Shown here piece by piece: positions 1 through 64,000 of a stretch of DNA of 64,000 nt. The notes beneath the pieces were generated by a model that saw nothing but the letters and a program-made list of their open reading frames with translations, was not told the origin of the DNA and ran no database searches. Positions within the stretch are counted from its first letter, which is position 1; every line of letters begins with the position of its first letter. The translations under genes and the position numbers were made by a program. This DNA comes from Sunxiuqinia indica (GTDB lineage Bacteria > Bacteroidota > Bacteroidia > Bacteroidales > Prolixibacteraceae), in assembly GCF_009847015.1 (NCBI RefSeq), contig NZ_WVEM01000012.1, positions 62,001-126,000 of the forward strand, written 5' to 3'.

Positions 1-1788
1 AATGCCCGGACCGGCGGCCATTGTCATCAGTCCAACTATAACCAACGCAGAATTAGTTCGAATTTTCTCTTTCAAAAAAACGAAAAAGGCGAATGCGCCT
101 ACTCCAACCCACATGCTGAATACGAAAAAAGAACCCACATAAACGTAGTCACGTTCCCGCGGTGTAATTGGAATTTCATTGAGGTAAACAACCAAGCCAA
201 TGCTCATGATCCCAAAAAGTAGGATCATTTCCAGAAAGGTCTGTTTATCTTTTCGATAATGAAAAAACAGCCCCACCAAGCCCAACAACAAAGGCAAAAA
301 GAAATAGCTGTTGTGTGCTTTGTTTTGCTGAAGTTCTTTCGGATAAGTTGATAAATCTCCCAATCGAGCCTGATCAACCCAGGATATACCGGATTGCCAG
401 TTGCCATTCTCCACGCCGCCAAACCCCTGGATATCGTTTTGTCGGCCAACAAAGTTCCACATCAGGTAACGCCAATACATATGTCCAAATTGGTAGCGCC
501 AGAAATACTGCCAATTCTCCATAAATGTTGGTATTGTCGTTTGCTTTGCCTCACCCGACTTGGTGCGAATATGTACTTTCTTCCCTTTTAAATCAACCCA
601 TTTGGCATACCTTTTTAAATGCTGCTCTTCCCTGCTATTCATGCGTGGGAAAAAACTCGCTGTTCCGGGTTCATACTTAATATCCGGGTTTAGCTTAATC
701 GGATAATACTGTTCTCCATCGTACTCATAACTGATTCGGTCAGTATACGACCGGGCAACTGACCCGTATGTTGCGCCATATAGAATGGGGCGGCTACCAT
801 AATTTTCACGATTCAGGTAATTGATTAGTTCAAACGTAGTTTCGGGGTTTCCCTGGTCGACTGGCGGATTGGCGGCGGAACGAATAAAAGGAACAAAATA
901 CGAAGTATAGCCAACCATTAAAAAAACCAGGCACAGCAAGCTCAGATTGAGCCCAACCTTTTGTTTTTGGTGCGAATAAAAAAGACCAGCCGACAAAGCT
1001 GCAACCAGTAAAATTACATAAACGTAAAAGCCACTATTTACCGGCAACCCAAGTTGATTGACCGCAAAAAGTTCGATTGGACCAGCCAGTGAAAAAATAC
1101 CGGGAATAAAAACCTTCATGAGAATGATAATAAACAAACCAGAGCCTGCCAAAACGAAGAATATCCCTTTTAGAGAAGAACGATACTTTTTAAAATAGAT
1201 GATTAATGCCACTGTTGGTAACACCAGCAAATTGAGCAAGTGCACGCCAATGGACAAGCCTGTAAAAAAGAAAATCAGCAAAATCCAACGATTCGCAGAT
1301 GGATGGTCGGCTTCGCGTTCCCAGCGGGTGGCAGCCCATAAAACTAAAGCCACAAACAAGGATGACAAAGCATAAACTTCGGCTTCAACCGCCGAAAACC
1401 AAAAGGAATCGGTAAAAGCAAATGTTAAGGCACCAACTGCCGAAGCCAACAAAACTGCCGCACGGTTTTCTGTTGTAAACTTCTCCATCAGCCAAGCTGA
1501 GATCCAAAATAACAGCATCACTGTTCCGGCACTTGATAAGGCCGAAACTAAATTGATCAGCAAGGCTACTCTCTCCACATCTCCAAAACTGAGCAGCGAG
1601 AACACCCGTCCCAACAGCATAAACAAAGGGGCTCCCGGTGCATGGCAAATCTCAAGCTTATAGGCCGAAACCAAAAATTCGCCACAGTCCCACAAACTCA
1701 AAGTAGGTTCAATGGTTAATCCGTAAACAAGCAGAGAAATCAGGAATACAGTCCATCCGAGGAGCATTTTCGATTTTTGATAATTCAT
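1..1788 (-). CDS. DUF2723 family multi-pass membrane protein (C-terminus cut by window edge)
   Basis: The frame is open from an ATG at 1788 down to base 1, so the C-terminal part lies outside the window; 596 codons are present. The start MNYQKSKMLLGWTVF leads into a hydrophobic helix. Shortly after comes LSLWDCGEFLVSAYKLEICHAPGAP, the N-terminal signature of DUF2723 (GT117-like, resembling protein O-mannosyltransferases). About ten membrane spans follow, with a soluble loop near residues 340-490. In Bacteroidota these proteins are large (often 900-1100 residues), so roughly half is probably seen. The Asp/Glu pair in the first loop matches the layout of GT-C enzymes, which suggests lipid-linked sugar transfer in the inner membrane; the substrate is unknown. 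It diverges from the acuI-like gene across about 210 bases. Confidence 0.88.
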   Translation of the reverse strand, partial: MNYQKSKMLLGWTVFLISLLVYGLTIEPTLSLWDCGEFLVSAYKLEICHAPGAPLFMLLGRVFSLLSFGDVERVALLINLVSALSSAGTVMLLFWISAWLMEKFTTENRAAVLLASAVGALTFAFTDSFWFSAVEAEVYALSSLFVALVLWAATRWEREADHPSANRWILLIFFFTGLSIGVHLLNLLVLPTVALIIYFKKYRSSLKGIFFVLAGSGLFIIILMKVFIPGIFSLAGPIELFAVNQLGLPVNSGFYVYVILLVAALSAGLFYSHQKQKVGLNLSLLCLVFLMVGYTSYFVPFIRSAANPPVDQGNPETTFELINYLNRENYGSRPILYGATYGSVARSYTDRISYEYDGEQYYPIKLNPDIKYEPGTASFFPRMNSREEQHLKRYAKWVDLKGKKVHIRTKSGEAKQTTIPTFMENWQYFWRYQFGHMYWRYLMWNFVGRQNDIQGFGGVENGNWQSGISWVDQARLGDLSTYPKELQQNKAHNSYFFLPLLLGLVGLFFHYRKDKQTFLEMILLFGIMSIGLVVYLNEIPITPRERDYVYVGSFFVFSMWVGVGAFAFFVFLKEKIRTNSALVIVGLMTMAAGPGI

Positions 1789-1940
1789 GGCGGTTTGTTT
1801 TCCTATTGATACACGCCAAATTGGAAAGGTTCAACAACCGAACGAACATTAACCTAAGTGTTCGTCCTAAAAAAAAGCTATTCATTTAATCATACAGCCG
1901 TGCAATCCCTTGGCTGCGATTAAATGATAAACTATTAGTT

Positions 1941-1972
1941 TTTGTTTTAGATTTTATTTGTTTTGATATTTG
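1941..1972 (+). promoter_or_regulatory. Bacteroidetes-type promoter for the acuI-like gene
   Basis: TTTG at 1941-1944 is followed after 20 bases by GATATTTG at 1965-1972. This fits the Bacteroidetes primary sigma pattern (-33 TTTG, -7 TAnnTTTG, spacing 19-21) except for the first base of the -7 box. The predicted transcript start is near 1979, about 20 bases before the ATG at 1998. Confidence 0.55.
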
Positions 1973-1997
1973 CACATGACTAACAAAAGAGAAAACG

Positions 1998-2996
1998 ATG
2001 GACGGAAAATCAACATTTAAAGCGTTTCGAGTGAAAGAAGAAAACGGCAATTACCTTGGTTCAATTCAAGAAATGTCCTTTGAACCTTTAGATAAAGATG
2101 AAATACGCGTCAAAGTTCAATACAGTTCATTAAATTATAAAGATGCACTTTCAGCATCTGGTAACAAAGGAGTAACCCGAAATTACCCACACACCCCTGG
2201 TATTGATGCCGTTGGAACAATTACAGATTCGGACAACGCTTCCTTCAAAACAGGCGATCAAGTACTTGTTACCAGTTATGACTTGGGGATGAATACCGAT
2301 GGTGGATTTGGTGAATACATTCAAGTTCCCTCAGATTGGGCTGTAAAGCTACCCCAAAACCTATCGATGAAAGAGGCTATGATATATGGAACGGCTGGTT
2401 TAACAGCTGGCATGTCAGTACATCGTCTCACAGAATTAGTAAAACCTGAAGATGGAAAGATTATTGTTTCGGGTGCTACCGGAGGAGTGGGAGCACTAAG
2501 TGTATCGATTTTGAGTAAATTAGGTTATGAAGTGATCGCCATTACCGGAAAAGAAAACGAACGAGAGTATTTACACAAATTAGGAGCAAAAGAAATAATC
2601 CTGCGACAGGAGTTTGAGAACTTAGATCGGAAACCGTTATTAAAACCCATGTATGCCGGGGGAATTGATACCGTAGGCGGAGTGATATTAGAGAACATCA
2701 TTAAGTTGACAAAGCCGATGGGAGCAGTAACCTGTTGTGGCAACGTGGCCTCACCCAAGTTAGAACTGACGGTTTTCCCCTTTATTCTAAGAGGCGTCAC
2801 CCTGGTAGGTATCGATTCGCAGAATTATCCGATGAAATACAGAGAGATCGTCTGGGAAAAGCTTGCACAAGAATGGAAACCAAAGCAGTTATCTAACACA
2901 AGTACTGAAATAACGCTTGACGATCTGCAGGAAAAAATCAATTTGATGCTCGAAGGAAAATCGAAAGGAAGAACAATCTTGAAAATTGACGAATAA
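1998..2996 (+). CDS. acuI: YhdH/YhfP family zinc-free medium-chain oxidoreductase (acrylyl-CoA reductase-like)
   Basis: The 332-residue protein is a full-length quinone-oxidoreductase-like member of the MDR superfamily. The GroES-like half (residues 1-120) contains the SSLNYKDALSASGNKGVTRNYPHTPGID stretch typical of YhdH/AcuI. The Rossmann half has the nucleotide-binding VSGATGGVGALSV near residue 157. No catalytic-zinc cysteine/histidine set is visible, as expected for this branch. Members use NADPH to reduce acryloyl-CoA or small quinones and enals; the real substrate cannot be told from sequence. The gene stands alone with its own promoter, and the next gene starts about 95 bases downstream. 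The symbol is given by family resemblance only. Confidence 0.85.
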   Translation: MDGKSTFKAFRVKEENGNYLGSIQEMSFEPLDKDEIRVKVQYSSLNYKDALSASGNKGVTRNYPHTPGIDAVGTITDSDNASFKTGDQVLVTSYDLGMNTDGGFGEYIQVPSDWAVKLPQNLSMKEAMIYGTAGLTAGMSVHRLTELVKPEDGKIIVSGATGGVGALSVSILSKLGYEVIAITGKENEREYLHKLGAKEIILRQEFENLDRKPLLKPMYAGGIDTVGGVILENIIKLTKPMGAVTCCGNVASPKLELTVFPFILRGVTLVGIDSQNYPMKYREIVWEKLAQEWKPKQLSNTSTEITLDDLQEKINLMLEGKSKGRTILKIDE

Positions 2997-3090
2997 CATA
3001 CGCTGTAAACACAACTTGATTATAGCGAAAACACGTGCAGCTATTCAAAAACCAGATCAAAATGCATGTTAATTATCTCAACAATATAGC

Positions 3091-3858
3091 ATGACCGAAA
3101 TATCTTTAACCCGGATAAACAAATACTTAAGCGAAGTTGGATACTGCTCTCGCCGGGCAGCTGACAAGTTGATTGAAGAAGGTCGGGTAACAATTAATGG
3201 AAAAGTCCCGGAAATGGGAACAAAGGTTTCTGCCAACGACGAAGTGCGGGTCAATGGCAAATTGATTTCAGAACCAAATGATTCACCGGTTTACATCGCC
3301 TTTAATAAGCCGGTGGGTATTGTTTGTACAACCGATACCAGGGTAGAAAAAAATAACATTATCGACTACATCAACTACCCCAAACGTATTTTCCCAATCG
3401 GACGATTAGACAAGCCTAGCCAAGGTTTAATCTTATTGACTAACGATGGCGACATCGTCAATAAAATTTTACGAGCACGTAATCATCATGAAAAGGAATA
3501 TCTGGTAGTTGTTGACAAACCAGTTACCAAAGATTTTATTACGAAGATGAGCAACGGGGTTCCGATCCTTGATACCGTAACCCGTAAATGTTTTGTGGAA
3601 AAAACCGGCAAGTTTTCATTCCGCATTATTCTTACACAGGGACTCAATCGGCAAATTCGACGGATGTGCGAATATCTGGGATTTAATGTAACCGAACTTC
3701 AGCGCATTCGGATTATGAATATTGCATTGGATACACCCGTTGGAAAATGGCGCTATTTAACAAACAACGAGTTAAAAGAAATTAATCGACTGGTCGCAGA
3801 TTCGTCTAAAACCCACAAAAGTGAAACGCCGGATAGCAGTTCGAAATGTCGCAACTAA
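3091..3858 (+). CDS. rluF: 23S rRNA pseudouridine synthase, RluF type
   Basis: The 255-residue protein starts with an S4 RNA-binding domain ([20 protein letters not shown], residues 6-60). It continues with the RsuA/RluB/E/F catalytic domain, in which [20 protein letters not shown] (about residues 107-127) carries the catalytic aspartate of the GRLDxxSxGL motif. [15 protein letters not shown] near residue 188 is the second family signature. RluF isomerises a uridine in the 23S rRNA peptidyl-transferase region (U2604 in E. coli). The C-terminal 25 residues are polar and probably unstructured. RluF is preferred over RluB/RluE because of the overall length and the RMCEYLGF block, but paralogue assignment without alignment is not certain. 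Confidence 0.85.
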
Positions 3859-3911
3859 ATAACATGCAAAGGAACTTTAAACTGAAATTATAAATCAAAC
3901 AAATAAAATTG

Positions 3912-4137
3912 TAACTTTAGCCGAAATTTCAGATGAAAAATTCAGGTTCGAAAGACTATTTCAACTTGCTTCGTTTTTAGACCGCAGCCCTTTGGATGAT
4001 CCTAATTTTTAAAACTTCTGAAATAATCCTTGTTATTACTGTAACAAAAGGGAAATTACACAGTAAAAGTCTGAACGAGGTTTTGCTAATGTAAAACTTA
4101 AAAAATAGTAACATTTATAATTGGAGAATTTTAATTT
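3912..4137 (+). promoter_or_regulatory. Long 5' leader of the cold-shock-domain gene with a 15-codon upstream ORF
   Basis: TAACTTTA at 3912-3919 resembles a -7 box; no TTTG is seen at -33. If transcription starts near 3926, the mRNA leader is about 210 bases. It opens with a short ORF at 3933-3980 (MKNSGSKDYFNLLRF, stop TAG). A hairpin follows with arms TTGTTA (4030-4035) and TAACAA (4042-4047). Cold-shock genes often have structured leaders, so a regulatory role is plausible, but it is inference. Confidence 0.35.
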
Positions 4138-4590
4138 ATGGGTAGATCTCAAGAAACATTTAACAAAAAAGAAGTACGGAATAAAAAAGAAAAGAAGAGA
4201 AAAGAAAAAGAGAAGAAACGCTTAGCCAGAAAAGACGGCGATAAGTCGAACAGCCTGGACGACATGATCGCCTATGTTGATGCGAATGGCAATATTACCG
4301 ATACTCCACCCGATCCGACACAAAAAGAAGAAATCAACATCGAAGACATCGAAGTTAGTGTTCCTAAAGCTGATCCGAATGCAAAAGAAGATCCGGTAAG
4401 AAAAGGAACTGTTTCATTTTTTAACGACTCCAAAGGATACGGTTTCATTCGTGATTCTGAAACCAAGGAAAGTGTCTTTGTACACATCAACAATGTAGAA
4501 GGAGAAATTAAAGAAGGAAATCTTGTTAGCTTTGAAGTAGAAATGGGCCAAAAAGGACCTACAGCTGTAAGAGTTAATCAAATAAAATAA
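4138..4590 (+). CDS. Cold-shock-domain protein with a basic N-terminal extension
   Basis: This 150-residue protein has two parts. Residues 1-85 are a highly charged, Lys/Arg-rich tail (KKEKKRKEKEKKRLARK) followed by an acidic linker. Residues 86-150 form a cold-shock OB-fold: KGTVSFFNDSKGYGFIRD contains the RNP1 motif (KGYGFI) and SVFVHINNV the RNP2 motif (VFVH). It probably binds single-stranded RNA as a chaperone, and the basic tail would add affinity. Extended CSD proteins of this design are common in Bacteroidota and differ from the roughly 70-residue CspA type. The gene is monocistronic: it has its own long leader and a strong terminator directly downstream. Confidence 0.9.
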   Translation: MGRSQETFNKKEVRNKKEKKRKEKEKKRLARKDGDKSNSLDDMIAYVDANGNITDTPPDPTQKEEINIEDIEVSVPKADPNAKEDPVRKGTVSFFNDSKGYGFIRDSETKESVFVHINNVEGEIKEGNLVSFEVEMGQKGPTAVRVNQIK

Positions 4591-4640
4591 AGAGATCCTG
4601 CTCTTTTCTTTGGTAAAGAGCAATTTCTGAAAACATATAA

Positions 4641-4672
4641 AAAGGCTTTCTTTGTTAACAGAGAAAGCCTTT
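4641..4672. terminator. Bidirectional intrinsic terminator between the CSD gene and the DUF1080 gene
   Basis: AAAGGCTTTCT (4641-4651) pairs perfectly with AGAAAGCCTTT (4662-4672) across a 10-base loop. The plus strand runs on into TTTTG and the minus-strand reading also ends in a T-rich tract. It lies between two convergent genes and can serve both. Confidence 0.85.
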
Positions 4673-4691
4673 TTGTATTGTCTAAAATTGG

Positions 4692-5357
4692 TTATTCAAG
4701 TTCCTTAAGCTTGATGTTTCTCCAAGCAACCTGAAACGGTCCGCGCTGCCCAACACCATGGACCTGCAAACCAATAAATCCCTTCGGATGAGATTCAAAT
4801 TTCTCATTGTCAATCAAGTCTGAAATTTGTTCTCCATTAATCCATGTTTGAATTCTTGCCCCATTTGCGACAATCCGATAGGTATTCCACACGCCATCCT
4901 TAAACGCTTTATGAGGAATTAATTCTTCTTTGGGAGTCATCCATCCACCACAAGCTTCGCCATAAATATAGCCGGCCTCTGCTCCTTTTTCCCCGCTGGC
5001 TTCAATTTCAACCTGCGGGCCATTAACCCGACCAAACTTCTCGTCTCCTTCTGATTCTTTTGTCGTTGAACGGATTTGTACGCCGGAATTCAATTCATTA
5101 TCCAATAATTTTACATCGAATTCCAATTCAAAATTGCCATAGTCTTTTTGCGTACATAGAAAAGAGTTAGGACTGTCTTTAGCTGTTGTTCCAACGATCA
5201 TCCCGTCTTCAACGGTATAGGTTGCCTGCCCATTTTTTTGGATCCAACCATCAAGATTTTTACCATTAAACAAAGTCAGCCAATTCTCTTGTTGTGCAAA
5301 GGATGCAAACACTAGAAATAAAAACAGTGCTGTCAATACAGCTTTCAAGTTTCTCAT
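4692..5357 (-). CDS. Secreted DUF1080 (3-keto-disaccharide hydrolase-like) protein
   Basis: The 221-residue protein begins with a signal peptide (MRNLKAVLTALFLFLVFASFAQQ), so it is exported to the periplasm or beyond. The rest is one DUF1080 beta-jellyroll domain: WLTLFNGKNLDGW after the signal, IVGTTAKDSPNSFLCTQKDYGNFELEFDVKL, the HPKGFIGLQVHG block, and a terminal VAWRNIKLKEL. The fold resembles LamG/GH16 lectin-like domains, and some members hydrolyse 3-keto-glycosides. The gene is isolated, without the oxidoreductases that usually accompany 3-keto-sugar pathways, so its substrate stays open. It is transcribed convergently to the CSD gene. Confidence 0.85.
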   Translation of the reverse strand: MRNLKAVLTALFLFLVFASFAQQENWLTLFNGKNLDGWIQKNGQATYTVEDGMIVGTTAKDSPNSFLCTQKDYGNFELEFDVKLLDNELNSGVQIRSTTKESEGDEKFGRVNGPQVEIEASGEKGAEAGYIYGEACGGWMTPKEELIPHKAFKDGVWNTYRIVANGARIQTWINGEQISDLIDNEKFESHPKGFIGLQVHGVGQRGPFQVAWRNIKLKELE

Positions 5358-5430
5358 GGTTTAATTTTTAGTGGTTTATAATTGCAAAACTATACAAAAG
5401 AACCCTCAGAAACCAAAATTGTTTTAAGCA

Positions 5431-5461
5431 AGCGAGGCTTTCCAAATTGGAAAGCCTCGCT
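5431..5461 (-). terminator. Hairpin downstream of leuB
   Basis: A perfect inverted repeat has arms of 15 bases (5431-5445 and 5447-5461) around a single A; a physical hairpin would use a slightly larger loop. It starts 23 bases beyond the leuB stop codon. On the minus strand the following bases, TGCTTAAAAC, are only weakly U-rich, so it may act as a 3'-end stabilising stem as well as a terminator. Confidence 0.65.
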
Positions 5462-5483
5462 GCTATTTCGTCTATTTTATAAT

Positions 5484-6548
5484 TTATGCTTTGCCAATAT
5501 AGTTAGCAATCCAATCGCCAACTTCCGAGGTTTTGAACGCTTTACCTTCAGCAATATCTTCGGTAACAACTTTTTCAGCCAACGAAGCGTTGACTGCATC
5601 GCGAATCAATTTTCCTTCATCCATCAGATTGAAAGCATATTCGAACATCATCGCTGCAGAGAGGATGGTTGCAATGGGATTCGCAATATCTTTTCCGGCA
5701 GCTTGTGGGTATGAACCATGAATAGGTTCAAATACCGAAGTATGGATTCCCATTGATGCAGATGGAAGCAGACCGAGAGAGCCGGTAATTACACTGGCTT
5801 CATCTGTCAGTATATCACCAAACATGTTTTCGGTAACCATCACATCAAAGTTTTTAGGCCACTGAATGATCTGCATGGCAGCATTGTCAACAAACATGTA
5901 TTCGGTTTTTACATCCGGATAGTTGGGTGCCATTTCCTGGGCAACCTCGCGCCACAAACGTGAGCTTTCCAATACATTGGCTTTATCTACAACAGTCAAC
6001 TTTTTGTTGCGTTTCAAAGCAAACTCATAGCCTAATTTCAAAATTCGCTCAATTTCAGCACGGGTATAAGTACAAGTATCAAAAGCTGTGTTTCCATCAT
6101 CTTTACGGCCTTTTTCACCGAAATAAATACCTCCGGTCAACTCGCGAATAGCCACAAAATCAGCCCCTTCAACCAACTCGCGACGAAGCGGTGATTTGTG
6201 CAATAGCGACTCAAAAGTTTCAACCGGCCGAATATTGGCGTACAAACCCAATTTTTTACGCATCAATAACAAGCCTTGCTCCGGACGTACCGTCGCTTTT
6301 GGGTTATTATCATACTTTGGATCACCAATCGCTCCGAACAGCACAGCGTCAGATTTCATACACAATTCGTGTGTGTCATCAGGATAAGGCTCACCAACTT
6401 TATCGATGGCCGCTGCTCCGGTTAAAGCGTATTTGTATTCTAATTCGTGATTAAATTTTACTGCAACGGCTTTCACCGCTTTCATGGCCTGCTCTGTTAT
6501 TTCAGGACCGATTCCGTCTCCAGGGAGAACCGCAAGATTCAATTTCAT
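5484..6548 (-). CDS. leuB: 3-isopropylmalate dehydrogenase
   Basis: The 354-residue protein is the normal length for LeuB. The start [18 protein letters not shown] is the family N-terminus. [16 protein letters not shown] holds the substrate-binding arginines near residues 95-107. The metal-binding signature [26 protein letters not shown] lies near residues 240-265. [28 protein letters not shown] follows and is part of the NAD site. The enzyme oxidises and decarboxylates 3-isopropylmalate to 2-oxoisocaproate in leucine synthesis. It is the last gene of the leu operon, with 14 bases separating it from the zinc-ribbon orphan upstream. The same enzyme could serve the citramalate route to isoleucine if leuA2 is a citramalate synthase. 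Confidence 0.95.
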
Positions 6549-6562
6549 TTTTATTTATTCTG

Positions 6563-7060
6563 TTAATTATTCCTATTTATACCAGATCTGATAACTGATA
6601 TCATCCGTTCATTTTCAACCATTTTTGAGTTATGACATCCTACTTTTTGACATACTCCCACACAATGCTGATAGGAGTTATCTTTGGTCGTAAAAAGTGT
6701 CAACATATGATTGTGGCATATGTAACAGCTTGAATAAATTGGTATTTTCGCATTGCATTCCGGGCAAAACATTTCAAGCAGATCGCCATTTTTGAATGTG
6801 ATATCAATACTCATTTTGGAGTAATCTCCAAATTTAGGGCTTAAAACTAAAAAGCCTTCATCTCCCCCATTTCTTATCACCTTAACTTTAATTCCGGGGT
6901 GGTCACTAAATTTACTGTTTTCATCAAGTAGCGAATGTCCATTCGGACAGTAGCATTTTTCAATAATAACAGTTTCTTTAATGTTAGCTGATCGTCTTTG
7001 TGGACGAAAGAATTTGTTTTTGGGAAAATGGATTTTCCCTTGTTTGGTGAATCTGGTCAT
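6563..7060 (-). CDS. Uncharacterised protein with zinc-ribbon-like cysteine pairs, inside the leu operon
   Basis: I do not recognise this 165-residue protein. It has a basic N-terminus (about 30 residues), no signal peptide and no membrane span. Cysteine pairs suggest two or more metal knuckles: CYCPNGHS near residue 37, FCPECNAKIP near 98, CYICHNHM near 112, and CVGVCQKVGCHNSK near 133. The region between the first two knuckles looks like a small beta domain. Spacing to leuA2 (12 bases) and leuB (14 bases) places it in the same transcript. A structural zinc protein or nucleic-acid/protein-binding adaptor are possible readings, but no function can be assigned. Nothing in it resembles a leucine-pathway enzyme. 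Confidence 0.8.
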   Translation of the reverse strand: MTRFTKQGKIHFPKNKFFRPQRRSANIKETVIIEKCYCPNGHSLLDENSKFSDHPGIKVKVIRNGGDEGFLVLSPKFGDYSKMSIDITFKNGDLLEMFCPECNAKIPIYSSCYICHNHMLTLFTTKDNSYQHCVGVCQKVGCHNSKMVENERMISVIRSGINRNN

Positions 7061-7072
7061 GGGGCTTATTTT

Positions 7073-8617
7073 TTAAGTGTTCGTATGTTCCAATAAATTC
7101 AACATACGAGTTGTAGCTTTAATAGCTGCTGCCGTTTGATCAGAATCCAGCCCCCGGGTTTTAAACTCCCGATCGAGCTGCCAGATAATTACCGATTCTA
7201 CTAATGCGTCAGTTTTTCCTCCCGGAGGAATTGTAACACTGTAATCCAATAATTTTGGGAACGGCTTTTTCAACCGACGATAGATGTTTTTCAATGCATT
7301 CATAAAAGCATCGTACTGACCATCTCCCGACGCAGTTGATTCGTATGTTTTTCCATCAATTTGTATGCTGAGCGTTGCTGATGGCTTTAAACCCATGGCG
7401 TGCGACAGCGAATAATTATTGATGAGAATCTTTTGTTCTAAACTCTCTTGAAGAACGTCAGCAACAATATACGGTAAATCTTCGGCAGTTACGGTTTCCT
7501 TTTTATCGCCAAGGTCAATAATCCGGTTCGTAACCATTTTTAAGGCCTCAGTCGACAGTTCAATGCCCATGTCTTCTAGGTTTGCTTTAATGTTAGCTTT
7601 TCCTGAAGTTTTCCCAAGAGCGTATGATCGGGTACGTCCAAACCGTTCCGGCAACAAATCATTGAAATACAAATTATTCTTATTATCACCGTCGGCATGC
7701 ACTCCACTACACTGGGTAAATACAAACTCCCCGATTAATGGTTTGTTGGTTGGAATTCTGATTCCAGAAAAAGTCTCTACCAATTTTGAAACCCGGTTTA
7801 ACATGCTTTCGTTCACCTTCGTTTCCATTTTCAGGTGATCTTTAATTGTTGCAATCACACTTGAAAGAGGTGCATTTCCTGCGCGCTCTCCTAATCCATT
7901 TACGGTTGTGTGTACACAGCGGATACCAGCTTTAATCGCATGAAAAACATTTGCAATTGCCAGGTCATAATCGTTGTGTGCATGAAAATCAAAGTCAACA
8001 TCGGGGAACGATTCAATCATTTCCTTACAATACATGTATGTTTCGTCCGGATCTAAAATCCCAAGAGTATCCGGCAACATAATGCGTTGAATTTTCATTT
8101 CTTTCAACTTGCCGACCATGAAGTGCACATAATCTTTGGAGTTTCTCATTCCATTTGACCAGTCCTCCAAATAAACATTGACTGCAATACCCAATTCGTT
8201 AGCGTAATCTACTGATTTTTGAATATCGGCAATATGTTCTTCCGGTGTCTTTCTCAGCTGTTGGCTGACATGTTTGTAAGATCCTTTACACAGTAGATTA
8301 ATCACCTTTCCCCCTGCCCTGTCAATCCAGTCGAGTGAGATTTTCCCATCTACAAAGCCCAATATCTCAACGCGATTAAGATAGCCAAGTTGACTAGCCC
8401 AAACCATAATTCGACGGGCTGCTTCAAATTCGCCTTCAGAAACACGAGCTGACGCAATTTCAATACGATCAACTTTTACACTTTCCAACAGCACTTTTGC
8501 GACACTTAACTTTTCAGTATCCGTGAACGACACCCCCGAGGTCTGTTCTCCATCCCTCAAGGTTGTGTCCATTATACAAAGTTCCTGGTCTTTTACTTCA
8601 ACCATTTTTCCCGTCAT
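7073..8617 (-). CDS. Second 2-isopropylmalate synthase-like enzyme (possible citramalate synthase)
   Basis: This DRE-TIM metallolyase has [15 protein letters not shown] at its N-terminus, the HAHNDYDLAIAN metal-binding histidines mid-domain, the NGLGERAGNAPL block, and a C-terminal LeuA-type allosteric domain (about the last 130 residues, with GDGQYDAFMNALK). A longer frame from 8668 would overlap leuD by 44 bases; the ATG at 8617 leaves a 7-base gap and is preferred, and 8605 is a further option. Length from 8617 is 514 residues. The true LeuA is at the operon head, so this paralogue probably condenses acetyl-CoA with a different 2-oxo acid. Pyruvate (citramalate synthase, giving isoleucine via LeuCDB) is the leading guess from the conserved Bacteroidetes order; substrate is not proven by sequence. 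Confidence 0.85.
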   Translation of the reverse strand: MTGKMVEVKDQELCIMDTTLRDGEQTSGVSFTDTEKLSVAKVLLESVKVDRIEIASARVSEGEFEAARRIMVWASQLGYLNRVEILGFVDGKISLDWIDRAGGKVINLLCKGSYKHVSQQLRKTPEEHIADIQKSVDYANELGIAVNVYLEDWSNGMRNSKDYVHFMVGKLKEMKIQRIMLPDTLGILDPDETYMYCKEMIESFPDVDFDFHAHNDYDLAIANVFHAIKAGIRCVHTTVNGLGERAGNAPLSSVIATIKDHLKMETKVNESMLNRVSKLVETFSGIRIPTNKPLIGEFVFTQCSGVHADGDNKNNLYFNDLLPERFGRTRSYALGKTSGKANIKANLEDMGIELSTEALKMVTNRIIDLGDKKETVTAEDLPYIVADVLQESLEQKILINNYSLSHAMGLKPSATLSIQIDGKTYESTASGDGQYDAFMNALKNIYRRLKKPFPKLLDYSVTIPPGGKTDALVESVIIWQLDREFKTRGLDSDQTAAAIKATTRMLNLLEHTNT

Positions 8618-8624
8618 TACACGT

Positions 8625-9212
8625 TTATTTATTTTCAAATGCTTCGATATCTTCTTTCGAGTCAACAAGAAAATCTATATCATCCAATCCATTTTGCAAA
8701 CAGTGTTTTTTATATGGATTGATTTCAAATTCTTCAGCCTCCCCGGTAGCCAGCAGGGTAAATTTTTGTTTCTCCAAATCCACTTCAAATTCGGTGGATG
8801 GATCACTTTCAATTGCCTTAAATATTTTCTCCAGAAAAGCTGGAGTAACAACAACCGGTAGCAGCCCGTTATTCAGGGCATTACCTTTAAAAATATCAGC
8901 AAAAAAACTGGAAACAACTACCCGAAAACCAAAATCGTAAATCGCCCATGCAGCATGCTCTCGGCTCGATCCACTTCCGAAGTTTTTACCTCCAACTAAT
9001 ATTTTTCCGGTGTACTTACTGTCGTTCAACGGGAAGTCGGTTATTGGCTGATTTGACTTGTCGTATCGCCAATCGCGAAAAAGATTATCGCCAAATCCTT
9101 TACGCTCCACTGCTTTTAAAAATCGCGCTGGTATTATCTGGTCGGTGTCCACATTCTCCACAGGCAATGGAACTGCCGTAGAAGTTAATGTTACAAATTT
9201 ATCGTATGCCAT
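8625..9212 (-). CDS. leuD: 3-isopropylmalate dehydratase small subunit
   Basis: The 195-residue protein matches the size of Leu[35 protein letters not shown] and the swivelling-domain loop [21 protein letters not shown] (about residues 72-93) are the family hallmarks; the latter contacts the substrate. [12 protein letters not shown] follows. With LeuC it isomerises 2-isopropylmalate to 3-isopropylmalate. The gene lies 42 bases downstream of leuC and ends 7 bases before the preferred leuA2 start, so all are likely co-transcribed and controlled by the attenuator at 12.3 kb. Confidence 0.95.
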
Positions 9213-9254
9213 TTTATTTTCTGAATTTTAAAATTAATGAAAGCCCACTTTCGA

Positions 9255-10655
9255 TTACATCAATTCGCGTGGGTCTGTTATCACTCCGGTTACTGCAACG
9301 GCGGCGGCAGTCAATGGACTGGCCAACATCGTGCGTGCACCTGGCCCCTGACGGCCTTCAAAATTTCGGTTTGACGTAGATACCGCGTATTTTCCTTCCG
9401 GAATTTTATCATCATTCATTGCCAAACATGCCGAGCAACCGGGCTGACGAAGCGCCATCCCTGCATCTTCGAAAATTTGATCCAGCCCTTCAGCAAGAAT
9501 CTGTTTCTCAACGGCTTTTGACCCAGGGACCAACCACACATTTACATCGTCGGCTTTTTTCTTCCCTTTTACAAATTCAGCAAAAGCTCTGAAATCTTCA
9601 ATACGACCATTGGTACAACTTCCTAGGAATACGTAATCCACCTTTTTGCCCGTCATTGTATCTCCCGGTTGGTAATCCATGTACTTCAACGACTTCAGGA
9701 AAGTTGTTTTATCAGTTCCTTCCATTTCGCTACCAGTAGGAATTGACTGAGTAATTCCGATTCCCATTCCCGGATTTGTTCCATAGGTTATCATGGGCTC
9801 AATGTCCGCCGCATCAAAATGATACTCAGTATCAAATTTTGCTCCGTCATCAGACTTCAACGTTTTCCAATAGGCAAGCGTTTTATCCCATTCTTCTCCC
9901 TTTGGAGCGAACTCACGTCCTTTTACATATTCAAAGGTTGTTTCGTCCGGAGCAATCATTCCACCACGAGCACCACATTCAATACTCAAATTACAAAGTG
10001 TCATCCGCGCTTCCATGCTCAGGCTGGTAATCGCTGATCCTGCATATTCAATAAAATGACCTGTTCCACCACTGGTAGAAATCTGCGAGATAATGTAAAG
10101 TGCAATATCTTTTGACGTTACACCTTTACTCAGCTCACCATCAACAGTAACACGCATTTTCTTTGGCTTTGGCTGCATGATACACTGACTGGCCAACACC
10201 ATTTCCACCTCGCTGGTACCAATTCCAAAAGCAATTGCTCCAAAAGCTCCGTGCGTAGAAGTATGACTATCGCCACAAACAATGGTCATTCCAGGTTGTG
10301 TTAAGCCCATTTCAGGCCCAATAATGTGAACAACTCCGTGTCCTTCGCTTCCTAAACCATGATGAGTTATACCATGTGTTTCGCAGTTACTTTTCAGCAT
10401 GTCTACCTGATTACGCGAAAGTTCGTCCTTGATACTCAGCTCCTGATCAATTGTTGGAACATTGTGATCTGGTGTTGCGGTAGTTTGATCTGGGCGAAAC
10501 ACTTTCAATCCTCTGTTTTTCAAGCCCAGAAATGCAACAGGGCTGGTCACTTCATGAATAAAATGACGATCAATATACAATACATTTGGGCCTCCTTCTA
10601 CTTGCTTCACTACGTGAGCATCCCAAATTTTGTCGAATAAAGTTTTTGCTTCCAA
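9255..10655 (-). CDS. leuC: 3-isopropylmalate dehydratase large subunit
   Basis: This 466-residue aconitase-family protein starts [13 protein letters not shown] and contains [44 protein letters not shown] near residue 128, and the [4Fe-4S] cysteines in [15 protein letters not shown] (about residue 346) and [10 protein letters not shown] (about 407). Those three Cys positions are the cluster ligands of LeuC. The subunit pairs with LeuD from the adjacent gene. It lies 32 bases downstream of leuA. The Fe-S cluster makes the pathway oxygen sensitive, of note in a genome with several high-affinity oxidases. Confidence 0.96.
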
Positions 10656-10687
10656 TTTATTATCTTTTTTTGTTAAATTATACTTGA

Positions 10688-12190
10688 TTATTTTACCGGA
10701 ATCTTATTTACGGCATCAATAAAAGCTTCGACCGATGCTGTGATAATATCGGTATGAGCTCCGAATCCGAAAAATTTCACGCCATCAAAGTCCAGTTCCA
10801 TATGCACCTTACCAACGTCGTCGCTTCCACGAGTAATGGCCTGAATCAAGAACTCTTCCAAGGTAACCTGACGGCGAATAATTTGTTTAACCGCATTGAT
10901 CGCTGCATCAACAGGGCCGTTACCCGAGGCTGTTGCATCAAATAGTTCTCCGGCTACGTTTATTCGAACGGAAGCCATTGGCAACAACGACTTTCCGGTT
11001 ACCACCTGCAAGAACTCCAGTTTTACGCGACGTTCCTTTTGCTCGGCATCGCCTACCAATAAAGCAACATCATCATCACGGATGTCTTTTTTCTTATCAG
11101 CCAACTCCAGAAATTTCTCATAAACGTCTTCCAACTTCTCTTTGGTCAACTCATAGCCCATCACTTCCAAACGGTGTTTCAAAGCAGCACGTCCACTTCG
11201 GGCGGTCAGCACAATCGACGATTCATTGATACCGACATCTTTGGGATCGATGATTTCATAATTCTCACGATTCTTCAACACGCCATCCTGGTGAATACCC
11301 GACGAGTGAGCAAATGCATTACGCCCCACAATCGCCTTGTTTGGCTGCACCGGCATGTTCATCAGGTTCGAAACCAATCGGCTGGTTTTATAGATATTCT
11401 TGGTATTGATATTCGTATCGAGACCCAACACCTGATAACGGCTCTTTAAGGTCATCACCACTTCTTCCAGCGATGTATTTCCGGCACGCTCGCCAATTCC
11501 ATTAATAGTTACTTCAGCCTGGCGAGCTCCATTTATAACTCCGGCTATTGTATTCGCTGTTGCCATTCCCAAATCATTATGGCAGTGGGTTGATAAAATT
11601 GCTTTTTCAACACCTCGAACATTATCAATCAGGTATTTGATTTTTTCACCAAATTCATAGGGCATCGTATAACCCGTTGTATCAGGAATATTAACAACCG
11701 TTGCCCCGGCTTTAATAACTGCTTCAACTACTTTAGCTAAATATTCGTTATCCGAACGACCGGCATCTTCGGCGTAAAACTCCACATCCTCAACATACTT
11801 TTTAGCGTATTTTACTGCAGCAACAGCACGTTCAAGAATTTTTTCAGGGGTTGAATTGAGTTTATGGTAGATATGGTAAGGTGATGTTCCAATTCCGGTA
11901 TGAATTCGTCCTTTTTTGGCATACTTGAGGGATTCGGCGGCAACATCAATGTCTTTTTCTACTGCGCGGGTAAGGGCACAAATCGTTGGCCAGGTTACCG
12001 CTTTTGAAATTTCGACTACTGATTCAAAGTCGCCAGGACTTGAAATTGGAAATCCAGCCTCGATTACATCGACACCCAATTCTTCCAAAGCTTTGGCCAC
12101 TTCAATCTTCTCAACCGTGTTTAACTGACACCCCGGAACTTGTTCTCCGTCTCTCAAGGTCGTGTCAAAAATGTACAATCTGTCGCTCAT
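10688..12190 (-). CDS. leuA: 2-isopropylmalate synthase
   Basis: The 500-residue protein starts [23 protein letters not shown]. It has the [12 protein letters not shown] metal site near residue 203, [15 protein letters not shown], and [21 protein letters not shown]-terminal LeuA regulatory domain (about residues 375-500, with [16 protein letters not shown]) binds leucine for feedback inhibition in characterised homologues. It condenses acetyl-CoA with 2-oxoisovalerate, the first committed step of leucine synthesis. As the first gene of the operon it lies about 50 bases downstream of the terminator of the leader attenuator, so its transcription should depend on the supply of charged tRNA-Ile/Leu. 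Confidence 0.95.
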
Positions 12191-12234
12191 GATGAAATGA
12201 TTTATTTATAATCTGTTACTATTGTTTACGCCAC

Positions 12235-12305
12235 AAAAAAAGCCACTCTCTTTTGAGAATGGCTTTATGTCTATTTTTTATTATTAGTTACTCCATACCA
12301 TTCTC
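12235..12305 (-). promoter_or_regulatory. Transcription attenuator of the leu operon (terminator and competing antiterminator)
   Basis: On the minus strand, GCCATTCTC (12255-12263) pairs with GAGAGTGGC (12242-12250) over an AAAA loop, with flanking AAA/TTT extending the stem, and seven T residues follow (12235-12241): a strong intrinsic terminator. Just upstream, GAGAATGG (12298-12305) is perfectly complementary to CCATTCTC of the terminator's 5' arm, giving an antiterminator. That same GAGAAT can pair with ATTCTC inside the leader codons (12343-12348). Segments 1:2, 2:3 and 3:4 therefore form the classical amino-acid attenuator: a ribosome stalled on the Ile/Leu codons masks segment 1, frees segment 2 and prevents termination. 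The mechanism is inferred; the complementarities are seen directly. Confidence 0.88.
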
Positions 12306-12306
12306 A

Positions 12307-12372
12307 TTACCGCATCCATAGTAGAATACCGAGTAGAATACCGAGAATAGAAATAGAGCTAACGTGTGTCAT
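12307..12372 (-). CDS. Leu operon leader peptide, Ile/Leu-rich
   Basis: An ATG at 12372 opens a 21-codon ORF ending in TAA at 12307. It begins MTHVSS and then reads ISILGILLGILLWMR: five Ile and six Leu in thirteen residues, partly from a tandem 12-base repeat CTCGGTATTCTA that encodes LGIL twice. AGGAA lies about 15 bases upstream. CATATTTG (minus strand, 12391-12398) resembles a -7 promoter box, which would give a very short 5' leader; no clear -33 TTTG is seen. The ORF ends two bases before the antiterminator segment, as expected for a ribosome-sensing leader. Single isolated short ORFs are usually spurious, but composition plus the attenuator make this one convincing. Confidence 0.85.
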   Translation of the reverse strand: MTHVSSISILGILLGILLWMR

Positions 12373-12565
12373 TTGTTCAATGATTTCCTGCAAATATGAC
12401 AATTTAATTTTAAACTGAAAATTTAAACGCCATTTATTTTACGATTCTTAATAAAAAGATGGAGTTGTCCGTTTTATAATCAAAACTGATTATTCTTCTT
12501 TTTCCGTTTAATATCAAGCACTCTAAAAGACCAAAAGTCTTTTTTGCAATTACCCGCTCTTTCTT

Positions 12566-12590
12566 GTAACATTTCTTATTAGCTTGCATC
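12566..12590 (+). promoter_or_regulatory. Candidate ECF-type promoter of the sigma-factor module
   Basis: GTAAC (12566-12570) and GCATC (12586-12590) are 15 bases apart, similar to -35/-10 pairs of ECF sigma factors, and lie about 30 bases before the first gene of the module. The rest of 12421-12618 is AT-rich with a weak AAAAGAC/GTCTTTT hairpin at 12525-12543. Autoregulation by the encoded sigma factor is inference from this spacing alone. Confidence 0.3.
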
Positions 12591-12618
12591 AAAGGGGCAA
12601 AACTTAAAAAATAAAACA

Positions 12619-12978
12619 ATGGAAGATTTGATGTTAACATTAGTTTGGCTTGGTTTTTTCGCCAGTATTTTCTTTGGATGGTATTACTTTCTACAGGCTC
12701 GAAATAAAGAACGAATGGCTCTGATTGAGCGGGACAAGGATGTTTCTGAAATTTATGCCAAACGTGAATTTCGGTTTCGATTTCCCTGGCTAAAGTTGGG
12801 GATGCTGATAACCGGAGTTGGTTTTGGATTGACATTAACGGTACTAATGATGATGAACCCGGTACTGGAACAATTTGTAAAGCGAACAGACGGCATGGTT
12901 GTAGCAGCATCAATAATTCTATTTGGAGGTATCTCTATGGTGATTGCCCACTACATCGACAAACCAAGCAAAAACTAG
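12619..12978 (+). CDS. DUF6249-like small membrane protein linked to an ECF sigma factor
   Basis: The 119-residue protein has an N-terminal membrane span (residues 5-25, LMLTLVWLGFFASIFFGWYY). A short basic cytoplasmic segment with ARNKERMALIERDKDVSEIY follows, then two further spans (about 57-79 and 90-110). The EKERMALIEKG-like motif is recurrent in small membrane proteins found beside sigma-70 genes of Bacteroidota, generally named DUF6249. It lies 9 bases upstream of the ECF sigma factor, so co-transcription is near certain. A role in sensing an envelope state or in sigma control is plausible but unproven. Confidence 0.75.
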   Translation: MEDLMLTLVWLGFFASIFFGWYYFLQARNKERMALIERDKDVSEIYAKREFRFRFPWLKLGMLITGVGFGLTLTVLMMMNPVLEQFVKRTDGMVVAASIILFGGISMVIAHYIDKPSKN

Positions 12979-12987
12979 AAGTTACGA

Positions 12988-13536
12988 ATGGACGACCTTT
13001 ACATCAAAAAGGTATTGAACGGTGATACGGAAGGATTCAGGTATTTTATAACAAACTACAAGGATCTGGCTTTTACTGTGGCCATCTCAGTCGTAAAAGA
13101 TGAGTTTTGGGCTGAAGAGGTCGTCCAGGAGTCGTTTATCAAGGTATTTAAAAATCTGAAGTCATTTAAAAGACGTTCGAGTTTTAAGACTTGGTTTTAT
13201 CGCATTGTCATCAACGAGGCATTTCAACGAATAAGGAATGAAAAGAAAGAACATTTTTACACCGATAATTTCTTCGACCAGGAACCGACAGAAGAAAACT
13301 TCGCTGGACTGAGTGCCGAAGAACAGATTGTTCTGGTTCAGGAATCACTAAAACGACTCTCACCAAAAGAAAGTTTGGTCCTTCGCTTGTTTTATCTGGA
13401 AGAACAAGATACCAAGACAGTTTCAGAAGAAACAGGATGGTCGGAATCCAATATTCGGGTAATCCTCCACCGTGGGCGAAAAAACATGCTGGCCATTGTT
13501 CAACAACTCATGCAAAACGAATTTAAAACGACTTGA
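12988..13536 (+). CDS. ECF-family RNA polymerase sigma factor
   Basis: The 182-residue protein has the two-domain ECF layout. Region 2 (about residues 10-80) contains DEFWAEEVVQESFIKVFKNLKSF and the -10-binding FKTWFYRIVINEAFQRIR. Region 4 (about 115-175) contains SPKESLVLRLFYLEEQDTKTVSEETGWSESNIRVILHRGRKNM, a helix-turn-helix of the sigma-70 region 4.2 type. There is no extra C-terminal domain. The gene sits between a DUF6249-like membrane protein and a small membrane protein that overlaps it by four bases, the usual sigma/anti-sigma arrangement. It is unlikely to be a SusC/D regulator because no FecR or TonB-receptor gene is near. Confidence 0.9.
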   Translation: MDDLYIKKVLNGDTEGFRYFITNYKDLAFTVAISVVKDEFWAEEVVQESFIKVFKNLKSFKRRSSFKTWFYRIVINEAFQRIRNEKKEHFYTDNFFDQEPTEENFAGLSAEEQIVLVQESLKRLSPKESLVLRLFYLEEQDTKTVSEETGWSESNIRVILHRGRKNMLAIVQQLMQNEFKTT

Positions 13537-13880
13537 TTATGGAGCAGTTTAAAGAAGAAGACAAGCTCGTAAAAGACCTGATGAAACATTCTGCTTTAAA
13601 AATGCCTTTTGAGGATTTTGAAGATCGGATGATGGACAAAATCTATGAGGAAAAGCGACAACAAACTTCGGTGCAAAAAAGCACTCGTATTGCCTGGGTC
13701 TTCTTTTTCCTGGGCTTGTTTTTCGGTTTGGTAATTACAAGCTTAACTTCTTCACTGGACTACCAATTCGCTGGCATTCCGTTGAAAAAACTAGCCTATC
13801 TTCTTCAAATCGGCGTAGCTCTCATACTTCTGTTCCAATTCGATTGGCTATTGAATTTGACCCTCCGAAAAAAAGACTAA
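13533..13880 (+). CDS. Putative anti-sigma factor (small membrane protein)
   Basis: This 115-residue protein starts inside the sigma gene (ATGA overlap of four bases), pointing to translational coupling. Residues 1-50 are cytoplasmic and acidic (EQFKEEDKLVKDLMKHSALKMP, then FEDFEDRMMDKIYEEKRQQ), and two membrane spans follow (about 53-73 and 83-108). No zinc-binding HxxxCxxC motif is present, so it is not a classical ZAS anti-sigma factor. The position and topology (cytosolic head plus membrane anchor) make it the best candidate to hold the ECF factor at the membrane; this is inference. Confidence 0.7.
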   Translation: MIMEQFKEEDKLVKDLMKHSALKMPFEDFEDRMMDKIYEEKRQQTSVQKSTRIAWVFFFLGLFFGLVITSLTSSLDYQFAGIPLKKLAYLLQIGVALILLFQFDWLLNLTLRKKD

Positions 13881-14290
13881 AAAGCGACTCGAACGGGAGG
13901 TAATTCCTCTTGTTTTTCAAAACTGATTGTGGCTATCAAGTCCTCATCCGGTCCCCAGCTCATTGGTGGGCAAGTTAATTTGAGGCTTTTACCTCTAAAC
14001 CGAGCCTTGCGTATTTTGTCCAGACCTTCATCATTGGGAAACAACGACCCCTCAACATGATGAATGATGTAATCTTTTTCCCGGTTGTATTCGTAGCTTC
14101 CGAAATAAGAAATTCCTTTTAAGTTATTCGGATCTTGTTCTTTTGGCATATACTGAACCGAAAAATGACCCGATGCGGTGTAATTCACATAACCAATTGC
14201 ATCTTTCCCAAACGGATACTTCAATTCTCCATCTTCTTTCTGAAGCTCAAAAGATAAAAGCTTCCAGGTACCAACAATTACACTATTCAT
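13877..14290 (-). CDS. Lipocalin-like domain protein
   Basis: From the ATG at 14290 the protein is 137 residues. A longer frame from 14332 adds 14 residues that do not fit the family, so the shorter start is chosen. It opens MNSVIVGTWKLLSFELQKEDGE, the typical beginning of the lipocalin-like fold (PF13924 type), and continues with GYVNYTASGHFSVQYMPKE and a series of beta strands ending EELPPVRVAF. There is no signal peptide, so it appears cytoplasmic. Small-molecule binding is likely by fold; the ligand is unknown. It overlaps the end of the convergent anti-sigma gene by four bases. Confidence 0.75.
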   Translation of the reverse strand: MNSVIVGTWKLLSFELQKEDGELKYPFGKDAIGYVNYTASGHFSVQYMPKEQDPNNLKGISYFGSYEYNREKDYIIHHVEGSLFPNDEGLDKIRKARFRGKSLKLTCPPMSWGPDEDLIATISFEKQEELPPVRVAF

Positions 14291-14399
14291 GCTTTTCTGA
14301 TTTAAATAAAAATTGAATAGTGTTACGCTCAATGATCCGAATTGTTCACGAAGATAAATATGTTTAAAAGCTTATTGCACCAAGAAGTTTGATTGAAAA

Positions 14400-15212
14400 T
14401 TAGCCCAAAGCGACATCTAAAGTCATCATCACAGCAAAACCAAGCATGGCACCAATTGTAGCAATATCGGTATTTTTCTCCAACTGCGATTCCGGAATTA
14501 ACTCTTCAACAACCACATAGATCATTGCCCCGGCAGCAAAAGATAAGGCGTATGGCAGTATTGGGCGCATCAATAAAACAGCAGCGGCTCCAATCACGCC
14601 GGCAATTGGCTCAACAATACCGGATGCTTGTCCGTACATAAAACTTTTTGTTCTCGACATTCCCTCTCGTCGCAAAGGGACGGACACAGCTGCCCCCTCG
14701 GGGAAATTTTGAATGCCAATACCAATGGCCAATGCAATGGCCCCAGCCAACGAAGCGGCTGGAATACCGGCAGCAACAGCTCCAAAAGCCACACCTATTG
14801 CCAGTCCCTCGGGAATATTGTGCAAGGTAATTGCCATAACCAGCAACACACTCCTACGCCACGATGTTGGTATCCCTTCTGCTTCTTCTTTCGGAAACCC
14901 AAGGTGAAGGTGTGGGAGATACTGGTCGGCTAGCCACAAAAAGGCTCCTCCGGACAAAAAGCCAATTACTGCTGGAATCCATGGTGAATTTGTAGTTTCT
15001 TCCGCCAACTCAATAGCTGGGGCAAGCAAGGACCAAAAGCTGGCAGCGATCATCACTCCTGCTGCAAATCCAAGCATTCCATCCAACACTTTCCGATTGA
15101 TTTTTTTGAAGAAAAAAACCATCGCAGCTCCAAGAGCTGTTACAAACCACGTAAATAGTGTTGCAAGCAAAGCTTGCATAATCGGACTCAATTCAACAAA
15201 CCAAGAGTACAT
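14400..15212 (-). CDS. ZIP family metal transporter (GufA/ZupT-like)
   Basis: The 270-residue protein has eight predicted spans. The two ZIP metal-site helices are clear: [14 protein letters not shown] (about residue 131) and [12 protein letters not shown] (about 170), which form the binuclear centre that carries zinc or other divalent metals into the cytoplasm. The loop between spans 3 and 4 contains [13 protein letters not shown], a short His-bearing variable loop typical of ZIP proteins. [11 protein letters not shown] near the end is the last conserved block. The gene is alone, with no visible Zur-type operator in the approximately 190 bases upstream. Metal choice cannot be decided from sequence. 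Confidence 0.9.
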
Positions 15213-15403
15213 ATATGTTCAATTATATTGTTTTTCAATTTTCATCCGAATAACAAACCCGATGGAAATATCTGGTCAACATTCGGAATTCCGGCGAGAT
15301 GAAATTACAAAAAATAACGGAGTCTGCTATTCGTTCTTCAGTGGACTTGTCCAGATTCGACATCAATTAATACTGAATTCAAGTAAGTATTAGTGAAGTC
15401 AGT

Positions 15404-16147
15404 TTATAAATATACCACCTCTTTAAAATGATACTCATGTATTGGTCCCTCTTTCTCTTGTATCCTGAGTTGCCCAATCTCATTTACTCCTGTAATCTTC
15501 CCTGTGTAATGGTGATTTTCATCCTTGAAAGCATGCCATTCTTCAAATCGATATAGTCGGTCATGAAACGCCTGATCGAGGTATTCAAACTTTCCCGCAA
15601 CCAACTGCGCATAACAATAATCGATCGACTCAAGAATATCCTTCAGAAGAGCATCTAAATCGTAGGTCTCCCCCGAAATAAGTTTTAACGACACGGGATT
15701 AGGGGCGTCAGAGTGGAAGCGCGCTTGATTAACATTTAGTCCAATACCAATAACACTCTGCCGAATTTGGCTATTCATAATTCCATTTTCAATTAAAATG
15801 CCACACACCTTTCGATCATTTACATAGACATCATTGGGCCACTTTATTTTTACGTCGTCAATAAACTTGCTCAAACAGTTTTCAATTCCAAGGCAAACAA
15901 CCTTTGAAAGCATAAATGTTTGGTGAACTGCCAAAAACGCCGGCCGAATAAAAATTGAGAAGGTTAGGTTTTTCCCTGCTTCACTTTCCCACTTATTGGC
16001 AAAGTGTCCACGTCCGGCAGTTTGGTCGTGTGCCAAAAAGACAGTTCCCTCTTCCACTTCATTTTCATACACTTGACCGATGGCATAGTTATTGGTACTC
16101 TCGGTTCGGTCTACTTTAACGAGGGTTTTACCGATATGCTGACACAT
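15404..16147 (-). CDS. birA: Biotin-[acetyl-CoA-carboxylase] ligase
   Basis: The 247-residue protein is a monofunctional BirA without the N-terminal DNA-binding domain. TESTNNYAIGQV (about residues 15-27) begins the catalytic domain. AHDQTAGRGHFANKWESEAGKNLTFS (about 39-65) contains the GRGR-like biotinyl-AMP loop. KIKWPNDVYVNDRKVCGILIENG is the lysine-containing active site (about 100-122), and GIGLNVNQ follows. It attaches biotin to carboxylase subunits via biotinyl-5'-AMP. With no helix-turn-helix it cannot repress biotin genes. It is transcribed divergently from rsfS. Confidence 0.93.
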   Translation of the reverse strand: MCQHIGKTLVKVDRTESTNNYAIGQVYENEVEEGTVFLAHDQTAGRGHFANKWESEAGKNLTFSIFIRPAFLAVHQTFMLSKVVCLGIENCLSKFIDDVKIKWPNDVYVNDRKVCGILIENGIMNSQIRQSVIGIGLNVNQARFHSDAPNPVSLKLISGETYDLDALLKDILESIDYCYAQLVAGKFEYLDQAFHDRLYRFEEWHAFKDENHHYTGKITGVNEIGQLRIQEKEGPIHEYHFKEVVYL

Positions 16148-16257
16148 AGTATAAAAAATTAATTCGCATTTTTAAATAAGCTATTTTATAGATTTTCAAG
16201 CGTTCCCGATTTTTTAAATAAAAAGTAACCCCTGAATCTGAATAAAGAACAATCGGA

Positions 16258-16319
16258 ATTTAAAATCGTTACTGTATTGATGCTTATTTCAGGTTGTTAC
16301 CGAATGTATTTAAAATCGT
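16258..16319. repeat. Direct repeat ATTTAAAATCGT upstream of rsfS-ftsH
   Basis: Two identical 12-base copies lie at 16258-16269 and 16308-16319, exactly 50 bases apart, in the birA/rsfS divergent region. The second copy is about 20 bases upstream of the TATCTTTG promoter box, where a regulator could act. It might also be chance in AT-rich DNA. Confidence 0.4.
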
Positions 16320-16338
16320 CAAAATAAGTGAAAAAATT

Positions 16339-16346
16339 TATCTTTG
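16339..16346 (+). promoter_or_regulatory. -7 promoter box for rsfS-ftsH
   Basis: TATCTTTG at 16339-16346 is an exact TAnnTTTG match, 18 bases before the rsfS ATG at 16365. No TTTG is present at the -33 position, so only half of the promoter pattern is supported. Confidence 0.5.
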
Positions 16347-16364
16347 TAGTTCTAAAATAAATCT

Positions 16365-16742
16365 ATGCAGAAAACGCCAATAGGAAAAGATAGTCAACAG
16401 CTGTTAAACGCTATTCTGGAAGGGATCCATAAGATCAAGGGGAAAGATATTGTGAAAATAGACTTGACAAAAATAAATCATTCCGAATGTAATTACTTCA
16501 TCATATGTCATGGGAACTCAACCACCCAAGTTGATGCTATTGCACATTCAGTAGAACGGACGGTTGAAGAGATGGTAGGAGAAAAAGCCTGGCACAAGGA
16601 TGGTTACCAAAACTCCGTTTGGGTTTTGTTAGACTATGCTGATGTCATGGTACACGTATTTCAACATGAAACTCGAAAACATTATAATTTAGAAAACCTT
16701 TGGGCTGATGCAGCCACAGAAAAAATACAAACTGAAAATTAG
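16365..16742 (+). CDS. rsfS: Ribosome silencing factor
   Basis: This 125-residue member of the RsfS/Iojap family has LLNAILEGIHKIKGKDIVKIDL, then NYFIICHGNSTTQVDAIAHSVERTVEE, GEKAWHKDGYQNSVWVLLDYADVMVHVFQHETRKHYNLENLW. The last stretch is the highly conserved C-terminal block. RsfS binds L14 on the large ribosomal subunit and blocks joining with the small one under nutrient limitation. The gene is five bases upstream of ftsH, so both share a transcript; this pairing recurs in Bacteroidota. Confidence 0.95.
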   Translation: MQKTPIGKDSQQLLNAILEGIHKIKGKDIVKIDLTKINHSECNYFIICHGNSTTQVDAIAHSVERTVEEMVGEKAWHKDGYQNSVWVLLDYADVMVHVFQHETRKHYNLENLWADAATEKIQTEN

Positions 16743-16747
16743 ACGAA

Positions 16748-18775
16748 ATGGCAGATAACAATAAAAAGAATAAACAGCGTCCTGGTCTGGGGAATTTTAA
16801 ACCCGGGGGAAAGCCACCAAAATTTAATCCTTATTGGATTTATGGAATCGTGATTGTCATTTTTCTGGCCATCCAGTATTTCAGCTTTGGCGGCGGACCG
16901 GTAAAGACGACCTGGAACGAAGTTAAAACCAACATGCTGACACAGCATGACATTGAACGAATTGTTGTGGTTAACCGAGAGGAAGCTCAAATATACTTGA
17001 AAGAGTCGAGCTATGATGACTATTCTGACAAATTAAACACCGGTTTTGGTGCACCGTCAAAATTTGGTCCTCATTTCGTATTCACCATCGGATCAGTTGA
17101 AACTTTTGAAAGTAACCTGCAAGAAGCGCAGGCTAACTTTAACGATTCGGATAAAGTTCCCGTCGAGTATCAAACTGTTCACAATTATTTTAGCGAAATA
17201 TTAAGCTGGATACTTCCTTTCCTGCTCATCATTGCTATTTGGTGGTGGATTTTCCGCCGCATGAGTAAAGGTACTGGAGGTGCTGGAGGTGCTGGAAATA
17301 TATTCAGTGTAGGAAAATCACAAGCTAAGGTTTTTGATAAAGACTCACGCGTTAGCACTACGTTTAAAGAGGTTGCCGGATTAGCTGAAGCCAAACAGGA
17401 AGTTGAAGAAGTGGTTTCTTTCTTAAAAAGCCCTGCAAAATACACGAAACTGGGTGGTAAAATCCCTAAAGGTGCACTTTTGGTTGGACCTCCTGGAACT
17501 GGTAAAACATTGCTGGCAAAAGCAGTTGCCGGCGAAGCCAACGTACCGTTTTTCTCTATGTCGGGTTCCGACTTTGTGGAAATGTTTGTCGGAGTTGGGG
17601 CATCGCGTGTTAGGGATTTATTTAAACAAGCCAAAGAAAAAGCACCATGTATTGTCTTTATTGACGAGATTGATGCCATTGGTCGTGCCAGAGGTAGAAA
17701 CCCCAACATGGGCTCAAACGACGAACGCGAAAACACTTTGAACCAACTACTTACTGAAATGGATGGTTTCGACACCAATTCCGGAGTAATTATACTGGCT
17801 GCGACAAACCGGGCAGACATGCTTGACCGCGCCTTAATGCGTGCCGGGCGTTTCGACCGCCAAATACACGTAGAATTGCCCGACCTGAATGAGCGCGGTG
17901 AAATTTTCAAAGTTCACTTGCGCCCCATCAAATTATCAGATGAGGTGGAGGCCCAATTCCTGGCCAAGCAAACACCGGGATTTTCGGGTGCCGACATTGC
18001 CAACGTGTGCAATGAAGCAGCTCTGATTGCAGCCCGAAAAGAACGTGACAATGTTGGTCGTCAAGACTTTCTGGATGCCGTTGACCGTATTATCGGCGGC
18101 TTAGAAAAGAAAAATAAAATTATTTCGAAGGAGGAAAAAGAACGAATAGCCTACCACGAAGCAGGTCACGCAACAATTAGCTGGTTGCTCGAGCATGCAC
18201 ATCCATTGGTGAAAGTAACCATTGTTCCTCGCGGAAAAGCACTGGGAGCTGCCTGGTATTTACCCGAAGAGCGATCGATTACGACAAAAGAACAACTACT
18301 TGACGAGATGTGCTCAGCCTTGGGAGGAAGAGCCGCCGAAGAAATTATTTTTGGAACAATTTCATCAGGAGCTCAAAACGACCTGGAGAAAATTACCAAA
18401 CAAGCTTATGCGATGATTAGCATCTTTGGAATGAGCGAAAAAGTTGGAAATGTTAGTTTTTATGATTCAACCGGCCAAAACGACTATGGTTTTACGAAAC
18501 CATACAGCGAAAAAACAGCCGAACTGATTGATTCCGAAGCAAAAAAACTGATCGACGCGCAATACAAACGGGCATTACAAGTATTGAAAGATAATGCTGA
18601 AGGCCACAAAAAACTAGGAGATCGCCTGCTGGAAAAAGAAGTTATTTTTGGTGAAGATCTGGAAGAAATATTTGGGAAAAGACCTTGGGTTAGAGAAGAA
18701 TTAACGGCAGAAAAACAAGAAGTCATTAAATCAATACCCTCGAAAGAGGAGCCCAACGAAGCTACTTCAGTGTAA
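16748..18775 (+). CDS. ftsH: ATP-dependent zinc metalloprotease FtsH
   Basis: The 675-residue protein shows the full FtsH layout. A membrane span at about residues 30-48 and a second at 150-170 bracket a periplasmic domain of about 100 residues. The AAA module has Walker A GPPGTGKT at 247-254, Walker B IVFIDEIDAIG near 307, and the second region of homology LMRAGRFDRQ. The metalloprotease domain has the zinc motif HEAGH near residue 470. FtsH extracts and degrades misfolded membrane proteins and short-lived regulators. A Gly-rich linker (GTGGAGGAGN) follows the second span. The C-terminal tail is acidic and slightly longer than in E. coli. Confidence 0.97.
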   Translation: MADNNKKNKQRPGLGNFKPGGKPPKFNPYWIYGIVIVIFLAIQYFSFGGGPVKTTWNEVKTNMLTQHDIERIVVVNREEAQIYLKESSYDDYSDKLNTGFGAPSKFGPHFVFTIGSVETFESNLQEAQANFNDSDKVPVEYQTVHNYFSEILSWILPFLLIIAIWWWIFRRMSKGTGGAGGAGNIFSVGKSQAKVFDKDSRVSTTFKEVAGLAEAKQEVEEVVSFLKSPAKYTKLGGKIPKGALLVGPPGTGKTLLAKAVAGEANVPFFSMSGSDFVEMFVGVGASRVRDLFKQAKEKAPCIVFIDEIDAIGRARGRNPNMGSNDERENTLNQLLTEMDGFDTNSGVIILAATNRADMLDRALMRAGRFDRQIHVELPDLNERGEIFKVHLRPIKLSDEVEAQFLAKQTPGFSGADIANVCNEAALIAARKERDNVGRQDFLDAVDRIIGGLEKKNKIISKEEKERIAYHEAGHATISWLLEHAHPLVKVTIVPRGKALGAAWYLPEERSITTKEQLLDEMCSALGGRAAEEIIFGTISSGAQNDLEKITKQAYAMISIFGMSEKVGNVSFYDSTGQNDYGFTKPYSEKTAELIDSEAKKLIDAQYKRALQVLKDNAEGHKKLGDRLLEKEVIFGEDLEEIFGKRPWVREELTAEKQEVIKSIPSKEEPNEATSV

Positions 18776-18787
18776 TTTCAATTACAA

Positions 18788-19423
18788 ATGAACTCATCGA
18801 GAGCTAAAATACTAAGTCGGTTACAAGAAACTCAACATAAAAGGGGTGGGCAGCATTTAGCCCGCCCCGATTTCAAATCTCCAATTTACCCTTCATTGGA
18901 GGAAAACCTAGTCGACTGTTTCCAAGCGAATCTTGAACTGATTGGTGGGAAGGTTCTCCGCATTGAAAATCTGAATGGCGTAATTCCTGAATTAAAGAAA
19001 CTGATTAAATCAGAAAAGCTTGAGCACCTGGTGTGTTTGGAGCCTGAAATACAGGATGTCTTAAAAGGAGATATTGCGTATAAAAAACTGCTGGATAATT
19101 TTGAGCATATTGGCGTGGGTATAACAACCTGTGAATACTTAGTTGCACACCTTGGATCTATTTTAGTCAGCTCAGCTTCGAGATCCGGTCGTCGACTAAC
19201 TGTTTTTCCTGAATGCCACATTGTACTAGCAAGTAAAGATCAGCTGGTTAGTTTCCTTGATGATGCATTAACTAAAATAGAAGAGAAATATCCAGACCGA
19301 CTTCCAAGTATGATTACCAACATATCCGGCCCTAGCCGTACTGCAGATATTGAAAAAACATTGGTTATGGGAATGCATGGTCCCAAAAAATTATTCGTAC
19401 TTTTAGCTGACGAACTATTTTAA
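18788..19423 (+). CDS. LUD domain (LutC/YkgG-like) protein
   Basis: The 211-residue protein has the LUD fold seen in LutC and YkgG: an N-terminal helical segment, then GVGITTCEYLVAHLGSILVSSASRSGRRLTVFPECHIVLASKDQLV, and the terminal NISGPSRTADIEKTLVMGMHGPKKLFVLL, the diagnostic SGPSxTADIE...G(V/M)HGP motif. LutC works with LutA and LutB in L-lactate oxidation, but neither partner is beside it here. Instead it is 12 bases after ftsH and 10 before a DUF2007 gene. That association with membrane housekeeping genes is recurrent in Bacteroidota, and the role of this stand-alone form is not known to me. Confidence 0.85.
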   Translation: MNSSRAKILSRLQETQHKRGGQHLARPDFKSPIYPSLEENLVDCFQANLELIGGKVLRIENLNGVIPELKKLIKSEKLEHLVCLEPEIQDVLKGDIAYKKLLDNFEHIGVGITTCEYLVAHLGSILVSSASRSGRRLTVFPECHIVLASKDQLVSFLDDALTKIEEKYPDRLPSMITNISGPSRTADIEKTLVMGMHGPKKLFVLLADELF

Positions 19424-19433
19424 GAACCAAGCT

Positions 19434-19640
19434 ATGGAAAAAGATTTAGTAATTGTTTATTCTTCCGATCAGGAATATCAGGTAAAGATTGCGCAGGAAT
19501 TATTGGATGAACATGGTGTTGAATCCTTCACTCTTAATCAGCATGATTCTGTCATCCCAAGTATCGGTCTTGTCGAACTTTATGTGAATCAAAAAGATCT
19601 GGAAAACGCGGAGAAAATCCTCAAAAAGCTCAAACGTTGA
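19434..19640 (+). CDS. DUF2007-type small signal-transducing-like protein
   Basis: This 68-residue protein has VIVYSSDQEYQVKIAQELLDEHGVESFTLNQHDSVIPSIGLVELYVNQKDLENAEKILKKL. It is a compact ferredoxin-like beta-alpha-beta fold of the DUF2007 (PII-like C-terminal) type. There is no transmembrane segment and there are no cysteines. In other genomes DUF2007 proteins are small cytosolic domains, sometimes annotated as putative signal transducers; the function is unsettled. The stop codon overlaps the TTG start of cdsA, so translation of the two is probably coupled. Confidence 0.75.
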   Translation: MEKDLVIVYSSDQEYQVKIAQELLDEHGVESFTLNQHDSVIPSIGLVELYVNQKDLENAEKILKKLKR

Positions 19641-20452
19641 AAAACCTTTTTATCAGAACGCTTACTGGAATTGCTTTCACCGCGGTTGTTATTGGGAGTT
19701 TGTTACTGAGTGAGTATGCCTTTGGCTTGCTTTTTTTAGCTGTTATAATCATTGGACTTCGTGAGTTTTTTAGCTTTTTTAAGAAATCCCCTATTTCTCC
19801 AAACCAGATTTTGGTCGTCACCATTGGTATTCTATTTTTTGTTTCCTTTTTTCTGGTTGGGAAAGGTATTTTACCGCAAATAGCCTACTACTGCCTCATT
19901 CCAATTTTTCTTTTAGTTTTTATTGCTGAGCTATATCGAGGAAAAGATTTTCCGTTTGAAAACATGGCCGCCGGCGTCCTTGGACTCATATACATTGCCC
20001 TTCCAATAAGCATGATCTGTCTATTGGTCTTCCCCTCGAACAACATCTACAATCCGTCGCTATTACTGGCACTATTTGCAATTATTTGGACCTATGACTC
20101 GGGTGCTTACCTGTTTGGTGTAAGCATAGGAAAACATCGATTATTCGAACGAATTTCACCAAAAAAATCATGGGAAGGAGCGATCGGAGGAGCACTGTCA
20201 GCCGTTGGCATTGCGGTTCTTATTTCAAGCAAATTCATTCCTGAAATTGCAATTCACCACTGGATCGCAATCGCTTTGCTCACCGTTGTGTTTTCAACTT
20301 TTGGCGATCTAACAGAGTCACTTTTCAAGCGCCAATTCAGTTTGAAGGACAGCGGCAACTTTTTACCCGGTCATGGAGGCATTTTGGATCGGTTCGATAG
20401 TATCTTTTTTGCCGTCCCCATCATAGTCCTTTATCTCAAAATCTTCACCTGA
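19637..20452 (+). CDS. cdsA: Phosphatidate cytidylyltransferase
   Basis: The 271-residue protein starts at a TTG overlapping the preceding stop (TTGA). This start is accepted because KNLFIRTLTGIAFTAVVIGSLLLS is the usual family N-terminus and no ATG is near. Eight or so spans follow. The CDS signature is complete near the C-terminus: DLTESLFKRQFSLKDSGNF followed by LPGHGGILDRFDSI. The enzyme makes CDP-diacylglycerol from phosphatidate and CTP, the precursor used by PssA two genes downstream. About 170 bases separate it from psd, so the latter two genes may have an additional promoter. Confidence 0.95.
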   Translation: MKNLFIRTLTGIAFTAVVIGSLLLSEYAFGLLFLAVIIIGLREFFSFFKKSPISPNQILVVTIGILFFVSFFLVGKGILPQIAYYCLIPIFLLVFIAELYRGKDFPFENMAAGVLGLIYIALPISMICLLVFPSNNIYNPSLLLALFAIIWTYDSGAYLFGVSIGKHRLFERISPKKSWEGAIGGALSAVGIAVLISSKFIPEIAIHHWIAIALLTVVFSTFGDLTESLFKRQFSLKDSGNFLPGHGGILDRFDSIFFAVPIIVLYLKIFT

Positions 20453-20599
20453 AATCTGTCAGGATTACATCACGATGAAATACAAATTCTAATAATTTGT
20501 TTGTTAAAAACGACTCCATAAACAAGGCATCAATTTATTTCCTTATTTTTGTCCTGACAAAAACGAATGCTATTCTAATGGATCAACATTCGGACAACT

Positions 20600-20625
20600 A
20601 TTGACATTATATACATTGACATTAT
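20600..20625 (+). repeat. Direct repeat ATTGACATTAT overlapping the psd start codon
   Basis: Two copies of the 11-base sequence lie at 20600-20610 and 20615-20625; the second includes the first two bases of the psd ATG. The 15-base period could let a protein or RNA cover the translation start, but a small chance duplication is as likely. The rest of 20453-20599 holds an 8-base inverted repeat TGTCAGGA/TCCTGACA about 90 bases apart and nothing else recognisable. Confidence 0.35.
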
Positions 20626-21280
20626 GAAATTTCACCCGGCAGGAAAATCAATTATCCGAAATACAATAATAATCGTTCTTATAATAAACCTTCTGACCTG
20701 GCTATTGGCATCATGCGCTATTGTGGGATCAATTATTTCCTTTGGCACATTAATTATGCTAGTCCTTGTCCTTCAGTTTTTCAGATATCCTGATCGCAAA
20801 ATTACACTCAACAGCAAAGAAATATTAGCTCCGGCTGACGGCAAAATTTGTACTATTGAAGAAACCGAAGAAAAAGAGTACCTCCATCAAAAATGCAAGA
20901 AGGTCTCTATTTTCATGTCTCCATTAAATGTGCATATCAATTGGATTCCGGCTCCCGGAACCGTCACCTTTATAAAGCATAAAAAAGGAGAGTTTTACGC
21001 TGCATTCAAAGACAAATCGGCCGAGGAGAACGAACGAACCTGCGTTGCCATCAAACTAAAAGACGGACGTGAGATCATGGCCAATCAGGTTGCCGGAGCA
21101 ATGGCACGGCGTATTCTAAACTTCCTGCATGTTGGGCAACTCGTAACCCAGGATATGGAAATGGGCTTTATTCGATTTGGTAGTCGCGTTGATTTATATT
21201 TACCGCTCGATACTGAAATTAAAGTAAAACTTGGCGATAACGTAACGGGGTCACAAACTATAATTGGAGAATTAAGCTAA
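20624..21280 (+). CDS. psd: Phosphatidylserine decarboxylase proenzyme (short, Psd-like)
   Basis: The 218-residue protein is of the short (archaeal/Bacteroidetes-type) Psd family. Two N-terminal spans (about residues 12-55) are followed by the decarboxylase core: ILAPADGKICTIEE, KVSIFMSPLNVHINWIPAPG with the conserved NVHxNRxP-like block (Trp-Ile here instead of Arg), and the C-terminal FIRFGSRVDLYLP. The Gly-Ser in RFGSRVD is the self-cleavage site that creates the pyruvoyl prosthetic group. It converts phosphatidylserine to phosphatidylethanolamine at the inner membrane. Its last base is the first base of the pssA ATG. Confidence 0.93.
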   Translation: MKFHPAGKSIIRNTIIIVLIINLLTWLLASCAIVGSIISFGTLIMLVLVLQFFRYPDRKITLNSKEILAPADGKICTIEETEEKEYLHQKCKKVSIFMSPLNVHINWIPAPGTVTFIKHKKGEFYAAFKDKSAEENERTCVAIKLKDGREIMANQVAGAMARRILNFLHVGQLVTQDMEMGFIRFGSRVDLYLPLDTEIKVKLGDNVTGSQTIIGELS

Positions 21281-22029
21281 TGAAACGAGTCAGCGAATTA
21301 TTTTTTTGGGTTCCTAACTTCATTACCTCAATGAACCTTGCCGCGGGGAGCTTGGCTGTTTTCTTTGGAATTGAAGGACAGTTAGGCTGGGCTGCCGTGT
21401 TTATTTTTGCTGCCGCGGTATTTGATTTTTTAGATGGGATGGCTGCACGTTTATTAGGCGCGTATTCTGAAATTGGCAAACAATTGGACTCACTGGCTGA
21501 CTTGATATCATTTGGACTGGCTCCGGCTGCCATGCTATTTACCATGCTCGAACTAGCCTTGTTTCAAAAAAATCAACCCATTTTTGAAATCGACGCAACT
21601 CCATTGCAGTGGATATTTTTATTTTCAGTATTACTGGTCCCTATTTCCGGAGCATTTCGGCTGGCAAAATTCAATCTGGATACCCGGCAAAGCGAGAGTT
21701 TCCTGGGGCTCCCCATACCGGCCAATGCTATTTTTTACGCGTCACTCGGATTAATTTTAGAACTTGGCACGAGCCCGGTCATTGGAAAAATCATTCTCAG
21801 TCGATTTAATCTGCTCACTGCAATTGCAATTCTCTCCTCTCTAATGATTTCAGAACTTCCTATGTTTTCAATGAAATTCAAGAATTTGAAATGGATAGGA
21901 AACGAGGTTCGTTTTTTGTTTATTGCATTTACTGTAGTAATTACAATCCTGCTCCAATATTATGCTATCCCATTAATTATAATCGGTTACATTTTGACCT
22001 CATTTCTCTTAAGGGTGATCAAAAAATAA
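21280..22029 (+). CDS. pssA: CDP-diacylglycerol-serine O-phosphatidyltransferase
   Basis: The 249-residue membrane protein has the CDP-alcohol phosphatidyltransferase signature near residues 48-72: DFLDGMAARLLGAYSEIGKQLDSLADLISFG. This gives the required D-G-x2-A-R-x8-G-x3-D-x3-D pattern. About seven spans surround it. It makes phosphatidylserine from CDP-diacylglycerol and serine, directly feeding the psd product encoded upstream. Translation is coupled through a one-base overlap. The operon ends at a hairpin shared with the convergent cyd genes. Confidence 0.95.
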   Translation: MKRVSELFFWVPNFITSMNLAAGSLAVFFGIEGQLGWAAVFIFAAAVFDFLDGMAARLLGAYSEIGKQLDSLADLISFGLAPAAMLFTMLELALFQKNQPIFEIDATPLQWIFLFSVLLVPISGAFRLAKFNLDTRQSESFLGLPIPANAIFYASLGLILELGTSPVIGKIILSRFNLLTAIAILSSLMISELPMFSMKFKNLKWIGNEVRFLFIAFTVVITILLQYYAIPLIIIGYILTSFLLRVIKK

Positions 22030-22054
22030 GGCCATACCGACTTGGCATGGCCTT
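22028..22054. terminator. Shared hairpin terminator between pssA and the cyd operon
   Basis: AAGGCCAT at 22028-22035 pairs with ATGGCCTT at 22047-22054, with CC/GG pairs further in and one mismatch. On the minus strand six T residues follow, a good U-tract for the cyd transcript. The plus-strand tail is weaker. Confidence 0.75.
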
Positions 22055-22077
22055 GATTTATCTCCAGTAAAGGAAGT

Positions 22078-22197
22078 TTACTCTTCTACTTTTTCCAGTA
22101 CATCGCTATATCTTCTCACAAAATACTTGACCAAATGATACGACAAAACAATTAGTGCCGGCCAGGTCAGGAAATATAAAATTAGTTTCAAATACAT
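22078..22197 (-). CDS. 39-residue single-span membrane protein downstream of cydB (CydX-like candidate)
   Basis: An ATG at 22197 opens 39 codons ending in TAA at 22078, 36 bases after the cydB stop. The product starts MYLKLILYFLTWPALIVLSY, a hydrophobic helix with aromatic residues, continues HLVKYFVRRYSD and ends in the acidic VLEKVEE. The shape (one span near the N-terminus, short tail ending in Glu) resembles CydX/CbdX, the small subunits needed for stable cytochrome bd in proteobacteria, although no sequence identity to them is evident by eye. The position between cydB and the terminator supports co-expression with the oxidase. No strong ribosome-binding site is seen, which is normal in this phylum. 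Confidence 0.65.
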   Translation of the reverse strand: MYLKLILYFLTWPALIVLSYHLVKYFVRRYSDVLEKVEE

Positions 22198-22233
22198 AAT
22201 TTCAAGCTTTAAATTGTAATACAACAAACTCAG

Positions 22234-23361
22234 TTAATAGGCGTGTGAATCTTCCTCCTGCATTTCGGCCTCATCGATTTTCTTGGAGTTCATCGCTTTC
22301 CACACCCACCAAATATAGGCCAATACAAACGGCACACCTAAAGAAACATAGCTCATCGCTGTCAATGTAAAGTGACTCGACGAAGCGGTTTCAATTGTCA
22401 GCGAATCCTGTAAAGCAAAGTTCGACGGATAAAAGGCTGTTCCATTCAATCCGGCAATTAAAAACAAGGCCAACACCGCCAACACCGTGCCGGCTCCGGC
22501 AAACCAAATTCCTTTGGAACTATTCTTCAAAATAGTAACACCAATTCCCCAAAGCACACCAACTACACCCAATAAGAAAACAACAGCCACTAAAGGCATC
22601 TGAATTAAATTATGCAGGTATTTGAATTTCTCCATAAACACTTCTGTTTCATTGTACGCATATCCATCCTTCAGCAGGAGCCAAATGACGAAGTACAAAA
22701 AGAAAACCAGAAACGGAATGGTATTATACAGAACTTGCTTTTTAGAACGTGTAAAGATCGCTTCACTTTCCACCGAATTCATAAAATACAAAGCACCGAG
22801 GATCCGTGCCAGAAAGAATACAGACAACCCAAGAGCTACATTGTGAAAAGTCAGCACGGCTTCAAGTCCTCTGAAAGGTGTTTCCCAACTCACGTTGTTC
22901 ATATCATTCAGACTAAACATGGCTCCATTAAAAAATGTACCTACCGCGGTTCCGATCAGGATTGTTCCCAATGCTCCGTTCAGGAATAAGAAACTCTCAA
23001 AGGTTTTAGTTCCTAAAAAGTTGGCTGGTTTAGTTCGGTATTCGTACGAAACCGCCTGTATAACGAATGAAAACAAGATGGCGATCCAAACCCAATAAGC
23101 CCCACCAAACGAGGTAGCGTAAAACAAAGGGAAAGATGCAAAAAATGCTCCTCCAAAGGTTACCAGAATTGTAAAGGTAAACTCCCATTTTCGCCCAAGT
23201 GTATTAACCAACATGGTTCGTTCCGGCTCAGTTTTCCCAATCGTATAGATTAAAGTCTGGCCTCCCTGTACAAAAGTCAGGAATACAAATAATGCACCCA
23301 ACAGCGAGATAATTACCCACCAATATTGTTGCAAAGCTAAATGTGATAACGTTTCGAACAT
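22234..23361 (-). CDS. cydB: Cytochrome bd ubiquinol/menaquinol oxidase subunit II
   Basis: The 375-residue protein has eight or nine spans. It has the CydB N-terminus WWVIISLLGALFVFLTFVQGGQTL, the family block GRKWEFTFTILVTFGGAFFASFPLFYATSFGGAYWVWIAI near residues 50-90, and FLGTKTFESFLFLNGALG. The C-terminal SLGVPFVLAYIWWVWKAM matches the last CydB span. It packs against CydA and has no heme ligands of its own in well-studied enzymes. Its start is within one base of the cydA stop, so translation is coupled. Bacteroidetes CydB proteins resemble this longer form. Confidence 0.94.
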   Translation of the reverse strand: MFETLSHLALQQYWWVIISLLGALFVFLTFVQGGQTLIYTIGKTEPERTMLVNTLGRKWEFTFTILVTFGGAFFASFPLFYATSFGGAYWVWIAILFSFVIQAVSYEYRTKPANFLGTKTFESFLFLNGALGTILIGTAVGTFFNGAMFSLNDMNNVSWETPFRGLEAVLTFHNVALGLSVFFLARILGALYFMNSVESEAIFTRSKKQVLYNTIPFLVFFLYFVIWLLLKDGYAYNETEVFMEKFKYLHNLIQMPLVAVVFLLGVVGVLWGIGVTILKNSSKGIWFAGAGTVLAVLALFLIAGLNGTAFYPSNFALQDSLTIETASSSHFTLTAMSYVSLGVPFVLAYIWWVWKAMNSKKIDEAEMQEEDSHAY

Positions 23362-24932
23362 TAGTGCTGCCCTCCATCCATTTTAGGTCCAATTTTAATT
23401 TGTCGAAGCATAATTTTAAGTTCTGCAATTAAGAGCATGGTAAAAATAGCTGCAAACAACCAGAAGGTTACCTGAACAGCACTTGTACTAATTTTTGTAA
23501 CCGCGGCAACCGTAGGCATTAAATCTTGAATTACCCAAGGTTGGCGCCCAACCTCGGCAACAATCCAACCTGCCTGCGAAGCAATGTAAGCCAATGGTAT
23601 TGTCCATACCGCCAACCGAAGGAAGCCTTTCTTTTTTTCCAGCTTACCACGAATTGTATATAAAAAGGCGAGGACGAAAAATACGATAAAATAAAAGCCA
23701 AGCCCCACCATAATGTGAAAGCTGTAAAACGAAAGTGGCACACTTGGGATTAGCAGGTTTTTGTCGGTAATGTATCCGTAGCCAAAATAGTTGAAATAGT
23801 TTTCCTGAAAATCAGGATCCATAAATTCAGTTTTCAATTGATCTGCCAACTGCCCATCACCACTATTTTTGGCGTCTTTATACTCCTTCAGTTTGGCGAT
23901 TGCTGCTTTTCCGCGCGCAATTTTCTCATCGGCTGATAGGTAGCCATACTTTTCATTCCCATTAATCAAATCATTAATTCCGGGCACAAAAGCATTCCAG
24001 TCCATATAGGCCATGTACGAAAGTACATTGGGAATTTCGAGTTTCATATTGAAGTCCAGTAAATTCTGGTTGGTGGAATCAGAATCCGACGTTGAAAAAA
24101 CACCGAGCGCAATCAATCCGGCTCCTTCACTTCCATTGTACAAACCTTCGAAAGCAGCAAATTTCATCGGCTGCTGCTGCGCAATATCGCGTGCCGAGCT
24201 GTCTCCGGTAAATGCCACATAAACGGAAGATACAAGCCCAAAAATAGCTGCAACAAGAATACTTTTCCGAGCAAAAACCAGGTTGCGTTTCTTCAGTATA
24301 AACCAGGATGAAATACCAATAACGAAAATTGACGCTAACACGAAGCCGGAAGAAGTCGTGTGCAAAAACTTGTAAATAGCAGTTGGCGAGAACAACACCT
24401 CCCAAAAACTAACCATTTCATTGCGGGCTGTTTCGGGATTAAACTGCATGCCAACCGGATTTTGCATCCAGGCGTTGGCAACCAAAATCCACAGTGCCGA
24501 AAGATTTGCTCCGATAGCCGTCAACCAGGTTGATAACAGGTGAACTTTCTTACTCACCTTATTCCAGCCAAAAAACATGACTGCAATAAAGGTCGACTCC
24601 ATGAAAAAGGCAAAAATACCTTCAATAGCCAGTGGAGCTCCGAAAATGTCGCCCACAAACCAGGAGTAATTGGACCAGTTGGTTCCAAACTCAAACTCCA
24701 GAATAATTCCGGTGGCTACTCCAATAGCGAAGTTAATACCAAACAGAACCATCCAGAACTTTGTGATTCTTTTCCATTCCACATTGCCTGTTTTCACGTA
24801 CATGGTTTCCATAATTGCGATAATCACGGTTAATCCCAGCGTGAGTGGAACAAAAAGCCAATGGTACATGGCAGTGAGCGCAAACTGCGCCCGTGACCAA
24901 TTGACCAGAGATAAGTCGATAGCTTCTAACAT
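23361..24932 (-). CDS. cydA: Cytochrome bd oxidase subunit I
   Basis: The 523-residue protein has the heme b595 histidine region (RAQFALTAMYHWLFVPLTLG, residues 14-34), FGINFAIGVATGIILEFEFGTNWSNYSWFVGDIFGAPLAIEGI, and the heme b558 block with His in KFLHTTSSGFVLAS near residue 190. The quinol-binding loop contains KLEIPNVLSYMAYMDWNAFVPGIND, a variant of the Q-loop, and GRQPWVIQDLMPT near residue 463 is the GRQPW signature. The hydrophilic middle region (about 250-390) is long. Cytochrome bd reduces oxygen with high affinity using quinol and does not pump protons. It is preceded by a DUF4492 gene seven bases away. Confidence 0.96.
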   Translation of the reverse strand: MLEAIDLSLVNWSRAQFALTAMYHWLFVPLTLGLTVIIAIMETMYVKTGNVEWKRITKFWMVLFGINFAIGVATGIILEFEFGTNWSNYSWFVGDIFGAPLAIEGIFAFFMESTFIAVMFFGWNKVSKKVHLLSTWLTAIGANLSALWILVANAWMQNPVGMQFNPETARNEMVSFWEVLFSPTAIYKFLHTTSSGFVLASIFVIGISSWFILKKRNLVFARKSILVAAIFGLVSSVYVAFTGDSSARDIAQQQPMKFAAFEGLYNGSEGAGLIALGVFSTSDSDSTNQNLLDFNMKLEIPNVLSYMAYMDWNAFVPGINDLINGNEKYGYLSADEKIARGKAAIAKLKEYKDAKNSGDGQLADQLKTEFMDPDFQENYFNYFGYGYITDKNLLIPSVPLSFYSFHIMVGLGFYFIVFFVLAFLYTIRGKLEKKKGFLRLAVWTIPLAYIASQAGWIVAEVGRQPWVIQDLMPTVAAVTKISTSAVQVTFWLFAAIFTMLLIAELKIMLRQIKIGPKMDGGQH

Positions 24933-24939
24933 TGATTTT

Positions 24940-25164
24940 TTATTTTACGGGTTCTACTAAATTTTCAAGCACATGATTACCTCGCTCTTCATCGGTATCA
25001 AAATTTGTTTTTAAAAAATTGGGGAAGAAAAAGAGCCTCAAAACAAAAAACATGATGAACAGCTTAACCATAATTACGATCCAGACCTGCTTTCCCCAGG
25101 TGCTCATCGACCGAAAACCATCGTAATAAAGATGCCATGCCCTGGAAAGGAATTTACTTTTCAT
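24940..25164 (-). CDS. DUF4492 small membrane protein, first gene of the cyd operon
   Basis: The 74-residue protein has one membrane span (about residues 27-48) preceded by the amphipathic WHLYYDGFRSMSTWGKQVWIVI stretch. This YxDGFRxMxxGKxLWxIIxIKL pattern is the hallmark of DUF4492. In Bacteroidota this gene routinely precedes cydA. It ends seven bases before the cydA start, so it is in the same transcript. A role in bd oxidase assembly or stability is likely from the fixed linkage but has no sequence-level proof here. The acidic tail (DTDEERGNHVLENLVEPVK) would be cytoplasmic or periplasmic depending on orientation. Confidence 0.85.
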   Translation of the reverse strand: MKSKFLSRAWHLYYDGFRSMSTWGKQVWIVIMVKLFIMFFVLRLFFFPNFLKTNFDTDEERGNHVLENLVEPVK

Positions 25165-25508
25165 TTTTGGTTTATTTTTTTGTTTACCAGAAAAAAACGG
25201 ATGGAAAATTAATCAAACACCAAACAAGTTCCTAGTCAAATTGTTGAGCTCATTTTACAAATGATTAAAACGCATTAACCGATACTTTTATCGTTAATTA
25301 TATAATCACATTATAATCAAAAGCTTTCAACTAATCGCTTAGCTAAAACACATGATAAAAAAATAAAGAGCATACTCCCGCAATCCGATACAGAAAAATT
25401 CGCATCTTCGATTTGAGACTTGTTAAGCTGATCATTAAAAACATTTTTACAACCTTTGAAGTCGCACGATGTTTTAAACACAAAAACAAATCAACCAATA
25501 CAACAGAC

Positions 25509-27944
25509 TTGAAAAACGAACACCAAATATGTATTCATTGTGGCGAAGATTGCGGCCCGGCACCAATCATTTGGAATGATCAGCCATTTTGCTGTAATGG
25601 TTGCCAAACAGTGTACGAGTTGCTCAATGAGAAAAAACTCACGCAATATTATTCCATCCAATCTTCGCCAGGCGTAAAGCTTGAAAACGAGCACATCCAG
25701 AGCGAAGAGAAATTTGCTTATTTGGATCTGGAGGAGATCAAAAACAAACTGCTGGATTTCTCCGATTCGGGGATCTCAAAAATTCGCTTTTTTATCCCTG
25801 CAATTCATTGTGCTTCCTGCATTTGGCTTTTGGAAAACCTTCACACACTTCACAATGGAGTTATCCAATCTTCGGTTAATTTTCCAAAAAAAGAAGTCAG
25901 CATTACTTTTCATGAAGAAAAAATCAGTCTTCGGCAACTTGTAGAATTGCTTGCCTCCATTCATTATGTGCCAGAAATAAGCGGACAAAACCTGGACAAA
26001 AATCCCAACCGAAAAGCAAGTAACAGCTTATTAATTAAAATAGGAATAGCCGGTTTTAGTTTTTTGAATGCCATGCTATATCATTTCCCACAATACTTGC
26101 CGGGAAGTGAAAACCTTGAATCAGGATTCAGGTTGGTATTTGGTTGGCTAAGTTTTGTTTTAAGCTTGCCAGTTTTATTTTATTGTGCCAACGACTATTT
26201 TTTGTCAGCATACAAGAGCTTGAAAAAGAAAATTATCAGCATTGATTTACCCATCGCGCTGGGGCTTATTACACTGTTTGTTCAGAGTTCATTCGAATTA
26301 ATCAGCGATCAGGGAATTGGCTATTTTGATTCGCTAACCGGCCTGGTGTTTTTCTTGTTAGTTGGCAAATGGTACCAAAGCATCACCTACGAAGCACTGA
26401 CTTTTGAACGCACTTACAAATCGTATTTCCCGGTTGCAGTCACCAAAATCACAGATAACAAAAACACAACAATCCCCTTAGATGAACTGAAAGTCGGCGA
26501 TCGCATTTTGGTGCGTAATCAAGAGCTCATTCCGGCTGATGCGACCATCGCCAAAGGAAACGCCAGTATCGACTATAGTTTTGTTACCGGAGAATCAATC
26601 CCGGTAAGTAAAAACACGGGGGATTTTGTTTTCGCAGGAGGCCGACAAATGGGAAGTGCTATTGAACTGTTGATTCAAAAAGAAGTGGAACAAAGTTACC
26701 TGACCCAACTGTGGAACCAGGATCAGAAAACGGATCATGAGTCAAAATCAATGTCGAGTGTTATCAATAAGGTTAGCCAGTATTTCACAATTGTAATCAT
26801 TTCCATTGCCCTGGGAGCCGCCATTTATTGGAATTTTGCAGATCCAAGCAAAGCGCTTTTTGCATTCACCTCCGTTTTAATTATTGCTTGCCCGTGTGCG
26901 CTGGCTCTGACCATTCCGTTTACTTTTGGCAGCACCATGCGACAGTTTGGGCGCAAGGGTTTTTACCTTAAAAATTCGGACGTTATTGAACGGCTTTATA
27001 AAATAAAAACGGTTGTGTTTGATAAAACCGGAACGATAACACATTCGCAATCAACAAAGGTTGATTTTAAAGGTGAAAAACTAACCGAAGAACAATTACA
27101 ATTGATCAAGTCTTTGGTTTTTCATTCGACACACCCACTGAGCAAAACAATTAGCAACTCCATAAAAACAGTTCATCAATTTGAAGTTGTTAATTTTAAA
27201 GAGATTCCCTCGCTTGGAATAACAGGAATGGTTAACAACCAGCAAATCAATATCGGTTCGAAATATTTTGTTACCGGCGACCAATCGGGAACCAAAGAAT
27301 TGAAAACCCAGGTGTGGATTTCGATCAACAAAAAAACGGTGGGGCACTATCAGTTTGAGAATAATTACCGCGAAGGATTGGCTGAAACGATCTCTCAACT
27401 AAAAACACGTTTTGATCTCCATTTAATTAGTGGCGACAACGAATCAGAACGAGAAAATCTTCTCCCGCTGTTTCACGATCATGCTAAACTCAACTTCAAC
27501 CAATCGCCCACCGACAAGTTGGAATATGTCAGAAACCTCCAAAAAAACGGTGAAGCTGTTCTGATGATTGGTGACGGACTAAATGATGCCGGAGCATTAA
27601 GCGAAAGCAAAGTTGGAGTTGTTATTGCCGACAATATTTACAATTTTACGCCTGCTTGCGATGCTATTTTGAAAGCCGATCAATTTGCATCGCTACAGCG
27701 TTTTATACAATTTTCGAAAACCAGTATGAAAATTGTTTGGTATTCATTTTTAATTTCATTTTTGTACAATCTGGTGGGAATCTCATTTGCAGTGCAAGGA
27801 AGTTTATCTCCGATTATCGCTGCAATCCTGATGCCATTAAGCTCTGTTACCGTAGTTGCGTTTGCAAGCTTTTCGGTAAACCTAAGTTCAAAAAATAAAC
27901 TACGTCGAGTTTATCGTTTAAAACTCTTCAAAAAAATTGCTTAA
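25509..27944 (+). CDS. ccoI: Copper-translocating P-type ATPase for cbb3 oxidase assembly
   Basis: From the TTG at 25509 the protein is 811 residues; an alternative TTG at 25413 adds 32 residues. No ATG is available in frame. 25509 is preferred because it leaves eight residues before the CIHCGEDCG metal motif, as in other CcoI proteins. Domains in order: the N-terminal cysteine cluster (CIHCGEDCG then FCCNGCQTVYEL), an HMA-like domain with HCASCIWLLENL, eight membrane spans, the transport motif CPCALALTIPF (about residue 462), the phosphorylation site DKTGT, and GDGLNDAGAL. The ATPase exports copper towards the CuB site of cbb3 oxidase. It diverges from the cyd operon. Confidence 0.92.
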   Translation: MKNEHQICIHCGEDCGPAPIIWNDQPFCCNGCQTVYELLNEKKLTQYYSIQSSPGVKLENEHIQSEEKFAYLDLEEIKNKLLDFSDSGISKIRFFIPAIHCASCIWLLENLHTLHNGVIQSSVNFPKKEVSITFHEEKISLRQLVELLASIHYVPEISGQNLDKNPNRKASNSLLIKIGIAGFSFLNAMLYHFPQYLPGSENLESGFRLVFGWLSFVLSLPVLFYCANDYFLSAYKSLKKKIISIDLPIALGLITLFVQSSFELISDQGIGYFDSLTGLVFFLLVGKWYQSITYEALTFERTYKSYFPVAVTKITDNKNTTIPLDELKVGDRILVRNQELIPADATIAKGNASIDYSFVTGESIPVSKNTGDFVFAGGRQMGSAIELLIQKEVEQSYLTQLWNQDQKTDHESKSMSSVINKVSQYFTIVIISIALGAAIYWNFADPSKALFAFTSVLIIACPCALALTIPFTFGSTMRQFGRKGFYLKNSDVIERLYKIKTVVFDKTGTITHSQSTKVDFKGEKLTEEQLQLIKSLVFHSTHPLSKTISNSIKTVHQFEVVNFKEIPSLGITGMVNNQQINIGSKYFVTGDQSGTKELKTQVWISINKKTVGHYQFENNYREGLAETISQLKTRFDLHLISGDNESERENLLPLFHDHAKLNFNQSPTDKLEYVRNLQKNGEAVLMIGDGLNDAGALSESKVGVVIADNIYNFTPACDAILKADQFASLQRFIQFSKTSMKIVWYSFLISFLYNLVGISFAVQGSLSPIIAAILMPLSSVTVVAFASFSVNLSSKNKLRRVYRLKLFKKIA

Positions 27945-28065
27945 TTTCGACAACAAAGTTTAACAAATCTTGTTGATTGAAGTTGATTTGTGAATAAATG
28001 TTGTGACCCGCAATATACAAGCAAGTTGAAGCAAAAAACTGAATCTTAAACTAAAAGAGAAAAAT

Positions 28066-28275
28066 ATGTCCGTTGTATTTGTATTGATTATTATTGGAAT
28101 ATTAGTGGCATCCGTTTTTCTTGTTGCGTTTATCTGGGCCGTTCGCAGCGGTCAATTTGATGATTCTTACACCCCATCTGTCCGCATTTTATTCGATGAT
28201 CCGGTTTCTTCGAAAGAAAACCAAGGTGACTTGCAAAAAGACAAGCCACAGGAAAAGCAATCTATTAAATCATAG
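28066..28275 (+). CDS. ccoS: cbb3-type oxidase assembly protein CcoS
   Basis: The 69-residue protein has one N-terminal span (VVFVLIIIGILVASVFLVAFIWAVRSGQFDD) followed by the CcoS signature WAVRSGQFDDSYTPSVRILFDD. CcoS is needed to insert cofactors into the CcoN subunit. It lies 120 bases after ccoI and four bases before ccoNO. The C-terminal 20 residues are polar, Lys/Glu-rich and variable in the family. Confidence 0.92.
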   Translation: MSVVFVLIIIGILVASVFLVAFIWAVRSGQFDDSYTPSVRILFDDPVSSKENQGDLQKDKPQEKQSIKS

Positions 28276-28279
28276 CTAT

Positions 28280-30430
28280 ATGGAATTACAGAAGTTCACC
28301 TACGACAACAGGATTACACGGGATTTTACTGTGGCAACGATTGTGTGGGGAGTTGTAGGAATGTTGGTCGGCTTATTGGTAGCCTTACAAATTTTTATTC
28401 CTGAAATGAATTTCAGTCTGGAATACACCACCTTTGGAAGAACCAGACCCGTACACACCAACGCGGTTATTTTTGCCTTTGTTGGAAATGCCATCTTCAC
28501 GGCCGTTTACTATTCGATGCCACGCTTGCTAAAAACAAGCATGTACAGCAAACTGTTGGGTAAGATTCATTTTTGGGGTTGGCAGTTAATTATTGTTGCA
28601 GCCGCTGTTACTTTACTTGCTGGTTACACCTCCGGAAAAGAATACGCAGAACTGGAATGGCCCCTTGACATTGCCATTACCCTGATTTGGGTGATTTTCG
28701 GAATCAACATATTTGGCACCATTTTACAACGCCGGGTGAGCCACATCTACGTAGCGATCTGGTTCTACATTGCCACCTGGGTAACCGTTGCCGTACTTCA
28801 CATTGTCAACTCCATCGAAATTCCATATAGCTTAATGAAAAGTTATCCGGTGTATGCTGGTATCCAAGATGCCCTTGTACAATGGTGGTATGGGCACAAT
28901 GCCGTTGCCTTCTTTCTCACTACTCCCTTCCTTGGGCTGATGTATTATTTTGTTCCGAAGGCAGCCAACCGGCCCATCTACTCTTACAAATTATCGATTG
29001 TCCACTTTTGGTCGTTGATTTTCATATACATCTGGGCCGGACCGCACCACTTGCTATACAGCTCGCTACCCGACTGGCTACAGGCACTGGGAACCACCTT
29101 CTCCATCATGCTAATTGCTCCCAGCTGGGGTGGGATGATTAACGGCTTATTAACCCTGCGTGGAGCTTGGGACAAAGTGCGAAGAGACCCGGTTTTGAAG
29201 ATGTTTGTGGTTGGAATTACGGCCTACGGTATGGCTACTTTTGAGGGGCCCATGCTTTCACTCAAAACCGTAAATGCCATCAGCCATTTCACCGACTGGA
29301 CCGTTGGACACGTACACATTGGTGCTTTGGGATGGAATGGCATGCTTACCTTTGGAATGCTCTATTGGCTGGTGCCGCGAATTTACAATACCAAACTCTA
29401 CTCGGTCAAACTGGCCAATGCACATTTCTGGATCTCCACACTGGCCATTATATTTTACGCCGTTCCCCTTTACATTGGCGGAATTACGCAGGCGCTGATG
29501 TGGAAAGAATTCACCCCGGAAGGTTATCTGGCTTACCCCAACTTCCTGGAAACAGTAACCCAGCTCATTCCGATGTATGCTACCCGTGCATTTGGAGGCT
29601 TTCTGTATGTAGTCGGTATGTTCATGCTGGTGTTCAACGTTGTTAAAACAGCAAAACAAGGAAAACTCGTGGCCGTGGAAGAGGTGGAAGCTCCTGCATT
29701 ACACGCTCAATCCGCTGTGAAAACGAAGTCGGAAAGCTGGCACGGATTTTTGGAACGCAAACCCATCCGCTTCCTGATTTTTGCGACGATTGCTATTTTA
29801 ATTGGTGGAATCTTTGAAATCATCCCGACTTACCTGATCAACTCGAACGTACCTATTATTTCGAGTGTACAACCCTACACCCCGCTTGAGTTACAGGGTC
29901 GTGATATTTATGTTCGCGAAGGATGCTACAATTGTCACTCACAAATGATCCGGCCATTCCGGTCCGAAACGGAACGCTACGGCGAGTATTCGAAAGCAGG
30001 TGAATTTATTTACGATCATCCATTCCAGTTTGGCTCCAAACGAACAGGTCCGGATTTGGCCCGGGAAGGAGTAAAAACCGGACGGCTATATAAACCCAAC
30101 GCCTGGCATTACAATCACTTCATAGATCCACAAAAGATGAACGAAGGCTCCATCATGCCTAAGTATCCGTGGCTGGCCGAAAAAGACATCAACCTGAAGT
30201 CGACCGCGCCAAAGATCAGAGCCATGAAAAAACTGGGAGTCCCCTACCCCGACAACTATGAACACAAAGCCAACGATGATCTGCTGAAGCAAGCCGAAGA
30301 GATTGCCCAAAACCTGCGTGAATCCGGAATTGAGACCGAAAGCACCAAGGAAATTATTGCACTCATTGCCTACATGCAGCGCTTGGGAACAGATATTATG
30401 AAACCACAAGTTGAAGAAGAGGAGGAATAA
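28280..30430 (+). CDS. ccoNO: cbb3-type cytochrome c oxidase, fused subunits I and II
   Basis: The ATG at 28280 gives 716 residues; a longer frame reaching 28121 would overlap ccoS and is rejected. Residues 1-480 are CcoN: 12 spans with heme and CuB histidines in GRTRPVHTNAVIFAFVGNA, WWYGHNAVAFFLT, WAGPHHLLYSSLPDW and VGHVHIGALGWNGM. After a linker (about 480-510) the CcoO part follows: a membrane anchor and a monoheme cytochrome c with REGCYNCHSQMIRPF near residue 547 and an axial methionine in SIMPKYPWL. It reduces oxygen with high affinity and pumps protons. The N-O fusion is known in Bacteroidota; in proteobacteria the genes are separate. Confidence 0.95.
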   Translation: MELQKFTYDNRITRDFTVATIVWGVVGMLVGLLVALQIFIPEMNFSLEYTTFGRTRPVHTNAVIFAFVGNAIFTAVYYSMPRLLKTSMYSKLLGKIHFWGWQLIIVAAAVTLLAGYTSGKEYAELEWPLDIAITLIWVIFGINIFGTILQRRVSHIYVAIWFYIATWVTVAVLHIVNSIEIPYSLMKSYPVYAGIQDALVQWWYGHNAVAFFLTTPFLGLMYYFVPKAANRPIYSYKLSIVHFWSLIFIYIWAGPHHLLYSSLPDWLQALGTTFSIMLIAPSWGGMINGLLTLRGAWDKVRRDPVLKMFVVGITAYGMATFEGPMLSLKTVNAISHFTDWTVGHVHIGALGWNGMLTFGMLYWLVPRIYNTKLYSVKLANAHFWISTLAIIFYAVPLYIGGITQALMWKEFTPEGYLAYPNFLETVTQLIPMYATRAFGGFLYVVGMFMLVFNVVKTAKQGKLVAVEEVEAPALHAQSAVKTKSESWHGFLERKPIRFLIFATIAILIGGIFEIIPTYLINSNVPIISSVQPYTPLELQGRDIYVREGCYNCHSQMIRPFRSETERYGEYSKAGEFIYDHPFQFGSKRTGPDLAREGVKTGRLYKPNAWHYNHFIDPQKMNEGSIMPKYPWLAEKDINLKSTAPKIRAMKKLGVPYPDNYEHKANDDLLKQAEEIAQNLRESGIETESTKEIIALIAYMQRLGTDIMKPQVEEEEE

Positions 30431-30432
30431 GC

Positions 30433-30612
30433 ATGATCAAAGAACATTTGCAAAGTATCATTGGAGTGGAATTGTATGCCATTGTCGGCTTTTTGATCTT
30501 TTTTGTTTTTTTTATTCTGGTCACCGTACACACCATCCGAATGGATAAAAGCCGGGTGAGAAGACTGAGTGAAATTCCGCTGGAAGATGAATTTAGAACA
30601 AACCAGGAGTAG
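30433..30612 (+). CDS. ccoQ: CcoQ-like small subunit of cbb3 oxidase
   Basis: A 59-residue ORF starts two bases after the ccoNO stop. It has one span (about residues 12-35, VELYAIVGFLIFFVFFILVTVHTI), then RMDKSRVRRLSEIPLEDE, the positively charged segment followed by the IPLEDE-like tail that marks CcoQ/FixQ proteins of this phylum. CcoQ stabilises the oxidase complex. The gene ends 17 bases before ccoP. Size, topology and position agree. Confidence 0.88.
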   Translation: MIKEHLQSIIGVELYAIVGFLIFFVFFILVTVHTIRMDKSRVRRLSEIPLEDEFRTNQE

Positions 30613-30629
30613 CCTAAAATAGAAATCCT

Positions 30630-31265
30630 ATGAGCACAAAAGAAGAAAAGAAACACGAACAACATCAAGCTAAACCCGAAATAGATGAGTTGACTAATGA
30701 CCAGTTACTCGAAGGACACGAATTTGATGGAATCCGCGAATTGGACAACCAGCTTCCACCCTGGCTGAAATACTTGTTTTATGCCAGCATTGTTTTTGCA
30801 GCTTCCTACCTCACCCTGGTTTTCGTTTTTGAAGATGACCGGGTGATTCAGGCCAAAGAATACCAAAAAGAAATGGCAGCCTATACGGAGGAGGAAGAAG
30901 CAGCGGAGGAAGAAGAACAAGCAGCTCCGGTTGCCCGAACGCAGGAAGAAATTATGGCCAGCGGAGAAGAGACCTTCTCAAAAATCTGTTCGGTATGTCA
31001 CGGTAAATTCGGCGAAGGCCTGGTTGGCCCGAATTTCACCGATGAATACTGGATTCATGGCGGTTCGCGGGAAGATATGCACGAAGTAATTGTTAACGGA
31101 GTGATTGAAAAAGGGATGATCTCCTACAAAAATCTGCTCTCCGAAAGACAAATTCAGGATGTCATCACTTATATCAAAAGTTTACAGGGAACCAATCCTC
31201 CAAACCAAAAAGAACCTCAGGGTGAAAAATATGATCCGGAGTCTGAAGAAGAAACGCCAAGTTAA
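30630..31265 (+). CDS. ccoP: cbb3-type oxidase subunit III, monoheme
   Basis: The 211-residue protein has the CcoP N-terminus: HEFDGIRELDNQLPPWLKYLFYASIVFAASYL, the DGIxExDNxLPxWW-like motif leading into the single span (about residues 47-70). An acidic linker (EEEEAAEEEEQAAP) follows. One cytochrome c domain has ICSVCHGKFGEGLVGPNFTDEYWIHGG near residue 118 and Met in KGMISY. Only one CxxCH is present, whereas proteobacterial CcoP has two hemes; monoheme CcoP is met in Bacteroidota. It passes electrons from soluble cytochrome c or ACIII to CcoO. The C-terminus is a polar tail. Confidence 0.92.
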   Translation: MSTKEEKKHEQHQAKPEIDELTNDQLLEGHEFDGIRELDNQLPPWLKYLFYASIVFAASYLTLVFVFEDDRVIQAKEYQKEMAAYTEEEEAAEEEEQAAPVARTQEEIMASGEETFSKICSVCHGKFGEGLVGPNFTDEYWIHGGSREDMHEVIVNGVIEKGMISYKNLLSERQIQDVITYIKSLQGTNPPNQKEPQGEKYDPESEEETPS

Positions 31266-31287
31266 CCGACTTTCATAAAGGCAAACT

Positions 31288-32697
31288 ATGGACAACACAG
31301 CAAAAAACACCGCCAATCAAAAAGCTAGCTTTCGCGATCACATGGCTACCGTTGACAACGAAGGACAACGAGTCTGGCTTTTTCCTAAGATGCCAAAAGG
31401 CAAGTTGTACAATTACCGGCGGGTTGTCGCTTACGGATTGCTGCTGTTTTTCTATCTGGCTCCACACCTTAAAATGGGTGGTGAGCCGCTTCTTTTTTTG
31501 AATTTTGTCGGGCGAAAATTTGTCTTCTTTGGAAATACGTTCTATCCGCAGGATCTTCACCTATTGATTTTCCCGCTCATTGCGCTCTTTGTTTTTATCA
31601 TCTTGTTTACCGTTGTTTACGGGCGCATTTTTTGCGGGTGGACCTGCCCGCAAACGGTGTTTATGGAATTCTTGTATCGCCCCATTGAGTATCTGATTGA
31701 TGGCGACCGTCGCAAACAACAGGTACTGGCACAGCAGGAAATGGATCTGGAAAAGTTTTTTAAACGGTTCATCAAACACTCACTTTTTCTGACAATTTCT
31801 TTTTGGACAATCCTTACGTTTTGGTCTTATCTCATTGGCTTTTCCGAAGTGCAGGTTTTTCTGTCCAATTGGCCAACCTCCAATTTTTCTGCCCTGCTCG
31901 TCGTACTGGCTTTTACCGGCATGCACTATTTTGTGTTTGGTTGGTTTCGTGAGCAGGTTTGCACACTGGTTTGCCCCTACGGAAGACTGCAGGGCGTAAT
32001 GCTCGACAACGATTCCATCGTAGTTGCCTATGACTATGTGCGAGGCGAACCACGCGGCCGGGGCCGAAACGAAGAAAAAGGTGACTGCATTGACTGCAAA
32101 CGCTGCGTGGACGTTTGTCCTACCGGAATCGACATCCGGAACGGCACGCAAATGGAATGCATAAACTGTACGGCCTGCATCGATGCCTGTAACGCGGTGA
32201 TGTATACCGTAAACAAGCCCAAAGGCCTGATCCGTTATGCTTCTGAAAACTCCATTCTGAAAGGGAAAAAACAACTTTTAAATGCGAGGGCAATTGCTTA
32301 TTCTGTAGTTTTGATATTGCTGGTGGGTATCGCCAGCTATTCGTTCATCAACCGTAGCGACATTGAAACCACGCTCATTCGCGCTCAAGGAAGTATGTTT
32401 CAGGAGTATGGTGCCGATTCATACAGCAATTTGTATAATCTGCAAATGGTAAATAAAACCAATGAGCCGTTGGATGCAGAACTAAAATTACTGGAGCCCG
32501 AAGGACAAATCATGATGATGGGTGACGAGCTCAACCTGGAAGCAGGAAAAATTGCCAAACGCAATTTGCTAATCATCTTAAGAAAAGATCAACTAACAAA
32601 ATCCAATACCCATCTGCGTATTGGAGTATTCGAAAACGGCGAATTGGTAGACGAAATCAGTTCGAGCTTTGTTGGCCCGAACTCGCTGGACTATTAG
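31288..32697 (+). CDS. ccoG: cbb3 oxidase accessory iron-sulfur protein (RdxA/FixG family)
   Basis: The 469-residue protein has four N-terminal spans with CGWTCPQTVFMEFLYRPIEYLIDG and CTLVCPYGRLQG. A cytoplasmic 2[4Fe-4S] ferredoxin region follows with CIDCKRCVDVCPTGIDIRNG and CINCTACIDACN (about residues 268-310). A further span and a periplasmic Ig-like FixG C-terminal domain complete it. CcoG takes part in copper reduction for assembly of cbb3 oxidase in studied bacteria. It lies 22 bases after ccoP. All cluster cysteines expected in the family are visible. Confidence 0.94.
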   Translation: MDNTAKNTANQKASFRDHMATVDNEGQRVWLFPKMPKGKLYNYRRVVAYGLLLFFYLAPHLKMGGEPLLFLNFVGRKFVFFGNTFYPQDLHLLIFPLIALFVFIILFTVVYGRIFCGWTCPQTVFMEFLYRPIEYLIDGDRRKQQVLAQQEMDLEKFFKRFIKHSLFLTISFWTILTFWSYLIGFSEVQVFLSNWPTSNFSALLVVLAFTGMHYFVFGWFREQVCTLVCPYGRLQGVMLDNDSIVVAYDYVRGEPRGRGRNEEKGDCIDCKRCVDVCPTGIDIRNGTQMECINCTACIDACNAVMYTVNKPKGLIRYASENSILKGKKQLLNARAIAYSVVLILLVGIASYSFINRSDIETTLIRAQGSMFQEYGADSYSNLYNLQMVNKTNEPLDAELKLLEPEGQIMMMGDELNLEAGKIAKRNLLIILRKDQLTKSNTHLRIGVFENGELVDEISSSFVGPNSLDY

Positions 32698-32709
32698 CAC
32701 ACAAAAAGC

Positions 32710-32743
32710 TGTTAACTTTTTTCGATATGGATAAAAGTTAACA
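32710..32743 (+). repeat. Perfect 11-base inverted repeat between ccoG and ccoH
   Basis: TGTTAACTTTT (32710-32720) and AAAAGTTAACA (32733-32743) are exact reverse complements around a 12-base loop. No poly-T tail follows, so it is not a normal terminator; an RNA processing or stabilising hairpin or a dyad operator are possible. It lies in the only gap (74 bases) inside the ccoG-ccoH run. Confidence 0.55.
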
Positions 32744-32771
32744 AAGTACTCACACGATAAAAAGTACAACG

Positions 32772-33221
32772 ATGAAATTAAAAATAAACTGGGGAACAGG
32801 CATTGTCATTGCACTGCTGATCATGATCTCAGGAATGCTTTTTCTGGTATCCATCGCACTAAGGCAAGATTTCTATTTGGTTGAAAAAGACTATTACCAG
32901 AAATCGGTGAATTACCAAAGTCAAATTGACAAAATAAACAACGTTACCAAATTGGCTGTACCGGTCAAGCTCACTCAATCTGACAAAGCAATCCAAATTA
33001 ATTTTCCCGAACTATTCAAAAAAGAACAACTGAAAGGAACCATCCACATCTACAGCCCGGTGAGTGAAAAAAATGACATGAAACTGCCGATCTTGCTAAA
33101 TGCAGCCTTGAGCCAATCAATCTCAGTAAAAAATCTGCCCAAAGGACGCTACACGGTTAAGCTGGACTGGACTTCGAATGAGAAACCCTATTATCAGGAA
33201 CTTGAAATGCAACTACCATGA
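32772..33221 (+). CDS. ccoH: FixH/CcoH family protein
   Basis: The 149-residue protein has one N-terminal span (GTGIVIALLIMISGMLFLVSIALRQDFYLV). Its family motif is DFYLVEKDYYQKSVNYQSQIDK (about residues 35-57). A beta-rich periplasmic domain ends with SNEKPYYQELEMQLP. FixH is required for the cbb3 oxidase, probably through the copper centre. Its stop overlaps the start of the SafE-like gene by four bases (ATGA), indicating coupling. Confidence 0.9.
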   Translation: MKLKINWGTGIVIALLIMISGMLFLVSIALRQDFYLVEKDYYQKSVNYQSQIDKINNVTKLAVPVKLTQSDKAIQINFPELFKKEQLKGTIHIYSPVSEKNDMKLPILLNAALSQSISVKNLPKGRYTVKLDWTSNEKPYYQELEMQLP

Positions 33222-33940
33222 TCTTTGATTTCATTGCACCGTTAACGATCGGACTAGTCGGAAGTTTTCACTGCATCGGCATGTGTGGGCCCATAGCAGT
33301 AGCCCTGCCCTTGAAAAGCCACAGTGCGGGAGCAAAAATAGCCGGAGGTTTGCTCTATAACATTGGCCGTACGCTAACCTACGCCGTACTCGGTTTGCTT
33401 TTTGGTTTGCTTGGCGCAGGAATTCATCTGGCAGGTTTTCAGCAATGGACCTCCATACTACTTGGAGTGAGCATGATTCTGACGGTGCTTTTCCCTTACT
33501 TTTTCAAACAGCGAATAAGCCTCGGTGCTTTATTTACAGGCTATGCGGGACGGTTAATTTCACGCTTGCGCAAGCTGTTCTCCAACCATTCGTACCAATC
33601 ACTGTTCACCATTGGCTTGCTCAACGGACTGTTGCCTTGTGGACTCGTTTATGTGGCCGTTGCAGGAGCTATCAATACCAACCATGTTCTTTCCGGAGCT
33701 CTGTTCATGATTCTATTTGGCTTAGGAACCATTCCCATGATGTTAATGATTTCACTAACCGGCAATATGATAAGCTCGAGCTTACGTACGGGCATGCGTC
33801 GGGTTGTTCCTTATTTTGTTGTTTTGCTGGGCATCCTTTTTATCCTGCGTGGCTTGTCGCTCGGAATCCCGTATATCAGTCCAAAAGCAGAAAAACTAGC
33901 TCCGGTAGAACGAACCATGGAAGAAAGTTGTTGTCACTAA
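33218..33940 (+). CDS. SafE/TauE-like (DsbD_2-type) membrane protein linked to cbb3 assembly
   Basis: The 240-residue protein has six spans. It opens with FIAPLTIGLVGSFHCIGMCGPIAVALPL, where a His/Cys/Met cluster (HCIGMCGP) sits at the first helix, and has LLNGLLPCGLVYVAVAGA with a second cysteine near residue 137. Similar proteins are encoded next to ccoGHIS in many genomes and are classed as sulfite exporter TauE/SafE or cytochrome c biogenesis membrane proteins. The paired Cys residues suggest copper handling or thiol transfer, though the name SafE is only by fold. It ends with a Cys-Cys-His tail (EESCCH). Confidence 0.85.
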   Translation: MIFDFIAPLTIGLVGSFHCIGMCGPIAVALPLKSHSAGAKIAGGLLYNIGRTLTYAVLGLLFGLLGAGIHLAGFQQWTSILLGVSMILTVLFPYFFKQRISLGALFTGYAGRLISRLRKLFSNHSYQSLFTIGLLNGLLPCGLVYVAVAGAINTNHVLSGALFMILFGLGTIPMMLMISLTGNMISSSLRTGMRRVVPYFVVLLGILFILRGLSLGIPYISPKAEKLAPVERTMEESCCH

Positions 33941-34163
33941 ATCAGATAAAAGATGTTTATTTCCGAAATCAAGATTGAACAGAAACCCAATAAATACGCT
34001 ATATTCAGCACTATAAAGCACGTGTACATCAGTGCCAAAAAAAAAATATCGCTTTTATGCTATTTTTTATAAACATTCGATGGTGGTTCTGGGTTTCTTA
34101 TGATGAAAAAGTGAATCTATATCTTGTTTGCAAAAGAAATCAAGAATCACAAGTTCAAAACAT

Positions 34164-34961
34164 ATGAGACTAGCGCCCAAACTATTAGTATTTTTATTTA
34201 TTTTACTGTTCCAGCTCAGTTCATTTGGACAAAAAACAATTTTCAACGACGAATCATCAAAAGATCCTGAAATTGGCGTTGTTGAGCATCTGGACGAATA
34301 CTTGCCAGATGGGATCTATATAACTGGAATCGACTCTCAACGGGTTCTGTTGACAGATTTAATTGATAAACCCACTATACTCAATTTCGTTTATTACCGC
34401 TGCCCCGGAATTTGTAGCCCTTTAATGGAAGGCTTAGCTGAAGTAATGGATCGATCGGACTTAAAACCCAATGAAGACTATCAGGTTCTTACTATAAGTT
34501 TTGATCCTACAGAAACACTTGATTTGGCGCAGCGCAAAAAAACGAACTACCTCAATTTGGTTAACAAGAAAGAGTCCATTGCCAAAGGTTGGCATTTTTA
34601 TATATCAGACAGTGCTAGTATCGCCAAAGCAACAAATGCAGTCGGTTTTAAATACAAAAGAGTGGGCAACGATTTTACGCATGCAGCATCTGTCATGGTA
34701 ATTAGTCCCGACGGAAAAATTACCCGCTATTTAAATGGAATCTATTTTCTTCCTTTTGAATTTAAAATGGCTGTTATCGAAGCAAACAAAGGACAGTCAG
34801 GTCCTACAATTAATAAGATATTACAGTTTTGCTATTCATATGATCCCGAAGGGCAAACCTATGTTTTAAATGTCACGAAAGTTGCAGGGTCAATCATTTT
34901 ATTTTTTGCATTGTTTATTTTCCTGTATTTAGTATTTAAACCTAAACGAAAAAAAGTTTAA
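34164..34961 (+). CDS. SCO1/SenC family copper chaperone for cytochrome c oxidase
   Basis: From the ATG at 34164 the protein is 265 residues; an upstream TTG at 34128 is rejected because the ATG leads directly into a signal peptide (MRLAPKLLVFLFILLFQLSS). The thioredoxin-like domain has the copper site YYRCPGICSPLMEGL (CxxxC, about residues 88-92) and the third ligand His in DFTHAASVMVI. A C-terminal membrane span anchors it (VAGSIILFFALFIFLYLVF). SCO proteins deliver copper to the CuA centre. It lies 15 bases upstream of the caa3 subunit I gene. The 220 bases before it hold an inverted repeat AGAAACCCA/TGGGTTTCT at 33981 and 34090. Confidence 0.92.
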   Translation: MRLAPKLLVFLFILLFQLSSFGQKTIFNDESSKDPEIGVVEHLDEYLPDGIYITGIDSQRVLLTDLIDKPTILNFVYYRCPGICSPLMEGLAEVMDRSDLKPNEDYQVLTISFDPTETLDLAQRKKTNYLNLVNKKESIAKGWHFYISDSASIAKATNAVGFKYKRVGNDFTHAASVMVISPDGKITRYLNGIYFLPFEFKMAVIEANKGQSGPTINKILQFCYSYDPEGQTYVLNVTKVAGSIILFFALFIFLYLVFKPKRKKV

Positions 34962-34976
34962 CAAACGAACATTTAT

Positions 34977-36593
34977 ATGCAAACAAGTTCTAAAATCCCC
35001 ACTGATGTAAGTTATTTGGAATACAAAGGCAAGCATAAAGGGCTTAAGGCGTGGATTTTTTCTACCGACCACAAGCGTATTGGGCTGCTCTACCTGTATT
35101 CTATGATGACCTTGTTTTTAGTTGGAGTTGTGTTGGGATTAGCCATGAAGTTTGAGCTGATTGCTCCAGGCAAAACCATCATGGAAGCCAAAGACTACAA
35201 CGCTGTCTTTACGGTTCACGGTGTTATCATGATTTTTATGATTGTGATTCCGGGACTACCGGCAGTATTTGGTAACTTCATGCTTCCCATTATGATTGGA
35301 GCCAAAGATGTGGCTTTCCCTAAATTGAATCTATTGTCGTGGTGGGTTTATATTGCCGGAGCTTTTCTGGTCATTACCTCCGTCTTGTTTGGTGACGGAT
35401 CGCCTGACACCGGCTGGACCTTTTACGCTCCCTACAGTTTTAAAACCGGGGCCAACATGCTCCCCGCTATATTTGGAGCCTTTGTGCTGGGTTTTTCATC
35501 GATATTGACTGGGCTGAATTTCATCGTTACCATGCATCGCATGCGCGCCCCCGGTATGACATGGACCAAGATGCCACTGTTCCCCTGGTCACTTTATGGA
35601 ACGGCCTGGATTCAATTGTTGGCAACCCCCATTGTAGGAATTACCCTGGTATTGGTTGCCCTCGAACGTATTTTTGGCATCGGTGTTTTTGATCCCGCCT
35701 TGGGAGGAGACCCAATCTTGTATCAGCACTTGTTTTGGATCTATTCGCATCCAGCAGTTTATGTAATGATTTTACCCGCCATGGGTGCTATTTCTGAAAT
35801 TATTCCAACTTTCTCTCAGAAACATATATTCGGTTATAAAGTCCTCGTCGTTTCTACTCTTGCCATCGCATTTGTCGGTTATTTTGTTTGGGGACACCAC
35901 ATGTTTACATCGGGGATGAGCGGAACGGCACAATATACGTTCTCCATTTTAACCTTTCTGGTAGCTATTCCAAGTGCCATTAAAGTATTCAACTGGATTT
36001 CGACCATGTACAAAGGATCCATCAATGTGCAGACCCCGTTTTACTGGGCCGCATCATTCATCTTTGTTTTCCTGATCGGCGGATTGTCCGGGCTGGTTGT
36101 TGGTGCATTGGCTACCAACGTTTATCTGCACGATACTGCATTTGTAGTTGGGCACTTCCACTTCATCGTGTTTGGAGGGGTTGGATTCTCCTTCTTTGCA
36201 GCGATCCACTACTGGTTTCCAAAAATGTTTGGCCGCATGTATGATACAACCTGGGCTAATATTGGATGGCTAATTTTCACCATCGGTTTTCTCGCCTTAT
36301 ATTCGCCCATGTTCTATTTGGGTATGCAAGGTATGCCACGCCGCTATTACGATTATATGGAAGAATTTCATGCCGCCAATATTCTATCAACATTGGGCTC
36401 GTGGGTCATGACTCTGGGATTGATTATTGTGATCATTAACTTATTCCGGTCAGCCAAAAACGGACCTATTGCAGAGGCAAACCCGTGGAATGGAAAAACA
36501 CTGGAATGGACTGTCCCTTCCCCACCACCTCTTGAAAATTTTGATGAAATTCCTGAATATAAAGAACACGACGGACCATACGAATATCAATAA
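34977..36593 (+). CDS. ctaD: Cytochrome c oxidase subunit I, A2 type
   Basis: The 538-residue protein has 12 spans and all heme-copper ligands: VHGVIMIF (low-spin heme His), IYSHPAVYVMILPAMG (CuB His and cross-linked Tyr), WGHHMFTSGM (CuB His-His), and VGHFHFIVFGG (heme a3 and heme a His). The YSHPxV sequence instead of GHPEV lacks the glutamate of the D pathway, which marks an A2-type oxidase as in Rhodothermus caa3. It pumps protons and takes electrons from CuA of subunit II. It is the second gene of a sco-I-III-IV-II-ctaB operon. Confidence 0.96.
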   Translation: MQTSSKIPTDVSYLEYKGKHKGLKAWIFSTDHKRIGLLYLYSMMTLFLVGVVLGLAMKFELIAPGKTIMEAKDYNAVFTVHGVIMIFMIVIPGLPAVFGNFMLPIMIGAKDVAFPKLNLLSWWVYIAGAFLVITSVLFGDGSPDTGWTFYAPYSFKTGANMLPAIFGAFVLGFSSILTGLNFIVTMHRMRAPGMTWTKMPLFPWSLYGTAWIQLLATPIVGITLVLVALERIFGIGVFDPALGGDPILYQHLFWIYSHPAVYVMILPAMGAISEIIPTFSQKHIFGYKVLVVSTLAIAFVGYFVWGHHMFTSGMSGTAQYTFSILTFLVAIPSAIKVFNWISTMYKGSINVQTPFYWAASFIFVFLIGGLSGLVVGALATNVYLHDTAFVVGHFHFIVFGGVGFSFFAAIHYWFPKMFGRMYDTTWANIGWLIFTIGFLALYSPMFYLGMQGMPRRYYDYMEEFHAANILSTLGSWVMTLGLIIVIINLFRSAKNGPIAEANPWNGKTLEWTVPSPPPLENFDEIPEYKEHDGPYEYQ

Positions 36594-36604
36594 ACGCTAT
36601 ACCT

Positions 36605-37222
36605 ATGTCACAAGTTATTCACCATGATGAGCACTATGACCCGGAAGGATCCAAAATCGGAATGTGGCTCTTCATTTTTACTGAATTGCTTCTTTTTGGA
36701 GGACTTTTCATTGTCTATTCGGTTTACCGGTACATGAATCCTGATGCATTTCACCTGGCTGCCGAAGAGCTAAACACAACTGTTGGTGCTTTAAATACCG
36801 TTATTCTGCTGATCAGTAGTATGACCATTGCCATGTCAACAACGGCTCTTCAGAAAAAGCAAAAAGCAACCACCATTGTATTGTTGGAAATTACCTTCAT
36901 GTTGGCGTTAATTTTCCTGGTAAACAAATACTTTGAGTGGGGTGTGAAATTTGATCATGGTATTTTCCCGGGATCGGAATTTATGAAGGCGGAGATGAGC
37001 CAAGGTGAAGTATTATTCTTTGGATTGTATTTCGTCATGACCGGACTGCATGCCCTGCACATTATAGCTGGATTGGTCATTATGGGATTTGCCCTGGCGA
37101 GGGTGCAAAAAGGCACGGTACACGCCGATCGCCCATCGCTATTGGAAAATGCCGGATTGTACTGGCATCTGGTCGACTTAATTTGGATTTTCCTTTTCCC
37201 ATTATTTTACTTAATCACCTAA
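36605..37222 (+). CDS. ctaE: Cytochrome c oxidase subunit III
   Basis: The 205-residue protein has five spans: KIGMWLFIFTELLLFGGLFIVYSVYRY (residues 17-44), then NTVILLISSMTIAMSTTAL, LEITFMLALIFLVNKYFEW and FGLYFVMTGLHALHIIAGLV with the conserved HxLHxxxG block, ending in ENAGLYWHLVDLIWIFLFPLFYL. Short subunit III proteins of this size lack the first two spans of the mitochondrial form. It surrounds subunit I. The gene starts 11 bases after ctaD and ends 10 before ctaF. Confidence 0.95.
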   Translation: MSQVIHHDEHYDPEGSKIGMWLFIFTELLLFGGLFIVYSVYRYMNPDAFHLAAEELNTTVGALNTVILLISSMTIAMSTTALQKKQKATTIVLLEITFMLALIFLVNKYFEWGVKFDHGIFPGSEFMKAEMSQGEVLFFGLYFVMTGLHALHIIAGLVIMGFALARVQKGTVHADRPSLLENAGLYWHLVDLIWIFLFPLFYLIT

Positions 37223-37232
37223 CAACTGAATC

Positions 37233-37517
37233 ATGGAGAATGAAAAACATCATATTGTTCCGTACAGAATTTATGCGATTATTTTGCTGCTCTTGCTGTT
37301 ATTGACCTTTCTGTCAATAGCGATAACAAATATCGAACTAGGAGCATTCACTGTTGCCGGAGCACTATTGCTTGCCTCAATCAAGTCGAGTTTGGTGCTG
37401 GTCTATTTCATGCACCTGAAATTTGACAAAGCCTACATCCAAATAATGGTTGGATTGGTTATTTTGTTATTTATTGCTGTCGTTCTAGTTACGTTTTTTG
37501 ACTACTATTTCAGATAA
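37233..37517 (+). CDS. ctaF: Cytochrome c oxidase subunit IV
   Basis: The 94-residue protein has three spans and the bacterial subunit IV pattern: VPYRIYAIILLLLLLLTFLSIAI, VAGALLLASIKSSLVLVYFMHLKFD (the SxKxxLVxxxFMHLK motif), and a final hydrophobic helix ending in FFDYYF. It has no cofactor. It lies 10 bases after ctaE and 6 bases before ctaC. Confidence 0.92.
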   Translation: MENEKHHIVPYRIYAIILLLLLLLTFLSIAITNIELGAFTVAGALLLASIKSSLVLVYFMHLKFDKAYIQIMVGLVILLFIAVVLVTFFDYYFR

Positions 37518-37523
37518 GAAACT

Positions 37524-38468
37524 ATGTATATTTTAGCATCACCACAAGCCTCTAATTTTGTTGCCGACGTTGATCGGGCATTCATTTTCATCCTTGCTGT
37601 AAGCTTTTTCTTTTTGATAGGCCTCACAGCAGTCATGATCTATTTTATATTCAAATACAATAGAAAACGACATCCAAAGGCTGTCCAAATTAAAGGAAGC
37701 AACTGGTTGGAATTCACCTGGACCATCATTCCCACCATTTTGGTGCTCATCATGTTTTACTACGGATGGGCAGGATGGAAACCTATGAAAACGGCTCCGG
37801 ATGATAGTTTTGAAATTACCGTAGTTGGCCGCATGTGGAACTTTACGTTCGAATATGACAACGGCAGACGAACTGACACCTTGTTTGTTCCAAAAGACCA
37901 GCCCGTTAAGTTAAACCTTCGATCGATGGACGTTATCCACTCGGTTTACATTCCAGCATTTAGGGTGAAAGAAGACGTGGTGCCAGGAAGCGAAAAATTC
38001 ATGTGGTTTACACCAACCAACGAAGGCATTTATGAACTCTTTTGTACGGAGTACTGTGGACTGCAGCACTCCTACATGTATAATTGGGTGAAAGTAATGC
38101 CTCAGGAAGATTTTAATAAATGGTATACTGACACGACCCAACAGGTAGCCAGCGCTGAAGTTACCTCGCCTGCAGCTGCAGGAAAACGAATTATGACCAA
38201 CATCGGATGTTTTGCTTGTCACTCAATCGATGGATCAAAAATTATTGGTCCATCCTTTAAAGGAATCTATGGCCACGAAGTGACAGTAAAAACAGACGGC
38301 AGCGAGCGCACCGTGACCGTTGATGATGAATACATCAAACGATCGATTTATGAGCCGGGTGCTGATGTTGTTGATGGTTTTAACCAGGGATTGATGCAAA
38401 GTTACAGAGGCCAGTTGAGTGACGACGACATTGCCAAAATCACTGAATATCTGAAAACTCTTCAATAG
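37524..38468 (+). CDS. ctaC: Cytochrome c oxidase subunit II with fused cytochrome c domain (caa3)
   Basis: The 314-residue protein has two N-terminal spans, then the CuA cupredoxin domain with DVIHSVYIPAFRVKEDVVPG and CTEYCGLQHSYMYNWV (C-x3-C-x3-H-x2-M, about residues 175-185). A C-terminal cytochrome c domain has MTNIGCFACHSIDGSKIIGPSFKG (heme motif CFACH, about residue 231) and a methionine ligand near LMQSYRGQLSD. The covalent cytochrome makes this a caa3 oxidase able to accept electrons directly from ACIII. It is unusual that subunit II comes last in the operon. The ctaB gene starts one base after its stop. Confidence 0.95.
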   Translation: MYILASPQASNFVADVDRAFIFILAVSFFFLIGLTAVMIYFIFKYNRKRHPKAVQIKGSNWLEFTWTIIPTILVLIMFYYGWAGWKPMKTAPDDSFEITVVGRMWNFTFEYDNGRRTDTLFVPKDQPVKLNLRSMDVIHSVYIPAFRVKEDVVPGSEKFMWFTPTNEGIYELFCTEYCGLQHSYMYNWVKVMPQEDFNKWYTDTTQQVASAEVTSPAAAGKRIMTNIGCFACHSIDGSKIIGPSFKGIYGHEVTVKTDGSERTVTVDDEYIKRSIYEPGADVVDGFNQGLMQSYRGQLSDDDIAKITEYLKTLQ

Positions 38469-38469
38469 T

Positions 38470-39345
38470 ATGAGGCGTCAAACCATTGGCTCCTATTTTC
38501 AAATTATTCTACAGCTGGGCAAAGCTCGGATTTCCTTGCCCGTTGCTTTATCATCCCTCACCGGTTACGCCCTTCAAATGGGAACCGTTGGCCTTGAAGG
38601 GCTTTACTTGGGCATTGGTGTATTTTTAATTTCATGTAGCTCTGGAGCAATCAATCACTTGCAAGAGCACAAGATTGATAAGAAAATGCCACGCACACAA
38701 AACAGGCCAATTCCTTCAGGAAAAATTTCGCCTTTACTCGCCTCGTTAGTCGTCTTACTTTATTTTGTATCCGGTGCAGCAATTTTAATCATTCATTTTC
38801 CGCCAGCAGCACTCATCGCAAGCACAGTCACACTCATTTCGTACAACGGCTTTTACACTCCACTAAAAAAATACACCGCTTTTGCTGTTGTGCCGGGCTC
38901 ACTGGTCGGTGCCTTACCTCCATATATTGGCTGGCTGGCTACCGGGGGCGATCTGTTTAGCCCAATTATCTTCTGGGTAGCTGTTTTCTTTTTTATCGGC
39001 CAAATCCCTCATTTCTGGTTGCTGCTGCTCATGTTTGGAAAAGAATACAAACTGGTCGGATATCCTAGTTTGACAGATATATTTAGCGAAAACCAGATCA
39101 AACGCCTAAGCTACACCTGGATTTTATCGACCATTGCAGCCGCATTAATCATCGCCTTCAAAATCATGATCAGCAAAGTTGTAATCATCATTTTATTGAC
39201 GTACATCTTCTATGTGCTGATTTCCACCAGTTCACAGCTTCTTTTAAAACACAACCTTCAGGTACGAGGCACGTTCTTCAAACTGAATTTTCTATATCTT
39301 TTTATGATGATTGCTATAATCGTCGACAGCATTCTTTTTCGTTAA
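38470..39345 (+). CDS. ctaB: Protoheme IX farnesyltransferase (heme O synthase)
   Basis: The 291-residue UbiA-family protein has about eight spans. The polyprenyl-diphosphate site is NHLQEHKIDKKMPRTQNRPIPSG (about residues 62-85, the NxxxDxxxDxxxxRTxxRP-like block, here with His/Glu/Lys variants). YNGFYTPLKKYTAFAVVPGSLVGALPPYIGW follows, and IFWVAVFFFIGQIPHFWLL is typical of CtaB/CyoE. It farnesylates heme b to heme O, the precursor of heme a for the caa3 oxidase. It directly follows ctaC with one base between them. The aspartate-rich first motif reads HLQEHKID instead of NCYNDxxID, a small deviation. Confidence 0.88.
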   Translation: MRRQTIGSYFQIILQLGKARISLPVALSSLTGYALQMGTVGLEGLYLGIGVFLISCSSGAINHLQEHKIDKKMPRTQNRPIPSGKISPLLASLVVLLYFVSGAAILIIHFPPAALIASTVTLISYNGFYTPLKKYTAFAVVPGSLVGALPPYIGWLATGGDLFSPIIFWVAVFFFIGQIPHFWLLLLMFGKEYKLVGYPSLTDIFSENQIKRLSYTWILSTIAAALIIAFKIMISKVVIIILLTYIFYVLISTSSQLLLKHNLQVRGTFFKLNFLYLFMMIAIIVDSILFR

Positions 39346-39450
39346 TGAACAAACAAAAAATCCAGACGTTACATCAACATATTTGGATTTATTAATACTC
39401 TAATCATGCAGAAAAAATCAATACTGTTTCTAACTGAACTGAAAAAGCGC

Positions 39451-39753
39451 ATGAAAATAAGCTTGCTTTTTGTCGCGCTTAGTCTTTTTTCCATAGCCTG
39501 TAATCAAAAAAAATCAACAACAGCCGACAAGGAAAATGTTGAAGAGATTGAGCTGGTTTATCATGTTGAAGGAATGACGTGCGACCACTGCGAAAAATCG
39601 ATTCAAAAAGGGGTGAATGAGCTGAATGGGATCTCGTTGGTTGAAGCCAACCACGAAGACTCAACAGCACATGTTGTTTACAATCCGGCTGAAACTGATG
39701 CCAAAGAGATAATTGCAGCAATTGAAAAAAGAGGTTATCACGTAGTTGAATAA
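39451..39753 (+). CDS. Heavy-metal-associated (HMA) domain lipoprotein
   Basis: From the ATG at 39451 the protein is 100 residues; an upstream ATG at 39406 would add 15 residues before the signal and is less likely. MKISLLFVALSLFSIACNQKK is a lipoprotein signal with lipobox FSIAC. After a short polar linker the HMA domain has YHVEGMTCDHCEKSIQKGVNELNGI, the GMTCxxC metal site, and ends with EIIAAIEKRGYHVVE. It should sit in a membrane facing the periplasm, binding copper or another soft metal. It follows ctaB by about 105 bases and precedes the NmrA gene with no gap, so it may pass copper to the oxidases; that role is inference. Confidence 0.85.
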   Translation: MKISLLFVALSLFSIACNQKKSTTADKENVEEIELVYHVEGMTCDHCEKSIQKGVNELNGISLVEANHEDSTAHVVYNPAETDAKEIIAAIEKRGYHVVE

Positions 39754-40599
39754 ATGCTTATGAAAAAAAAGATCAGCGTAATTGGGGCTACCGGAAAGCT
39801 GGCGATCCCAGTTATCAATCGCTTACTTGAAAATGGGATAGCTGTAACAGCTATTGTTCGCGATCTTAAAAAAGCACAGCAGGTTCTTTCTCCTGATGTT
39901 GAGTTACTTGTTGCTGATTTGAAAGATATTGATTCGTTAAACAGTGCTTTACAGGGTACCGAAACGCTTTACCTGAATTTATCAACACACCCATCGTCGG
40001 ACGGCTTTCAAGCTGAGATTGATGGTGTCAAAAACCTGTTGAGTGCAGCGTCGGGAACACCACTAAAGCATATCATTAAAATTTCAGCTATCGGCGCTCT
40101 TCATCCTGAGTTTAACCTAAAGGGTGAAAAATTTCAACCCAACGAAATAAGAATAAAAAGTCATCAATTAATTAAGAAATCCGGAATCAATTACACGATA
40201 TTGCATCCGACCTGGTTTGCAAATGCTCTGCCTTGGTTTGTAAACGATGGTAATTTTATTGTGTATGGCAAAGATGAGTTTCCGCTTTATTGGACTAACA
40301 CTACTGATTTCGCAGATCTGATTGCAAATGCAATTGACAATAAGTCATCGTTTAATCAGGAGTTTCCAGTGCAGGGAAAAAATGCAATGACTTTTACAGA
40401 ACTCGGAGAAAAGTATAACGAACTTGTTAATCCGACATTAAGGATTAAGCGAGCACCTATTAATGAAGACGCTGGAAAATTTAAGGCTTTAATGGGATAT
40501 TACGAGAACTTCAAAGAGCGATTTGTGGCTGAAAAAACCTGGCATATTCTAGGCGAACCTCAATCGGGGATTGACCAATTTTTACGTAAAGAACTATGA
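39754..40599 (+). CDS. NmrA-like NAD(P)-binding protein
   Basis: This 281-residue atypical short-chain dehydrogenase has ISVIGATGKLAIPVINRLLENG, a GxxGxxG dinucleotide site at residues 10-16, and VADLKDIDSLNSALQGTETLYLNLS. The NmrA/TMR-type block is HIIKISAIGALHPEF and YTILHPTWFANALPWFVNDGNFIVYG. The ATG immediately follows the TAA of the HMA lipoprotein gene; MKKKISVIG from 39760 is an equally good start. Members act as redox sensors or reduce unknown substrates. No catalytic Tyr-x3-Lys pair is evident. A functional link to the oxidase operon is not indicated by the protein itself. Confidence 0.82.
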   Translation: MLMKKKISVIGATGKLAIPVINRLLENGIAVTAIVRDLKKAQQVLSPDVELLVADLKDIDSLNSALQGTETLYLNLSTHPSSDGFQAEIDGVKNLLSAASGTPLKHIIKISAIGALHPEFNLKGEKFQPNEIRIKSHQLIKKSGINYTILHPTWFANALPWFVNDGNFIVYGKDEFPLYWTNTTDFADLIANAIDNKSSFNQEFPVQGKNAMTFTELGEKYNELVNPTLRIKRAPINEDAGKFKALMGYYENFKERFVAEKTWHILGEPQSGIDQFLRKEL

Positions 40600-41026
40600 A
40601 CTATGCCCCTGAGCTAGTCGTAAATCGATATTAATAAGATCATATTTGAAAGCTGGCTTTTTAGCAAATAAGCAATTTCTTACTAATAAAAATTTGACAG
40701 CAATGACAAGCACACCTGTTTTAACATAACGAAGAGCTTATACTAAATATGGTTGGTATATCTCTTACTTATACCTTTTTATAGAATATAATATGCCTAT
40801 TAATGAGATTCAACCTACAATGTCCGCAGCATAAAAATCTATTCCAATAAAAAACTCCTTCCCCACTACTTATTTACACAATAAATTATTTAACGAGGGA
40901 AATTGACCGAAAAATTATACGAATGACCTACCAAAATAAAACAGATAATTTTATATATTAGAGATTGATTAAGGCGACTCTTAACATTTTAAAATTAACG
41001 TCAACCATAGTTATTTACAATAAAAT
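40600..41026. other. 427-base AT-rich gap without a recognisable gene
   Basis: No ORF of useful length with gene-like composition is seen on either strand, and no tRNA-like or terminator-grade hairpin. Short A/T runs dominate. Together with the AT-rich ATP-grasp gene that follows, it may mark the edge of an inserted segment. A promoter for 41027 presumably lies near its right end, but no clear TTTG/TAnnTTTG pair is visible. Confidence 0.5.
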
Positions 41027-42169
41027 ATGAAGCAATCTGTAACAAACGGTTCGTTTTCTGTCTTGATACCTGATGGTGAATGTTCTTATGCTACCTCTGT
41101 GGTAAGATGCTTAGCTGATGAAAAGAACATTCAAACATTTGTTTTTTCTAACCACAAGAATGCACCTATTCGTTTTTCACGCTACACATCGCAGTTTATA
41201 CATTACTTGAGTGGGGAAAGTAAAGAGGAAAAACTAACTGCAATTATAGATGCAATAAAAAAGACAGACGCTGATGTCTTACTGCCAGTAGATGTTGAAA
41301 CCATACGTTTGATTGCCGAGTATAAAGAAAAACTCACACCCCTGATAGCTATTGCTCCCGTTCCGAAGGTTCATTCATTTGATATCGCTAACGATAAATG
41401 GTTACTCTCATTATGGCTTCAGGAAAACAATATTCCTCATCCAAATACTATTCTCTGCAACTCAACCATTAGTTTAGACGACACGATTTCTTCCCTAATA
41501 TTTCCGATACTAATAAAGCCACGAAAAGGGTCAGGAGGAAAAGGGATAGAAATATTTGAAAATGCTGAAGAACTCCAAAATTGGTATAATAAATCGAATC
41601 ATTCTGAGGATTTCATTATACAGTCGTATATAAAAGGCTACGACATTGATTGTAGCGTATTATGCCTTGAAGGAGAAATTCTTGCGCACACAATTCAAAA
41701 AAGCTTAAAATATGAAACTGATTCTGTTACATGGCCTTTTGGAATAGAATTTTTAGATAATGACGAAATATTCAACATTGTCAAAAAAGTTGTCCGGAAC
41801 TTCAAATGGTCTGGAGTTGTTCATATTGATTTGAGGTATGATGAAGTTGAACAAAAAGCAAAATTAATTGAGATGAACCCCCGATTTTGGGCGAGTGTAT
41901 CCGCTTCATTGTTTGCTGGCGTTAACTTTCCATATGTGTCTTGCCTTTCAGGTTTAAAAAGAGAGCTTCCCGTTATCAAAACGCAAAATAAACGCGTTGT
42001 AAGAACCGGACCTGCAATAAAGATGATACTAAAACGATTATTTATAAAGCGAAATGATTTATTTTTTGATAATACATTTTTAGAATTTATTATAAAGGAT
42101 CCTCTGCCTAGTCTTTTTACTAAATTCTACAATACATATAATAAGTACAAGAAAAGGTTGAAAATTTAA
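41027..42169 (+). CDS. Lone ATP-grasp domain enzyme (carboxylate-amine/thiol ligase superfamily)
   Basis: The 380-residue protein has an N-terminal Rossmann-like pre-ATP-grasp region (residues 10-115, with SVLIPDGECSYATSVVRCLADE). The ATP-grasp module contains FPILIKPRKGSGGKGIEIFENAEEL (about residues 163-187, nucleotide-binding lysine and Gly loop), DFIIQSYIKGYDIDCSVLCLEGEI, and the metal-binding WSGVVHIDLRYDEVEQKAKLIEMNPRFWASV (about 263-293, Asp/Glu/Asn). Relatives ligate a carboxylate to an amine in cell-envelope, peptide or polysaccharide tailoring. There is no partner gene beside it, so substrates are unknown. Base composition is visibly more AT-rich than in the oxidase genes, and the last 55 residues are basic, perhaps membrane-associated. 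Confidence 0.85.
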   Translation: MKQSVTNGSFSVLIPDGECSYATSVVRCLADEKNIQTFVFSNHKNAPIRFSRYTSQFIHYLSGESKEEKLTAIIDAIKKTDADVLLPVDVETIRLIAEYKEKLTPLIAIAPVPKVHSFDIANDKWLLSLWLQENNIPHPNTILCNSTISLDDTISSLIFPILIKPRKGSGGKGIEIFENAEELQNWYNKSNHSEDFIIQSYIKGYDIDCSVLCLEGEILAHTIQKSLKYETDSVTWPFGIEFLDNDEIFNIVKKVVRNFKWSGVVHIDLRYDEVEQKAKLIEMNPRFWASVSASLFAGVNFPYVSCLSGLKRELPVIKTQNKRVVRTGPAIKMILKRLFIKRNDLFFDNTFLEFIIKDPLPSLFTKFYNTYNKYKKRLKI

Positions 42170-42455
42170 ATTGATAATTTTAAGTACTTCCACCTAATCT
42201 ACCTATAGACTACTTTCCAGATAAAAACTCTCTGTATTCAATCATACAAAAAGAACGCTTTTAACATGAATTATTCCTCTTTTACAATTATTAAGAATTG
42301 GAAAGCAACCATTTGGTTAATTTGTTTGTCATTAACAACAGAAACAAATCAGGAAACAAACTTTAAAATTTCATTCGATTAATCTTTCAGAAAACAAAAA
42401 GCAGAAATGAAAACATTAAAGTGAGTTTCGTACGTACCTTTTAAAACATTAACGT
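42170..42455. other. AT-rich spacer ahead of the carboxypeptidase-regulatory-like gene
   Basis: The 286 bases contain one short ORF (42267-42383, beginning MNYSSFTIIKNW) with no family look and probably not expressed. No hairpin terminator for the ATP-grasp gene and no complete promoter pair are evident. Confidence 0.4.
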
Positions 42456-42842
42456 ATGAAAGCACCACTTATCTTATTTAACTTATTGATGATTTCAAGC
42501 CTGATGGCTACAGCAGGCAGAGCACAAACCTCCAACGTTTACGGTAAGGTGATGGACAACCAGACGCATAAACCTCTTTACGGGGTCAATGTTTGTCTTG
42601 AAGAAAATCAACTCGGTATTGGCACCATAACCAACGAAGATGGAGAATTCCGCCTCTGGAACCTTCCGGGTGATAGCATTAATGTTCTCATCCGCTGTGA
42701 CGGCTACCAACCATATGTACTAAAGATTACGCCATTGTTGAGTGCTTCGCACGAACTAAAAGAAATCTATCTGAAACCCGAAAAAATCAAGGATCGAAAG
42801 CAAACCAGTTTTCTATTTTTGACGAAGAAAGACGATAAGTAA
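42456..42842 (+). CDS. Secreted single carboxypeptidase-regulatory-like domain protein
   Basis: The 128-residue protein has a signal peptide (MKAPLILFNLLMISSLMATAGRAQ). One CarboxypepD_reg-like beta-sandwich follows: VYGKVMDNQTHKPLYGVNVCLEENQLGIGTITNEDGEFRLWNLPGDSINVLIRCDGY, the usual V-x-D-x-x-T-x-x-P-L-x-G-V-x-V and T-N-x-x-G-x-F pattern. In Bacteroidota this domain usually heads TonB-dependent receptors, but here it stands alone with a short basic tail. It may bind a surface partner; no function can be assigned. It is followed by a convergent slyD-like gene. Confidence 0.82.
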   Translation: MKAPLILFNLLMISSLMATAGRAQTSNVYGKVMDNQTHKPLYGVNVCLEENQLGIGTITNEDGEFRLWNLPGDSINVLIRCDGYQPYVLKITPLLSASHELKEIYLKPEKIKDRKQTSFLFLTKKDDK

Positions 42843-42920
42843 GCTTCCGGAATTATTGAGACTTTAGTGTTAGACAACTGCATTAAAATCAAGATAGCAC
42901 GGGGTTTCCAAAAAGTCTCG

Positions 42921-43418
42921 CTAGTCAGGAATTTCTTCAGGAAGTGCTTCCCTGACGCTCATCACTACACCTGAAAAAATTAAATCTTTACCAGCCATCG
43001 GATGATTAAAATCCATGGTTACCTGATCATTTTTCCGGCCAACGATTTTGCCTAAAAGCTGATTTCCCTGGTTGTCGGCCATTGGAAAAACATGGCCAAC
43101 CTGAACCACTTCATCATCAACTCGCCCATCTTCTTCAGCAAATGTGGTCACCGGTAAATCGATGATTGCTTTGGGATCAATTGGGCCGTAGGCTTCGTCT
43201 TGTGTTGCCTGAAAATAAAAATTCTCCCCGGCTGACAAGCCTTGTAGATTTTGTTCGAACACTTCCAACAACAGTTGATATCCGAACAAAAATTCCTGCG
43301 CTTCATCTGCAGAAACCTGCTGAAGTATTTTTTTATCTGCCGCATCAGCAACCGTATACTGAACGGTAGCAATCGTATTTATTTTGATTTTCAAAAGACA
43401 ACAATTTTTAGATTCCAT
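42921..43418 (-). CDS. SlyD-like FKBP peptidyl-prolyl isomerase
   Basis: The 165-residue protein starts with KIKINTIATVQYTVADA. It has the SlyD design: half of the FKBP fold, LFGYQLLLEVFEQNLQGLSAGENFYFQATQDEAYGPIDPKAI, then an inserted IF-like chaperone flap (about residues 70-125), then DFNHPMAGKDLIFSGVVMSVREA, the returning FKBP strand with the D-x-N-HPLAGKxLxF signature. The metal-binding His-rich tail of E. coli SlyD is missing. It catalyses proline isomerisation and helps folding, probably in the cytoplasm, since no signal peptide is present. The annotated start is the only ATG near the domain. Confidence 0.9.
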   Translation of the reverse strand: MESKNCCLLKIKINTIATVQYTVADAADKKILQQVSADEAQEFLFGYQLLLEVFEQNLQGLSAGENFYFQATQDEAYGPIDPKAIIDLPVTTFAEEDGRVDDEVVQVGHVFPMADNQGNQLLGKIVGRKNDQVTMDFNHPMAGKDLIFSGVVMSVREALPEEIPD

Positions 43419-43547
43419 TTACCGGTTTCATATCAATACTCTCCGGATAATAAAAGATTCATAAACTCCCTCGAATCTCTAATCAATACTTTTTTATCTC
43501 GATGCTAGGGTAATAGGGTATTCGAAAACCACAGATTAACTGAAGTA

Positions 43548-44114
43548 CTATTTTTTTGCTAAACTTCGTACATAGTGAACAATTTTCCATCTGTTTTCGG
43601 GAGTGATTTGTCCGCCGTGAGGTCCCATTAAGCCTGAGAAAGAACCGACTGTGATCACATGAAAAATTTCACCATCCGGCTTGGCCTTCAAATAATCGTC
43701 AATCAGTGAACGAGGCTTGGCCGGAAACATTCTGCTCGTAAACAGATGCCCGTTTCCATCGCCAATCTCTCCATGACAACTAATACAGAAAATCTCATAT
43801 TGGCGCTTTCCTTCATCCAATACCTCAGGTGTAGCACTTAATGGATTCTCAAGTTGCTGACCTGCTTTCACTTGCTCTTGCATTGACTTCCCCTCAAACG
43901 GATATGGTTTAAACCCTCGCGGAATAGTCCCTTCTGCAGGCAAACGCATCGTCTTCCCATCTTCAAAGACTGGATTTTCCGAATAGGTTTTGTAAGCGGG
44001 AGAATAAGCCATATCAGGAAAATATGTCCGCCCCGGCTGGTTCTTATCACGAGTGCATGCCGCAGTTAAAGCCACGACAAAAAGCAACAGATATAGGTTC
44101 ACAGATTTTCTCAT
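43548..44114 (-). CDS. actE: Alternative complex III monoheme cytochrome c lipoprotein
   Basis: The 188-residue protein starts with a lipoprotein signal (NLYLLLFVVALTAACTRDK, lipobox LTAAC). DMAYSPAYKTYSENPVF and MRLPAEGTIPRGFKPYPFEG are the ActE block in which a Met/Pro-rich loop precedes the heme. FCISCHGEIGDGNGHLF (about residue 110) is the single CxxCH, and a methionine ligand lies near SGLMGPHGGQI. It passes electrons from ACIII to cbb3/caa3 oxidases. It lies after actF, whereas ActE commonly precedes ActF in other genomes. It ends the operon; no strong terminator is seen behind it. Confidence 0.92.
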   Translation of the reverse strand: MRKSVNLYLLLFVVALTAACTRDKNQPGRTYFPDMAYSPAYKTYSENPVFEDGKTMRLPAEGTIPRGFKPYPFEGKSMQEQVKAGQQLENPLSATPEVLDEGKRQYEIFCISCHGEIGDGNGHLFTSRMFPAKPRSLIDDYLKAKPDGEIFHVITVGSFSGLMGPHGGQITPENRWKIVHYVRSLAKK

Positions 44115-44116
44115 AA

Positions 44117-45301
44117 TCAGTATTGCGTATGGTATTCAAGACTTTCTTTATAAAATGGATGATTCTTGGGTATTAGCGGAGCTTTGGCCAATGAACGGAA
44201 AACAAAAAATAAGAACAGGCCGACAAAACCAATGGTAATTCCGACTTCAGGAATTCCAATTCCGGACGCTTCGCCACCAACAGCCCCTGGCATAATTAAT
44301 TGGTAGAGATCGAGCCAGTGGCCAATAAAAACGATCACCGAAACAGGCAGCAGGATTAAAGAACCGCGTTTTGAATTCCGAGTCATCAAAGCAAAAAATG
44401 GAATCACGAAATTCAAAATCAAATTGACATAAAATATAGTGCTGAAATTTTTGTGGCGTTCATAAAAATAAACTGTTTCCTCGGGAATATTGGCATACCA
44501 GATCAACATGTACTGCGAAAACCACAAGTAGGCCCAAAAAACACTGAATCCAAAGAGATATTTTCCCAGATCATGAATATGTTCGTTGTTGACGTGCCCC
44601 ATATAGCCCATGCGTTTCAAAGCAATCAAAAGAATAATCAACACCGCGGTTCCGCTAGCCAACATGCTTGAAAAAACATACCAGCCGTATAGCGTACTAA
44701 ACCAATGCGCGTCAATCGACATCAGCCAGTCCCACGACGAGGTAACACTAGTAACCGCCAAAGTCACTACAAAAACGGCTGAAAAAATCCGAAACTTCCG
44801 GTAATATTTTAAATCGCCTGACTTATCGAGCAGAAGCGAATATTTACGTATAAAATGAGCCAGAATAACCCATACGCCGAAGTAAACCGCAAATCGAATA
44901 TAAAAGAAAGGCGCATTTAAATAAGCTACTTTCTTCAGTAGAATTTCATCCAGATGGTCTTCATGCGTCCACTCATAAAGCAAGTGCAATCCGCCAAAAA
45001 CAAAAAGCAGCAACATTAAAATACCAGCTACCGGAATAAAGGAGCCCATACTCTCTCCAATCCGCTGAATGCTTGTGTGCCAACCTGATTCAGCAATGGT
45101 GTGAACGGTAACCAAGAATAGCCCGATTAGTCCCAAGGCAAGAAAATAGTAGGTATTCAACAACAGGTTTGCGGCAATACGCTCTGCTCCTGTGCCAATT
45201 AAAAAGCTGACTGCCAGCGAAAGAACACCAATTCCGATCATTCCGTAAATCAGGGTTGAAAGCTTCTTTGTTAATATGAATTTTTGATTCTCCATGACCA
45301 T
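44117..45301 (-). CDS. actF: Alternative complex III membrane subunit F
   Basis: The 394-residue protein has ten spans of the NrfD/PsrC-like fold: LSTLIYGMIGIGVLSLAVSF, LALGLIGLFLVTVHTIAESGWHTSIQRIGESMGSFIP, and the conserved TSVTSSWDWLMSIDAHWFSTLYGWYVFSSM (about residues 185-215). FWAYLWFSQYMLIWYANIPEETVYF and the terminal VGLFLFFVFRSL follow. ActF forms with ActC the quinol-oxidising, possibly proton-translocating core. An ATG at 45301 or 45295 can start it; actD stops at 45303. actE begins two bases after its stop. Confidence 0.93.
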   Translation of the reverse strand: MVMENQKFILTKKLSTLIYGMIGIGVLSLAVSFLIGTGAERIAANLLLNTYYFLALGLIGLFLVTVHTIAESGWHTSIQRIGESMGSFIPVAGILMLLLFVFGGLHLLYEWTHEDHLDEILLKKVAYLNAPFFYIRFAVYFGVWVILAHFIRKYSLLLDKSGDLKYYRKFRIFSAVFVVTLAVTSVTSSWDWLMSIDAHWFSTLYGWYVFSSMLASGTAVLIILLIALKRMGYMGHVNNEHIHDLGKYLFGFSVFWAYLWFSQYMLIWYANIPEETVYFYERHKNFSTIFYVNLILNFVIPFFALMTRNSKRGSLILLPVSVIVFIGHWLDLYQLIMPGAVGGEASGIGIPEVGITIGFVGLFLFFVFRSLAKAPLIPKNHPFYKESLEYHTQY

Positions 45302-45302
45302 G

Positions 45303-45821
45303 TTATACTTTTAAAGTGATTCCTTCAGCACCAGCTTCAGCAAGTGCTAATTCGATTTCTTTGATATTCTCTTCGCCCTCGCCATCACCCACTTTCACAA
45401 CAACCAAAAACCGATCGTCTGTGATACGTTCGTCATGAATAACAGCTTTAGCAGCCGGCCCCAATTTATTGCTCACAAAAAAGGCAATCACCATAGCAAA
45501 TGCAGCAAAAAGAACAGTTAACTCGAAAGCGACTGGCATAAAAGAAGGCACGGCAAAAAACGGCTTTCCTCCAATATTAATTGGATAATCAACCGTGAAA
45601 ACCCAAGCCTGAAAACCAAACCCAAGAGTAGCCCCAACAACTCCAGCAATAAAAGCGACCCGCGTCAACCTCGAACGCCTCATGTTTAAAGCCTTATCAA
45701 CACCATGAACAGGGAAAGGTGTTAATACATCCATAATCTCTAGACCTTTAGCTTTCAGCTGGCCTAAGCCCTTCAGTAAATCTTCTTCATCCAGATAGTA
45801 AGCTGTAATGTATCTATTCAT
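45303..45821 (-). CDS. actD: Alternative complex III subunit D (DUF3341)
   Basis: The 172-residue protein is a DUF3341 member: residues 5-45 form a ferredoxin-like domain ([48 protein letters not shown]). Two spans follow (about residues 55-78 and 95-118, with [29 protein letters not shown] between and within). The C-terminal soluble tail ends [19 protein letters not shown]. ActD anchors on the membrane arm and has no cofactor. Its start lies eight bases inside actC, pointing to translational coupling. Confidence 0.93.
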
Positions 45822-47184
45822 GATCGGTTATTTTTTTTTGTTCACCTGAAGATTTTAAAACGCCTTTTACCTCTGCCACAGCAATTACCGGAAATACCCG
45901 GATGAACAGCAAAAACAAAGTGAAAAATAACCCCAATGTTCCAACATATAAGCCAACCTCAACCACGGTAGGTTTATACATCGTCCAACTTGAGGGTAAA
46001 AAATCGCGGTGTAATGAAGTGACCACAATGACGAAACGTTCGAACCACATACCAATATTTACAAAAATGGATATGATGAAAGTTAACAGCACACTTCTAC
46101 GAATCTTTCGAAACCAAAAAAGCTGAGGTGTAATTACATTACAGGTCATCATGATCCAATAGGCCCACGCATAAGGTCCGAAAGCACGGTTAAAAAACGC
46201 ATATGTTTCAAACTCTACTCCCGAATACCAGGCCATGAAAAACTCAGTCAAATAGGCTATACCCACAATTGAACCGGTCAGAATGATTACTTTATTCATC
46301 GACTCTATATGATTCAGCGTTATATAGTCTTCAAGGTTTAGTGCCTTTCGAGTTACGATCATCAGGGTGAGCACCATCGCAAAACCAGAGAAAATTGCTC
46401 CCGACACAAAGTAAGGAGGAAAGATGGTCGTGTGCCATCCCGGAATGACCGAGGTAGCAAAGTCGAAACTTACAATGGTGTGAACTGATAACACCAGCGG
46501 AGCAGCTAAACCTGCCAATATCAAACTAACGGTTTCGTGACGTGACCAATGCCGGGCTGATCCGGTCCATCCAAAACTCAGAAACCCATAAATCGCTTTT
46601 CTGATTTTTGTTTTAGCCCGGTCGCGTACGGTACCCAAATCGGGAATCAAACCAACATACCAAAATATCAGGGAAACCGCGAAATAGGTTGAAATGGCAA
46701 AAACGTCCCACAACAAGGGTGAGTTAAAGTTCACCCAAAGGGATCGTGTATTGGGATAGGGAAAGATGTAAAAACCGAGCAAGAGTCGTCCCATGTGAAT
46801 CAAAGGGAAAAAGCCAGCACACATCACTGCAATCAGCGTCATGGCCTCGGCTGACCGATTAATACTGGTGCGCCACTTCTGCCTGAAAAGCAGAAGAATA
46901 GCAGAAATAAACGTACCGGCATGGCCAATACCGACCCACCATACAAAGTTGGTGATTCCCCATCCCCATCCAATGGTTTTATTGAGCCCCCATTCTCCAA
47001 TCCCGTAAAACACGGTTCGGAAGGTAGCCCAACCACCAAATAGGAGGGCAATGCCTGCCAAGGTAATTCCGGCATACCAATACTTGGAGGGTTTACCTGC
47101 CATGGGTGACAAAACATCATCTGTCACTTGTTTGTAGTTCTTATTCCCCCGAATTAACGGTTCTCTGAGCGGAGATGTATACAT
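45814..47184 (-). CDS. actC: Alternative complex III membrane subunit C (NrfD/PsrC-like)
   Basis: The 456-residue protein has ten spans. Family landmarks are [62 protein letters not shown] (about residues 72-135), [75 protein letters not shown], and [20 protein letters not shown]. It carries the quinol-binding site near the periplasmic side next to ActB. It lies 17 bases after actB and overlaps actD by eight bases. The length matches known ActC proteins. Confidence 0.95.
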
Positions 47185-47201
47185 TCCTAATTCGTTTTAA
47201 G

Positions 47202-50177
47202 TTAAATGGTTTTATTTTTAACCTTGGTCAGGTAGCCGACCGATGGCAGCGTATGCAATTCTTCCAGCAGGTGGTAGTTACGCTCATCGGCAAAGAACTT
47301 TGAAATACGGCTTTCCTCGTTATTCAAATCACCAAAAACAATGGCATCGGCCGGACACGACTGCGCACAAGCAGGGACTACTTCGCCATCCTGCAATTGT
47401 CTGTTTTCATTCTTGGCGACCAGTTTTTTCTCTTGAATACGCTGAATACAGAAAGAGCATTTTTCAATTACACCTTTGGCACGAACTGTCACATCCGGAT
47501 TCAACACCAAACGTCTCAAGTCGGTCGTCATCTCTGCCGGATCTTTTCTGTTGCCCGGCATGGAGTCGGCTCCTGTATAATCGAAGAAGTTAAATCGTCG
47601 AACCTTGTATGGACAGTTGTTATTGCAATAGCGGGTACCTATACAACGGTTATAGGCCATCTGGTTAATTCCTTCATTGCTGTGGGTTGTGGCAGCCACC
47701 GGACAAACATTCTCGCAAGGCGCATTATCACAGTGCTGGCACATCACGGGCTGTCGGACCAGCTCCGGATTATCCGGATCTCCTTTATAATATCGGTCGA
47801 TACGAATCCAATGCATCTCACGAGCCTTAATCACCTGCTCTTTTCCAACCACCGGCACATTATTTTCGGCCGAACAGGCTACGACACAAGCATTGCATCC
47901 GGTGCAGGAGTTCAAATCGATCGCCATTCCCCAGTGAAATCCTTCAAACTTACGCTGCGCATAAAGTGACTTCATGTGCGCCTTGATTGTTTCACGCATT
48001 TCATTGCCTGAGGCTGGGTTAGCCAAATAATCTTCCAGCGTTGTTTCACGCACAAGGTTTCTCCCTTCCATGGAGTGGTGAGATTGCGTCCGGGCCAATT
48101 GGTAGGCACCGTCCAATTTCTCGATGGTCACCTGTGGTAAATGGTATTGCTTAATTCCATTGCTGGATTGAATAAGCGGGAAAGCGTTTTTTCCAACCGT
48201 ACCATCGGGAATGCCCATATTGAGTCTCCCGTAGCCCAAAGCCACCGAAATCGTTTTATATTCTTGCCCCGGCTGAACAATCACCGGAATTGGACCAAAG
48301 TCATTAATTTTAACCAGCTGTTCGTCTTCAAGCTCCAATTCCTCGGCAAGCTTTGGCGAAACTGCAGCATAATTATCCCAGCAAACTTTGGTAACCGGAT
48401 CAGGAAGTTCCTGCAGCCATGGGTTATTGGCTTGCTTTCCGGATCCCACACTTATGTTCGTGTAGAACGACAGTTCCAGGGAATCGTCACCAGATGTAAT
48501 TTTTGCTTGAGCCAGGGCGGAATCAACAGCTCCGGCATCAAATTCAAGCATTCCATTTTCCAGCTGTCCCGACTCATAAATACCATCGTGTAACTTGCTA
48601 TTCCAAAAATCATCGAACGAGGTTTCACCAGAACCTGCAAATAAGTTCTCTTCCCAGTTCTTCCGAATGTAAGTATGATAATCCACCGGATTACCAGCCC
48701 ATTTCAGCAAACTTTCCTGTGCTGCCCGAGTTTTAAAAATTGGTCGAATAGTTGGTTGCGCGAGTGAATAAATGCCCGTTTTCACTTCAGCATCATTCCA
48801 CGCTTCCAGGTAGTGGTGATCCGGACAAACGTAATGCACATGCTCCGAAGTTTCTTCACCCAAAATGGGCATCGCAATTTTCAGATCAATATTTTTCAGC
48901 GCACTAACAAACCGGTCTGCTTCAGGATAATCGAAAGCAGGATTGACATCATAAAGAATCAGTCCTTCAACTTGTCCGCTTTCCATTTCGCCAACCAGTC
49001 GATCCATGTCTTCATCCATGCCCTGACGCAGTTTCAAATGAATATCAGTTTGGATTGTTGATCCATAATTCTGTAACAGATGATTGATAGCATTTACCAG
49101 TAATTGGTTTTCCACATCATTGCTTCCGCTAACGACCAATGACTTTCCCTTTTTGGATGACAACTCACCGGCAATCTTTTTCACATCAACCGGCGAGCTT
49201 GGAACTGATGAACCAGACTGTCCGTTTAGTGATAAAAGTTCCTGGTACAGATTTGCCAGAACCAATTTTTCCTGGGAAGGTCGTATTTGGTAACGCTCAT
49301 CAGCATTTGATCCTGTTAGAGACATGCCGCCTTCAAAGTGAATATGACGCGACATGCTACGTTCACCATCAACCAGTTTCCTGTTTTTTGCATATTGTTT
49401 GGTGTATTCAACCGGAGAGAGCCACGTTCCAAGAAAGTCGGCATCAAAACCAACAATCAATTCGGCCTTGCTGAAATCGTAAGCTGGAATAAAACCTTTT
49501 CCGAAAGTTTTCTCATTGGCTTTCAGAATACCCGAAGCCGACAGCACATCGTACTGAATGTGTTCCGAACCGGGATGAGCATCCAGAAACTCCTGAATAG
49601 CAGCTTTGGTAGAAGGACTGATGATGGTTGAGCTTAAAATCACGACTTTGCCTTGTCTCTTTTTTACCTCATCCAGAAACAGCATGATTTTGTCATCGGC
49701 TTCGTCCCAGCTTATTTTCTTTCCTTCGTAGGTCGGATTCTTGTGCCGTTTGTTATCGTAAAGTCCCAACACCGAAGCTTGAGTTCGGGCATTGGTTCCA
49801 CCCATGGTCACCGAAGACATTGTATTCCCTTCAATTTTGATCGGACGCCCGTCTCGTACCTTAACTAAAATGCTACAGTAATCAATACCATCAAAATAGG
49901 TTGATGCAAAGTAGCTGGCTTCTCCCGGGATAATCTTTTCGGGTCGAATTAAAAAAGGGATGGCTTTTTCAACAGGCTGTTTGCAGCTAACTGCAATTGC
50001 AGCAGAGGCCACCGAAAATCCAAAAAGCTTCAAAAAGTCACGTCGTGAATTTCCAGTTGACTTCGCCTCTTGTTTCATCTGAAGAATGGACTTTCGATCT
50101 CCGGCATCAGGCTCGCTTGATGCCTGCCGAGCGTCATAAATTAAATCATCCAAACTTTTATAATATTGTTCCTTCAT
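47202..50177 (-). CDS. actB: Alternative complex III iron-sulfur/molybdopterin-like subunit B
   Basis: The 991-residue protein combines a molybdopterin-oxidoreductase-like part (about residues 60-700, without a cofactor-binding signature I can point to) and a ferredoxin-like part. SRRDFLKLFGF at residues 44-54 followed by VASAAIAVSC is a Tat-type signal set in from the N-terminus. The C-terminal region has iron-sulfur motifs CTGCNACVVACSAEN, CQHCDNAPCENVCPVAATTHS, CIGTRYCNNNCPYKVRRFNF and CSFCIQRIQ, enough for three [4Fe-4S] and one [3Fe-4S] cluster. It accepts electrons from quinol via ActC and passes them to ActA. The molybdopterin domain is expected to be empty in ACIII. Confidence 0.95.
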   Translation of the reverse strand: MKEQYYKSLDDLIYDARQASSEPDAGDRKSILQMKQEAKSTGNSRRDFLKLFGFSVASAAIAVSCKQPVEKAIPFLIRPEKIIPGEASYFASTYFDGIDYCSILVKVRDGRPIKIEGNTMSSVTMGGTNARTQASVLGLYDNKRHKNPTYEGKKISWDEADDKIMLFLDEVKKRQGKVVILSSTIISPSTKAAIQEFLDAHPGSEHIQYDVLSASGILKANEKTFGKGFIPAYDFSKAELIVGFDADFLGTWLSPVEYTKQYAKNRKLVDGERSMSRHIHFEGGMSLTGSNADERYQIRPSQEKLVLANLYQELLSLNGQSGSSVPSSPVDVKKIAGELSSKKGKSLVVSGSNDVENQLLVNAINHLLQNYGSTIQTDIHLKLRQGMDEDMDRLVGEMESGQVEGLILYDVNPAFDYPEADRFVSALKNIDLKIAMPILGEETSEHVHYVCPDHHYLEAWNDAEVKTGIYSLAQPTIRPIFKTRAAQESLLKWAGNPVDYHTYIRKNWEENLFAGSGETSFDDFWNSKLHDGIYESGQLENGMLEFDAGAVDSALAQAKITSGDDSLELSFYTNISVGSGKQANNPWLQELPDPVTKVCWDNYAAVSPKLAEELELEDEQLVKINDFGPIPVIVQPGQEYKTISVALGYGRLNMGIPDGTVGKNAFPLIQSSNGIKQYHLPQVTIEKLDGAYQLARTQSHHSMEGRNLVRETTLEDYLANPASGNEMRETIKAHMKSLYAQRKFEGFHWGMAIDLNSCTGCNACVVACSAENNVPVVGKEQVIKAREMHWIRIDRYYKGDPDNPELVRQPVMCQHCDNAPCENVCPVAATTHSNEGINQMAYNRCIGTRYCNNNCPYKVRRFNFFDYTGADSMPGNRKDPAEMTTDLRRLVLNPDVTVRAKGVIEKCSFCIQRIQEKKLVAKNENRQLQDGEVVPACAQSCPADAIVFGDLNNEESRISKFFADERNYHLLEELHTLPSVGYLTKVKNKTI

Positions 50178-50198
50178 TCCAAATAGGTTTGTTGTTTA

Positions 50199-51560
50199 TT
50201 AATAATGACACTTCATACAATCGGTTCCACCAACCATTTCGACGGTAACCTTATCAATTTCACCTTTTTTGATTTGCTCATGAAACTCATCGTATGATTC
50301 ATAGAAATTATTATCGACAAATTGAACTTCTTTTGTTCGGTGACATTCAAGACACCAGCCCATGCTCAAGTCTTCCACTTGTCTGACCACATCCATCTCG
50401 GCTATTTCCCCATGGCACTCAACACAATCCAGCTTTCCTGCATTTACGTGCTGTGCGTGGCTAAAAAAGACATGATCAGGTAAATTATGAATTCGCACCC
50501 ATTCAACCGGAACACCATTCTCTGTGGCATCAATAACTTTAGCAATTTCAAACTTTCCAGAGCGGGTTCCTTCCCGAACAAGCGAATGGCAATTTAAACA
50601 CAGATCGGTCGGAGGTATTCCGGCAGACTTGCTTTGTTCAACGGTAAAGTGGCAGTATTTACAATCAATCTTATTTTGTCCGGCATGGACTTTATGTGAA
50701 AACTTAATGGGTTGTTCGGGTTCGTAATTCTGCGATCGTCCTAAACTCACTCCCTCCTCATAAAGCATCTTAACCTGGTATCCAAAAACTCCCAGGAATA
50801 TAATTAGCGGGACAGCCTTATATTTTATTTTTCTGAAAAAGATCATTTCCAACAACGCCCACGTAACAATCAGTCCGAGGAAAAGAAAGAGCAGCAGTCG
50901 ATCAATTGTTGGTTTTACAGGAGCAGGACCACGCATCGACAAGTCGTCCAAATAAGCTTTTACCGTTTTTAAATCTGCGTCTTCAAAATTATAATCTTTA
51001 TGAACTTCGGCCATCTTACCTCCTGAGGGTTCCATGACGACAGCCTTAAATTCAGCAAAACTCTTCTCAATATACTTATTGGCAATATCCTTTGCAGAAG
51101 GATTCCAGTTAAGCGTATCTGAGCGTGTAATATTGTGACATGACACACAGGATGTTTGCTCATTGTTGTGTGGCAATAATCCTCTAAAAAAACGTTCACC
51201 GCGCTTAATATCGTTTCGGTAATGGCCAAATTTATCCTCTTCGACAGGCTTGCTCTTCGCTGATGCCGTTTCATTCGAAACCGTATCTGGCTTTGCAGCT
51301 GATCCTGTGCTATCAACCTGAGTTTCTGCGCCAGTTTCATCGACTGCCTTTGCAACAACAGAATCCGATTGGGTTGATGCGGTATCGGTTGGTGAGGACA
51401 ATTTCACAGCAGCTGTATTTGCTGAGTCTTGTTCACTTTGTTGCACTTGTGGTTCAGCAGAAGCCGCTGCCGAAAAAACAAAAATTGACATGAGGAAAAC
51501 GAACAGAAAACCCTTTGGGGAAAACCCGGATTTCCGTAAAACAGGGAACTTAAGTTTCAT
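50199..51560 (-). CDS. actA: Alternative complex III multiheme cytochrome c subunit A, with an extra N-terminal heme domain
   Basis: The ATG at 51560 opens a signal sequence (MKLKFPVLRKSGFSPKG, then FLFVFLMSIFVFSAAASA); a longer frame to 51647 adds 29 residues ahead of it and is not preferred. Length is 453 residues. After a Ser/Thr/Ala-rich linker of about 75 residues comes a class-I-like domain with TSCVSCHN. Two spans follow (DRLLLFLFLGLIVTWALLEMIFF and AVPLIIFLGVFGYQV). The C-terminal pentaheme part has CKYCH, CLNCH, CVECH, CLECH and CMKCH. Six CxxCH motifs are present, one more than the pentaheme core of Rhodothermus ActA. It is the first gene of the act operon and collects electrons from ActB. 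Confidence 0.92.
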   Translation of the reverse strand: MKLKFPVLRKSGFSPKGFLFVFLMSIFVFSAAASAEPQVQQSEQDSANTAAVKLSSPTDTASTQSDSVVAKAVDETGAETQVDSTGSAAKPDTVSNETASAKSKPVEEDKFGHYRNDIKRGERFFRGLLPHNNEQTSCVSCHNITRSDTLNWNPSAKDIANKYIEKSFAEFKAVVMEPSGGKMAEVHKDYNFEDADLKTVKAYLDDLSMRGPAPVKPTIDRLLLFLFLGLIVTWALLEMIFFRKIKYKAVPLIIFLGVFGYQVKMLYEEGVSLGRSQNYEPEQPIKFSHKVHAGQNKIDCKYCHFTVEQSKSAGIPPTDLCLNCHSLVREGTRSGKFEIAKVIDATENGVPVEWVRIHNLPDHVFFSHAQHVNAGKLDCVECHGEIAEMDVVRQVEDLSMGWCLECHRTKEVQFVDNNFYESYDEFHEQIKKGEIDKVTVEMVGGTDCMKCHY

Positions 51561-51816
51561 TCTATAAGCTTTAGTAAGTTTTTTTTCAAACCTAGGATTT
51601 TGCGACTCATCAAGAATTAACAAATTTTTTACTTTATGGTTTTCCATTCAAGCTAAAAAGTTAGTCAAAAAAAAACGTTCGAAGTCAATAACCAGCCAAC
51701 GAAAGCCAAAACAATCATTAAACAACTGACATTTAGCACTATTTCAAATAAACCAATATTGCGAAAATAGTCACAATCTATGCTTATTTATTTTTCATAG
51801 ACAAATTCAATATAAA

Positions 51817-52929
51817 TTATTCAAGATTCTCAGTAAGCTTTCGAACAATCTTCAGATTGTCAAGGAATTCTTTTGCAATAACCCGGACAATTGTATAAAC
51901 CGGAATTGCCAGAATCATGCCTAAAATCCCAGCAACACTTCCGGCTGCTAAGATCACCAGAAAAATTTCCATTGGATGAGCTTTAACACTGCTTGAATAA
52001 ATCAGCGGCTGAAACAATATATTATCAATAATCTGTACCGAAGCGAAAACAAGCAACATAAAACCTAACAACGGCAGGGTATGCGACGAAAAATCGGCAT
52101 TAAGATTGATTGCAATACCTATTAGCAAACCAACTGTTGCACCCATCCAGGGGCCCAAGTAAGGAATTACATTAAACAGACCGCAGAATAAGCCAATTAC
52201 CACCGAGTGGCTAAAACCAACGCCAACAAAGGTTAACCCGAGAGTTACCAGGGTTCCGACCATTGTTACTTCGAAGAGTAAGCCAATAAAGTAGCGGCGA
52301 AGTAAATTATAGATCGAATTCAAAATTCGATCGACTTTTTCTTCGTAACCCGATGGGACAATAAGCAGAACGCCTTCTTTAAACATATTTTCTTCTTTTA
52401 AAAAGAAGAATGTAATAAATGAAACCGAGAAAAAAGCAACAAGTAATTCGCCCAAGGTGCCGGCGACAAACCCAAAGATTCCGGTCAACTGCGAAAACTG
52501 CATTCTATCTCCAATCTGCCCTCTCAATAGTTCAACTAAGTTAGCACTCGCATCAACATGGTCTTCCTCTCCGACAAAATCCATCCACTGCCTGATCGGT
52601 TTTTCAACAATTTGCAGAACCGCATTAAAATCGATGGTGGAAAGCTGCTCGAACTCTGCCACCAGCAATGGAATCAAAAAGCGAACCGATCCGATAAAAA
52701 AGATCCAAAGGAGTAATATGGTAAAAAAAGCCGCAAGGGTATACGGAACCGAGAGACGACCAATATGAATTCCATGCAAAAAGCGAACTATAGGCCGGCC
52801 AATCAGCGACAAAACAGCAGATATTAATATGTAAGTGACAATATCGCTGAAGTACCAAACCAAAAACAGAAAGACAAGAACACCGACAGCTAATAATAAA
52901 TTCTTTGTCCACCCTTGCACCTTAATCAT
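51817..52929 (-). CDS. AI-2E family transporter/permease
   Basis: The 370-residue protein has about eight spans in the PF01594 arrangement: two N-terminal helix pairs, a large soluble segment (about residues 95-150, with VLQIVEKPIRQWMDFVGEED), then the conserved GLLFEVTMVGTLVTLGLTFVGVGFSHSVVIGLFCGLFNVIPYLGPWMGATVGL (about 215-267), FQPLIYSSSVKAHPMEIFLVILAAGSVAGILGMILAIPVYTIVRV. Characterised members export AI-2 (TqsA) or act as Na+/H+ antiporters, so the substrate is open. It lies divergent to the LytTR pair. No luxS gene is in the window. Confidence 0.9.
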   Translation of the reverse strand: MIKVQGWTKNLLLAVGVLVFLFLVWYFSDIVTYILISAVLSLIGRPIVRFLHGIHIGRLSVPYTLAAFFTILLLWIFFIGSVRFLIPLLVAEFEQLSTIDFNAVLQIVEKPIRQWMDFVGEEDHVDASANLVELLRGQIGDRMQFSQLTGIFGFVAGTLGELLVAFFSVSFITFFFLKEENMFKEGVLLIVPSGYEEKVDRILNSIYNLLRRYFIGLLFEVTMVGTLVTLGLTFVGVGFSHSVVIGLFCGLFNVIPYLGPWMGATVGLLIGIAINLNADFSSHTLPLLGFMLLVFASVQIIDNILFQPLIYSSSVKAHPMEIFLVILAAGSVAGILGMILAIPVYTIVRVIAKEFLDNLKIVRKLTENLE

Positions 52930-53089
52930 ATAATAACTTTTTATACAAATATACCGGAATAATTCAAGTTAGAAAGTTTAAATATCAAACACAACTCAAG
53001 TGCTAAAAATATGAAAGCCCGACAATCAATTTGGTGTTTCACCTGGCTATCCATATCAAATAACAATAAGATTATTCATATTTTTTTGA

Positions 53090-53097
53090 TAAATTTG
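53090..53097 (+). promoter_or_regulatory. -7 promoter box for the LytTR gene pair
   Basis: TAAATTTG is an exact TAnnTTTG match, 19 bases before the ATG at 53117. No TTTG lies at the expected -33 position. Confidence 0.45.
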
Positions 53098-53116
53098 TTT
53101 TACCTAAATAAGTAAT

Positions 53117-53875
53117 ATGAGAGACAAAAAGCTTACTGCCCTAATTGTTGATGACGAAAAAGAAGATCGGGATATATTAATATACATGCTTAAAGAGCAC
53201 AAAAATATTACGATTATTGATCAGGCCGAAAGTACGGAGTCGGCACTTTTCAAATTCTTAGAACTCAAACCCGATATTGTTTTTCTAGATTTAGTAATGC
53301 CCGGAAAAAACGGCATGGAGCTTATTTCTCTCTTGAAGAAACAAAAGCTAGAGACAGACATTGTAATTGTTAGCGCCTACCGTGATATGGCTATAGAAGC
53401 AATAAAAAATGAAGTTTACGACTTTCTACTGAAACCGATCGGACCGCGAAAACTCCATAAGGTAATTGCGAATATTGAAAGAAGAAGAAACAAGGCAAAT
53501 AACACACATTTAGACAACTTGCTTGACAATTTCAAACATGAAACAAAACTTAGGCTTTCTTCAACCAACAGTCATATATTGGTTGATCCAAATGATATTT
53601 TATACTGCGAAGCCGAAGGGACGTACACGCGTATTTATGTTGAAAACGGGAACGTTGAACTAGCCAACACATACCTTGGCAAGATTGAAGATTTTCTCAT
53701 TAAAAACAACAATTTCTTCAGAATTAGTAGAAGTCACCTGATAAATCTTGATAAACTATGGCGGGCAAACAAAGCTGATAATTCCTGCATTTTAATCGCC
53801 AATAATGAGGAATTAAAATTGTACGGCTCGAAAAAACAGATTAGAGAACTTTGTAAAATCGATAACCCTAAATAA
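53117..53875 (+). CDS. LytTR-family response regulator (first of a tandem pair)
   Basis: The 252-residue protein has a receiver domain: acidic pocket IVDDEKED (residues 10-17), phospho-acceptor Asp58 in DIVFLDLVMPGKNGMEL, Ser/Ala switch in VIVSAYRDM and Lys in FLLKPIGP. A LytTR DNA-binding domain follows (about 150-248: LRLSSTNSHILVDPNDILYCEAEGTYTRIYVEN to KKQIRELCKI). It would bind direct repeats upstream of targets when phosphorylated. Its last base is the first of the next gene's ATG. No histidine kinase is adjacent, so its partner is elsewhere. Confidence 0.92.
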   Translation: MRDKKLTALIVDDEKEDRDILIYMLKEHKNITIIDQAESTESALFKFLELKPDIVFLDLVMPGKNGMELISLLKKQKLETDIVIVSAYRDMAIEAIKNEVYDFLLKPIGPRKLHKVIANIERRRNKANNTHLDNLLDNFKHETKLRLSSTNSHILVDPNDILYCEAEGTYTRIYVENGNVELANTYLGKIEDFLIKNNNFFRISRSHLINLDKLWRANKADNSCILIANNEELKLYGSKKQIRELCKIDNPK

Positions 53876-54642
53876 TGGTTGTAAACAAGACGATAACGGC
53901 GATGATTATTGACGACGATGAAGAAGCAATCGCTCTTCTCGAAATTTACCTGAAAGCCTTTCAGGAGATTGAAATCGTTGACAAAACCACTAACCCCAAG
54001 CAAGGGATTAAACAGCTAATCAGAAAGATGCCGGACATTGTCTTTTTGGATATTGACATGCCGGACATTAACGGGCTGGAAGTTGCAGAGGTTATCAAGG
54101 ACAATCAATTGAGTACCGAAATTGTATTTACAACAGCGCACAGCAAATATGCCTTTAAATCGTTAAACTTAGAACCACTGGATTACCTTGTAAAGCCCTT
54201 TGGTCCCGAAGAATTAATCTCTGTTGTTAATCGCTACAAAACAAGGATAAAACGGAAAGAATTAGAGCGCAGCATGGACATCTTCATCCAAAATAACCGT
54301 CCTGTAAAAAAGGTAAAACTCACGACAAAATTCGGTGTCGTTTTTATTAATCCACAAGAGGTAATGCTGCTTCAGGCTAAAGTAAATTACAGCATTGCCC
54401 ATTTGTCCAGCGGCAGTATTGAACTAATTACTCAGCCGATGCAAAAGATCATCGACTTAATGGATTTTTCCAACCTGGTAAAAGCAAACCGCTCATCTTA
54501 TATCAATATTCAATATTTGCGCAAAGTTGACCGCCGAAAAAAAATGTGCTTGTTAACTCACAAAGACATTGTTATTGAGGAACCAATCAACCGCTCAAGT
54601 ATTTCTTTCTTCGAGAAGTTGAATTGTTTCCCCATCACCTGA
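53875..54642 (+). CDS. LytTR-family response regulator (second of a tandem pair)
   Basis: The 255-residue protein has the same layout: acidic pocket IIDDDEEA (residues 11-18), phospho-acceptor Asp59 in DIVFLDIDMPDINGLEV, switch Thr in FTTAHSKYAF, Lys in YLVKPFGP, then a LytTR domain (about 150-250: VKLTTKFGVVFINPQEVMLLQAKVNYSIAHLSSG to RSSISFFEKL). It is clearly paralogous to the preceding gene, but its LytTR core is divergent (MLLQAKVNYS against LYCEAEGTYT). Coupled translation suggests both are made together, possibly as a heterodimer. It converges with lon. Confidence 0.92.
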   Translation: MVVNKTITAMIIDDDEEAIALLEIYLKAFQEIEIVDKTTNPKQGIKQLIRKMPDIVFLDIDMPDINGLEVAEVIKDNQLSTEIVFTTAHSKYAFKSLNLEPLDYLVKPFGPEELISVVNRYKTRIKRKELERSMDIFIQNNRPVKKVKLTTKFGVVFINPQEVMLLQAKVNYSIAHLSSGSIELITQPMQKIIDLMDFSNLVKANRSSYINIQYLRKVDRRKKMCLLTHKDIVIEEPINRSSISFFEKLNCFPIT

Positions 54643-54652
54643 TCGAGTTAAC

Positions 54653-57133
54653 CTAGCTCTTCAGCAAGGCAAAATCAAGTACGTCACTGATGTTCTTTAC
54701 GAAATGAAACTTCAGCCCCTTCAAATAAACGTCTTTAATTTCCTCCAAATCTTTCTCATTATCAACAGATAAAAGAACCTCTTTAATACCGGCACGTTTT
54801 GCTGCCAAAATCTTTTCTTTGATTCCCCCAACCGGCAGCACTTTACCGCGTAATGTAATCTCGCCAGTCATCGCAATATTCTTCCGTACTTTTCTTTTCG
54901 TTAAAGCCGAGGCCAACGAAGTTACCATCGTAACGCCTGCCGAAGGACCATCTTTGGGGATCGCTCCCTCCGGAACATGCACATGGAAATTATTCTTGTC
55001 AAACATTTCCTGTTCCAGCCCCAGCTCCTCGCGATGCGATTTTAAATATTCCATTGCCAGCATGGCAGATTCTTTCATCACTTCTCCCAGATTACCAGTC
55101 AATGTCAAACCACCTTTCCCGGTGCTTAAACTAGACTCTACAAATAGAATTTCGCCACCATGGGCAGTCCATGCCAAACCAGTAACAACGCCGGGTATCT
55201 CATTACCCTGGTAGTTTTCGCGCGTATACTGAACCACACCGAGATATTCCCGAATATCTTCTTTGGTTAATTTCTTATTATAAGGTTCTTCGAAAGCAAT
55301 TTTTTTAGCTATTCGACGGATAATCTTGGCAAGCTTTTTATTCAATTCACGCACACCGGATTCGCGCGTATAATTTTCAACAACGTGTTCAAGAATATCC
55401 TTTGTAAACGAAACCTGGTTTTTCTTCACCCCATGATCCTTTAATTGCTTAGGGAGCAAATGGCGCTTGGCGATTTCAATCTTCTCCTCAACAATATATC
55501 CGTTTACATCGATCAACTCCAGGCGGTCACGCAAGGGGGCTGCAATGGTGTTCAGCGTATTGGCTGTCGCCACAAACATCACATTAGACAAGTCATAATC
55601 GACTTCCACATAATTGTCATGAAACTCTGAATTTTGCTCAGGATCCAACACCTCAAGCAACGCCGAGGCCGGATCGCCATGAAAATCCTGCGATACCTTG
55701 TCAATCTCGTCAAGAATAAAAACCGGGTTGGAGGTTTTTGCTTTTTTAATATTTTGCAAAATACGTCCCGGCATTGCTCCAATGTAGGTTTTTCGATGAC
55801 CACGAATCTCGGCTTCATCGCGCAGTCCTCCCAAGCTCATACGAATATACTTTCGGTTAAGAGCTCTTCCGATTGATTTTCCAAGCGAAGTTTTACCGAC
55901 TCCCGGAGGACCGTATAAACACAAAATTGGGGCTTTCATATCCTTTTTCAACTTCAATACAGCCAGGTGCTCCAAAATGCGTTCTTTCACTTTTTCCAAT
56001 CCGTAATGATCTTCATCCAATACCTTTTGTGCATGCTTCAGGTCGAAATTATCTTCAGTATACTCATTCCAAGGAAGCTCAAGCAATGTCTGACAATACG
56101 AGAATTGGACTGAATACTCACCAGCCGCTGGATTTAATCGATGCAGTTTGGTTACTTCTTTATCGAAAAAAGCAGCAACTTCTTCGCTCCACTTCTTATC
56201 CTTGGCAGCTTCTTTCATGTCAGCAATTTCCTGCTCTATCGGGTTGCCCCCCAGCTCATCCTGAATGGTTTTCATTTGCTGGTTAAGCAGATATTCACGC
56301 TGCTGCTGATCTAGGTCCGTTTTTACTTTGGTTTGAATATCACGCTTCAACTCCAACATTTGAACTTCTTTGACCAAGTATGAAATGGCTTGTATTCCAC
56401 GCTCACGAACATCGGCAATCTCGAGCAGTTTCTGTTTTTCCTCAACCTCAAGATCAGTGTTAGAACAAATAAAGTTGATCAGGAAGGTAGAATTTTCGAT
56501 ATTCTTAACCGCGAAGGTTGCTTCGGGAGGAACGTTGCTCGAATATTGAGCGACCTTAATTGACAAATCTTTAAGAGAGCCAACGACAGCACTGAATTCA
56601 GTATTATTCTCTGCAGGTAAGATTTCGTCGAGTAAAGTAACCTGTGCTCTAAAATAAGGGAACTCTTCCAGGTAGTTGCCCACTTCAAACCTCCGTTTAC
56701 CTTGAATAATAACAGAAGTTGAACCGTCAGGCATCTCAAGAACTTTCAGGATTTGAGCGACTGTGCCGACCTGGTACAAATCTTTTTGCTCCGGATCATC
56801 AATGCTGCCATCCTGTTGAGTCACCGTTCCCAATAATTTATCCCCACGAAAAACATCCTGAATGAGTTTCAGTGATTTTTGTCTTCCAACTGTAATCGGA
56901 ATCACAACACCGGGAAATAATACTGTATTTCGAAGTGGCAAAATTGGCAGTACTTCTGGCGCCTGAAAATTTTTCAGTTCTTCTTCATTCCCATCGGCAA
57001 TGATTGGAATAATTTCAGAATCGTCGTCTCCCATACCTGTGAATATCATATTTTTTAATGAATGACCTCTATTTTCTCCCATTATATTTTCTCTTTCTCT
57101 ATCAGTGTGACAATCTGGCGTAAAATTAGCCAT
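54653..57133 (-). CDS. lon: ATP-dependent protease Lon
   Basis: The 826-residue protein has the LonA order: N-terminal substrate domain (about residues 60-260, [21 protein letters not shown]), coiled-coil, AAA module with Walker A GPPGVGKT (about 409) and Walker [11 protein letters not shown], and the protease domain with catalytic Ser in [11 protein letters not shown] (about 730) and Lys in LPVGGIKEK (about 773). It degrades damaged and regulatory proteins. Starts at 57133 ([10 protein letters not shown]) and 57082 ([11 protein letters not shown]) are both possible; the 17 residues between are not conserved in the family as I know it. It is monocistronic or shares a transcript with the gene upstream. 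Confidence 0.96.
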
Positions 57134-57188
57134 ATTAATTCAGGGCTATTATTAGTCAATAGCCATGCCAAAAGAATTTGATACAAGT

Positions 57189-58373
57189 TTAAAAACTGCG
57201 AAAAACCGAAGTCCGATCAAAAACGGCAGTTAGTATTTGTTTATCAATTTCGGTCAACTCCCGATTGCGACGTGTCATCACTTTTTCAGCGACACTAAAA
57301 ACACTTTTCAGTTGATGAAGTTTAAAACCTCCCGGCCCTCCATCGGCAAACGAAGGAACAAACTGTCGTGGAAACCCGGTTCCATGAATATTGCAGCCCA
57401 CACCAACAACCGTTCCTGTATTGAACATGGAATTAATGCCTGCTTTGGAATGATCACCCATGATCAATCCGCCAAACTGCAATCCGGTCTTATAAAACCG
57501 GCCAGTGGTATAATTCCACATTTTAACCGGCTCGTAGTTATTTTTCAGGTTCGAAACATTGGTTCCGGCACCTAAATTACACCACTCGCCCAAAACCGAG
57601 TTACCTAAAAAACCATCATGTCCTTTATTGGAATATCCAATCAGAATTGATTGACTGATTTCGCCACCAACTTTCGAAAATGGTCCAATGGTTGTTGCTC
57701 CGTATATTTTGCTTCCCATGTTCACCACCGCATGATCGCCCAACACAAAAGGCCCGCGAATAAACGATCCTTCCATTATTTCGGCATCTCTCCCAATGTA
57801 AACGGGCCCGGCTGTCGCATTAATCGTAGCAAACTCGAGTCTCGCCCCCTGCTCCACAAAGATATTCTCCGGATGAATTAACTGATTTGTATGACTAATT
57901 GGCTCTGATTCACGATCGGCTGTCAACAAGTCAAAATCCAACTGAATTTGCCGGGAGTTAAATTCTGTCAAATCCCATGGATATTGAACCAGATCCAACT
58001 CTCCTGCAAAATCCATCCAGTGAATTTCAGCAGTACTTTCAAAAAAAGAATCGGATGCGGTATCATCAACAAGAGCAACAATTGGCTGGCCATTCCACAC
58101 AATTCCTTGCCCCAACTGAAGCTTTTCCACCTGAGCAGTCAACTCGTCTGTTGGACAAACATGAGCATTGATCAGTAAATTTTCAGATGCGGTTACTTTG
58201 GGATATTTAGCTTGTAAATAGCTTTCGGTTTGCCATGAAAAGTCTCCTTTCAGACGCTTTTCCCACTTTTCCGTTATCGTTAAAATTCCGGTTCGCAGCT
58301 CAGAGACGGGACGAGTAAAACAAAGTGGCAACAGGTTTTCCCGCCCCGGGAAATCCAATAAAATTGCATTCAT
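57189..58373 (-). CDS. GlmU-like sugar-phosphate nucleotidyltransferase/acyltransferase family protein
   Basis: The 394-residue protein has an N-terminal nucleotidyltransferase-like half with the PVSELRTGILTITEKWEKRL block (residues 21-41). Its C-terminal half is a left-handed beta-helix: VYIGRDAEIMEGSFIRGPFVLGDHAVVNMGSKIYGATTIGPFSKVGGEISQSILIGYSNKGHDGFLGNSVLGEWCNLGAGTNVSNLKNNY (about 205-290). In Bacteroidota it sits next to rpmE2 and is known as GlmU-family protein. The canonical LAxGxGTRM nucleotide loop is missing (residues 1-20 read NAILLDFPGRENLLPLC), so catalytic activity is uncertain. It probably acts in UDP-GlcNAc-type envelope precursor metabolism. Confidence 0.8.
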   Translation of the reverse strand: MNAILLDFPGRENLLPLCFTRPVSELRTGILTITEKWEKRLKGDFSWQTESYLQAKYPKVTASENLLINAHVCPTDELTAQVEKLQLGQGIVWNGQPIVALVDDTASDSFFESTAEIHWMDFAGELDLVQYPWDLTEFNSRQIQLDFDLLTADRESEPISHTNQLIHPENIFVEQGARLEFATINATAGPVYIGRDAEIMEGSFIRGPFVLGDHAVVNMGSKIYGATTIGPFSKVGGEISQSILIGYSNKGHDGFLGNSVLGEWCNLGAGTNVSNLKNNYEPVKMWNYTTGRFYKTGLQFGGLIMGDHSKAGINSMFNTGTVVGVGCNIHGTGFPRQFVPSFADGGPGGFKLHQLKSVFSVAEKVMTRRNRELTEIDKQILTAVFDRTSVFRSF

Positions 58374-58396
58374 GACGATTTTTTTTCAAAAGTAGA

Positions 58397-58425
58397 CAAA
58401 AAAAAAGCTCCGCAAAAGCGGAGCT
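58397..58425 (-). terminator. Intrinsic terminator of rpmE2
   Basis: On the minus strand, AGCTCCGC (58418-58425) and GCGGAGCT (58406-58413) form a perfect 8-base stem over a TTTT loop, followed by nine T residues (58397-58405). It sits about 20 bases after the L31 stop and immediately before the GlmU-like gene, so it should separate the two transcripts. Confidence 0.88.
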
Positions 58426-58448
58426 CATATATCGTATTTAAACGTAGA

Positions 58449-58712
58449 TTACTTTTTCTTGCTATCCATGTGTTTCTTATAACGGTTCATGAATTTGTCA
58501 ACGCGTCCAGCAGTATCAACCAATTTCATTTTTCCGGTATAGAATGGATGCGAACTACTTGAGATCTCCACTTTCATCAATGGATACTCAACTCCGTCAA
58601 CCACTTCAGTTTCTTTTGTGTTAACGGTTGATTTAGTCAAATAAACCTGGCCATTTGACATATCTTTAAACGCTACTACGCGATAATTTTCCGGATGTAT
58701 TTCTTTTTTCAT
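58449..58712 (-). CDS. rpmE2: 50S ribosomal protein L31 type B
   Basis: The 87-residue protein has the type B sequence: [30 protein letters not shown], then [41 protein letters not shown]. It has no cysteines, so it is the zinc-independent (C-minus) form. This is the usual L31 in Bacteroidota, so no zinc-stress inference should be drawn. It has its own terminator and about 80 bases upstream in which the promoter must lie. Confidence 0.96.
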
Positions 58713-58793
58713 TGCTGATTCTTTTTCAACTTTATTTCAATCGGTGTGCAAAGATACTTACCTATTTCAAATTTCCAAAAAGTTTTTCTTCTT

Positions 58794-59969
58794 TTATTCA
58801 TCTTTTTCAGCTCCAATTATTGGAGCCCGCTCAAATGGCTTATTCCGATCAAACAGATAGCGCATGGTATGATGCGTTTTTACATGTTTCCCGCCTACTG
58901 ATTCGTACAACGAAATGATTTTAGGGTTAAAATCGCCGGCCCAGGAAAGCTCAACTTCAGTATACTGTGGCTTTTTCTTCATCAACTTATCCTGATGCCA
59001 AAAAATAGCAGACTCAATACCGGACTTTTGAAACTTTGGAACAACACCCATAATTAAGATACGTGTACGTGTAATTGCCTTTTTCTTTTTATAATAAAGA
59101 AATTTCAGCATGTTGATGAAGTTCAGCTTTCCGTTCAGCTTTTGCAATATCTGGTTGATATCAGGCACCATTACAAATAATGCGATGGGTTCATCTTCAT
59201 GATATGCAAACCAAATCATTTCCGGATCCAGCACAGCCTTCGAATCCTTAATGAAATCCCGCAAATCCTGCGGATCCAGAGGATTAAAATGCTCGTGAAA
59301 CCGCCAGGCTTCATCATAGATATAACTGAAATCTTTGATAAACTTCTCCGTATTGTTATAATCGAAATGCTTAAAACTATATCCCGGCTTTTGAGCTACC
59401 CAACCCGCAATTTTCCAGAAACGTTCCGGAAACGGCACTGAATAGTCCAGGTGATAGCTAAATTGCTCAAAATAAACTTTAAAACCATAGTTATCAAATA
59501 GCTTTTGGTAGTACTTCGGATTGTAAGGCATGCCATAACCTTGTGGCATAAATCCATCTACTAACAAGCCCCAGTTCATGTAGTTCTCGCCAAAGTTAAC
59601 CGGTCCATCCATGGCTTCCATTCCACGCTCTTTCAACCAGTCGCGAGCCGTGTCAAATAACAAATTGGCCACCTCCTGATCATCAATACACTCAAAAAAA
59701 CCACAACTACCGGTGGGTTGCTCAAACGTTTTTGCCTTATCGTAATTGATAAACGCAGCGATACGTCCAACAGGATCACCCGATTGATCAACAATCACCC
59801 ACCGTTCAGCTTCTCCATGCTTAAATGACGGATTCTTAGCAGGATCAAAGGTATTTTCAACCATTCCCTGAATTGGCGCTGCCCAGTTTTTATCACCCTT
59901 ATAAATCAGGTGTGGCAACTTATGAAAGAGCTTTATTGTGTCTGAATTATTGACTTTTTGTAACTGCAT
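58794..59969 (-). CDS. GNAT-like N-acyltransferase family protein, copy 1 of a tandem pair
   Basis: The 391-residue protein begins MQLQKVNNSDTIKLFHKLPHLIYKGDKNWAAPIQGMVENTFD. A GNAT-like fold is suggested by GRIAAFINYDKAKTFEQPTGSCGFFECIDDQEVANLLFDTARDWL and the C-terminal ILIMGVVPKFQKSGIESAIFWHQDKLM, where VPKFQKSGIESAI resembles the acyl-CoA pyrophosphate loop. MDGPVNFGENYMNWGLLVDGFMPQGYGMPYNPKYY is a strongly conserved block shared with the next gene. No substrate can be named. There is no signal peptide. It is closely paralogous to 60035-61201, which lies 65 bases upstream in the transcript. Confidence 0.8.
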   Translation of the reverse strand: MQLQKVNNSDTIKLFHKLPHLIYKGDKNWAAPIQGMVENTFDPAKNPSFKHGEAERWVIVDQSGDPVGRIAAFINYDKAKTFEQPTGSCGFFECIDDQEVANLLFDTARDWLKERGMEAMDGPVNFGENYMNWGLLVDGFMPQGYGMPYNPKYYQKLFDNYGFKVYFEQFSYHLDYSVPFPERFWKIAGWVAQKPGYSFKHFDYNNTEKFIKDFSYIYDEAWRFHEHFNPLDPQDLRDFIKDSKAVLDPEMIWFAYHEDEPIALFVMVPDINQILQKLNGKLNFINMLKFLYYKKKKAITRTRILIMGVVPKFQKSGIESAIFWHQDKLMKKKPQYTEVELSWAGDFNPKIISLYESVGGKHVKTHHTMRYLFDRNKPFERAPIIGAEKDE

Positions 59970-60034
59970 GTGCTTGGTTAATTGTTTTAGTTGACAAGAT
60001 ACAATTATTTCTATTTGTAAAAGATGATTTTTGC

Positions 60035-61201
60035 TTAATCCTCAATGATTGCCGAGCGCTTGAATTCTTTTTCCCGGTCAAATAAATACCGCAGGGTTAA
60101 ATGTGTTATGGCCTTTTTCCCTCCTACCGCTTCAAAAATTGAGATCATTTTCGGATTGAAATCGCCCACCCAACTGAGCTCCATTTCATTGTACCAATCT
60201 TTTCGCAGAAGCACTTGCCTTAACTGGTAAAAAATAGCCGACTCGATACCCGATTTTTGAAACTTCGGAATAACTCCCATTACAATTACCCGACAACGGT
60301 TAATTACCTTTTTCCTTTTCAAATAATACAATCGGAGCAACTTAAATAAGTTCATTTTTCCACTTGGGAAGTATTTTATCAATTGGTTCGCATCAGGAAT
60401 CATCATGAAAAATCCGATTGGCACACCTTCTTTGTATACAAACCAAATGAATTCTTCCTCCAGTATTAACTTCGATTGGTTAATCATGTCACGTAAATCC
60501 TGCGGATCAATTGGCTTATAATTATCATGCTTACTCCAGGCCTGATCGTATATATTGATGAAATCGCGAATGTATGTTTCCTGATTTTTAAACGTGAAAT
60601 TCTCAAAAGTGTAACCCGGTTTTTTAGCCATCCATGCCGCAATTTTCCAAAAGCGTTCAGGCAAATCAGGGCTTGTAATATTTAAGTGATAACTGAATTG
60701 CCGGTAGTATGTTTCAAATCCATAATTACTCCATAGCTTCTGGTAATAATCCGGGTTATAATTCATCCCAAAGGTCTGCGGTATAAATCCCTCAACAAGC
60801 AACCCCCAGTGAAAAAAGTTTTCCCCGATATTAATTGGTCCATCCATGGCTTCCATTCCTTCAGCAGTCAGCCACTCTTTTGAGACATTGAACAAAGCAT
60901 CAGCCACCTCCTGTTCATCAACGCATTCAAAAAAACCAACTCCTCCGGTTGGCTGATCAAATTGATGGGCATAGTTAGACGAGTGAAATGCAGCAATCCG
61001 GCCTACCGGTTTGCCTGCTTTGTATGCAACCCAACGACATGCTTTCCCTTTTTTCAGGGTATTATTTTTCTCAGGATTGAAAATATCCTCAATCATCATC
61101 CGAAGAGGAGCAACCCAATTTTTATCGTGTTTATATATTGAATAAGGAAGCTGATGAAATGCATGAATCAGCTTTTTGTCCGTCACCTCTATTAGCTGCA
61201 T
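60035..61201 (-). CDS. GNAT-like N-acyltransferase family protein, copy 2 of a tandem pair
   Basis: The 388-residue protein aligns end to end with the downstream copy: MQLIEVTDKKLIHAFHQLPYSIYKHDKNWVAPLRMMIEDIFN, AMDGPINIGENFFHWGLLVEGFIPQTFGMNYNPDYYQKLWSNYG, GFENFTFKN-type middle, and VIVMGVIPKFQKSGIESAIFYQLRQVLL. By eye more than half of the residues match. The shared VxPKFQKSGIESAIF loop supports a GNAT-type fold. It is the first of the pair in transcription order. Gene duplication followed by divergence is the simplest explanation; substrates are unknown. Confidence 0.8.
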   Translation of the reverse strand: MQLIEVTDKKLIHAFHQLPYSIYKHDKNWVAPLRMMIEDIFNPEKNNTLKKGKACRWVAYKAGKPVGRIAAFHSSNYAHQFDQPTGGVGFFECVDEQEVADALFNVSKEWLTAEGMEAMDGPINIGENFFHWGLLVEGFIPQTFGMNYNPDYYQKLWSNYGFETYYRQFSYHLNITSPDLPERFWKIAAWMAKKPGYTFENFTFKNQETYIRDFINIYDQAWSKHDNYKPIDPQDLRDMINQSKLILEEEFIWFVYKEGVPIGFFMMIPDANQLIKYFPSGKMNLFKLLRLYYLKRKKVINRCRVIVMGVIPKFQKSGIESAIFYQLRQVLLRKDWYNEMELSWVGDFNPKMISIFEAVGGKKAITHLTLRYLFDREKEFKRSAIIED

Positions 61202-61248
61202 TTACTTTATCTTGTTTTGAAAGCACCGAAATTAATACTTATCGCCAG

Positions 61249-61276
61249 AAAACAAAAACAGGAACCGAAGCTCCTG
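61249..61276 (-). terminator. UUCG-loop terminator after the Bax-inhibitor-1 gene
   Basis: Minus-strand reading gives CAGGAGC, loop TTCG, GTTCCTG (61259-61276; one G-T pair), then TTTTTGTTTT (61249-61258). A stem closed by C(UUCG)G plus a U-tract is a textbook intrinsic terminator. It lies between the Bax-inhibitor-1 gene and the GNAT pair. Confidence 0.88.
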
Positions 61277-61361
61277 TTGTCTTTTTTATGCTTATCTAAA
61301 TGAATTTGATTCAATTAGCATCGCTATTTTTATAATCTTTATAAACTAATTCCCGCTAAAA

Positions 61362-62135
61362 CTAGTCACGGCTGGCCAGTTTCGATAGCAGCCTCAATAT
61401 TTCGAGGTACAACCAAACCAAAGTAACCATTAATCCGAAAGCTCCATACCACTCCATTATTTTTGGCGCCCGGGCTGCAGCACCCCTTTGGATAAAGTCG
61501 AAATCCAAAATCAAATTTAAAGCGGCAACAGCAACAACCACTAAGCTAAACCCAATGCTAAACAGACTATTGCCATGCAAAAAACCGAAACTGGCTCCAA
61601 ACATGCCCGCGATAAAACTGATGAAATAAATCAGTGCAATTCCTCCGGTAGCAGCCATTATAGCCATTCGGAACTTTCCGGTTGCCCGAATTTTTCCTGA
61701 GCGAAACAGAAACAGCATAATAAAAAACACACCAAAAGTTAAAGCCACAGCACGCATAACCAATCCCGGGTATTGGGCTTCGAAGAAAGCAGAAATACCT
61801 CCAAGAAAAAGACCTTCGAAAACAGCATAAATTGGAGCTGTAATATTAGAATAACGTGGAGCAAATACCGTAATAATGGCAACAATAAAACCGCCGATTC
61901 CGCCGCCGATTAACCACGGAGCAACGACCGAAAATGCACCTTCAGGTGAGCCATAATCATAAACACCAAAAAACTTGCGCCAGGTAAACGCAGCGGCAAA
62001 AGCCAATATCAGAAACATCAGACCGGTTTTATTTACCGTTCCATCAATGGTCATAACATCAGTTTGAGCACCCGTTTGCACCTTGCTAAAAACTGAATTC
62101 CCAAAAACCGGATTTGATGATTTTGTCAAATTCAT
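61362..62135 (-). CDS. Bax inhibitor-1/YccA family membrane protein
   Basis: The 257-residue protein has seven spans. GLMFLILAFAAAFTWRKFFGVYD (residues 38-60), GGIGGFIVAIITVFAPRYSNITAPIYAVFEGLFLGGISAFFEAQYPGLVMRAVALTFGVFFIMLFLF, and LILDFDFIQRGAAARAPKIMEWYGAFGLMVTLVWLYLEILRLLSKL are the conserved YccA blocks; the Asp pair near LDFDFI is the proposed pH-sensing/calcium-leak centre. It is a putative inner-membrane channel or FtsH modulator. It begins about 100 bases downstream of the HEAT-repeat gene. Confidence 0.92.
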   Translation of the reverse strand: MNLTKSSNPVFGNSVFSKVQTGAQTDVMTIDGTVNKTGLMFLILAFAAAFTWRKFFGVYDYGSPEGAFSVVAPWLIGGGIGGFIVAIITVFAPRYSNITAPIYAVFEGLFLGGISAFFEAQYPGLVMRAVALTFGVFFIMLFLFRSGKIRATGKFRMAIMAATGGIALIYFISFIAGMFGASFGFLHGNSLFSIGFSLVVVAVAALNLILDFDFIQRGAAARAPKIMEWYGAFGLMVTLVWLYLEILRLLSKLASRD

Positions 62136-62235
62136 AATTCAAAAATTTAAAATGTTTGTGTCAATAACTATAAAAACCATACCATGATTTTCATACTGAC
62201 ATTTTGGACTCAAATGATACAACCAAGAAAAACTG

Positions 62236-62916
62236 TTAAAGTTCGACGAAATCTTCGAGTAGCAAATTGGCTATTTTCTGTGCCTGCTCCTCTTCCATTT
62301 CTTTCGCCGAGTTCAGAAATTCGACACACCGTTCTTTCAAAAAATTACTTCGGTTGCCCACAATCAGCAAACTGCGGTAAATAATCTGCCCCAGTTCCGG
62401 ATCCTTAATCAGGGGAACAAGAACGTCAAAGAATGGCTCAAACATTTCATCAATGGCCTTTTTATCAACCATCGCAAGTCGTCCCATCAGGTGGAGGCCT
62501 GTAAACCGCACCAAATACTTTTTACCCCGGCACCACTCCAGCGCTTTCACATACGCAAATTTCGACGGCACAAACAAGTTGGAAACAGCCTGCTCGGCAA
62601 TCTCCGAAGTAGCAAAACTTTTCGTCCAAAAATCCAGTTGCTCTTCAGTCATCTTTTCAGGTTCATCCAACAAGGTTGCCATAATCATACTTTCGCGCCA
62701 CTGCTTATTCCAAAGTTTTAAGGCCAGCAAATGATTTTTGTCGTACTGCTTAGCCAGCTCACGCAACGAAATAATGGAAGCCCCCCAATTGATTTTATAC
62801 ACCAAACCCATGGCCTTCATTTGAGCGACCGTTTCTCCATTTTTCAAACGCCGTATTTTAGCAAGAATCTCTCGAAACTGCTTATCAACCGACGGATCAT
62901 CAATTAATATATCCAT
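62236..62916 (-). CDS. HEAT-repeat protein resembling DNA alkylation repair enzymes
   Basis: The 226-residue protein is almost all alpha-helical, with HEAT-like repeats: EILAKIRRLKNGETVAQMKAMGLVYKINWGASIISLRELAKQYDKNHLLALKLWNKQWRESMIMATLLDEPEKM. WTKSFATSEIAEQAVSNLFV and RFTGLHLMGRLAMVDKKAID follow. This matches the ALK/AlkD-like alkylation-repair superfamily in layout (the LALxLWxxxxRE(x)xxxAxLL stretch), but the catalytic Trp-Asp set of AlkD cannot be confirmed by eye, so a glycosylase activity is not claimed. The stop is one base from the flippase gene's end-to-start junction, so co-transcription is likely. Confidence 0.7.
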   Translation of the reverse strand: MDILIDDPSVDKQFREILAKIRRLKNGETVAQMKAMGLVYKINWGASIISLRELAKQYDKNHLLALKLWNKQWRESMIMATLLDEPEKMTEEQLDFWTKSFATSEIAEQAVSNLFVPSKFAYVKALEWCRGKKYLVRFTGLHLMGRLAMVDKKAIDEMFEPFFDVLVPLIKDPELGQIIYRSLLIVGNRSNFLKERCVEFLNSAKEMEEEQAQKIANLLLEDFVEL

Positions 62917-62917
62917 A

Positions 62918-64000
62918 TCAATAAATTACAAACTCAACCACGTAAAATAGAATTAGCAAAAGTAAGGAATAGATAAGGTGCCTGGAAATGTTCTGGTATT
63001 TTGTTATTGAAATATTCAATTTATTTTGAACGATAACAATCAAATACAGCTTTTCGAACAAGTAAGCGACCACCGTAGCATAGGCAACTCCGGCAATTCC
63101 CCAGAACTGAACAAACCAAAGGCTAAGCGAGACATTAAGCAACAACTCCCAAAACGATGCCCAGGCGATCGATTTTGTCTGCTTTAAACCGATCAGAAGT
63201 GTTTGAGGAAAAACCAACCGACTAACAATTAGCAACAAATAAATATTGAACACCGTAGCACTCTCGGCAAAATGGGAATTAAAAACTATGGGAAACAGCT
63301 CGTGACTAGCCAGCAACAAGCCCGCAGAAAGTGGGAACAGGTAATTTGCCAGACGAGTAGACTCTTTTTTAATTTTTGCAAGCGTTTCGGTCAGCAGGTC
63401 CTTATTCGACAATTCCGGTAACAGAGCATTACTAAACGCGTTGGCCAATAACAACACAAAAGGCAACTCGCGGGCACCATATCGGAATACTGCAAAAGCC
63501 GCCTCATCAAATTTTGAGGTAATAATAAATCCATCGACATATTGAGCTGAGCCCCCCAACAACGCAGATAAAATAAGAGGTGAAGAAAGCTTCAGATGCT
63601 CCTTAATAAATATCCATGAAAAGTGATTCTCCTGAGCACGCACAATCAGAAGCAGCAAATAAGCGTAGCGCATGAAAGCACCCAACACTAGTCCATACAA
63701 GGAGAATTGAATGGGCATTCCGAAAAAAGTTGGCAGGACAACTAAAAGCAGCAACACCAAAAAGCTGATACCACCATATAATACGATAGCACGAGTTCGA
63801 TTTCGCAACAAGAAAAAGTACTCAACCAAATTGGCAGGGACACTAAAAAACAGATAAGCCGACAACAGGTAGAGATAAGGGAATGAGGCAATACCAATAC
63901 TTTTGCCGACAACAGGCTGACTAACTACAACCAAAACTCCGATAACTAAAACTGTAAAAAAACTAATCAGCAAGAACGCATTGAAAACCGGAGATTGCGA
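62918..64000 (-). CDS. Polysaccharide/oligosaccharide flippase-like membrane protein (N-terminus outside window)
   Basis: The frame is open through base 64000, so the start lies beyond the right edge; an internal TTG at 63973 is not needed as a start. At least 360 residues are present with about ten spans. YLYLLSAYLFFSVPANLVEYFFLLRNRTRAIVLYGG, IVRAQENHFSWIFIKEHLKLSSPLILSALLGGSAQYVDGFIITSKFDEAAFAVFRYGAREL and FPQTLLIGLKQTKSIAWASFWELLLNVSLSLWFVQFWGIAGVAYATVVAYLFEKL are typical of the Wzx/MOP flippase superfamily, which moves lipid-linked sugars across the inner membrane. No glycosyltransferase genes are visible to tell which polymer it serves. The last codons end two bases before the HEAT gene starts. 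Confidence 0.82.
   Translation of the reverse strand, partial: SQSPVFNAFLLISFFTVLVIGVLVVVSQPVVGKSIGIASFPYLYLLSAYLFFSVPANLVEYFFLLRNRTRAIVLYGGISFLVLLLLVVLPTFFGMPIQFSLYGLVLGAFMRYAYLLLLIVRAQENHFSWIFIKEHLKLSSPLILSALLGGSAQYVDGFIITSKFDEAAFAVFRYGARELPFVLLLANAFSNALLPELSNKDLLTETLAKIKKESTRLANYLFPLSAGLLLASHELFPIVFNSHFAESATVFNIYLLLIVSRLVFPQTLLIGLKQTKSIAWASFWELLLNVSLSLWFVQFWGIAGVAYATVVAYLFEKLYLIVIVQNKLNISITKYQNISRHLIYSLLLLILFYVVEFVIY

Follow-up and report, generated by a model that had tools for sequence, protein, structure and literature searches.

The DNA analysed here, hereafter the window, is a stretch of 64,000 nucleotides from Sunxiuqinia indica (positions 62,001 to 126,000 of contig NZ_WVEM01000012.1). 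Its minus strand carries a leucine operon with the gene order leuA, leuC, leuD, a cimA-like gene, an ORF of 165 amino acids and leuB (Table 1). The 165-aa ORF had no match in NCBIfam and a single match, below the cut-off, in Pfam; a relative was found in only one of 80 named loci (L034). Between the leuA start and the nearest upstream neighbour, an oppositely directed DUF6249 gene (12619-12978), lies a short leader ORF followed by a hairpin and a run of T residues. Just upstream of the leader a single longer frame was listed on the minus strand, a 159-aa ORF at 12434-12913, which is largely antisense to the DUF6249 gene.

Table 1. Genes and regulatory features of the S. indica leu operon (positions in the window)
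Feature	Position	Strand	Remarks
leuA, 2-isopropylmalate synthase	10688-12190	-	above TIGR00973 curated cut-off
leuC	9255-10655	-	above TIGR00170 cut-off
leuD	8625-9212	-	above TIGR00171 cut-off
cimA-like gene (putative citramalate synthase)	7073-8668	-	listed start TTG; actual start possibly an internal ATG
165-aa ORF between cimA-like gene and leuB	6563-7060	-	several Cys
leuB	5484-6548	-	above TIGR00169 cut-off
Promoter-like stretch (putative)	12391-12421	-	TTTTCA 12421-12416 and TATTTG 12396-12391
Leader ORF, 21 codons, MTHVSSISILGILLGILLWMR	12307-12372	-	Ile/Leu-rich leaders also in relatives
Segment 1 (anti-antiterminator), leader codons pairing with segment 2	12343-12368	-	duplex energy; co-variation in 61 leaders
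Segment 2, core GAGAATGG (12305-12298) plus 3' extension	12284-12306	-	
Segment 3, CCATTCTC, terminator 5' arm and partner of segment 2	12255-12262	-	
Terminator hairpin 3:4	12239-12266	-	12 pairs, loop of 4, -17.0 kcal/mol
T tract, seven T	12235-12241	-	

The cimA-like gene scored 674.9 bits with the Leptospira CimA model NF042433, below the NCBIfam equivalog cut-off of 950 bits, and 345 bits with the best LeuA-type model. Its product matched the solved Leptospira citramalate synthase 3ble with an E-value of 6.5e-120 (404.3 bits, versus 168.3 for the best isopropylmalate synthase). By sequence similarity, then, a known citramalate synthase resembles the gene product more than 2-isopropylmalate synthase does. 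LeuC, LeuD and LeuB also act in the citramalate route, where they yield the isoleucine precursor. The preliminary description of this DNA had suggested that a gene it called leuA2 may feed isoleucine; that suggestion can be given a specific route, since the gene is closest to the Leptospira citramalate synthase.

The leader ORF of 21 codons was found at 12372-12307, where the preliminary description had placed it. The same holds for the complementary segments GAGAATGG (12305-12298) and CCATTCTC (12262-12255), the hairpin at 12263-12242 with the seven T residues at 12241-12235, and an ATTCTC word within the leader codons at 12348-12343. The amino acid count had to be corrected: instead of five Ile and six Leu in thirteen residues, the leader peptide MTHVSSISILGILLGILLWMR contains four Ile and five Leu in a run of twelve, ISILGILLGILL. 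The core of segment 2 starts one base past the leader stop codon, which lies 116 nt from the leuA start with the terminator in between. Counted from 12266 to 12239, beyond its core at 12263-12242, the hairpin has 12 pairs. A putative transcription start would lie at about 12386, downstream of a promoter-like stretch whose assignment leans on what we take to be the Bacteroidota promoter consensus. A TA(n0-2)TTTG motif located between 125 and 45 nt upstream of the leader stop codon was present in 58 of 61 leaders of the comparative set described below, versus 448 of 3050 mononucleotide shuffles.

Three helices can be drawn in this region. Helix 1:2 (12368-12343 with 12306-12284; duplex energy -18.6 kcal/mol) is longer than first described; helix 2:3 has a duplex energy of -14.8 kcal/mol, and helix 3:4 is the terminator (-17.0 kcal/mol). 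All three are mutually exclusive. The ATTCTC word at 12343-12348, which on the minus strand forms an Ile-Leu dicodon of the leader, recurs in the terminator arm at 12255-12260. Both copies pair with GAGAAT, so that the coding word is a pairing word too.

The structure exceeds what chance would produce. The 191 nt from 12230 to 12420 folded at -49.8 kcal/mol, compared with a mean of -32.8 for shuffled sequences (z -4.5; none of 200 shuffles was as low), and contained one terminator-like site, versus 0.1 on average in the shuffles. For a comparison across relatives, 41 genomes were searched, 35 of which gave a match, and 30 leuA loci were taken, to which 80 named contigs were added. A detector was set up that required a terminator, a sequence further upstream complementary to the 5' terminator arm, and a short ORF holding seven or more Ile/Leu codons. 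This detector, written once the relatives had been looked at, was positive at 60 of the 104 unique leuA genes and in 1 of 1040 dinucleotide shuffles, the other 44 genes being missed; "unique" here means distinct over the 120 nt upstream of leuA, which leaves close relatives in the set. The 60 loci meet both detector thresholds. The Ile/Leu threshold alone is met by 61, and these 61 leaders were used in the co-variation, codon, masked-folding and nearest-relative tests. Because the detector picks the longest start, TTG included, some peptides are over-long, and they were trimmed to 24 residues for counts.

As a control, 555 upstream regions of other long ORFs were scanned, and 15 were positive. 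Ten of these were leuA read from another start codon, three were ilvD leaders with Val codons, and the remaining two (L052, L108) precede other genes. Some leaders escaped the detector: that of L016 is visible by eye and was nevertheless scored as lacking, and other misses (e.g. L053, L104 and L108) resemble leaders by eye. Positive loci fall into two sequence types, one with GAGAATGG/CCATTCTC as in the window and another with GGAAGTGAG/CTCACTTCC in Bacteroides and kin. The layout is present in Bacteroides and Phocaeicola loci; in Bacteroides and kin the segments differ in sequence and retain the same partners. A phylum-wide draw on 61 genomes, of which 48 had a match, supplied 30 loci. The region before leuA was checked in 29 of them, L001 being left out, and gave no convincing leuA leader and two weak matches (L188, L206). 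In 20 of these 29 a same-strand ORF of at least 120 aa ends no more than 310 nt upstream, so leuA may sit there within a longer operon.

Pairing between segments was assessed by a swap test, in which the pairing energy of cognate segments was compared with that of segments exchanged between loci (61 leaders, 20000 permutations). For helix 1:2 the cognate and swapped means were -16.5 and -12.7 (z -11.2), for helix 2:3 -12.6 and -10.4 (z -8.5) and for helix 3:4 -18.1 and -13.0 (z -13.7), and none of the 20000 permutations matched the cognate values for any of the three. The control pairing 1:4 showed no co-variation in the same leaders (z -0.7). Within the 35 leaders of the window type alone, helices 1:2 and 3:4 retained their signal (z -8.0 and -7.9); helix 2:3 gave none in this subset (z -1.4) because the segment sequence is nearly constant there. 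When swaps were restricted to nearest relatives (30 pairs, identity 0.53-0.91), p values were 0.0015 for 1:2, 0.044 for 2:3 and 0.0014 for 3:4, against 0.93 for the control pairing. In an alignment of the 35 leaders, 10 of 11 consensus terminator pairs were kept in all and the innermost in 33; two terminator pairs showed changes on both sides. A single consensus structure recovered the terminator alone, since helices 1:2 and 2:3 are incompatible and the leader is variable, and for this reason the swap test was used instead. The preliminary description had named three alternative pairings and had called for a comparison of the region before leuA in relatives; in the comparison carried out here the Ile/Leu codons of the leader and the pairings were both conserved, and the pairings co-vary.

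Based on these data, we propose that leuA-leuC-leuD-cimA-like-(ORF)-leuB is controlled from this region by ribosome-mediated transcription attenuation, with isoleucine and leucine as the amino acids sensed; we put the probability of this reading at roughly 0.9. The preliminary description had arrived at the same reading, which the conserved leader codons and co-varying pairings support. The signal would be charged tRNA for isoleucine and leucine. With no ribosome on the leader, segment 1 would occupy segment 2 and the terminator would form. With ample Ile and Leu, a ribosome translating the leader would reach the stop codon and mask segment 2, and the terminator would again form, presumably ending the transcript at 12235. 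When either amino acid is scarce, the ribosome would stall on the Ile/Leu codons that come early in the leader (7 to 14) and mask segment 1; free segment 2 would then pair with segment 3 while segment 4 is still to be transcribed, and the polymerase would continue into leuA. The reason for sensing both amino acids would be a second role of LeuC, LeuD and LeuB in making isoleucine via citramalate.

This scheme was modelled by folding a transcript that ends before segment 4, with 28 nt masked as the ribosome. Without a ribosome helix 1:2 formed and the probability of 2:3 was 0.00. With codons 7-15 in the A site the probability of 2:3 was 1.00, and with codons 16 to 19, which include the last three Ile/Leu codons (16-18), helix 1:2 returned; in this model, antitermination would therefore follow from a stall at any of six among the nine Ile/Leu codons. 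With the ribosome at the stop codon segment 2 was covered and the probability of 2:3 was 0.00, a result that is partly built in because the mask covers segment 2. In the full transcript at equilibrium the terminator had a probability of at least 0.99 in every ribosome state. Since the terminator always wins at equilibrium, the switch would have to be kinetic, with 2:3 trapped before segment 4 appears. Among the 61 leaders, 54 gave a 2:3 probability of at least 0.5 with a stalled ribosome but not with one at the stop codon, and 37 also held 2:3 below 0.3 without a ribosome; seven failed to reach 0.5 on stalling.

The codons of the leaders follow the operon that they precede. The mean leuA leader has 5.03 Ile, 5.20 Leu and 0.39 Val residues (n=61), and the mean ilvD leader 3.79 Val (n=38; p 2.5e-17 versus the Val content of the leu leaders). 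Leaders with Ile, Val and Leu codons, together with a terminator, preceded 28 of the 30 ilvD loci (the exceptions being L139 and L147), versus 2 of 300 shuffles. For hisG, 30 loci were taken (L151-L179 among them), of which L153 could not be framed and was left out; leaders with at least three His codons preceded 27 of the 29 framed loci (not L152 and L167), versus none of 290 shuffles. CTA makes up 31% of Leu codons in the leu leaders versus 2.5% in leuA of the same loci, and ATT 80% of Ile codons versus 53% in leuA. In the S. indica genome itself, hisG (L120) is preceded by the His-rich leader MYNKLGHYGHHHNNLFIGRP and trpE (L121) by the WWW-containing leader MNQIMLTSWWWRNNFSQYRGER, each with a terminator. 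With leaders before hisG and trpE too, leader-peptide attenuation looks general in this genome.

The leader is also tied to gene content. A cimA-like gene was present in 29 of 29 loci with a detected leader versus 17 of 26 without one (p 0.0005, kinship ignored); this table kept 55 of the 80 loci, those in which the sequence extends beyond 6.2 kb from the start of leuA. In the set of 30 loci from relatives, a leuA leader was found in 20 of 24 with no ilvD within 4 kb upstream and in none of the six with it (p 0.00035, kinship ignored, and linkage judged by eye from coordinates). Thus leuA has a leader of its own mostly where it is separate from ilvD.

Several other explanations were weighed against a dual Ile/Leu attenuator. 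The switch may be real and sense leucine only, or just one of the pair; the codons for the other amino acid would then be present because ATTCTC is at once an Ile-Leu dicodon and the partner of GAGAAT. This double role speaks for such a reading, and so does the codon usage, where Leu shows a strong shift to rare CTA and the shift for Ile is towards ATT, the codon that leuA itself uses most for Ile. In addition, the S. indica genome contains a threonine ammonia-lyase (threonine-dehydratase) gene above the TIGR02079 cut-off (L112), so two isoleucine routes are likely and isoleucine need not pass through citramalate, which argues against a strict need for that route. However, the 26 leaders of the other type, with a different antiterminator sequence, still average 4.38 Ile and 4.73 Leu, and the operon includes the cimA-like gene. 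We regard a single-amino-acid switch as improbable, if deserving some weight.

We consider each of the remaining readings very unlikely. A plain terminator of some other transcript, accompanied by a chance hydrophobic frame, would by itself look identical, and the 159-aa minus-strand ORF does end upstream, at 12434; that ORF, though, runs for the most part antisense to the DUF6249 gene. The leader layout is also seen upstream of leuA far more often than in shuffles, and the codons track the operon. The co-variation of the helices already makes this reading unlikely. A cis-acting terminator ahead of an amino acid operon would also suit a T-box or another RNA that binds a metabolite or tRNA in place of a translated leader. 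Against this, the amino acid signal lies in a reading frame and changes with the operon, and the T-box covariance model had no match at the gathering cut-off in the window and was not among the 12 matches obtained up to E 10 in 12191-12440. The leader ORF might instead chiefly help leuA translation by re-initiation, as many genes in Bacteroidetes have short leader ORFs close by (PMC4833913). The peak distance given there is 11-14 bp, however, compared with the 116 nt and intervening terminator found here.

The proposed attenuator would work on the same principle as the enterobacterial leu, ilv, his and trp attenuators. The enterobacterial leu attenuator (leuL, Rfam Leu_leader) has a short leader peptide with Leu codons, rare CTA among them, and a terminator and antiterminator before leuA, all of which the S. 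indica element shares. Unlike leuL, it has Ile besides Leu codons, and its operon contains a cimA-like gene. At the gathering cut-off Rfam gave no match in the 64-kb window and none in six related loci, and Leu_leader was not among the hits up to E 10 in 12191-12440. The best sub-threshold leader family was Phe_leader (RF01859), with 23.8 bits versus a cut-off of 55 over 12373-12233; Thr_leader (RF00506) scored 20.2 bits, also versus 55, over 12365-12233. These weak matches extend across the whole model and span leader and terminator, yet the two families respond to other amino acids, and the matches probably reflect shared layout only.

A comparative study of attenuation by Lopatovskaya (2010) may include leu attenuators from Bacteroidota. 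No description of a leu attenuator in Bacteroidota was found in the literature searched, which covered few subscription journals. The closest reports concern Flavobacterium psychrophilum, of the same phylum and another class, where clues of leader-peptide attenuation and structured 5' regions before amino acid operons were described (the available portions of PMC9723704 name pheA and hisG and not leu), and Bacteroides thetaiotaomicron, of the same order, where short ORFs in long 5' UTRs resemble such leaders (in the available portions of PMC7366714 the example named is BT_4401, and leu is not named). The mechanism is known; going by Rfam, the family in Bacteroidales is apparently uncatalogued.

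On balance we lean towards a single attenuator family in Bacteroidales, one small RNA layout re-tuned for each operon (with Ile/Leu codons at leu plus cimA, Ile/Val/Leu at ilv, His at his and Trp at trp) and sometimes placed in tandem before ilvD, which would imply close coupling of ribosome and RNA polymerase. Bacteroidota are said to start translation largely without Shine-Dalgarno sites, and to our knowledge ribosome-RNA polymerase coupling is not settled in this phylum. Attenuation by a stalled ribosome requires the ribosome to keep pace with RNA polymerase, and the leaders could provide a ready assay for coupling in Bacteroidota. They also offer a testable mechanism by which Bacteroidales, many of whose members live in the gut, would control branched-chain amino acids. 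The joint Ile and Leu content fits a cimA-like gene that would make the leu operon also an isoleucine operon, and would be a regulatory clue to the function of that gene.

Two further arrangements were observed among the loci. In six of them (L068, L080, L084, L089, L090 and L107), three of them recorded as Muribaculaceae, leuA-leuC-leuB was found with no cimA-like gene and no detected Ile/Leu leader. Upstream of ilvD in S. indica (L111, contig C35) there are two leader-plus-terminator units in tandem, MKIQAIVLNVIILLVVVISQAK followed by MRHFTTIHLVLLVVILGFR. Tandem units of this kind preceded ilvD in 10 of 30 loci (L111, L123, L126, L129, L130, L131, L133, L137, L140 and L144) and in none of 300 shuffles; tandem attenuators are reported for Salmonella mgtCBR (PMC3641672).
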